From Legionellales bacterium (GTDB taxonomy: Bacteria; Pseudomonadota; Gammaproteobacteria; Comchoanobacterales; Comchoanobacteraceae), in the NCBI GenBank assembly GCA_002690495.1, contig NZEV01000021.1, forward strand, positions 1 to 33,618: a stretch of DNA of 33,618 bases. Reading direction: 5' to 3'. The notes below the pieces were generated by a model. The model had not been told where the DNA came from and ran no database searches. It saw only the letters and a list, made by a program, of their open reading frames with translations. Numbering within the stretch: position 1 is the stretch's first letter; each line of letters begins with the position of its first letter. The translations under genes and the position numbers were made by a program. Of this stretch, positions 1 to 33,618 are shown piece after piece.

Positions 1-1092
1 GATAAATAATTCTTTAGCTTTCTCCTCAATAGTGCCTCTATTCTTCTTATCAACCATGTCAATAAAATCAATGACAACAATGCCACCAATATCTCTAATT
101 TTCAACTGATGTGCAATAGCAGTCACAGCCTCTAAATTTGTATGTAATGCGGTGGACTCAATATCACCACTCTTAGTAGATTTAGCCGAGTTAATATCAA
201 TAGCTGTTAATGCTTCAGTCGTATCAATAATAATTTCGCCACCTGAAGGTAATTTGATATGTCTTTCATAAATATCTTTAATTTGATCATCAATATCATA
301 CTGAGCAAATAAAGGTAAACTAGAGGTGTTATGCTCAATTGCGTCGACTAAATTTGGTCTGATTCTTTCAATAAAAGATTTAATTTGATTATATGCCTCT
401 TGAGTATCAACAATGATTTTTTCAGTTTCAACTTTAAGATTATCCCTGAGTACTCTAATAATAGGGTTAGCTTCTTGAAAGATCAAACAAGGTGCAGCGT
501 TTTGATGACTAGAGGCTAATACACTTTCCCAGTGATTTTTAAGTGCATTATAATCCCAAGATAAATCTTCTTTAGTTTTTCCAATACCAGCGGTTCTTAC
601 AATAATTCCAGAGCCACTTTCTATATCAAGTGAATCAAGAATAGATTTAAGCTCAGCTCTCTCTTTGTGTTCTGCTTGTTTAGATATAGCGCTACTTTTA
701 CTACTGTAGGGCATATATACAAGATATGTGCCAGCTAGTGAAATATACGTAGTTAATGCAGCACCTTTTTCGCCACGTTCATCTTTCTCAACTTGCACTA
801 AAATTTTCTGGCCCAGCTGTATGGCACTCATATCAAATTTACCGTTTTCGTCTTTTGGTAAGTATCCTTTATGGATCTCCTTGAGTGGTAAAAATCCATT
901 TTTAGATTGACCATAATCAACAAATACAGCATTTAGACTCGATTCAATTTTTACTATTTTAGCATTGTAAATATTGCCCTTATTGCGATTGTTATTTGCA
1001 ATCTCAATTTCTAAATCATAAAGTTTTCCATCTCGCAATGACGCAATTCTAAGCTCTTCAGGCCATTGTGCATTAATATATATTGTTTCCAT
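1..1092 (-). CDS. rne: Ribonuclease E, N-terminal part (cut by window edge)
   Basis: Endoribonuclease of mRNA decay and rRNA/tRNA processing. The gene runs off the left edge, so 364 codons are visible. Reading leftward from the ATG at 1092-1090, the protein opens METIYINAQWPEELR, like E. coli RNase E. It continues into the S1 domain (about residues 37-125, including NIYNAKIVKIE and ERGEKGAALTT), the 5'-sensor/RNase H-like part (VRTAGIGK at 166-172) and the DNase I-like catalytic domain. The two metal-binding aspartates are present as AIDINSA (D299) and VIDFIDM (D342). The C-terminal degradosome scaffold lies outside, so RNase G cannot be formally excluded. Divergence from rluC is the classic rne/rluC arrangement and favours rne. 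Confidence 0.95.
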   Translation of the reverse strand, partial: METIYINAQWPEELRIASLRDGKLYDLEIEIANNNRNKGNIYNAKIVKIESSLNAVFVDYGQSKNGFLPLKEIHKGYLPKDENGKFDMSAIQLGQKILVQVEKDERGEKGAALTTYISLAGTYLVYMPYSSKSSAISKQAEHKERAELKSILDSLDIESGSGIIVRTAGIGKTKEDLSWDYNALKNHWESVLASSHQNAAPCLIFQEANPIIRVLRDNLKVETEKIIVDTQEAYNQIKSFIERIRPNLVDAIEHNTSSLPLFAQYDIDDQIKDIYERHIKLPSGGEIIIDTTEALTAIDINSAKSTKSGDIESTALHTNLEAVTAIAHQLKIRDIGGIVVIDFIDMVDKKNRGTIEEKAKELFI

Positions 1093-1157
1093 AATAAATT
1101 CGTTTCTCTAAAATTGTTAATCATAAATTCTCTAATACCATAAAAAATTAAAATAGG

Positions 1158-1163
1158 TATAAT
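1158..1163 (+). promoter_or_regulatory. Possible -10 element for rluC in the rne/rluC divergent gap
   Basis: The 117-base gap between the divergent rne and rluC starts contains a perfect TATAAT 46 bases before the rluC ATG. No convincing TTGACA-like -35 lies 16-18 bases upstream, so this is only a candidate. The rest of the gap is AT-rich with no clear hairpin. The long structured leader that autoregulates E. coli rne would not fit in this short space. Confidence 0.3.
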
Positions 1164-1209
1164 GTTTAATAATACGTTAATTCGTTTCAGAAAACCATGG
1201 TCTTTGTGA

Positions 1210-2064
1210 ATGAAATTTTTAAAAATTGATAACAAAAATTCAAATTCTAGATTAGATAAATATTTATACCGATTATATCCAGGTGTTCCTAAAAGTCTTT
1301 TTTTTAAATTGATCAGAAAAGGAGTTATAAAAGTCAATCGTAAAAAGACGTCTCCTCAATATCTCCTTCAGACTAATGATGAAGTAAAGGTCCCTGAGAT
1401 ATCTTTATCACCACAACCTGAAAAAAACATCAGTCAGCAGATTCATCTTAAAACACTTTATCGTGATGATGATTTAATCATTATTGATAAGCCTGTGGGT
1501 ATTGCCGTTCAAGGCGGCACCAAGCAAAAGTTTAATGTCATTGATCAAGCAGAGCATCAATTTAATTTGAAAATATATCCTGTTCATCGTTTAGATAAAG
1601 AGACATCGGGCTGTTTGATTTTTGCGCTCAATTACAATGCTGCGAGAGATATATCAGAACAGTTTAGTCAAAATATAATTAAAAAAAAGTATTATGCTGT
1701 GACCGTAGGCGTACCAAGTTGGCAAACGATCACAATCGATAGGCCGATCATACAAAAGAATAGAACTGGAATAGACACTTTATCTGCAATTACAAAATGT
1801 CGTAAGATTAGTCAATCCCAAGAATATAGCTTATTACAAGTTGAACCACTAACAGGAAGAAAACATCAGATTAGAATTCACCTATCACAATTAGGGTTCC
1901 CAATATTAGGTGATGTAAAATACTCCAAAACAAAAGTGACGGATATTGAAAGAATGTATTTGCACGCAAGTATGATCGCATTTTCTCACCCATCAACACG
2001 TCAAAAGATGTCTTTTGTGGCCGCTAGTCCAAAATCTTTCTCAGCACTCTTTGAAAATCATTGA
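1210..2064 (+). CDS. rluC: 23S rRNA pseudouridine synthase RluC
   Basis: RluA-family pseudouridine synthase of 284 residues. In E. coli RluC isomerises U955, U2504 and U2580 of 23S rRNA. An S4 RNA-binding domain spans about residues 12-62 (SRLDKYLYRL...VNRKK). The catalytic domain follows, with LIIIDKPVGIAV and the signature HRLDKETSG at 126-134; D129 is the catalytic aspartate. The RKHQIRIHL motif (about residue 216 on) completes the fold. RluC rather than RluD is chosen from its position next to divergent rne. No strong ribosome binding site precedes the ATG. The maf and yceD genes that usually follow rluC are absent; rpmF comes next after 57 bases. Confidence 0.93.
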   Translation: MKFLKIDNKNSNSRLDKYLYRLYPGVPKSLFFKLIRKGVIKVNRKKTSPQYLLQTNDEVKVPEISLSPQPEKNISQQIHLKTLYRDDDLIIIDKPVGIAVQGGTKQKFNVIDQAEHQFNLKIYPVHRLDKETSGCLIFALNYNAARDISEQFSQNIIKKKYYAVTVGVPSWQTITIDRPIIQKNRTGIDTLSAITKCRKISQSQEYSLLQVEPLTGRKHQIRIHLSQLGFPILGDVKYSKTKVTDIERMYLHASMIAFSHPSTRQKMSFVAASPKSFSALFENH

Positions 2065-2121
2065 TACTAGACTTTTAAATTATAAATTGTCATAATAGAA
2101 AATTGTTTAAAGGTAAGTATT

Positions 2122-2307
2122 ATGGCAGTACAAAAGAGTAGGGTCACCCCATCAAGAAGAGGCATGAGACGTGCTAATACTAAAATAGATAATCCCACCT
2201 TGGCGATTGATCACGAAACAGGTGAAACACATAGAAGACATCATGTTACTCAAAATGGTTATTACAGAGGAAAGAAGATTCTTAATTCTGTTAACGACAA
2301 TGGATAA
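2122..2307 (+). CDS. rpmF: 50S ribosomal protein L32
   Basis: A 61-residue ribosomal protein opening MAVQKSRVTPSRRGMRR, the usual bL32 N-terminus, and basic throughout. It has no cysteines, so it is the zinc-free form of L32. AAGGT about 6 bases before the ATG is a plausible ribosome binding site. Its stop codon directly abuts the plsX ATG (TAAATG), so rpmF and plsX are probably co-transcribed and translationally coupled, as in the conserved rpmF-plsX-fab cluster. The DUF177 gene yceD that normally precedes rpmF is missing. Confidence 0.96.
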   Translation: MAVQKSRVTPSRRGMRRANTKIDNPTLAIDHETGETHRRHHVTQNGYYRGKKILNSVNDNG

Positions 2308-3333
2308 ATGAGTAAGCACGTTACTTTAGCCGTTGATGCAATGGGCGGTGATTTCGGCCCTGAAACTACAGTCATTGCATCAATAAAATACGTTAAAGAT
2401 CACCCTGATGTTTCAATCATCCTTTATGGTGATGAACAGATTATATGGAAATATTTAGATTCAAATCATCCTCGAATTCGAATTCACCATTGTGAAACAT
2501 CGGTAAAAATGTCTGATGGGCTGATTGCAACATTTAAGAGATATCTTAAATCTTCATTAGGCCAGTCAATTCAAGCACAAATCAATAAGAATGCTGATGC
2601 AACTATTAGTGCCGCCAACACAGGTGCGTTAATGGCTGTTGCAAAGAAAATTTTAAAAACTCTGTCTGGCATTGACAGACCGGCTATCATCTCAAGTTTT
2701 CCAACTAAGAAAAGTAAAAATACATGGCTTCTTGATTTGGGAGCAAATATTGAATGTGATATTTTAAACATGATGCAATTTGCACTTATGGGCACATACG
2801 TTGCAATTGGACAGGGTATTTCATTACCTCGTGTTGCAATACTCAATATCGGACATGAACGAAATAAAGGTAATCAATTAATTAAAAAAAGTGATGTTTT
2901 ATTTCAAAAACTACCCATTAATTACATTGGATATATTGAACCCACTCAGATTTATAGTGATATTGCAGATGTAGTCGTATGTGATGGTTTTTCAGGAAAT
3001 ATTCTTCTAAAGTCCTGCGAAGGCACTTCGAAATTTTTAAAATTTGTTTATAGTGAAATGTTTAAATCCTCTTTTGTTGGCTCAATAGTTGGGTATTTTA
3101 TGAAAACACAACTCAAATCCAGATTGAGATTTATCGATCCAAAATTTAGAAATGGTGCTATGCTCATTGGTTTAAACGGCATTGTTGTTAAAAGTCACGG
3201 CGCTGCTTGTGCAGAAGCCTTCTATAATGCGATTCAATTAGCACATCAAACAATATCAGGGCCAGAGCATTTTTCATTTGAACAATATTACCAATCAACC
3301 TATCGAGAATTGCATGACTTACTCAAGGATTAA
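2308..3333 (+). CDS. plsX: Phosphate acyltransferase PlsX
   Basis: Converts acyl-ACP and phosphate into acyl-phosphate, the acyl donor for PlsY in phospholipid synthesis; peripheral membrane enzyme. At 341 residues it is close to the usual length. Family motifs are clear: AVDAMGGDFGPE at the N-terminus, SAANTGALMA about residue 97, WLLDLGANIECD about residue 143, and DVVVCDGFSGN near residue 225. The start abuts the rpmF stop with no spacer, and the 3' end overlaps fabH by 20 bases. Both junctions indicate one operon and coupled translation. Confidence 0.96.
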   Translation: MSKHVTLAVDAMGGDFGPETTVIASIKYVKDHPDVSIILYGDEQIIWKYLDSNHPRIRIHHCETSVKMSDGLIATFKRYLKSSLGQSIQAQINKNADATISAANTGALMAVAKKILKTLSGIDRPAIISSFPTKKSKNTWLLDLGANIECDILNMMQFALMGTYVAIGQGISLPRVAILNIGHERNKGNQLIKKSDVLFQKLPINYIGYIEPTQIYSDIADVVVCDGFSGNILLKSCEGTSKFLKFVYSEMFKSSFVGSIVGYFMKTQLKSRLRFIDPKFRNGAMLIGLNGIVVKSHGAACAEAFYNAIQLAHQTISGPEHFSFEQYYQSTYRELHDLLKD

Positions 3334-4225
3334 AAGTCATTCTAGTTATTTACCAAAAAAAATCCTCTATAATCAGGACGTTGAGAAGTTAGTTGATACA
3401 ACAGATGAATGGATTCAACAAAGAACGGGGATTAAGCAAAGACATATCGCAGGTCTTGATGAATCTCCTCTTGACCTTGCTTTTAATGCATCAAAATCTA
3501 TAGTCGAAGATGTGGATGCAATAATAGTTGCTTCATTTTCACAAGATCATAAGATGCCTAGTCTTGCATGTGAATTAGCTAATAGATTAGAACTATATGA
3601 TATCCCTGCATTTGATTTAAATGCCGCATGTACAGGCTTCTTATTCTCCTTGATTACAGCACATCAATTCATTGCAAACCAAACTTTTAAAAAGATATTA
3701 GTTGTCGGTGTAGATAAAAACTCCTCACACATCGATTGGACAGATAGAAGTACATGTTTACTTTTTGGAGATGGTGCTGGTGCAATGATATTAGAGGCCT
3801 TTGAAACACCTGGGATGATTCTTTCTGAAATTGGCGGTAACAACCGGCATGTTGATTTATTAAAAACAGATCGACTTTCATTCGATCAAGAATACATTCA
3901 AATGTCTGGAAAATCTGTATTTAAAATAGCTGTCCAAAAGGGCATTGCATTGCTAAATAGTGTTTTGAATCAAGGATATCAAGTTGATTGGATTATCATG
4001 CATCAGGCAAATTATAGAATCATTAAGTCTATTGCTGATGCAGTTGATATTCCATTTGATCAGTGTATTGTCACCGTTGATCAACATGCTAATACCTCAG
4101 CAGCTTCAATACCATTAGCATTTGATGAAGGAATTCGGAGTGGGAAGATTAAACGAGGAGATCATCTTTATTTTCTTGCATTTGGTGCTGGATTTACATT
4201 TGCACATACACTTATAAAATATTAG
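3314..4225 (+). CDS. fabH: 3-oxoacyl-ACP synthase III (KASIII)
   Basis: Starts fatty-acid synthesis by condensing acetyl-CoA with malonyl-ACP. The frame is open to an ATG at 3278, but alignment with known FabH N-termini (YTKIIGTGSYLPE type) fits MTYSRIKSHSSYLPKK, so the ATG at 3314 is chosen, with a GAG about 7 bases upstream. This gives 303 residues. The thiolase-fold triad is complete: Cys106 (NAACTG), His230 (MHQANYR) and Asn260 (HANTSAAS). About six residues are missing near position 65-70 relative to E. coli FabH. The gene overlaps plsX by 20 bases and is followed directly by fabG. The fabD gene usually found between fabH and fabG is absent. Confidence 0.95.
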   Translation: MTYSRIKSHSSYLPKKILYNQDVEKLVDTTDEWIQQRTGIKQRHIAGLDESPLDLAFNASKSIVEDVDAIIVASFSQDHKMPSLACELANRLELYDIPAFDLNAACTGFLFSLITAHQFIANQTFKKILVVGVDKNSSHIDWTDRSTCLLFGDGAGAMILEAFETPGMILSEIGGNNRHVDLLKTDRLSFDQEYIQMSGKSVFKIAVQKGIALLNSVLNQGYQVDWIIMHQANYRIIKSIADAVDIPFDQCIVTVDQHANTSAASIPLAFDEGIRSGKIKRGDHLYFLAFGAGFTFAHTLIKY

Positions 4226-4232
4226 AGGGTCG

Positions 4233-4973
4233 ATGATGAAAAAAATGGTATTTATTTCTGGTTCTTCACGTGGTATTGGTTTATCAATACTTAAAAAACT
4301 ACTTAAAGAAAATTATATAGTAATTGGTACCTCTACCTCAGATAAAGGTAAACAATTGATTGATAAGACCATTCAGGAATCCGGTGGTGAGGGAATAGGG
4401 CTAGTTGGTGATTTACGTAATGGATCAGAAACAGTAAAAAAATGGGTTGAGGAAATCAATGCGCATTTTGGGTGTTTGCCCGATATACTAGTAGCTAATG
4501 CGGGTATTACAGACGACCAACTAACATTGAGAATGAAAGAATCCCAGTGGGTTGATGTGATAAATATTAATTTAACTGGATCTTTTTTATTAAGCCAAGC
4601 ATTCTTAAGGAATATGGTCAAAAGAAAATGGGGGAGATTTATTTTTTTAGGATCAGTCTCTGCTTTTGGCAACCCTGGTCAAATCAACTATGCTGCTAGT
4701 AAAGCTGGTATTGCTGGATTATCTCGTACATTAGCCATTGAATATGGCTCTAGAAACATCACATCTAATGTGATCGCCCCAGGCTTTATTCAAACTGATA
4801 TGACAGATACAATATCAGAGGATCACAGCAAACAATTACTCAATAAAATTCCATTAGGTCGATACGGTCGCTCCGATGAAGTTGCTGAACTTGTTTCATT
4901 TTTAGCAAGTGAGAATGCTGATTATATCTCTGGACAAACAATTCAGATTAATGGCGCAATGATCACAAGCTAA
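4233..4973 (+). CDS. fabG: 3-oxoacyl-ACP reductase FabG
   Basis: NADPH-dependent reductase of the elongation cycle; short-chain dehydrogenase of 246 residues. The cofactor motif is SGSSRGIG (9-16) and NAG is at 89-91. The catalytic residues are visible: Ser141 (LGSVSAFG), Tyr153 and Lys157 (YAASK), with PGFIQTDM downstream. GAGGG at 4225-4229 is only 3 bases from the first ATG but 6 from the second (4236), so the protein may begin two codons' worth of choice later, at MKKMVF. It sits 7 bases after fabH and 54 before acpP, in the fab operon. Confidence 0.95.
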   Translation: MMKKMVFISGSSRGIGLSILKKLLKENYIVIGTSTSDKGKQLIDKTIQESGGEGIGLVGDLRNGSETVKKWVEEINAHFGCLPDILVANAGITDDQLTLRMKESQWVDVININLTGSFLLSQAFLRNMVKRKWGRFIFLGSVSAFGNPGQINYAASKAGIAGLSRTLAIEYGSRNITSNVIAPGFIQTDMTDTISEDHSKQLLNKIPLGRYGRSDEVAELVSFLASENADYISGQTIQINGAMITS

Positions 4974-5014
4974 AGCTTGCATTATTGAATATATTGATTA
5001 AAATAAACCTGTAC

Positions 5015-5022
5015 AAAGGAGA
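5015..5022 (+). promoter_or_regulatory. Strong ribosome binding site of acpP
   Basis: AAAGGAGA ends six bases before the acpP ATG and is one of the best Shine-Dalgarno matches in the window. It fits the very high expression expected of acyl carrier protein. Most neighbouring genes rely on stop/start overlap instead. The 54-base gap between fabG and acpP is otherwise AT-rich and may also hold a promoter, but I see no clear one. Confidence 0.6.
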
Positions 5023-5027
5023 TATTT

Positions 5028-5279
5028 ATGTCAGAGCCCACATTAGATAGGATTAAAAAAATTGTTGTTGAACAACTTGGTATTGAAGAGTCAGTAGTGA
5101 CTTCAGGTGCTTCTTTCCAAAACGATTTAGGTGCAGATTCACTTGATACTGTAGAATTAATTATGGCATTTGAAGAAGAATTTGGAATCAATATTCCTGA
5201 AGAAGATGCTGAAAAGATCATTACTATTGGTGATGCAATTCGCTACATTGAGAAACAGACTGATACGGCAAATAATTAG
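5028..5279 (+). CDS. acpP: Acyl carrier protein
   Basis: Carries the growing acyl chain on a 4'-phosphopantetheine arm. It has 83 residues, acidic, with the family's four-helix layout. The phosphopantetheine attachment serine is Ser38 in [11 protein letters not shown]. The acidic recognition helix ([19 protein letters not shown]) follows. The stop overlaps the GTG start of fabF (TAGTG), so the synthase and its carrier are probably translated together. The C-terminus is a few residues longer than E. coli AcpP. Confidence 0.97.
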
Positions 5280-6505
5280 TGTCCAAAAAAGTTGTTGTCA
5301 CTGCAATGGGGGCAGTTTCCCCAATTGGTTCAGATTTAAAAACAATTTGGCATAATGTATCGTCTGGAAATTCTGGTATTACGAAAGTTAATGATGAGTT
5401 TACTTACGATACATCTAGCAAGATCTGTGGTTACGTCAAAGATATTGGTTCGTTTGAAGTTGATAAGCAGCTAAAACGATGTGATCCTTTTATACAATAT
5501 GCTGTTTGGTCAGCAGAACAATGTTTACAAACAATTAATACGGAACAACTTGATCCTGCGCGATCTGGAGTGGTTATTGGATCTGGAATAGGTGGTTTAC
5601 ACAATATTGAACTTAACTACCAGCGGGCTTTAGTCAATCCAAAGAAAATTTCTCCTTTTTTTCTACCCTGTTCACTTTCAAATATGGCTGCTGGGCTAGT
5701 GTCAATGAGATATCAACTTAAGGGTCCTTCTTTATGCATTTCATCCGCATGTGCAAGCGGAGTTCACGCAATCATCGTTGCAGCACAGATGATTTCTACG
5801 GGAGTCGCTGATTTTATGATTGCAGGTGGATCAGAAAAAGCCAGCGACCTTCTCGGCATAGGTGGATTTAGCTCAATGAGAGCATTATCTACAAGAAATG
5901 ACGAACCAACCAAGGCATCACGTCCATGGGACCAGAATAGAGATGGATTTGTATTAAGTGATGGTGCCGCTATTATTGCCATTGAATCAGAAGAACACGC
6001 CATTCATCGTGGCGCAACCATTATTGCAGAAATTGCTGGTTATGGAATGACATCTGATGCTTTTCATATCACACAACCTGATCCTGAAGGTGAAGGTGGC
6101 AAACGTGCTATGGAGTTGGCCATACAACATGCAAAAATAGATAAATCCGAAATAGGTTATATTAATGCACATGCAACATCGACACCACTTGGAGATAAAA
6201 TTGAGCCTAATGCCATTAAAGCATGCTTTAAGGATTACTCTAAGTCTCTTCTTGTCAGCTCAACGAAATCAACACATGGTCACTTATTAGGTGCAGCTGG
6301 TGCTTTTGAATCAATTATCACCATTCAAAGTCTTCAACATCAGATAGCACCACCCACAATCAATCTTGATAATCCAGATCCTGATATTGACCTTAACCTA
6401 GTACCTAATGAAGCTCAGCAGTTAAATACAGAATATGCATTGTGTAATTCTTTTGGGTTTGGTGGCACTAATGCCTCAATTATTTTTAAAAAGTCGATTT
6501 CATGA
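5279..6505 (+). CDS. fabF: 3-oxoacyl-ACP synthase II (KASII)
   Basis: Elongating condensing enzyme of 408 residues that joins acyl-ACP and malonyl-ACP. It starts with GTG overlapping the acpP stop; the N-terminus SKKVVVTAMGAVSPIG matches the family exactly. The Cys-His-His set is intact: Cys158 (SSACASGVH), His298 (NAHATSTP) and His335 (GHLLGAAGA), with Lys330 just before. PPTINLDNPDP and the C-terminal NSFGFGGTNAS are further signatures. It overlaps the next gene by 4 bases (ATGA). FabF rather than FabB is chosen from sequence and from its position after acpP. Confidence 0.96.
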   Translation: MSKKVVVTAMGAVSPIGSDLKTIWHNVSSGNSGITKVNDEFTYDTSSKICGYVKDIGSFEVDKQLKRCDPFIQYAVWSAEQCLQTINTEQLDPARSGVVIGSGIGGLHNIELNYQRALVNPKKISPFFLPCSLSNMAAGLVSMRYQLKGPSLCISSACASGVHAIIVAAQMISTGVADFMIAGGSEKASDLLGIGGFSSMRALSTRNDEPTKASRPWDQNRDGFVLSDGAAIIAIESEEHAIHRGATIIAEIAGYGMTSDAFHITQPDPEGEGGKRAMELAIQHAKIDKSEIGYINAHATSTPLGDKIEPNAIKACFKDYSKSLLVSSTKSTHGHLLGAAGAFESIITIQSLQHQIAPPTINLDNPDPDIDLNLVPNEAQQLNTEYALCNSFGFGGTNASIIFKKSIS

Positions 6506-7338
6506 AAAAAATTAATTCCATCATTGATATTGAAAACCAATATGATCTAATACTTTGCGATATATGGGGTGTGCTTTTTGATGGAGATAGAATCTTTCCA
6601 GGCGTGCATGATGCTTTATCCAAGATTTCTAAAAAAGTATTTTTACTCACTAATTCTTCACAACGAGTGACTGTCCTCGAGGCGATGTTAAATAAACTCC
6701 AGATAGCTAGAAACACCCATTATCAATTACTGATTTCTTCTGGAGAATTTTTCTGTCAAAGTGTAATTCATCAAACACTTCCATTAAAACTACCTGCAAA
6801 GTATTTTTTCTTAGGTAAGAATCATCAAATCATTGCTAATCTACCAAATATAGAGCGCGTTCACAATCACCATGATGCGCAAATGCTCGTCCTAGCAGGT
6901 AACGTCTTATATAAAAATGAAATAGAGCAAATTAACCCTATTTTAGAAGATTGTGCGCAAAATCAACTACCACTATTTTGTTTAAACCCGGACATGATTT
7001 CAATGGATGCAGATAAAAGGCCAGTTGCATGTGATGGTCAAATTGCTAATCACTATCAGCAGAAATCAGGGCCTGTTATATACATGGGTAAACCAAATCA
7101 ACCAATCTATCAGTATGCTTTAAAAAATAGCATGATTCATCAACCAAAAGTCTTAATGATTGGTGACTCCTATTCTACAGATGGTTTAGGTGCTCTAAAT
7201 TCTCAGATTGATTTTGCACTTGTTTCATCAGGAGTTGAATATCATCATTGGCAAACAAACAATACAAATATGTCATTTGAACAGTGGATTCATCAACAAG
7301 GATACCAAGTAAAATGGCTGCTAGATTCCTTAAATTAA
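6502..7338 (+). CDS. HAD-superfamily (class IIA-like) hydrolase in the pabC position
   Basis: Protein of 278 residues resembling the HAD class IIA subgroup with a DxWG nucleophile motif. Motif I is LILCDIWGVLFDG (Asp20 nucleophile), motif II LLTNSS (about 48-53), motif III probably the lysine of MGKPNQPIY, and motif IV MIGDSYSTDGLGA. The usual second aspartate of DxD is a tryptophan (Trp22), as I recall for this subgroup, so how it does phosphatase chemistry is uncertain. Its substrate is unknown; a sugar or nucleotide phosphate is a guess. It overlaps fabF by 4 bases and mltG by 25, so it belongs to the operon. In many Gammaproteobacteria pabC occupies this place. Confidence 0.8.
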   Translation: MKKINSIIDIENQYDLILCDIWGVLFDGDRIFPGVHDALSKISKKVFLLTNSSQRVTVLEAMLNKLQIARNTHYQLLISSGEFFCQSVIHQTLPLKLPAKYFFLGKNHQIIANLPNIERVHNHHDAQMLVLAGNVLYKNEIEQINPILEDCAQNQLPLFCLNPDMISMDADKRPVACDGQIANHYQQKSGPVIYMGKPNQPIYQYALKNSMIHQPKVLMIGDSYSTDGLGALNSQIDFALVSSGVEYHHWQTNNTNMSFEQWIHQQGYQVKWLLDSLN

Positions 7339-8246
7339 ATTGTTTTTTAATATTTTTCACATGTTGTTTATGGTTCTTTTATTTTCAATTTAAAACTGTA
7401 CACATTGATCAAGAACAACTTTTTATGATCAAACAGGGAACACCTGCCTACAAAGTGGTGAATCAGCTGTATGATGATAAAATCATCTCACATAAGTACT
7501 TTGCTAATATATTAATTAAATTTGACTTTGTTGCTCGAAATATTAAACCAGGTTGTTATCATCTCACTAATACAGACGATTTATATTCTATTTTCTTCAA
7601 ATTCATTAGTGGAGATGCTCAGAAAATGGTCTTTAAAATCATACCAGGATTTAATGCAGAAGATGTGAAAAGCCTCATTGTGAAACATACAAAGATAAAT
7701 AATGACCATCCAGTCATTAAAGAGGGATCGTACTATCCTGATTCATATTTTTATGATTTAAATCAACCCGTATCTCAAATTCTTCATAGTGCCGAAGAGT
7801 CAATGAATAATAAAGTAAATTACTATTGGAAAAATCGTTTATTAGGTTTACCCCTACATAGCCCAAATGATTTAATTATTGTTGCATCACTTATAGAAAA
7901 AGAAAGTTCTGATCCGAATGAACGAAAGAAAATTGCTAGAGTCATTTATAATCGCCTTGATCAGAAAATTCCATTGCAGTTTTGCTCATCCATTTTATAT
8001 ATACTAAAAGAGAATAGACCTTTAAAATTTTCTGATTTAAAAATTGAAAGTCCATATAATACATATCGACACAAAGGTTTGCCCCCAAGTCCAATCTCAT
8101 ATCCGGATGAGTCGTCTTTAGAAGCTGCTGCTTTTCCTGATGATGGTGACCAAATTTATTTTGTATTACAACCAAATGGTGATCATTTCTTTACAAACGA
8201 TTTTGAGCAACATAAAAAAAATAAACATAGAACTAAAGAAAATTAA
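7314..8246 (+). CDS. mltG: Endolytic murein transglycosylase MltG
   Basis: Inner-membrane enzyme that cleaves nascent peptidoglycan strands and is thought to set glycan chain length. The ATG at 7314 is preferred over one at 7284 because it puts a basic start (MAARFLK) right before the single membrane helix (about 9-25); AAGGA lies 11 bases upstream. This gives 310 residues. A LysM-like region (about 35-110) precedes the YceG catalytic domain with IVASLIEKESSDPNERKKIA; the catalytic glutamate is in EKE (195-197). SPYNTY, GLPPSPI and AAAFPDD are also conserved. The normally conserved LQ(S/T)DPT stretch reads LQFCSSI here. Position before tmk is standard. Confidence 0.92.
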   Translation: MAARFLKLNCFLIFFTCCLWFFYFQFKTVHIDQEQLFMIKQGTPAYKVVNQLYDDKIISHKYFANILIKFDFVARNIKPGCYHLTNTDDLYSIFFKFISGDAQKMVFKIIPGFNAEDVKSLIVKHTKINNDHPVIKEGSYYPDSYFYDLNQPVSQILHSAEESMNNKVNYYWKNRLLGLPLHSPNDLIIVASLIEKESSDPNERKKIARVIYNRLDQKIPLQFCSSILYILKENRPLKFSDLKIESPYNTYRHKGLPPSPISYPDESSLEAAAFPDDGDQIYFVLQPNGDHFFTNDFEQHKKNKHRTKEN

Positions 8247-8286
8247 AACTTTATTTTCACTATAAAATGATTCAAGATGAATATAT

Positions 8287-8919
8287 ATGGATAAAGGTCG
8301 TTTCATTACAGTAGAGGGCATTGAAGGTGTAGGTAAGACTACAGCAATCAGGCTGATTACAGACTTTATTATGCAACACACCAATCATAAAGTTGTCGCG
8401 ACACGTGAACCAGGCGGTACATTGATATGTGAAAAAATGAGAGAACTGTTCATCAAAGAATCTGAAGAGTCCATTCACCCAGATACAGAAGTTTTGTTAT
8501 TATTTGCATCTCGCAATCAACATGTACAACACCTTATTTCACCAACTCTTGATAGAGGAGATTGGGTTGTATGTGATCGCTACTTTGATGCCACACATGC
8601 CTATCAAGTTGCTAGCGGTGTTCATCATGAGAGAATTGACGCTTTAGAGGCATGGCTAACAAAATTACCAGTGCCAGATCTTACCTTCTATCTAGATGCA
8701 CCCATCTCAGTTTGTTTCGACCGTTTAAAAAATAGACGCCATAAAGATCGAATTGAATGTAGGTCTCATAAATATTTTACTGCTGTTAAAAACAATTATT
8801 TAGAACGCGCAAATAAATATCCAGATCGGTTTTGCATCGTACCAGCTAATCAGGATATTCAGGATGTTCATGCATTTATTGAGTCTAAACTGACTTTAAT
8901 GATTAATGAACATGCCTAA
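8287..8919 (+). CDS. tmk: Thymidylate kinase
   Basis: Phosphorylates dTMP to dTDP for DNA synthesis. It is 210 residues long, with the P-loop GIEGVGKTT (11-19), the substrate motif TREPGGT (about 39-45), the DRY-type motif CDRYFDATHAYQ near residue 97, and an arginine-rich LID (KNRRHKDRIE). A TATAAAAT stretch in the 40-base gap after mltG could be a local promoter, but there is no clear -35 and no strong ribosome binding site. The 3' end overlaps holB by 14 bases, as in the usual mltG-tmk-holB order. Confidence 0.96.
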   Translation: MDKGRFITVEGIEGVGKTTAIRLITDFIMQHTNHKVVATREPGGTLICEKMRELFIKESEESIHPDTEVLLLFASRNQHVQHLISPTLDRGDWVVCDRYFDATHAYQVASGVHHERIDALEAWLTKLPVPDLTFYLDAPISVCFDRLKNRRHKDRIECRSHKYFTAVKNNYLERANKYPDRFCIVPANQDIQDVHAFIESKLTLMINEHA

Positions 8920-9562
8920 CCATCAAATATATATTAATTTCATTACGAATCATCTTGAGCATGCTCAGCACGCTATCTGCATAAATCAGAGCTTCTGTGG
9001 TGAATGTCATGCTTGTACAAAATGGGTTGATCAGATGCATCCTGATTGGTGTTGTTTTCATGCAGACAAAATGGTTGGGGTGGAGGATATTAACTACCTG
9101 ATTCATAAATCTCACTTTTATCCAAAATTTGCAAATCATAAATTGATCTCTATCATTTGCCCTCACGGCATTACCGAAGCAGCTCAGAATAAACTACTAA
9201 AAGTATTAGAGGAGTCTTTACAAACACAATGGGACATATATATTGATGAGTCTATTCAGCAATTAATTTTACCTACGCTATATAGTCGCTTAAAAGTCGT
9301 TCATCAATCTGAAAAGGAGTTAAACACGAGTGAAAGTGAACTCCAACAATGGCAGTCATTTATTTTACAAAAACAACCAACGCCACCCAATGAGGACATT
9401 AACCAATTAGCACATGCATTGAGTCATTTAATTGTAAAAGGTCTTGGAGACACATCAAAACTCATTGCAATGATGGACCGTGTGATTAAAATTAAAAGAC
9501 ATCATTCATTTAATCTAAAATTAAGAGCAACTAGTGCAATTCAATTAATTATGGAGTTGTAA
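8906..9562 (+). CDS. holB: Shortened DNA polymerase III subunit delta' (HolB-like)
   Basis: Clamp-loader delta-prime subunit by position (mltG-tmk-holB) and sequence, but only 218 residues against about 330 usually. The zinc module remains: Cys25, Cys31, Cys34, Cys37 (FCGECHAC) followed by HPDWC, like CGHCRGC...HPDYY of E. coli. The AAA+ core remnant ITEAAQNKLLKVLEES matches the ANALLKTLEEP helix, and TLYSRLKVV the LRSRC region. The roughly 30-residue P-loop region before the zinc module is missing: an in-frame TGA at 8900-8902 excludes an upstream start. The start may be ATG 8906 or 8912. The 3' end overlaps convergent lptE by 18 bases. Function without a nucleotide fold is plausible because delta-prime is not an active ATPase. 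Confidence 0.82.
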   Translation: MNMPNHQIYINFITNHLEHAQHAICINQSFCGECHACTKWVDQMHPDWCCFHADKMVGVEDINYLIHKSHFYPKFANHKLISIICPHGITEAAQNKLLKVLEESLQTQWDIYIDESIQQLILPTLYSRLKVVHQSEKELNTSESELQQWQSFILQKQPTPPNEDINQLAHALSHLIVKGLGDTSKLIAMMDRVIKIKRHHSFNLKLRATSAIQLIMEL

Positions 9563-9994
9563 ACTCATTTCCCCACGACGAATCACTGCATAAGTATTAA
9601 AAAGCAGTTTCTTTCTTATCGGAACATAAAACTCGCTAAAAGTCCTTTCGTTCGGCGACTGATTGGAGGATAAATTGACAATTTCTTTTGCAATGACCAT
9701 TTGAGTTTTAGTTTTTGTTGTTAATGACCACTCTGCAGTAATCTCATATTGTCTCCAGATATTACCAGTATTCTTATCCGCTAAGTATTCTACATGGTAT
9801 TTTAAATCATTCACTACATTGTGACTTTGTAAACTACTTTTAAATCCTTCAGAACTGGCTAAGATTTCATATTGCTGTCTTTCAAATTTCGGTGTAATAC
9901 TAGAAAGATTGATTGTATATTGCTTAGAATTCACAAGATGGAATCCACAACCTGTTAGTAACAAAAAAGAAACTATAAAAGCAAACTGTCTCAT
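9545..9994 (-). CDS. lptE: LPS-assembly lipoprotein LptE
   Basis: Outer-membrane lipoprotein that plugs the LptD barrel and completes LPS export. It has 149 residues with a lipoprotein signal: short basic start, hydrophobic core and lipobox LLTGC (Cys16), followed by the typical GFHL. The middle is a mixed alpha/beta RlpB-type domain (YQ-rich, TAEWSLTT). It is the last gene of a minus-strand run, 21 bases after lnt. In E. coli lptE follows leuS downstream of a nearby lnt cluster; here leuS is missing between them. It overlaps holB tail to tail. Confidence 0.88.
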   Translation of the reverse strand: MRQFAFIVSFLLLTGCGFHLVNSKQYTINLSSITPKFERQQYEILASSEGFKSSLQSHNVVNDLKYHVEYLADKNTGNIWRQYEITAEWSLTTKTKTQMVIAKEIVNLSSNQSPNERTFSEFYVPIRKKLLFNTYAVIRRGEMSLQLHN

Positions 9995-10015
9995 TAATAC
10001 TAAATTAACATCTAT

Positions 10016-11491
10016 CTACTTTCGATACAATTGATATCTAGACAGTATGTTTACGAATAGGATACAAAGTGCAAGGATATATATGATCATAAAATCACCA
10101 TAATAACAAATTGGTGTGCTGCCTTTGCGAGTTAGCATAGTTTCAGAACCAACATCTCGAGACTGTGCCTGTAAAGAATTAATTTTTCTACCATGGTGAT
10201 CGATCCAAATTGAAGCACCATAATTATTAGCAATGGTAATTGGTTTTTCAACAGAACGGGCTAAAAATTTTGCAGCTAGATCATACTGATGATTAAAACT
10301 AGAATCTAAGAACCAGCTTAAATCGCTCACCACAAAAAATGCATTAACCTCTTTTCCAACATGATGGGAAAGCTGTGGAAATAAAAGCTCATAACAAATT
10401 AAATTTCCAATCCTCCCATACTTAGAATTAAAAATAACATCATTTCCAGAACCTTTTTCAAGTCCAATATGTGGTAAATGTAATATTTTTAAAAGCCATG
10501 TGAAATAATCTGGTATAGTTTCATTAAATTGAGCCAAATAATACTTTTGATGAACATGTAAAATCTCACCATCAGAGTTAAAAGTGACAAGTAGATTCTT
10601 AGGTAAATGATTTGTATCTTTAGGTAAGCCAAAAACACCTCCAACTAAAAGCTGATTTGGTGTACCTAAACTTATCAAATGATCATTGAGTACAAATGAG
10701 CCCTCAGGCCAAATGATAAAATGCGATGATGGTAATTGTTTAATTGACATAAAAATATATCTTACAACATCACTGTCTATTGAGTTTATAAAAATATCTT
10801 TGCGCGTATCCGTTTGGATAACGCCAATTTGTAATGGTGCCTTAGCTTTAGTCCAATGAATATGATGTAAAATGAGCGTCGTTAAACTAAATAAAGAGAT
10901 TAGTAATATTGACTGAAGCTTGTTTCTATTTAAGTCTTTTATTTTAAGAAATAAGTAAGTCATCAAAAAGGTCATACCATAAACACCAATGATAGGTATA
11001 TAACCATCTAATACCGTATTGATTGTCAGATAGCCCATCATTAAAAATGGAAAGCCACCTAATGCTTGTGTTCTCACAAACTCACACAGTGTAATAATCG
11101 CAGCTAAAATAAAAGTTTCATACTGTGCATTTTTAAAAAAGCGATTAAATAGGAATATTCCTAATACCATGATTGATGACAAATAAACACAGAATAAGCC
11201 AATGACTAGATTAGATAATAAAGAGGGCAGTCCTCCAAAATCTCTCAGTGGGTGAATCAACCAGTGACAACCGATTAAGAAAAAAGAAAAATAGAAAATA
11301 AAAAATTGTCTTGTATTGCGACAATTATTTTTACTTACGATGTTATTTAAAAAGAGGAAATATGATAGTAAGGACAAAAAATAAAGCTTGCTATACAAAA
11401 AGCCTAAAGAAGTACAAATCCCTAAAATAAATACAACAAGATCCTTTAACGTGATAAATCTAAAAAACAGATCATTTTTTTCTGCTCTCAT
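10016..11491 (-). CDS. lnt: Apolipoprotein N-acyltransferase
   Basis: Inner-membrane enzyme adding the third acyl chain to lipoproteins. It has 491 residues: about six to eight N-terminal membrane helices (to about residue 210), a periplasmic nitrilase-like domain (about 220-460) and a final helix. The catalytic triad is visible: Glu263 (IIWPEGSF), Lys316 (HQKYYLAQF) and Cys366 (NLICYELLFP). FNETIPDY is also typical. The start overlaps corC by 20 bases, the usual corC-lnt coupling. It would process the lipoproteins encoded in this window (LptE, the 38- and 55-residue lipoproteins, the transglycosylase). Confidence 0.95.
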   Translation of the reverse strand: MRAEKNDLFFRFITLKDLVVFILGICTSLGFLYSKLYFLSLLSYFLFLNNIVSKNNCRNTRQFFIFYFSFFLIGCHWLIHPLRDFGGLPSLLSNLVIGLFCVYLSSIMVLGIFLFNRFFKNAQYETFILAAIITLCEFVRTQALGGFPFLMMGYLTINTVLDGYIPIIGVYGMTFLMTYLFLKIKDLNRNKLQSILLISLFSLTTLILHHIHWTKAKAPLQIGVIQTDTRKDIFINSIDSDVVRYIFMSIKQLPSSHFIIWPEGSFVLNDHLISLGTPNQLLVGGVFGLPKDTNHLPKNLLVTFNSDGEILHVHQKYYLAQFNETIPDYFTWLLKILHLPHIGLEKGSGNDVIFNSKYGRIGNLICYELLFPQLSHHVGKEVNAFFVVSDLSWFLDSSFNHQYDLAAKFLARSVEKPITIANNYGASIWIDHHGRKINSLQAQSRDVGSETMLTRKGSTPICYYGDFMIIYILALCILFVNILSRYQLYRK

Positions 11492-12293
11492 CTATACTCA
11501 CTTCAACTTTTTTAATTCGACGACTATCAGCAGAGAGGATTTTGACTTTAAATTGATCAAAATTAAAACTTTCGTCAACTTCTGGGATCCGGCCTAATCT
11601 TTGGGTTAATAAGCCAGAAAATGTATCTAGATACTCGTTGCTATATTCAACAGAAAAAAACTCATTAAATGCATCGATAGGGGTTAATCCAGAAACAATA
11701 TAACAACCTGGTGAAAGTACCTTAATCACGGTAGCGCTCTTGTCATACTCTGCATCGTGTTCATCGTCTATTTCACCAAAAATCTCCTCAAAAATATTTT
11801 CAAGAGTGATCAAACCGCTGACTTCACCATATTCATTAACTACGATTGACATATGATTTCTACGTTCTTGAAAATCATGCAGCAAATTATCAATCCTCTT
11901 GCCTTCTGGAGTTAACATCGCCGGTCTCATTAGGTCTTGTATTTTAACTTTTTTGTTACAACCAATAAGATCTTTCGTGAGCAGAATACCTAATATATGA
12001 TCCTTATTTTTACTGATAACAGGATATCTTGAATGTCTTGAATCTTTAATAATGGATAAAACACTGTCATATGTTTCATCTTCATCAATCACTTTCATAT
12101 TAGCTCTAGAAATCATCACATCTCTTACTTTCAAGTTAGAAATTGCAATCACACCTTTTAAAATCCTAGAAATATTACTTGATGTAATTCGTTTTGTTTC
12201 TGCTTGCGCAATTACATATAGTAAATCCTGCAAACTCTTGATTGATTTCTTATTCCATTTAAAAAAAGTTATATTTTTAAGCCAATTCATCAT
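11472..12293 (-). CDS. corC: CorC-type CBS-domain protein
   Basis: Cytosolic protein of about 273 residues with two CBS domains (from VRDVMISRANMKVI, and IQDLMRPAMLTPEG) and a C-terminal transporter-associated domain (SGLTPIDAFNEFF onward). In E. coli CorC (YbeX) is linked to Mg/Co efflux and also to ribosome biology through its ybeZ-ybeY neighbours. Three starts are possible: GTG 12296, ATG 12293, ATG 12290. ATG 12293 is chosen because it overlaps the ybeY stop (TGATG). It overlaps lnt at its 3' end, in the conserved miaB-ybeZYX-lnt order. Confidence 0.93.
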   Translation of the reverse strand: MMNWLKNITFFKWNKKSIKSLQDLLYVIAQAETKRITSSNISRILKGVIAISNLKVRDVMISRANMKVIDEDETYDSVLSIIKDSRHSRYPVISKNKDHILGILLTKDLIGCNKKVKIQDLMRPAMLTPEGKRIDNLLHDFQERRNHMSIVVNEYGEVSGLITLENIFEEIFGEIDDEHDAEYDKSATVIKVLSPGCYIVSGLTPIDAFNEFFSVEYSNEYLDTFSGLLTQRLGRIPEVDESFNFDQFKVKILSADSRRIKKVEVSIDESRKK

Positions 12294-12706
12294 CACTGTA
12301 TAGGGTAATCCTGTAATATAATATCTTCCATTGTTTCCATTTTGATAGCATCTTTTGGATCTTCATGATCATATCCACATAAATGTAAGGTACCATGAAT
12401 CAGCATAAAAGCCCAATATTCAGATACATCTTTTTTTAATGATTGCGCCTCTTTTAAAATCACTGGCGCACATAGAATCATTTGACCAGATGTCAATGTA
12501 TCAAAGGATAATACATTTGTAGCGCCATACTTATTTCGATAACGACTATTGAATATCGCTCCCTCTTCCTCATCAACAATTAACACTTCAATATCATATT
12601 CATGATGTTGTAAATGTTGCATAACATGATGAATCCATGAGGAAATAAATCGATCTGAAACAACCTGTAAAGAGGTCTCTCTAAATACATGTATTTTATT
12701 TTTCAT
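12293..12706 (-). CDS. ybeY: Endoribonuclease YbeY
   Basis: Metal-dependent RNase for 16S rRNA 3'-end maturation and ribosome quality control. The zinc motif HGTLHLCGYDHE gives His104, His108 and His114, and TNVLSFD is the second family signature. The frame opens upstream at 12772, but that adds 22 unrelated residues within ybeZ; the ATG at 12706 gives 137 residues and an 11-base overlap with ybeZ, matching known starts. It lies between ybeZ and corC, and its stop overlaps the corC start. Confidence 0.94.
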   Translation of the reverse strand: MKNKIHVFRETSLQVVSDRFISSWIHHVMQHLQHHEYDIEVLIVDEEEGAIFNSRYRNKYGATNVLSFDTLTSGQMILCAPVILKEAQSLKKDVSEYWAFMLIHGTLHLCGYDHEDPKDAIKMETMEDIILQDYPIQ

Positions 12707-13619
12707 AAGCTTGAACAATCTTATGCACAATTCGATGTCGTACAATTGCATCATTTGAGAAATAGAACACACTGATTTCTGGAATGTGTTTTAATATTGT
12801 GATAGCTGTATCAAAACCAGAAATTTCATCAGAAAGATCAGATTGTGTCTGATCTCCAATAATCACCATTTTCGATTTATAACCAATTCTTGTTAACGCC
12901 ATCTTCATTTGAGGAGAAGTACAGTTTTGGGCTTCATCAATAATGATAAAACTATTTTTGAATGTTCTCCCTCTCATAAATGCCAATAAATTGATTTCAA
13001 TCACTTGATTTTCAATTAATTTATTAGTTTGTTCAAATCCCATTAGCTCGTATAATGCGTCATACAGAGGTTGTAAGTATGGATTAATTTTTTCAGCCAT
13101 ATCACCTGGCAAATAACCAATTTTTTCACCTGCCTCAACCGCTGGCCGAACTAAGATGATTTTTTTACATAAATTAGTTTTTAAAGCATATACGGCCGAT
13201 GCAACGGCAAGAAAAGTTTTACCTGTTCCTGAAGGACCAACTCCAAATGTAATGTCATGTTTTTGAATTTGATTTAAAAACAAATCCTGTTCTTTATTCA
13301 GTACTTTTATTTCAAAATTATGCTGATTACCTTCATCAATGCTTTCTGGGCAATGTAGGAGCATATCAATTTGATCTGGGTTAAGAGGGCCTAGTTTTGT
13401 CATTTCATACAATTTTTTAAGTACCTTTATGGCCATTTCAATATTTTCAATATTTTCACCAAATACTTTAAAATGGCATGATCTATTACTAATAATAACT
13501 TTAAACACCGATTCTATATTATTAATATGTTCGTTTTCACAACCACATAAATACATCAGTCGATTATTATCAATCGGCTTGAGACTAAATTTTCGAGTAA
13601 TCTTATCCACTTTAATCAT
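12696..13619 (-). CDS. ybeZ: PhoH-like ATPase YbeZ
   Basis: PhoH-family P-loop ATPase of 307 residues that works with YbeY in rRNA processing. A KH-like N-terminal part (about 1-75) is followed by the ATPase with Walker A GPSGTGKT (128-135) and Walker B FIIIDEAQN. GDQTQSDL and the late RHRIV motif are family hallmarks. It starts 18 bases after miaB and overlaps ybeY by 11 bases. The miaB-ybeZ-ybeY order is widespread in Gammaproteobacteria. The name phoH is often used for the same protein. Confidence 0.94.
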   Translation of the reverse strand: MIKVDKITRKFSLKPIDNNRLMYLCGCENEHINNIESVFKVIISNRSCHFKVFGENIENIEMAIKVLKKLYEMTKLGPLNPDQIDMLLHCPESIDEGNQHNFEIKVLNKEQDLFLNQIQKHDITFGVGPSGTGKTFLAVASAVYALKTNLCKKIILVRPAVEAGEKIGYLPGDMAEKINPYLQPLYDALYELMGFEQTNKLIENQVIEINLLAFMRGRTFKNSFIIIDEAQNCTSPQMKMALTRIGYKSKMVIIGDQTQSDLSDEISGFDTAITILKHIPEISVFYFSNDAIVRHRIVHKIVQAYEK

Positions 13620-13637
13620 TACGAATCATTACTGTCA

Positions 13638-14972
13638 TTATACAACATATTCTAATATTTGACCGTTTAATGAATTTAAATTTGCTTTTGTAATTTCACA
13701 ATCAACCATCTCTCCGATTAAATGGGAATCACCTTTAATATTAACTGTGCGATTATTGCCGGTTTTACCTGCTAAATCCTCTTTAGATTTTGATGAATAA
13801 CCAGTAATTAATACTTGTTCTACAGTACCCACCATTGATTGGCTAATTTTAAATGCATTTGATTGGATTAATTTTTGTAATGTATTTAATCTAGATTTTT
13901 TCTCCTCAAGAGAAACATTATCTTCTTTAAAACTCGCGGGTGTACCTGGACGAGGGCTATAAATAAAGCTATAAGAATGATCAATATTTAACTGCTCAAC
14001 AAGCTTTAATGTTTGTTCAAAGTCATTTGAAGTTTCTCCAGGATAACCAACTATAAAATCTGATGAAATACTTATATTAGGTCTCACTTTTCTTAACTTG
14101 CTAATAATTTGTCGATAATCAAGTTGGCTGTAACCTCTTTTCATATCCATCAAAATACGATCTGAAGCACTTTGTATTGGTAAATGTAAATAGTTTGGTA
14201 ATTGAGGCACATCTTTGTACGCTTCAACTAAAGAATCATCAAAAACAGCAGGGTGGGAAGTAGTAAAACGAATACGCTCAACACCTTTCATAGATGCAAC
14301 TAGCCTAATTAGTGCTGCTAAATTAAATAACTCACCCTGAAACTCACTCTTATAATTATTCACATTTTGACCTAAAAGGTGAATTTCTTTAGCACCCAAT
14401 GAAAGTAAATGATTGACTTCTAATAAAACATCTTCAACAGATCTTGATATTTCAGGCCCACGTGTATACGGAACAATACAAAAAGAACAAAACTTACTAC
14501 ATCCTTCCATAATAGAAACAAATGCACTTGGTCCTGTTTTACCTGGAGTAGGTAACTGATCGAATTTTTTAATTGGATCAAAAGAAATGTCAGTGATTTT
14601 TTCTTTTTTAGAAATAATTGCATTGACCATTTTTGGTAAATGATGTAATGTTTGTGGTCCAAATACAATATCAACCGAAGGTGCTCTTTGATGAATTTTT
14701 TCAGCCTCTTGTGAAGCCACACAGCCACCAACCCCAATAATTAAATTTGGATTAGCAACTTTTAATTTTCTCCAACGTCCTAATTCAGAAAATACTTTCT
14801 CTTGAGCTTTCTCTCTAATCGAGCATGTGTTCATTAATAAAATATCTGCATCAGATTCTTTATCAGTCACCTTAATATTCATTTTAGCTGACAAAATATC
14901 AACCATTTTATCTGAATCGTAGACATTCATTTGGCAACCGTATGTTTGGATATAGAGCTTAAAATTTTTCAT
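13638..14972 (-). CDS. miaB: tRNA methylthiotransferase MiaB
   Basis: Radical-SAM enzyme converting i6A37 to ms2i6A37 in tRNAs that read UNN codons. It has 444 residues. The N-terminal UPF0004 domain carries the auxiliary-cluster cysteines (YGCQMN at 10-15, NTCSIREKAQEK, VGGCVASQEAE). The radical-SAM motif is EGCSKFCSFCIVPYTRG (CxxxCxxC). A C-terminal TRAM domain follows. All six cluster cysteines are present. It heads the miaB-ybeZ-ybeY-corC-lnt run. A 76-base gap with a stable hairpin separates it from the small lipoprotein gene upstream. Confidence 0.96.
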   Translation of the reverse strand: MKNFKLYIQTYGCQMNVYDSDKMVDILSAKMNIKVTDKESDADILLMNTCSIREKAQEKVFSELGRWRKLKVANPNLIIGVGGCVASQEAEKIHQRAPSVDIVFGPQTLHHLPKMVNAIISKKEKITDISFDPIKKFDQLPTPGKTGPSAFVSIMEGCSKFCSFCIVPYTRGPEISRSVEDVLLEVNHLLSLGAKEIHLLGQNVNNYKSEFQGELFNLAALIRLVASMKGVERIRFTTSHPAVFDDSLVEAYKDVPQLPNYLHLPIQSASDRILMDMKRGYSQLDYRQIISKLRKVRPNISISSDFIVGYPGETSNDFEQTLKLVEQLNIDHSYSFIYSPRPGTPASFKEDNVSLEEKKSRLNTLQKLIQSNAFKISQSMVGTVEQVLITGYSSKSKEDLAGKTGNNRTVNIKGDSHLIGEMVDCEITKANLNSLNGQILEYVV

Positions 14973-15002
14973 TAATTTATTGTAATGTTTTTTTATTTTT
15001 AT

Positions 15003-15042
15003 TTAAAGGGCAGAGAAAATGTTATGTTTCTCTACCCCTTAA
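15003..15042 (-). terminator. Stable hairpin 3' of the small lipoprotein gene
   Basis: In minus-strand RNA this folds into a 16-bp stem (15003-15018 with 15027-15042) around an 8-base loop, all positions pairing if two G-U wobbles are allowed. The same arms on the plus strand would give two mismatches, so the structure suits minus-strand transcripts. It begins six bases after the lipoprotein stop. The following RNA is A-rich with only three Us, so it is not a textbook intrinsic terminator; it may instead protect the 3' end of the small mRNA or reduce read-through into miaB. Confidence 0.5.
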
Positions 15043-15048
15043 CAGATA

Positions 15049-15165
15049 CTACTTACCGTATCTACTTGGCTTGTCACAACCTGATAATGAATCATAACCA
15101 GGTACGCTTGAACAACCAACTAGAGTAAATAGTGCACCCGCGATTAATAATGTAAATAACTTCAT
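15049..15165 (-). CDS. Tiny lipoprotein (38 residues), unknown function
   Basis: Short gene with a complete lipoprotein signal: MKLFTLLIAGALFTLVGC, with lipobox LVGC and Cys18 as lipidation site. The mature part is only 21 residues (CSSVPGYDSLSGCDKPSRYG plus K) and has a second cysteine, Cys30. The ribosome binding site GGAGG lies 5 bases before the ATG, the best in the window, and a stable hairpin follows the stop, so the gene looks real and well expressed. It lies 40 bases after the MFS gene. I do not recognise the family; a small outer-membrane or periplasmic-facing anchor of entericidin-like scale is only a guess. Confidence 0.8.
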   Translation of the reverse strand: MKLFTLLIAGALFTLVGCSSVPGYDSLSGCDKPSRYGK

Positions 15166-15205
15166 TTTTGCCTCCAATTAAAATCTATTTAATCATAACA
15201 ATTGT

Positions 15206-16459
15206 TTATTGATTAAGCAAGGAATTCTCTTTAAGAAAATATGTTAAAATGAAACTAATAAATAATCCAAGAGGAAGTATGAGTAAAGCTTGTTCGAAAC
15301 CGTGAGCTGAGAATATTCTCTCATTACCAATAGTCGCTCCATCCCAACTCAAATCTAATATTGTACCTACAAGTGGGCTGATAAATGTATTGAGCATCAC
15401 AAGCATATTCGTCAATGAAATAGCCGTACCAATTAATTTTTTATCAAAAAAACTTGTTGCAATAGGAAATACCAAAACTTGAACACTACTAAACATTCCC
15501 ACTAAAAACATAATGATATATATCATTGTGATATCATGTGTTTTGTGATAAATGATGAGCCAAAGCAATACACTAGAGATTAACGCACAGTATCGTAACA
15601 TAGTCACCGCACGAAATTGTCTAGATGATAACCATCCCCATATTGGAGCACCAATAGCCCAACCGGCAAATAACATACTTGATATGGCATTTGCATGAGA
15701 TGAGGGGAAGTAATAGGTTTGTTTAAAAAACATTACAGCCCACATAGAAGCAAAAACATTTGTAGGCATGAATAATAATGATCCGATAATACCATTAATC
15801 CAAAACTGAGAAGAATGGCGAATTTTCAGGATATCACGTATTAGGGTTTTAAATTTAACTGGAGCACGTTTTGAGATAGATCTTCTATGTGGTTGATCAT
15901 CTACAATAAAGACAACTGCACCAAGAAGCAAAAGACCAATTAATGAATATGCCGTCAATGTTTGATGCTGACCATAGACTTGAATTGCAGCATCAAGTAT
16001 AAATTCACCAGAAATAGCACCTAACATACCCATACTAGTTGCAATCCCAGTAGCAATTGCAAGATAATTTGCAGGCAGCCAAATTGATGATATTTTTAGT
16101 ACGCCAACAAAAGCAAAGGCAGAGCCAAAGCCAACGAGTGCATATGAGAGTATAGCAATAGTAAAATAATCCGTTTGAGAAAAAATGATTGCTCCAACCA
16201 GGCATGCTAAAACGGCAACAACTAATGTATTCTTTGTACCATAAAGATCCATGATACTCCCAACAAATAATTGTAAAGGTGTGTAAGCATAAAAGTAACT
16301 ACTCATTAGAAAACCAAAAGACTTGGCACTAATGCCAAAGTTACTCATAATCTGACTTTGCATCGCAGCTGGGGTGACACGTAAGAAAAATTCATAAGCG
16401 TAAAATGCTGCAGCGATAGCGAAAATAAACCAACCCTTTAAATTAGATGTTTTATTCAC
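15206..16459 (-). CDS. MFS transporter, substrate unknown
   Basis: Major-facilitator protein of 417 residues with about 12 membrane helices and a central cytoplasmic loop (DDQPHRRSISKRAPVKFK region). The loop 2-3 signature is VGSIMDLYGTKNTL, a variant of GxxxDxxGxxxxL. The opening AFYAYEFFLRVTPAAM resembles MFS proteins I associate with Legionella/Coxiella-type bacteria, but no substrate can be read from sequence. Its start overlaps the gatB stop by 4 bases (ATGA), so it is translated with gatCAB, an unusual partner for an amidotransferase. Confidence 0.85.
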   Translation of the reverse strand: MNKTSNLKGWFIFAIAAAFYAYEFFLRVTPAAMQSQIMSNFGISAKSFGFLMSSYFYAYTPLQLFVGSIMDLYGTKNTLVVAVLACLVGAIIFSQTDYFTIAILSYALVGFGSAFAFVGVLKISSIWLPANYLAIATGIATSMGMLGAISGEFILDAAIQVYGQHQTLTAYSLIGLLLLGAVVFIVDDQPHRRSISKRAPVKFKTLIRDILKIRHSSQFWINGIIGSLLFMPTNVFASMWAVMFFKQTYYFPSSHANAISSMLFAGWAIGAPIWGWLSSRQFRAVTMLRYCALISSVLLWLIIYHKTHDITMIYIIMFLVGMFSSVQVLVFPIATSFFDKKLIGTAISLTNMLVMLNTFISPLVGTILDLSWDGATIGNERIFSAHGFEQALLILPLGLFISFILTYFLKENSLLNQ

Positions 16460-17892
16460 AATGACTCCTTAAGATATTTACTTAACAATTTAGATAATGT
16501 GCCAGGATCTGCATTTCCTTTAGTTTCCTTCATTATTTGTCCAACAAAAAATGATAATAATTTGGTTTTACCATCTTTATATTGCTGAGCTTGTTCAGGA
16601 AAACTATGCACAACCTTTTCAATCAGCTGAATCAACTTACTATCATCATGAACTAAACGTAATCCTTTTTCTTGTATGATTTTATCAACAGAACCATTGT
16701 TAGTGTGCCATAAAGCATTAATGATCTCTTTAGCCATAGGTTGAGAAATTTTCTTCTCACTCAAATAATCCGCAATCAAAGCAATATGTTCGGGTTTGAC
16801 AGATTGAAACCCTATGGACTTTTGATTTTTATTGATCAGAGCTGATAACTCACCAAAAATTAAATTGTAGATCGTTTTATAAGATTGAGTGTTAGTTTTT
16901 TTGACACACTCTGAATAAAAATACTCTGTTGCTCTTGAAGTTGTAACCATTTCTGCCTCATCCATTGAAAGATGAGTGCTTAACATTAATTCTTGAACTC
17001 GTTTTTCTGGAAGGGTAGGCAAATTATCTTTTGCTTGTTGAATTAGTGCTTCGGTAATCACTAGTGGAGGTAAATCTGGTTCGGGAAAATATCTATAATC
17101 TGCTGCGTTTTCTTTAGAGCGCATCGATAGTGTCTTACCAGATGATTCTTGAAAAAGACGAGTTTCTTGAATGATTTTTTCATTATTCATTAATGCCAAA
17201 TGTTGTCTACTCACTTCATAGTCAATCGCTTTTTCAATAAATCTAAATGAATTTAAATTCTTAATTTCAACACGTGTGCCAAGTGGCTCATCAGATGACA
17301 TTCTAATTGAAATATTTGCATCACACCTAAATGAGCCTTCCTGCATATTACCATCAGAAATATCAATATATCGTACAAGGTGATGCAGTTTCTTTAGGTA
17401 TTTAATCGCTTCTTGAGCAGATGTAATATCGGGTTTGGTAACAATCTCAAGAAGTGGCTGACCAGCACGATTTAGATCAATTAGTGTATAACTACTATGA
17501 CCATCATGAATAGATTTACCTGCATCTTCTTCAAGGTGTGCTCGTTCAATTCTAATCTCTTTATTATCTACTTTGAGTACACCTTCGCCAATGATAGGAT
17601 ATGCTTCTTGTGTGATTTGATAACTTTTTGGGAGATCTGGATAAAAATAATTTTTTCTAGCAAAAATAGACTTTTCATTTAGTTGAGCATCGATACTCAG
17701 TGCAAACATAGCTGCCTTAATAACAGCCTCCTTATTAATAACCGGTAATGTACCAGGAAGACCAACATCAATCTCTGATGTCATTTTGTTTGGTTGATGT
17801 CCAAACTCAGTCGAACTAGACGAGAATAATTTAGACTTTGTATTCAGTTGAACGTGAACCTCCAACCCAATGGTCACAAGTGGTGCTGTCAT
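16456..17892 (-). CDS. gatB: Asp/Glu-tRNA amidotransferase subunit B
   Basis: Kinase-like and tRNA-binding subunit of GatCAB, which amidates misacylated Glu-tRNA(Gln) and/or Asp-tRNA(Asn). It has 478 residues, starting TIGLEVHVQLNTKSKLFS and followed by DVGLPGTLPV, RKNYFYPDLPKSYQI and IEKAIDYEVSRQ. The C-terminal QqeY domain (about 330-478) is complete. It overlaps gatA by 4 bases and the MFS gene by 4. The cell presumably has a non-discriminating GluRS or AspRS. Confidence 0.97.
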   Translation of the reverse strand: MTAPLVTIGLEVHVQLNTKSKLFSSSSTEFGHQPNKMTSEIDVGLPGTLPVINKEAVIKAAMFALSIDAQLNEKSIFARKNYFYPDLPKSYQITQEAYPIIGEGVLKVDNKEIRIERAHLEEDAGKSIHDGHSSYTLIDLNRAGQPLLEIVTKPDITSAQEAIKYLKKLHHLVRYIDISDGNMQEGSFRCDANISIRMSSDEPLGTRVEIKNLNSFRFIEKAIDYEVSRQHLALMNNEKIIQETRLFQESSGKTLSMRSKENAADYRYFPEPDLPPLVITEALIQQAKDNLPTLPEKRVQELMLSTHLSMDEAEMVTTSRATEYFYSECVKKTNTQSYKTIYNLIFGELSALINKNQKSIGFQSVKPEHIALIADYLSEKKISQPMAKEIINALWHTNNGSVDKIIQEKGLRLVHDDSKLIQLIEKVVHSFPEQAQQYKDGKTKLLSFFVGQIMKETKGNADPGTLSKLLSKYLKESL

Positions 17893-19349
17893 TGATAATC
17901 CTCAGGGTAAATTTCATGCCATCCAGTTGCTTTTTGAAAATGATGAACTAATTGTAAGAGTTCGTGATCCTTAAAGTGATTTCCTATCAACTGTGCACCG
18001 ATGGGTAATTTACCATGCATGCCAGCTTGGAATGAAATCGCTGGTAAACCACATAAGTTTGCTGGGATAGTGAATAGATCAGATTGATACATTTCTACTG
18101 GATTTTTGTAAGCATTAAATTCAAATGCAGGTGTAGATATTGTTGGTGTTAAAATAAAATCACAAATTGAAAATATCTTCTTAAACTCCATTTTTAGATT
18201 ATGACAAAGTGATAATGCTTTTTGATAATATTGTCCCTGAAAACCTTTTGATAACACAAATGTGCCTATGATAATTCTTCTTTTAACTTCCTTGCCAAAA
18301 CCTTCTGTTCTTGTTTTGCTATACATCTCTTGTAAACTATTGTCTCCTTCATGACGATAGCCAAATAGAGCACCATTATATCTCGCTAAATTCGATGAAC
18401 ATTCTGCGGGAGCAATAATGTAATATGCGGGCAATGCTAATTCCATTGAACTCAGGCTAATTTCCACAAACTCAACATTAAGTCCTTTCAATGATTGAAC
18501 AGTTTCACCAAAAGCTTTCTCGACTGATGAATCAATCGTAAAGTTTTTTAATTCTTTCGGAATGCCTATTTTAATTTTGGGGGGGATATCATTCTTGAGA
18601 TAATCAACGAATTGCATATCGTATTGTTGACTCGTGCTATCTTTGGGATCTTTTTTGGTAATGACATCCATCAAGTATGCACAATCTTCTGCAGATTTTG
18701 CCATAGGACCAATTTGATCAAGGCTCGAGGCAAAAGCAATCAAACCATTTCTGGACACCGCACCGTAAGTTGGTTTCAAACCTGTTAAACCACAAAAAGA
18801 GGAAGGTTGGCGAATAGAGCCACCCGTATCAGAGCCAGTTGCCAAAGGGGCAAATCCCGCAGCTACTGCTGCAGCTGCACCACCAGAACTACCACCTGGT
18901 ACTCTAGTATGTTCCCATGGGTTTAAAACATTGCCAAAATAACTGGTCTCATTACTTGAGCCCATGGCAAATTCGTCCATATTCGTCTTTCCTATTTCAA
19001 TTAGGCCCTCTGCATCACAAAGGTTAACGACATGAGCATTAAATGGGGATTGATAGTTTGCCAACATTTTTGATCCGCAAGTTGTTTTAAATTTTGTTGA
19101 GCAAATTAAATCTTTTTGAAGAATAGGAATGCCTTGAAGAGGAGAGGACTTTTTTTTTGTTATTCTATGATCAATTTGTTTAGCTTGATCCAAAGCAATA
19201 TCTTTGTCGAAGGAGATCACTGCATTGATTTTTGAATTATATGTCTGTATGCGATCACAAAAATAGGATGTCAGCTCGTAGGCACTGATTAATCTATTTT
19301 CAATTAACTTGATTAACTCACGAATTGATTGGGTGTGGAGATTCTTCAT
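17889..19349 (-). CDS. gatA: Asp/Glu-tRNA amidotransferase subunit A
   Basis: Amidase-signature subunit that hydrolyses glutamine to supply ammonia to GatB. It has 486 residues. The Ser-cisSer-Lys triad is intact: Lys79 (PILQKDL), Ser154 (PGGSSGGAAAAVAAG) and Ser178 (DTGGSIRQP), the same numbering as the S. aureus enzyme. GLIGLKPTYG-type sequence appears as LTGLKPTYGAVSR. It sits between gatC (6 bases) and gatB (4-base overlap). Confidence 0.97.
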   Translation of the reverse strand: MKNLHTQSIRELIKLIENRLISAYELTSYFCDRIQTYNSKINAVISFDKDIALDQAKQIDHRITKKKSSPLQGIPILQKDLICSTKFKTTCGSKMLANYQSPFNAHVVNLCDAEGLIEIGKTNMDEFAMGSSNETSYFGNVLNPWEHTRVPGGSSGGAAAAVAAGFAPLATGSDTGGSIRQPSSFCGLTGLKPTYGAVSRNGLIAFASSLDQIGPMAKSAEDCAYLMDVITKKDPKDSTSQQYDMQFVDYLKNDIPPKIKIGIPKELKNFTIDSSVEKAFGETVQSLKGLNVEFVEISLSSMELALPAYYIIAPAECSSNLARYNGALFGYRHEGDNSLQEMYSKTRTEGFGKEVKRRIIIGTFVLSKGFQGQYYQKALSLCHNLKMEFKKIFSICDFILTPTISTPAFEFNAYKNPVEMYQSDLFTIPANLCGLPAISFQAGMHGKLPIGAQLIGNHFKDHELLQLVHHFQKATGWHEIYPEDYQ

Positions 19350-19355
19350 AAAAAA

Positions 19356-19649
19356 TTAATTTTTATCTACTACTTTAGGTACTACAAATGAATTAAGGTT
19401 TTCATCGAATTGTGAAAATGATTTGATTTGGTCGACGAAAGGGGTGTGCTCTATGATATCATTTCTCAATGGTGCTGATGGACCTGTCTTAGCGTCAATA
19501 TCATCAACGCATAAATCGATATCTGATATACTATCAATCATATCGACAATCCGATTAAAATCATCAGTCAGTGACACAATTTCGTGATCAGAGAGATCAA
19601 TAAATGCCAATTTACTTAAATTATTAATAATTTTAGCGTCAAATACCAT
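19356..19649 (-). CDS. gatC: Asp/Glu-tRNA amidotransferase subunit C
   Basis: Small subunit that wraps around GatA and stabilises the complex. The frame is open to 19781 but that would run into mreB; the ATG at 19649, with AAGGG about 9 bases upstream, gives 97 residues of standard length. The N-terminal helix NLSKLAFIDLSDHEI matches the LARL.L.deE pattern, and LRND (TGPSAPLRNDIIEH) is the family's C-terminal signature. It heads gatC-gatA-gatB and is divergent from mreB, as in Pseudomonas. Confidence 0.93.
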   Translation of the reverse strand: MVFDAKIINNLSKLAFIDLSDHEIVSLTDDFNRIVDMIDSISDIDLCVDDIDAKTGPSAPLRNDIIEHTPFVDQIKSFSQFDENLNSFVVPKVVDKN

Positions 19650-19678
19650 TAGATATATACCCTTATTAGATTTGCATA

Positions 19679-19705
19679 TTGACAGATATTTAAGGATTGT
19701 GTCAA
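19679..19705. promoter_or_regulatory. Back-to-back -35-like elements between gatC and mreB
   Basis: The 106-base divergent gap contains TTGACA on the plus strand (19679-19684) and an identical TTGACA on the minus strand (19705-19700), forming an inverted repeat with a 15-base centre. Each could be a -35 box for mreB and gatC respectively, giving overlapping promoters. The matching -10 boxes are poor, so an operator-like site is also possible. Confidence 0.3.
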
Positions 19706-19755
19706 CAAAATATTTCAGATACAGTATTAGGATTGTGTAACGAGGAAGACAAACT

Positions 19756-20814
19756 ATGGCAAATATACTTAAACATTTCATGAGTCGATTTTCTCAAGGT
19801 CTAGCAATGGATCTTGGTACAGCAAATACTCTGATTTATATGCCTAACCAATCAAGAATTGTTTTAAACGAGCCATCCGTTGTCGCTTTAATTGATAAAA
19901 ATGGTACAAAGGTAGTCAATGCCGTTGGGCATGAAGCAAAAAAAATGCTAGGGCGAACACCCGGAAATATTAGTGCAATCAGACCAATGAAAGATGGTGT
20001 CATTGCAGACTTTCAAGTTACTGAGAAAATGTTGCAATACTTTATTAATAAAGTTGTTCCCAAAAGGGTCTTTGGATTTAGTCCACGTGTTGTTGTATGC
20101 GTTCCATGCGGTTCTACTCAAGTAGAACGAAGAGCTATCAGAGAAAGTGTATTGGGCGCAGGTGCAAGAGAAGCATATCTTGTGACTGAACCCATGGCAG
20201 CTGCTGTCGGTGCTGATTTACCAGTTGATACTCCAGGCGGATCAATGATTATTGATATTGGTGGTGGAACTACAGAAATTGCAATTGTTTCGTTAAATGG
20301 CCTTGTATATGCCCAGTCCGTTAGGATTGGTGGTGATCGTTTAGATGAAAGTATTATTACTTATATTCGTAGAAAGTTTGGAATTTTAATCGGCGAAGCC
20401 TCTGCAGAAAGGATTAAACACCTCATTGGAACTGCATTTGTGACAAATGAGAAAACACGCTCACTAGAGGTTGTAGGTCGTCATATTGCTGAAGGAGTTC
20501 CAAAAACATTCAAGGTAACATGTCATGATTTAGCAGAAGCTTTACAAGAACCAATTCATGGTATCCTCGAAGCCATACGTGTTGCGCTTGAAGAAGCACC
20601 ACCAGAGTTATCAGCTGATATTGCTGATAGAGGCTTAATGCTCACTGGGGGAGGCGCTTTACTTAATAACTTAGACAAATTAATTTCTCAAGAAACCGGA
20701 TTACCTGTTTATATCGTTGACGATCCACTGACTTGCGTTGCAAGAGGTGGGGGAAAAATCCTCAGTTATATTGAACAATACGGTGATCCAGAGTTTATGA
20801 CTGTCTCAGAATGA
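19756..20814 (+). CDS. mreB: Rod-shape actin homologue MreB
   Basis: Actin-like filament protein guiding lateral-wall synthesis. It has 352 residues with the ATPase motifs of the family: phosphate-1 [11 protein letters not shown], connect [15 protein letters not shown], phosphate-2 [12 protein letters not shown] and adenosine motif [15 protein letters not shown] about 10 bases before the ATG is a good ribosome binding site. It overlaps mreC by 4 bases. Presence of MreBCD implies a rod or elongated cell with retained elongasome despite the compact genome. Confidence 0.97.
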
Positions 20815-21581
20815 TCAGAAGAAGAAGCGAATATAATACTTATCTATTGTTCGTTTCTTTATTTCTGTTAAGTTTTCAATTTTTATTTTCACTCCTTTAT
20901 CACAAAAATTTTCTTAATAGTTTTTTTATACACTCTATGTTTAAAATTGACTATGGTAGACAATTTTTAGTTCGTTTGAAAGATGGTATATTTAACCATT
21001 ATGCTGATACATATAGATTAGAACAGAAAGATAGATATATCTTGATGCTAGAAACCAAAATTCAAGATATGCAAGCTCAATCACAATCCATACAGCAGAT
21101 CAAACATCTTGAAAAAGTATTTAAAAATACTAAAAATTGGCATATTTTTCATTCCAAAGGATGTATTAGTAATACATTATATTTTGATCTTCTCAACGAC
21201 CAACCATTAAAAGAGGGTGCATTAGCGATCGATGATTATGGTGCTATTGGTACATTACAATCAGATTGTCACAATGGACGGTGTACGATTAAACTCTTCT
21301 CAAATCCTAAAACTCGATTGGTAATATCCTCAAAATCAGCAAGTATTACAGGCGTTATGGAAAACTATCATGGACATCTTAAAATGAGATATCCAAATTC
21401 AATTGAAGAAGTATACCAAGATCAAGCATTCTATACCTCTGGCTACTTTGATTATCAACCTGCAGGTTATCTTGTTGGCTATGTTGATAATATCCAGTAT
21501 GAGTCACATCATCCTGTCATTAATTTAAGCCTACCTAATAGGGCTGCATGTCCAATGTGGATTGCAGTTTACGGAGATTAA
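20811..21581 (+). CDS. mreC: Rod-shape protein MreC (short form)
   Basis: Bitopic elongasome scaffold that activates PBP2/RodA. It has 256 residues, clearly shorter than E. coli MreC (367). The order is one N-terminal membrane helix (about 10-30), a helical coiled-coil stretch (about 60-105, LEQKDRY...[11 protein letters not shown]) and the periplasmic beta-core with [14 protein letters not shown] and SGVMENYHG-like sequence ([13 protein letters not shown]), ending with YGD. The proline-rich C-terminal tail is absent. The start overlaps mreB (ATGA). Confidence 0.9.
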
Positions 21582-21585
21582 TGTT

Positions 21586-21933
21586 GTGTTAGACGCCTTG
21601 CTATTTCCTATCATTTATTACCTCCTCAATAATGAGAGGTATCTTATGTCTATAAGTGTTTTATCTCTTTTTTATGATTGTTTATTTCATTACTGGTTAG
21701 GCTTATCGATGCTTGCAATCTATTGTATGAACAAACTTTACGAAATGAATAAATCTCATATTCATTTATATTATTTTTTAAGTATCTATGTACTCATCAG
21801 TCTTTTAAACATTGGTTTAAACTATTATTTTTTGAATATATCTTTGACTAACTTTTGGCTCATTATTGTTAACTTATTTATCGTATTATGTGGATGGTAT
21901 CTCGTAAAGCACTTATCTTATTCCTCGCTTTGA
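21586..21933 (+). CDS. mreD: Rod-shape protein MreD (short)
   Basis: Hydrophobic protein with about four membrane helices, assigned by position after mreC and by SLFYDCLFHYWLGLSMLAIY, which resembles the D...(S/G)..LG...L motif of MreD. The start is taken as GTG 21586, nine bases after GGAG and five after the mreC stop; a TTG at 21562 in the same frame is less likely, and an ATG at 21581 is in another frame and stops after three codons. This gives 115 residues against about 160 usually, so one N-terminal helix may be missing. The 3' end overlaps the next gene by 46 bases. Confidence 0.75.
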   Translation: MLDALLFPIIYYLLNNERYLMSISVLSLFYDCLFHYWLGLSMLAIYCMNKLYEMNKSHIHLYYFLSIYVLISLLNIGLNYYFLNISLTNFWLIIVNLFIVLCGWYLVKHLSYSSL

Positions 21934-22505
21934 TCAATTCAGGGTGTACACAAGTGGTCAATAAGAACACTTCAGCCTGTGATATTTTCACAAAAAATTT
22001 CCATTGGTATCGTGCAGTATCAAAAAATGAAAAAAAATATGGTATTCCCAAATCGACGACTCTGGCAATTATTGCTGAAGAATCTAATTTTAATGTCCAT
22101 GCCAAACAGAAACTAAGTTATTTATTTGGTTTTATTCCATGGGAAAGACAATCATCTGCAATTGGCTATGGACAAATCCTTAATGGAGGATGGAATGATT
22201 ATAAAAAAGCCAATAAAAGAATGTATGCTTCTAGGAAAAGTTTTTCAGATACGGTGGATTATATTGGATGGTATTTAGATAAAGCATCCAAAAGACTGCA
22301 TATCAAAAAAACAGATACAGCTTCATTATATCTAGCATATCATGATGGTATTGAGGGTTATCGAAGATCTCATCGACATCTTACAAAATATCAACGATTT
22401 ATCTTAAATAAAGTACAAAAACGTCAAGAACAATATGAGATACAGTCAAAACAATGTGAACAATCCCTAAATTTTTGGAACCACTTCTATTTTTGGAGTC
22501 GTTAA
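21888..22505 (+). CDS. Lytic-transglycosylase-like (SLT) lipoprotein
   Basis: Lipoprotein of 205 residues: lipobox INSGC puts lipidation at Cys20. The catalytic-type region follows as LAIIAEESNFNVHA, with Glu65-Ser66 fitting the ES motif of Slt enzymes, then AIGYGQIL and a late LAYHDGIEGYRR corresponding to the AYNxG-type motif. Probably cleaves peptidoglycan from the outer membrane. The start may be ATG 21888 or 21894. It overlaps mreD and so is in the mre operon, where maf and rng often sit in other Gammaproteobacteria. The stop overlaps the convergent regulator gene. Substrate unproven. Confidence 0.82.
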   Translation: MWMVSRKALILFLALINSGCTQVVNKNTSACDIFTKNFHWYRAVSKNEKKYGIPKSTTLAIIAEESNFNVHAKQKLSYLFGFIPWERQSSAIGYGQILNGGWNDYKKANKRMYASRKSFSDTVDYIGWYLDKASKRLHIKKTDTASLYLAYHDGIEGYRRSHRHLTKYQRFILNKVQKRQEQYEIQSKQCEQSLNFWNHFYFWSR

Positions 22506-23374
22506 CAAATATTTTTTAACAAAGATTTGATTCCTTCAAGTGCATCTATTCTCGAATTTAAAGATCTTGCACCAATTTTGATTGTCCGGACGTTATCATC
22601 ACAATCTAACGGAATTGTTTTAATAGTTTTTGGGCAATCCACTAAAGCCATCTTAGGTAATATAGTAATACCTTGGTTTTGAGCAACTAGATGGATTAAT
22701 GTAGTTAAATTACTAGCTTTAAAATCTTTAGAAATATGTGATTCATCAAATATATTTGTCATGATTTTTCTTAAGCAATGAGATTCATCTAAAGAAATCA
22801 GCTGTTCTTTTAAAAGTTCTGATGGCGTGATTTTCTTTTTTTGTGCCAAAGCATGATCCTCATTGACTGCAACAAATAAAGCTTCATCTTTGATGGTCTT
22901 AAAATCGATGCCTTTAATACACCTTGTTGGAGATGAGACAACGACAGCATCCAGTTCACCTGATCTTAAATCCTGAACTAAATTTTCAACAACATCTTCT
23001 ACAATGATTAGCTTGATATTAGACAATTCTTTTTTCACTAACTTAAGAACATCAGGAATAATATAGGGGCCAATTGTTGGAATAATACCCAGTTTAAATT
23101 TACCTGATAATGGATTTGCACTATTTTTTGCAATCATTGTTAGTTCTTTTGCTTCTAGTAAAACCTGTTTAGCTTGATTAACAATCTTAATACCAGCTTG
23201 TGTTAGCATGACATTTTTATTGTCTCTTTCAAAAATAACAACGCCTAGCTGATCTTCTAGCTTTTTGAGTTGTGTACTTAAGGTGGGTTGAGATACGTAA
23301 CATTTCTTAGCTGCTTTGGTAAAGTGTCCTAATTCTGCGACGGTAATCAGATATTCTAATATTCTAAGGTTCAT
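22502..23374 (-). CDS. oxyR: LysR-family regulator, OxyR-like, lacking the resolving cysteine
   Basis: LysR regulator of 290 residues: N-terminal winged helix (1-60, HFTKAAKKCYVSQPTLS) and a substrate-type domain. LDESHCLR (194-202) matches LDEGHCLR of OxyR, so Cys200 equals E. coli Cys199, the peroxide-reactive cysteine. Nine residues on, where OxyR has Cys208, the protein has Phe209. The normal disulfide therefore cannot form with that partner; other cysteines are at 25, 152, 247 and 258. It may sense by sulfenic acid, use another partner, or be a divergent regulator. The trxB gene is nearby, a classic OxyR target group, and an own promoter is proposed upstream. Confidence 0.8.
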   Translation of the reverse strand: MNLRILEYLITVAELGHFTKAAKKCYVSQPTLSTQLKKLEDQLGVVIFERDNKNVMLTQAGIKIVNQAKQVLLEAKELTMIAKNSANPLSGKFKLGIIPTIGPYIIPDVLKLVKKELSNIKLIIVEDVVENLVQDLRSGELDAVVVSSPTRCIKGIDFKTIKDEALFVAVNEDHALAQKKKITPSELLKEQLISLDESHCLRKIMTNIFDESHISKDFKASNLTTLIHLVAQNQGITILPKMALVDCPKTIKTIPLDCDDNVRTIKIGARSLNSRIDALEGIKSLLKNIC

Positions 23375-23442
23375 TGTTTATCCCCAATTGGAAATTTTCA
23401 TTAATTTTCGTTTAATAATTAAAATTTACTATTTATTTACTT

Positions 23443-23471
23443 ATAATATCATTATATTTTCAGTTTTACAA
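23443..23471 (-). promoter_or_regulatory. Candidate promoter of the oxyR-like gene
   Basis: On the minus strand TTGTAA (23471-23466) and TATTAT (23448-23443) are separated by 17 bases, about 70 bases before the ATG at 23374. The match is moderate (4/6 and 5/6). The surrounding gap is very AT-rich, which raises the chance of coincidental boxes. Confidence 0.35.
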
Positions 23472-23489
23472 CATATAACTGAATAAATC

Positions 23490-23519
23490 TTGATCATGAT
23501 CATATATTTAATATATATT
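23490..23519 (+). promoter_or_regulatory. Candidate promoter of tRNA-Arg
   Basis: TTGATC (23490-23495) and TATATT (23514-23519) with an 18-base spacer place a start point a few bases before the tRNA 5' end at 23530. The -35 overlaps the 12-base perfect palindrome TGATCATGATCA (23491-23502). The fit is moderate; position supports it. Confidence 0.4.
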
Positions 23520-23529
23520 AGATCATCTA

Positions 23530-23603
23530 GCGCCCGTAGCTCAGTTGGATAGAGCACCTGGCTACGAACCAGGAGGTCGGAGGTTCGAATCCTTTCGGGC
23601 GTG
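23530..23603 (+). tRNA. tRNA-Arg (anticodon ACG)
   Basis: Full cloverleaf: acceptor GCGCCCG/CGGGCGT, D stem GCTC/GAGC, anticodon stem CCTGG/CCAGG with loop CTACGAA, 5-base variable loop and T-arm GGAGG-TTCGAAT-CCTTT. The anticodon ACG (read as ICG) decodes CGN; the sequence closely follows E. coli tRNA-Arg(ACG), including A20. Discriminator is G73. CCA is not encoded: AAT follows. G1-U72 and two G-U pairs in the T stem make it somewhat weak. It is a single gene between oppositely oriented oxyR and trxB and ends 6 bases before the trxB stop. Confidence 0.97.
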
Positions 23604-23608
23604 AATGA

Positions 23609-24553
23609 TTAGTCTTTTAAACTATCCAGATAGTTTTTTGCATCGATTGCAGCCATACATCCTGTTCCAGCTGAAGTAATCGCTTGTCGATACACTGAAT
23701 CGGAAACATCTCCAGCAGCAAATACACCTGGTAAAGAGGTTTGTGTTGCGTTTCCAGATTGTCCTGAATGTGTAACTAGATACCCATCTTTCATATCTAG
23801 CAGTTCCTTGAAGATATCCGTATTCGGTTTATGTCCAATTGCAATAAATACACCGCTCAATTCAATATTGGTTGTTTTATCATCAATCGTACTCTTGATT
23901 CGCATACTATGTACACCTTGATCTTCTCCAAGCACTTCATCTAATATATGATTCCAGTGAATGGTAATTTTACCAGCTTTTTCTAATGCAAATACTCTTT
24001 TCTGAATAATTGCTTCGCCTCTAAATTCATCTCTTCGGTGTACTAAATGAACATGTTTTGCAATATTAGATAAATAAATTGCCTCTTCTAGCGCGGTATT
24101 TCCACCTCCAACTACAGCTACTTCTTCATCCTTAAAGAAAAATCCATCACATGTAGCACAAGCAGATACACCTCGACCTAAAAATTTCTTCTCAGATTCT
24201 AATCCAAGATATTTTGCATTCGAACCTGTACAAATGATCAACGCATCACAAGAATATGTTTTCTGGCTGCTCTTGAGAATAAAAGGGGTTGAATTCATTT
24301 CAACAGCATCAATATGATCATTGATAATTTCAACGTGATACTTTTCAATATGATCTTTCATACGCTGCATTAAATCTGGACCTTGTAGATCATGGGGATC
24401 CCCAGGCCAATTTTCAACATCTGTGGTTGTCATCAACTGACCACCCACTTCAAACCCTGAAATCATGGCAAGATCAATATTAGCTCTTGCTGCATAAAGT
24501 GCTGCAGTGTATCCTGCAGGGCCGGACCCAAGTATAATTAAAGATTTGTGCAT
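23609..24553 (-). CDS. trxB: Thioredoxin reductase
   Basis: FAD- and NADPH-dependent reductase of 314 residues that keeps thioredoxin reduced. The FAD motif is [16 protein letters not shown] (9-24), the redox pair Cys132/Cys135 is in ACATCDG, the NADPH motif is [10 protein letters not shown], and the C-terminal FAD motif is [10 protein letters not shown]. It is standard low-molecular-weight TrxB. It is divergent from ftsK, as trxB/lrp/ftsK neighbourhoods are in E. coli, and oriented towards tRNA-Arg. GGAA about 7 bases before the ATG is a weak ribosome binding site. Confidence 0.97.
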
Positions 24554-24613
24554 ATATCATTCCGTATGTGTTAATAAAATTAATCTAACAGATTTTGTTG
24601 AAATAGTTAATAG

Positions 24614-24619
24614 TATAAT
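24614..24619 (+). promoter_or_regulatory. Candidate -10 element for ftsK
   Basis: A perfect TATAAT lies 34 bases before the GTG at 24654 in the trxB/ftsK divergent gap. No good -35 is found 16-18 bases upstream (TTGTTG at 24595-24600 is only 13 away), so it may need an activator or be incidental. Confidence 0.35.
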
Positions 24620-24653
24620 TCCTATGGAAGTATGCTTGAATTAATATTATGAT

Positions 24654-26768
24654 GTGTGGATGGAGAGGTTTTATTTCAAATTTGCTAGCGTTCTTGAAGC
24701 AAGAAGAATCATAAAGTTAGTGATTGGATTTTCATTATTATTCGCTTTTGTTAGTTTTGAGTCATCTGATATCATTCAATTAAACGGTGGTAGCTTACAA
24801 ACACCTGTTGCAAACTGGGAGGGCATTGTTGGTGCCAATATTGCTAACTGGATTTTCTTTCTGATCGGTATTACGGCTTTTATTATTCCAACACACTTAA
24901 TATTATCTTCTTTTATTGAGCTTTCATCGACCTCTTACATGATAAGATCAGCCTTACAAGTTTCTTTCATTATCTGTTTAAGTACTATTTTCTCCCTGAC
25001 TATACCATTAGAAAATTATCCGTGGGACTACAACCCCGGAGGCATAATTGGTTTATTTATTGCGTGGTATGGACTTCAGTTTTTTGGTATGCTTGGCTTT
25101 TCCTTAATCATTTTTTGTTGTTTATCTTGTACTACGATCTTATATTTTGATCGTTCTTTAATACAATTTATTGTCGGTTTTCAAAATTTAATCAAACTCA
25201 TTATTATTAACTTTCTGACTTCAAGCCAAAGACTATTTTCTCCAGTTAAATCGAGAATTAAACAAAAGAAAGTTGTCAAGCGTATTAAAGAAAATAAAGA
25301 GAGTGAGAAAAATAACAATAACGGTACTTATTCAGAAATAAAATTACTCAATAGTCAATCCTCAGATTCACACTCAGCACCATCAAACACTCAATTGAAG
25401 AGTAGAGCGAATGAAATTGAAGGGCATCTCATTGATTTTGGAATTAAAGTGACAGTAGTTGCTATACGTCCAGGTCCCATTGTGACTCGTTTTGAGTTAC
25501 AACCTGAAGCCGGGATGAAAGTATCCAGAATTACCTCTTTATCAAAAGATTTAGCACGCTCATTGTCGGTCACGAGTGTCAGAATTGTTGAGGTCATTCC
25601 TGGTAAATCTGTTGTTGGTTTAGAATTACCAAACGCTAAAAGAGAAGTTGTAAAATTAGGTGAGGTATTAAATTCAAGGAGTTATTTAAATAGTCATTCT
25701 ATATTATCTGTTGCACTTGGAAAAGATATTGCAGGTCATCCAGTTGTTGTAGATTTAACGAGGATGCCTCATCTTCTTGTAGCTGGAACGACAGGATCTG
25801 GTAAGTCTGTTGGTCTAAATACAATGATACTCAGTCTCATTTCAAAATCAGCTCCTGAACAACTGAGATTGATCATGATTGACCCTAAAATGTTAGAACT
25901 AGCAGTATATGATGGTATTCCTCATCTTCTAACTCCTGTTGTTACTGATATGAAAGATGCATCCAATGCCCTCAAATGGTGTGTCATGGAAATGGAGAGA
26001 AGATATCATTTAATGGCTAAAGCTGGTGTTAGAAATATCGCAAATTATAATGCTAAATTAGAATCACAAAAAAAACAAATGAACCTGCTAGATGATGTTG
26101 CACTGAAACCATTGCCGTATATCGTTGTTATTGCTGATGAGTATGCTGATTTAATGATGGTTGTTGGTAAGAAAGTAGAACAACTAATTGCTAGAATTGC
26201 TCAGAAAGCACGGGCTGCAGGCATTCACCTCGTTCTGGCAACACAAAGACCATCAGTTGATGTAGTCACTGGCTTAATCAAAGCAAATATCCCTACAAGA
26301 ATAGCATTCCAAGTCTCTTCTAGAATTGATTCTCGAACTGTTTTAGACCAAGGTGGGGCAGAACAACTACTTGGACACGGTGATATGCTTTATTTACCAC
26401 CAGGAACCTCTGTGCCGATTCGTGTTCACGGTGCCTTTGTCGAGGATGACGAAGTACATAAAGTTGTCAAACATTTAAAATCCAAACAAAAAGTAGAATA
26501 TATAGATGATGTTACTCAACACCACGAACTCACTCAAACCGGTCAACCAGGTGGACATGATGATGCTGAGAAGGATGCCTTATATGATCAAGCCGTTCAA
26601 ATTGTTATAGAATCTGGTAAAACATCCATTTCATATCTGCAAAGAAGATTACGAATAGGGTATAACCGTTCAGCAGTTTTAATTGAACAAATGGAAAAAT
26701 CTGGCATTCTGAGTGCACCAGAACAAAATGGCACACGAACTTTACTAGTCAAAAATTCTCAAGCATAG
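24654..26768 (+). CDS. ftsK: DNA translocase FtsK
   Basis: Septal DNA pump that resolves chromosome dimers at dif and helps division. It has 704 residues: about four or five membrane helices (1-180), a short basic linker (about 195-245 instead of the long E. coli linker), the RecA-like motor with Walker [11 protein letters not shown] (about 378-387) and DEYADL, and the gamma winged-helix domain at the C-terminus ([16 protein letters not shown]) that reads KOPS. Start is GTG 24654 or ATG 24660; neither has a strong ribosome binding site. lolA and serS follow, as in E. coli. Confidence 0.96.
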
Positions 26769-26810
26769 GAGAGGATTGCTGATATACAAAAAAAGGAGTA
26801 ATATACGAGG

Positions 26811-27410
26811 ATGATTATTAAGTTAATACACATTTTTACTTTTTTGTTAACTCTTCAATGTACTTATGCAGATTCAGCATGGGCTAAGCTTGATCATTTT
26901 AAAACTCAATCTAAGTTGATCGCTAGTTTTAAAATTGTTAACTACGATAGCGATCATCAGATTTATGATCAACAAACAGGCCGCTTTTTTTATCACCCAC
27001 AATATGGCAGTAAATGGGTTGCTGAAGATCCATACAAACAAACCACATGGATTAATAAAAAAAGTGTTACTATTTATGATGTTCCGCTGAATCAAGTCAC
27101 TATTAAACGATTTACTGCAGTCGATTATGATTTAATTGCCAGTCTTCTCTCGTCAGACATGAAAGAAATTAAAAAAAACTACACCACTGTTTCTAGCTCA
27201 GCTAAAGAAATTCATCTTAAACCAAAATCTACAACAAGCACGATGAATGAAATCATTATCAACTTTAATAACCAATCAATCCCTATTAAAGTTCAAGTCA
27301 TTGATAACATCGGATATAGTTTTAAAATGACTTTGAAGCCGACCGGTAAAGAACCAATACAATCTGATTTTGAAATCCGTTATCCTAAAAATGTTGAGAT
27401 CATTCAATGA
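26811..27410 (+). CDS. lolA: Outer-membrane lipoprotein carrier LolA
   Basis: Periplasmic chaperone carrying lipoproteins from LolCDE to LolB. It has 199 residues with a signal peptide (hydrophobic 4-17, probable cleavage after CTYA at about 20). The beta-rich body includes QTGRFFYHPQYGSKWVAEDPYKQTTW, a recognisable version of the LolA G.F...P..fRW...PY.q..v motif (the segment is residues 55-80). Sequence is divergent but position between ftsK and serS is the standard one. AAAGGAG lies about 14 bases before the ATG and GAGG directly before it. rarA, usually between lolA and serS, is missing. It overlaps serS by 4 bases. Confidence 0.88.
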   Translation: MIIKLIHIFTFLLTLQCTYADSAWAKLDHFKTQSKLIASFKIVNYDSDHQIYDQQTGRFFYHPQYGSKWVAEDPYKQTTWINKKSVTIYDVPLNQVTIKRFTAVDYDLIASLLSSDMKEIKKNYTTVSSSAKEIHLKPKSTTSTMNEIIINFNNQSIPIKVQVIDNIGYSFKMTLKPTGKEPIQSDFEIRYPKNVEIIQ

Positions 27411-28672
27411 TAGATATTCAGCTTATTAGACAACACTTAGAGACGACAAAGGACAACTTGTCTTTTCGTGGTGTGAAACTGGACTTTAATCATCTTCTTG
27501 AATTAGATGAGGAATGTAAAAAAAGTTTAATTGAAAAACAATCGCTTGAAATGGAACGTAATCAAATCTCCAAGCAGATTGGCGTTTTAAAAAAAGATCA
27601 ACAAAATGTTGATTCATTAATGTCTCAAGTAGATCAAATTAACCAGACATTAAAATCAACAATATCAAAATATAACGCATCGAAAAATGCCCTTGATCAG
27701 TTACTATCCTCTATTCCAAATCTTTCTCATCCCTCTGTTCCCAAAGGCTCGGATGAACAAGATAATGTGGTCATACAAACAGTTAGAGAAAATCAGTGTA
27801 AACAATCTAAAGTAGATCATATTCAAATTGGTCAAATATTCTCTGGAATGGATTTTGATTTAGCTTCAAAGTTATCTCAATCAAGGTTTGTATTATTAAG
27901 TGGTCAAATTGCCAGATTGCACAGAGCAATCATCCAAATGATGTTAGATGTGCATACCCGAAAAAATGATTATAAAGAATACTATACGCCTGTTTTAGTG
28001 AACCTAAATAGTATGTATCATACTGGACAATTACCAAAATTTTCTGACGACCAATTTATTTTAGAGGATGATCAATTAGCTTTGATTCCAACCGCAGAAG
28101 TCCCTCTCACTAATTTAGTCGCAAATACGATTATTGATCCCAAATCTCTGCCGTTAAAATATACAGCTCACACGCCTTGTTTTAGACGTGAGGCTGGTTC
28201 TTATGGAAAAGATACTCGCGGCATGATGAGACAACATCAATTTGACAAGGTAGAGTTAGTGTGGATTATTCACCCTAATGAAGCTGATGCTGCATTTGAT
28301 CAGTTGGTCAATGATGCTGTATCTATTCTAGATTTACTTGAATTACCCTATAGGAAAGTCATGTTGTGTACAGGTGATCTTGGATTTAGCGCATGTAGAA
28401 CGATTGATCTCGAGGTTTGGATTCCAAGCCAAAATACATTCCGAGAAATTTCATCATGTAGTCATTGCGGGGATTTCCAGGCTAGACGAATGAAGGCTAG
28501 ATTTAAGGAAGATGGTAAATCAAAACTGGTACATACTTTAAATGGATCAGGGTTAGCCATTGGTAGAACACTGATTGCGATTATGGAGAATTATTTTGAT
28601 GGTGAATGCATTCACATCCCTAAAAACCTCCAAACTTATCTGGATAATCTAGATGTTCTCAAACCAGAATAA
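27407..28672 (+). CDS. serS: Seryl-tRNA synthetase
   Basis: Charges tRNA-Ser and is also needed for selenocysteine if present. It has 421 residues: N-terminal antiparallel coiled coil (about 30-100) and class II core with motif 2 CFRREAGSYGKDTRG (about 259-273) and motif 3 NGSGLAIGRTLIAIMENY. TAEVPLTN is the serine/ATP-site signature. The ATG overlaps the lolA stop (ATGA) and the 3' end overlaps dapA by 20 bases. Confidence 0.97.
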   Translation: MIDIQLIRQHLETTKDNLSFRGVKLDFNHLLELDEECKKSLIEKQSLEMERNQISKQIGVLKKDQQNVDSLMSQVDQINQTLKSTISKYNASKNALDQLLSSIPNLSHPSVPKGSDEQDNVVIQTVRENQCKQSKVDHIQIGQIFSGMDFDLASKLSQSRFVLLSGQIARLHRAIIQMMLDVHTRKNDYKEYYTPVLVNLNSMYHTGQLPKFSDDQFILEDDQLALIPTAEVPLTNLVANTIIDPKSLPLKYTAHTPCFRREAGSYGKDTRGMMRQHQFDKVELVWIIHPNEADAAFDQLVNDAVSILDLLELPYRKVMLCTGDLGFSACRTIDLEVWIPSQNTFREISSCSHCGDFQARRMKARFKEDGKSKLVHTLNGSGLAIGRTLIAIMENYFDGECIHIPKNLQTYLDNLDVLKPE

Positions 28673-29498
28673 ATCAGTAATTACAGCGTTAGTCACACCA
28701 TTTAAACAAGACCATTCAATTGACTATCATTCTTTATTTTCTTTACTCGACCATCAATTAGCACATGATATTGATGGTTTAGTACTACTAGGCACAACAG
28801 GCGAATCCCCAACATTAACTCCTCATGAGAAGATCGATTTAATAAAAAAAACAGTACATCGCGTTAATCATCAATGTCCTATATTAATTGGTACTGGCTC
28901 TAATGCAACTGCATTTACAGTTGAGATGACTAAGATTGCTAAAGAAGAGGGGGCCTCTGGTGCACTCATCGTCACCCCTTATTATAATAATCCATGTCCT
29001 GAAGAAATCTTTGATCATTACGAATGTATCAATGATTCAACACAGTTTCCATTCATGCTTTATCATGTTCCCTCTAGAACCAATGCCAAACTCACTGATT
29101 CAGTTGTTCGACGTATACTTGACCTAAAATATTGTATTGGATTTAAAGATGCATCTGTCAATTTAAAATGGCTTGAAACAATACAAACAGCTAATGATTT
29201 ATTTTTATCTGGTGATGATTTATCTGCTTTTAATTATTGTCAAATAGGCGGGCAGGGGGTAATTTCTGTCATCTCAAACGCCTATCCAAAACTTACCAAG
29301 CAATACATTAATCATGGTGACTCTACACTGATTGATATTCTTCAAGCAATATCCTGTCATGTAAATCCAGTGCCAATCAAATATTTACTCAAACACATGA
29401 GGTTGATACAACATGACGCTGTTCGCGCGCCTTTAAAAACGTTAAACAGCAATCAAAACAAGCAAAATATTCAAGACTTAATAGGAGAAATAATATGA
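28653..29498 (+). CDS. dapA: 4-hydroxy-tetrahydrodipicolinate synthase
   Basis: First committed step to diaminopimelate and lysine, condensing pyruvate with aspartate semialdehyde. TIM barrel of 281 residues. The Schiff-base lysine is Lys165 (GFKDAS). The pyruvate site is GTTGE (Thr48, Thr49), and the proton relay includes Tyr111 (PYYNNP) and Tyr137 in LYHVPSRT (commonly LYNVPGRT), with Arg142 for the aspartate semialdehyde. It overlaps serS by 20 bases and the next lipoprotein gene by 4 bases. It supplies DAP for the cell wall built by MreBCD. Confidence 0.96.
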   Translation: MFSNQNKSVITALVTPFKQDHSIDYHSLFSLLDHQLAHDIDGLVLLGTTGESPTLTPHEKIDLIKKTVHRVNHQCPILIGTGSNATAFTVEMTKIAKEEGASGALIVTPYYNNPCPEEIFDHYECINDSTQFPFMLYHVPSRTNAKLTDSVVRRILDLKYCIGFKDASVNLKWLETIQTANDLFLSGDDLSAFNYCQIGGQGVISVISNAYPKLTKQYINHGDSTLIDILQAISCHVNPVPIKYLLKHMRLIQHDAVRAPLKTLNSNQNKQNIQDLIGEII

Positions 29499-29662
29499 AA
29501 ATATATATTTTAGCTTTATCTTCACTGCTAGTGGGATGTGTTACAACACACAGTGAATTAACACCGAGAATCGAAAAAGCGCTGCATAGTCAACAACTAC
29601 TTACTTTAAACCAAGATCAAAGTTATAGTATTGATGATCAATATGATGTGCCAACTGTGTAG
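29495..29662 (+). CDS. 55-residue lipoprotein in the bamC position (possible minimal BamC)
   Basis: Starts with ATG overlapping the dapA stop (ATGA) and AGGAG about 10 bases upstream. The signal is MKIYILALSSLLVGC with Cys15 as lipidation site. The mature tail is 41 residues. In E. coli and relatives dapA is followed by bamC, whose lipidated unstructured N-terminal segment binds BamD; the tail here (RIEKAL...LLTLNQ...YDVP) resembles that segment's Y.eA..l..L..p.g...P....Y.IP pattern. Both BamC helix-grip domains are absent. I infer a BamC reduced to its BamD-binding tail; chance similarity is possible. It overlaps the convergent cation efflux gene by 25 bases. Confidence 0.75.
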   Translation: MKIYILALSSLLVGCVTTHSELTPRIEKALHSQQLLTLNQDQSYSIDDQYDVPTV

Positions 29663-30738
29663 TAATATTTAAAGAGTACCTGCATGCCATCTAATGCAGC
29701 TATTTCCTCTCTTTGAGACATTTCATTTTTCATTAACACAATGACTTCAATAGTTGGTTTAAGATAAAAAATATGTATATGACCAATATCCTTGAAAAAT
29801 GTTTTTTCTTTTAGCCATTGTTCGATCTTATCTCGATCAGGTAATGCAATGAGGTGATGATCATCATATGCACAATACCCTAACTGTATTAAAACATCAT
29901 GAATTTTTGAGTTATGTTCCTTGAGTTTTGTCTCAATTTTTTTTGTAATCAAAGATGCTTCAGATGCTGATAAATGTGCATTCGTGCGTAAATGAGCATC
30001 AATAAATATTTTTCCTGCCATCAACCGAGTTCTTAACTGCACGATGTCTTGAACTTGCTTGAAATCAAGCATGACCATTTTAATCTCTTGCTTAGTCGCT
30101 TCGCTCACACCTGTATCTATCAGTTCATTTAAACCCTCAATAATTAAGTTTGCACCAAGATGAATGATCATCATACTGACAATCAATGCTGCAATAGAAT
30201 CAATCCAAGGGTAACCGTATATGGCACCAAATGAACCAACTAGCACAATACAACTTGATAGAGAATCACTCCGGTGATGATAAGCATTAGAGATCAATAA
30301 ATTTGAATGAATTTTTTTACCTGCCCTAATGGTATAAAAATAGATTAATTCATTAAATACAATTGAAATTAATGCCGTAATAATGACATATATACTTAAC
30401 TGTCCAGGATGATGATAAAAATTGATGATGGCTTCAAATGCAAATACAGCACCAACAATCACTAAAAAAAGTGATAGTAATATCATCACCAATGTTTCGA
30501 TTCTCTGATGACCATAAGGGTGGTTTTCATCTGGTGGCAAACTCCCTATTGATGCTCCCCAATATACAAAACCATCAGTCAATAAATCCCCAAATGAATG
30601 AATACCATCTACGATTAATGCTTTTGAATAACCTATATTACCAATAAATATTTTTATACATGATAAGAATAAATTGATGAGGGCACTGATCAAAGTGACT
30701 TGTTGGGCAATTTTTAATTTATTTTCTTTAGCATTCAT
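29638..30738 (-). CDS. Cation diffusion facilitator, zinc-type
   Basis: CDF-family proton-coupled metal exporter of 366 residues with six membrane helices (about 15-35, 38-58, 82-104, 114-136, 158-176, 180-202) and a cytoplasmic tail longer than usual (about 160 residues, two alpha/beta units). Metal site residues are His47-xxx-Asp51 (IHSFGD) in helix 2 and His154-xxx-Asp158 (YHHRSDS) in helix 5. The HD-HD pattern is that of zinc/cadmium carriers, unlike DD-HD of FieF. HPYGHQR (73-79) is conserved. It overlaps the permease upstream by 11 bases. Confidence 0.88.
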   Translation of the reverse strand: MNAKENKLKIAQQVTLISALINLFLSCIKIFIGNIGYSKALIVDGIHSFGDLLTDGFVYWGASIGSLPPDENHPYGHQRIETLVMILLSLFLVIVGAVFAFEAIINFYHHPGQLSIYVIITALISIVFNELIYFYTIRAGKKIHSNLLISNAYHHRSDSLSSCIVLVGSFGAIYGYPWIDSIAALIVSMMIIHLGANLIIEGLNELIDTGVSEATKQEIKMVMLDFKQVQDIVQLRTRLMAGKIFIDAHLRTNAHLSASEASLITKKIETKLKEHNSKIHDVLIQLGYCAYDDHHLIALPDRDKIEQWLKEKTFFKDIGHIHIFYLKPTIEVIVLMKNEMSQREEIAALDGMQVLFKYYYTVGTSY

Positions 30739-32080
30739 TTTTCTTATAAACCATCATTATAAAGGCCGGTGACATAAAAACTAATATAGCAAAAAACACA
30801 ACTAATGTATAATGAATTAAACTGATTTTTTGAAAAATCATAGACGGCGGTATGAACACACTCACAAGACCAAGGGTAGAACCAATAATACCAATCAAAG
30901 AGACCGTCAGCATAACTTTAGATTTCATGCTAAATGAGAAAAAGTTTGTTTTTAGTGAAAGGAATACATAACTGATGAACATTAATAAATACATGAACAG
31001 ATATAAAGCTGCAGGAATAATTGTGAGCAACCAATAACTTTGATTCACATCATCCAATAATATAAATGAACAACTTAATAATGTCACAATCACAGCTTGT
31101 AATATAAGCAGTTTAACCGGTTTATTGGGATTATCATCAACTAGTATGCTCGGAAGAAAACCATCGATAGCAGCTACCTCAAGTGATTTTATTGGAGCAA
31201 TCACCCAATTGATAATCGTTCCTAAGTTACTCGTAAGAAATAACGCAGCAACAAGAGGCATCATAAATGTCATATCGACCTTGTCTAATGCCACTGAAAA
31301 AACAGCAATGACAGATTCTATCAAATTAATCTTATCTACTGGGATCATCATTGCAAGTGCAATACTACCTAAAATTTGACTACCTAATATAAATACAGTG
31401 GCAATAATAATTGCAATTGGATATGTTTTTTTGGGGTTATCTACATTTGCGATATGTGCAGCCGTAATTTCAATTCCTGCAAGCGAGAGATAAATCACAC
31501 TCAAAGCACTCAGATTTAAATGTTTAAAATCCATTATGTGATCAAATCGAATTGGGTTAGCAATAGGTAGTCCAGAATAGATCCAGTAACAGGCTAACAT
31601 TAAAAGACCAATATAAGGGATAATCAGCCCAAAAAAAGTTGCAAAAATACTAAATTTTTCCGTAATTTGAATACCATGAATATTCACATAAGTACATCCC
31701 CAGAATATGACGGGTATCATGATTGCATAATAATAATTTGAGGTATGAAAATTAAAAATATAAGCAAATGTGGCTGCTATAAAAGCCACGATAGATGGAA
31801 ACCATACCACATTTTCAATCCATTGAAGCCAAATCGCTAAAAAGCCTATTTTTTTACCAAATGCTCTAGAGACCCAAGTGTACACACCGCCAGCAATTGG
31901 ATACATACTTGTAAATTCTGCAGCAATAAAAGCAGCAGGAACAAAAAAAAGAAGACCACCAATGAGATACAAGAGTATTATTTGCGAACCAAATAATGCA
32001 GTAGCAGGTAAATTTCGGATACTATCGATGGAAATAATCACCATAGAAATCAAACCAATGACTGAGATTTTATAATTCAT
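30728..32080 (-). CDS. APC-family amino-acid permease or antiporter
   Basis: Membrane protein of 450 residues with about 12 helices. The first helix carries the APC pattern (LISMVIISIDSIRNLPATALFG, residues 10-30), followed by FIAAEFTSMYPIAGGVYTWVSRAFG, a variant of EL...YP.aGG.Y.w....g. The YP.aGG.Y.W signature is like the glutamate/GABA antiporter group, but the substrate cannot be read. ATG 32080 is chosen over TTG 32083; AGGAT lies about 8 bases upstream. It follows mnmA by 24 bases and overlaps the CDF gene, so the three may form an operon. Could import or exchange amino acids from a host; inference. Confidence 0.86.
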   Translation of the reverse strand: MNYKISVIGLISMVIISIDSIRNLPATALFGSQIILLYLIGGLLFFVPAAFIAAEFTSMYPIAGGVYTWVSRAFGKKIGFLAIWLQWIENVVWFPSIVAFIAATFAYIFNFHTSNYYYAIMIPVIFWGCTYVNIHGIQITEKFSIFATFFGLIIPYIGLLMLACYWIYSGLPIANPIRFDHIMDFKHLNLSALSVIYLSLAGIEITAAHIANVDNPKKTYPIAIIIATVFILGSQILGSIALAMMIPVDKINLIESVIAVFSVALDKVDMTFMMPLVAALFLTSNLGTIINWVIAPIKSLEVAAIDGFLPSILVDDNPNKPVKLLILQAVIVTLLSCSFILLDDVNQSYWLLTIIPAALYLFMYLLMFISYVFLSLKTNFFSFSMKSKVMLTVSLIGIIGSTLGLVSVFIPPSMIFQKISLIHYTLVVFFAILVFMSPAFIMMVYKKNEC

Positions 32081-32104
32081 CAAATCATCCTATCAAAATG
32101 AAAC

Positions 32105-33171
32105 TTATGTTGCACTGGTTTCACAAATTTCACCCCCACCAAGGCATTCATCATGATCATACCATACACACCATTGTCCAATTGAAACCCCATAAATAGG
32201 TTCATTTAAAGTCACCCAAATTACCTCATTTTGTTGAGGCTCCAATGTAGCATCGTATGCCACACCATTGTGTCTTATAACACACTGTACTGTATGAGGT
32301 TGGGGAACATGTCTAATCCAATTGATTGAATGACATTTAATTCTCTTAACACGTAACAAAGGATGTTTTGAATTTTGACTAATCATCAAAATATTATTCT
32401 CTATCTGTTTTTGCACAATATACCACGGTTTATCTTCATAACCTTTGATGCCACCAACTGCAATGCCTTGTCTTTGTCCAAGAGTATAGAAAACAACACC
32501 ATCGTGCTGACCCACAACTTTACCATTTTCAAGCACAATATCTCCAGGTTTTGAAATAATATAACTTCTTAAAAATGCTTTAAATGATCTGGGTCCTACA
32601 AAACATACGCCTACACTATCTTTTTTCTTTGCCACCACTAATTGATTTTGCTCAGCGATGAAACGCACTTCTTTTTTGGTCAATTGGCCTAATGGGAACT
32701 TTAGATGTGATAAAGTATTTTGATCTATTGCACAAAGAAAATATGTTTGGTCTTTTTTTGCATCATTAGCTTTGATTAATCGTCCATTATCAATATTTGC
32801 GTAATGACCAGTTGCTAAATAATCAAAGCCTAAACGCCTCACTGTGTCAAAAAAAACCTTGAATTTGACATATTGATTACAAAAAATATCTGGATTTGGA
32901 ACATGACCATTTGAGAACCCATCGATCATTCTTGAAAAAACAGATGCCTTATACTCATTAGAAAAATCTAAAACCTCAAACGGTATCCCTATTTGATCAG
33001 CGATGGCCATTGCATCTTTATGATCACTATCATTACGACATAGATTAGCATCATCATGCCAATTAACCATATAAAAAGCATGAACTTCATACCCTTCATT
33101 CTTCAGTATCAAAGCTGTTACTGCAGAATCTACGCCTCCTGAAAGGCCTACTGCAATTTTATTTTACTCAT
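32105..33171 (-). CDS. mnmA: tRNA 2-thiouridylase MnmA, with a one-base frameshift near its start
   Basis: Thiolates U34 of Lys, Glu and Gln tRNAs. The body is intact: PP-loop LSGGVDSAVTA, catalytic Cys in NPDIFCNQ, second Cys in VGVCFVGP, ATGHYA, and YTLGQRQGIAVGG. The sole sensible ATG (33171-33169) gives MSKIKLQ then a stop, whereas the PP-loop frame begins after an in-frame TAA at 33166-33164 and has no ATG before the PP-loop. One extra A in the A-run at 33160-33157 would give MSKIKIAVGLSGGVDS, the expected N-terminus, and 355 residues. So this is an assembly error, a real mutation, slippage, or an ATT start at 33157-33155. A TTG start at 33112 would lose the PP-loop. Confidence 0.85.
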
Positions 33172-33227
33172 TAATCTATTATTACAATGATATCAACCAT
33201 TTTAAACCATTTACTTACCTTCAGCCA

Positions 33228-33256
33228 TTGATAACACAGCCATATTTCGTTAGAAT
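33228..33256 (+). promoter_or_regulatory. Promoter of icd
   Basis: TTGATA (33228-33233), 17-base spacer and TAGAAT (33251-33256): one mismatch to consensus in each box with ideal spacing, the best promoter in the window. It lies 42 bases before the icd ATG in the 127-base mnmA/icd divergent gap. I see no operator around it. Confidence 0.6.
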
Positions 33257-33298
33257 AATCAATTGAAAATTTGTCTAAATAAATGAGAGTAGCGAAAT

Positions 33299-33618
33299 AT
33301 GAGCCATATTCATTTCCCCGAAAGTGGATCCAAGATTACATTTGATAAAGCACAAGCAAAAATTGTCGTACCTAATGACCCAATGATACCTTACATTACA
33401 GGTGACGGCATTGGTATTGATATTACACCTGTTATGATTAAAGTGATTGATGCGGCAGTTGAAAAAGCTTACCAGGGCTCAAAAAAAATTAATTGGTTTG
33501 AAGTGTTTGCGGGTGAGCGTGGTGCTGAAAAATACGGTGACGATGGATGGCTTCCAGAAGAAACCTGTGAAATAATTAATGAATACAAAGTTGCAATAAA
33601 AGGACCTCTCACAACACC
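33299..33618 (+). CDS. icd: Isocitrate dehydrogenase (NADP), N-terminal part (cut by window edge)
   Basis: Oxidative decarboxylation of isocitrate in the TCA cycle. The right edge cuts the gene after 106 codons. The visible part aligns with E. coli Icd: PMIPYITGDGIGIDITP, VIDAAVEKAYQGSKKI, WFEVFAGERGAEKYG, DGWLPEET and VAIKGPLTTP. The catalytic and coenzyme-specificity residues lie beyond the edge. The start is the ATG at 33299 with GAGAG about 12 bases upstream. Divergence from mnmA recalls the E. coli mnmA-icd neighbourhood. Confidence 0.95.
   Translation, partial: MSHIHFPESGSKITFDKAQAKIVVPNDPMIPYITGDGIGIDITPVMIKVIDAAVEKAYQGSKKINWFEVFAGERGAEKYGDDGWLPEETCEIINEYKVAIKGPLTT

Follow-up and report, generated by a model that had tools for sequence, protein, structure and literature searches.

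BamC (NlpB/DapX; PF06804, PRK11679) has been called the most mysterious of the BAM lipoproteins, and deleting it from E. coli has little effect (PMC13067283). According to a 2012 survey (Anwari et al.), all beta- and gammaproteobacteria possess BamC, and the helix-grip motifs are conserved throughout (PMC3359395). In cryo-EM structures, BamC residues 32-85 form a lasso that runs along and contacts BamD, and the globular domains are mobile (PMC5056442). Alphaproteobacteria have BamF (DUF3035), a lipoprotein with a disordered N-terminus; a motif there, which BamC also has, is the proposed point of binding to the BAM complex (PMC3359395). Here we analyze a gene for a very small lipoprotein that lies directly after dapA in the window, the whole stretch of 33,618 nucleotides.

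A small lipoprotein gene in the bamC position

The predicted product of the gene consists of MKIYILALSSLLVG followed by CVTTHSELTPRIEKALHSQQLLTLNQDQSYSIDDQYDVPTV, with signal peptide cleavage between the two parts leaving a mature chain of 41 residues, including the lipidated Cys15 (codon 29537-29539). The initial annotation had described a 55-residue lipoprotein that starts within the dapA stop and has a 41-residue mature tail with a Y-x-V-P-like end. Both descriptions stand, as the ATG and the dapA stop share ATGA (29495-29498), a strong ribosome binding site precedes the start, and the tail closes with Y-D-V-P. Residue +2 is Val, not Asp, and is thus compatible with outer-membrane sorting under the established Lol rule. 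From the motif and this rule, we infer that the protein is lipidated and located in the outer membrane. As a check on chance, a strict lipobox-type signal was found in 2 of the 95 window ORFs of 40-130 aa, this gene among them. The 41-residue peptide would be disordered on its own. A 491-aa ORF at 10016-11491 reads as Lnt. The window also encodes a second very small lipoprotein (about 38 aa), MKLFTLLIAGALFTLVGCSSVPGYDSLSGCDKPSRYGK, at 15049-15165 on the minus strand, between miaB-like and MFS-type transporter genes.

We characterized the position of the gene relative to BamC loci in other genomes. In 52 of 52 BamC loci tested, the gene immediately upstream, in the same orientation, is dapA; a Pfam search supplied 22 of these loci and a lasso search 30, and some genomes were represented in both. 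A lipoprotein gene in the slot after dapA is thus read as bamC by default, and the position of the window gene strongly suggests bamC, in agreement with the earlier proposal that it occupies the usual bamC site. Among 84,980 species genomes scanned, the best matches to the dapA of the window show 35-40% identity.

Table 1 Features of the locus and related genes in the window
Feature	Position	Strand	Basis or remark
lolA (PF03548)	26811..27410	+	outer-membrane lipoprotein transport present in this genome
dapA (PF00701), overlapping the lipoprotein start by 4 nt	28653..29498	+	constant upstream neighbour of bamC in loci tested
Ribosome binding site AGGAG, 7 nt 5' of the ATG	29483..29487	+	direct reading
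Lasso-only BamC candidate, 55-aa lipoprotein	29495..29662	+	mature chain of 41 residues
Signal peptide II, lipobox LVGC	29495..29539	+	direct reading
Tail core, KALHSQQLLTLNQDQSYSIDDQYDVPTV region, with L-x-L and closing Y-D-V-P	29582..29659	+	aligned to BamC lasso positions
Cation-efflux gene, convergent, 3' end overlapping the lipoprotein gene by 25 bp	29638..30738	-	second neighbour of the lipoprotein gene

Possible relatedness of the tail to BamC and the BAM setting

The initial annotation had likened the tail to the N-terminal segment of BamC. Taken singly, this resemblance is weak and not significant. The window tail scores 2.7 bits against the canonical lasso profile, a score reached by 69 of 1897 shuffles (about 4%), and 0.8 bits against a profile of the lasso-only BamCs described below, which 1513 of 5000 shuffles (30%) reach. 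Of the blocks found in typical lassos, D-Y-L-x-A and P-L-x-[IV]-P-P are absent from the tail, as is the final L-x-P-P. Among family relatives, the G001 and G007 proteins score singly at levels reached by about 4-5% of shuffles each, and the G009 protein alone gives 10.4 bits, reached by 0 of 5000. The window sequence (genome G000) was also aligned with those of G001, G007 and G009 without reference to BamC before scoring. The resulting pooled profile reached 13.9 when compared with the lasso-only set and 12.1 when compared with canonical BamC, and both scores lie above 200 of 200 column shuffles. When only the window and G001 sequences were pooled, 1 of 200 column shuffles reached the canonical score and 6 of 200 the lasso-only score.

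In G001, the sister species, a gene for a 51-aa lipoprotein likewise overlaps dapA by 4 nt and has its own Shine-Dalgarno site; its product matches the window protein at E 3.6e-4 within the G001 genome. Apart from this sister version, the window protein is the shortest of the BamC-like set. The two tails are 35% identical, compared with 49% for dapA, and keep the pattern L-x-L..Q.Q.Y..D..Y.VP, with the sister tail ending in Y-L-V-P. Since the downstream genes differ between the two genomes, the short length is common to both species rather than the accident of one rearrangement. In G007, the order is dapA, a 72-aa lipoprotein and tRNA-Ser, identical to that of clear lasso-only BamCs. In the neighbouring genus (G002), the lipoprotein is gone and dapA abuts an efflux gene of the same kind as that in the window. 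As to conservation of the dapA-lipoprotein pair, which had been put forward as a check, the pair is kept in the sister species, and no such gene follows dapA in 5 of the 11 family members having a dapA locus.

Other members of the family vary at this position. G003, G004, G006 and G012 contain neither a lipoprotein after dapA nor a BamE match, which suggests joint loss of BAM accessories. In G005 and G013, the dapA neighbour (L031:870-1370 and L032:2427-2942) is a secreted protein of 167-172 aa with an L-P-P motif and no lipobox; these proteins also have a C-terminal domain, whose kinship to BamC is unproven. We did not count the extra domains of G009, G005 and G013 as proven helix-grip intermediates, as 3-12% of shuffles reach their scores.

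Searches of the window genome (1.16 Mb, 94% complete) for a full BamC elsewhere, a check that the initial annotation had named together with BamA and BamD, detected none. PF06804 had no matches in this genome, nor in those of 13 family relatives, and a profile built from the family's own longer dapA neighbours found no BamC in this genome. The 55-aa window protein itself has no Pfam or NCBIfam BamC match and contains no helix-grip domains, which are the main content of PF06804. BamA (583 bits), BamD (adjoining rluD) and BamE are all present.

Taken together, the position, the sister copy, the pooled profile, the failure to detect a BamC domain anywhere else in the genome, and the related short loci give good support to a domain-less BamC, an identity that is likely though not proven. 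The gene probably specifies a BamC reduced, through loss of both helix-grip domains, to the lipidated N-terminal lasso, a putative BamD-binding peptide. As suggested by the lipobox, residue +2 and the presence of LolA, signal peptidase II would cleave the precursor and the Lol system would move the lipoprotein to the outer membrane. There, the 41-residue chain may lie along BamD, ending at the Y-x-V-P anchor point, and the tail could hold or stiffen the BamA-BamD-BamE assembly in a stabilizing role.

The BamD of the window genome (279 aa; G000:C4:28504-29343; L060:4505-5344, minus strand) lacks a lipobox Cys and is extended at length at its N-terminus, features that set it apart from the BamD of most relatives. 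As read from the DNA adjoining rluD, it starts with an ordinary signal peptide, MILTIPKLILKALILFSVLHNASADN..., and carries about 40 extra residues before the repeats. One possibility, which extends the domain-less BamC reading and does not exclude it, is that BamD has lost its own lipid in this genus and the lipidated BamC tail serves as its separate anchor. We regard this as a suggestive lead, though a doubtful one. The plain signal peptide of BamD fits the idea, as does G009, which pairs a lipidated BamC-like protein with an unlipidated BamD, and genomes with lipidated BamD mostly have no lipidated BamC (G002, G003, G005, G012 and G013). However, both proteins are lipidated in G007 and neither in G006, the association is not significant among the 9 genomes readable for both (Fisher one-sided p about 0.23, calculated by hand), and BamE and BamA could hold BamD as well. 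No BamD turned up in the 73% complete genome of the sister species. If the anchor idea is true, labour would be divided such that the BamC lasso peptide, beyond being a leftover contact, would act as the lipid tail that holds BamD in the membrane.

An unrelated small outer-membrane lipoprotein that came to occupy the slot after loss of bamC would account for the non-significant similarity of the single sequence, and small lipoproteins are common, with the one of about 38 aa in the window as a second example. We consider such a replacement unlikely, as the pooled profile exceeds all 200 shuffles, the slot is the bamC position in all loci tested, and G007 and G009 tie the window gene to BamC. 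A decaying bamC remnant devoid of function would be in keeping with the small genome and the complete loss of the gene in G002, but is very improbable given that the sister gene retains near-equal length, lipobox, start overlap and Shine-Dalgarno site despite a different downstream gene, and that the tail pattern is conserved at 35% identity, with dapA at 49%.

Lasso-only BamCs in other gammaproteobacteria

To the probable domain-less BamC of the window can be added a set of similarly built genes. Domain-less, lasso-only BamCs of about 70-120 aa, directly after dapA and often before tRNA-Ser, were found in two MAGs and in no fewer than 13 other genomes, which represent 9 gammaproteobacterial families. 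In the census, a lasso profile was run over 370 gammaproteobacterial genomes, 247 of which gave a match, and 14 short-frame loci were read. In 13 of them, the lasso or a short tail is the last part encoded, and the 14th (G295) is cut by the contig end. The 13 loci fall into families f145, f28 (two), f55 (two), f68, f109, f122, f31 (three), f11 and f51. dapA is upstream in 12 of the 13, the exception (G067) sitting near a contig end, and tRNA-Ser is directly downstream in 7. Two of the 13, G023 and G043, were also searched with PF06804 and gave no match.

The census profile included known BamCs, so the BamC similarity of its members arises partly by selection. The shared dapA neighbour and the two MAGs (L090 and L138), which were found via dapA, constitute the independent evidence. 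The MAGs encode lipoproteins of 76 and 85 aa with a full lasso and nothing beyond it, followed by tRNA-Ser. The order dapA, lasso-only bamC, tRNA-Ser(CGA) was seen in several families (L188, L189, L190, L192, L196-L198, L090, L138 and L028), and provides a handle for finding more such short genes.

We further compared the lasso-only proteins with solved structures. A profile of 14 of them matches the solved BamC 9pxg_C (E 5.4e-9) and aligns along the BamC chains 9h84_C (67 residues) and 5ayw_C (56 residues), the matched stretch being the E. coli lasso. Against the NCBIfam BamC model (345 positions), L138 aligns over positions 8-85 with E 0.0016, far under the cut-off. Since the matched stretch is the lasso and the globular domains are mobile in cryo-EM, the lasso-only proteins end about where ordered BamC ends.

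Longer and lasso-only forms both occur within f28 and within f122, which suggests repeated loss. Genome reduction is not the general cause, since G241, a 3.66-Mb single-contig genome, has a lasso-only BamC. The window protein is probably an extreme member of this recurrent class. The earlier view of a BAM accessory shrunk to its contact peptide is thus supported as to the domain-less form, but its reading as a one-off is not, as the form recurs in at least 9 other families. Our literature and family searches found no paper or database family describing a lasso-only BamC. The class, a BamC variant without the domains by which BamC gets recognized, is apparently undescribed, and because standard BamC models miss these genes, inventories of BAM components undercount BamC.

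Comparison with BamC and BamF

BamF, which occurs in alphaproteobacteria only, is a longer protein than that of the window, and its gene adjoins lspA. The window gene adjoins dapA and a cation-efflux gene, and its product has no Pfam match, so that membership in BamF is not indicated.

With BamC, the window protein shares a gene position directly after dapA, the features of an outer-membrane-type lipoprotein, an extended N-terminal segment with Y-x-[VI]-P, and the presence of BamA, BamD and BamE alongside. It differs in having no helix-grip domain, in its 41 mature residues compared to about 320 in E. coli, and in the eroded blocks of its lasso. Close counterparts are the lasso-only BamCs (for example L090, 76 aa; L138, 85 aa; G157, 85 aa; G043, 78 aa), which likewise combine a dapA neighbour, a lipobox and a lasso with no folded domain. 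These proteins keep D-Y-L-x-A, P-L-x-[IV]-P-P-G, Y-P-[IV]-P and the final L-x-P-P, whereas the window protein keeps part of this series and stops earlier. The lasso-only forms contradict the helix-grip conservation reported for BamC (PMC3359395). They suggest repeated retention of the BamD-binding segment while the domains were dropped, which argues for the lasso as the core function that is conserved, and makes the lasso-only BamCs natural constructs for testing the long-unclear job of BamC.
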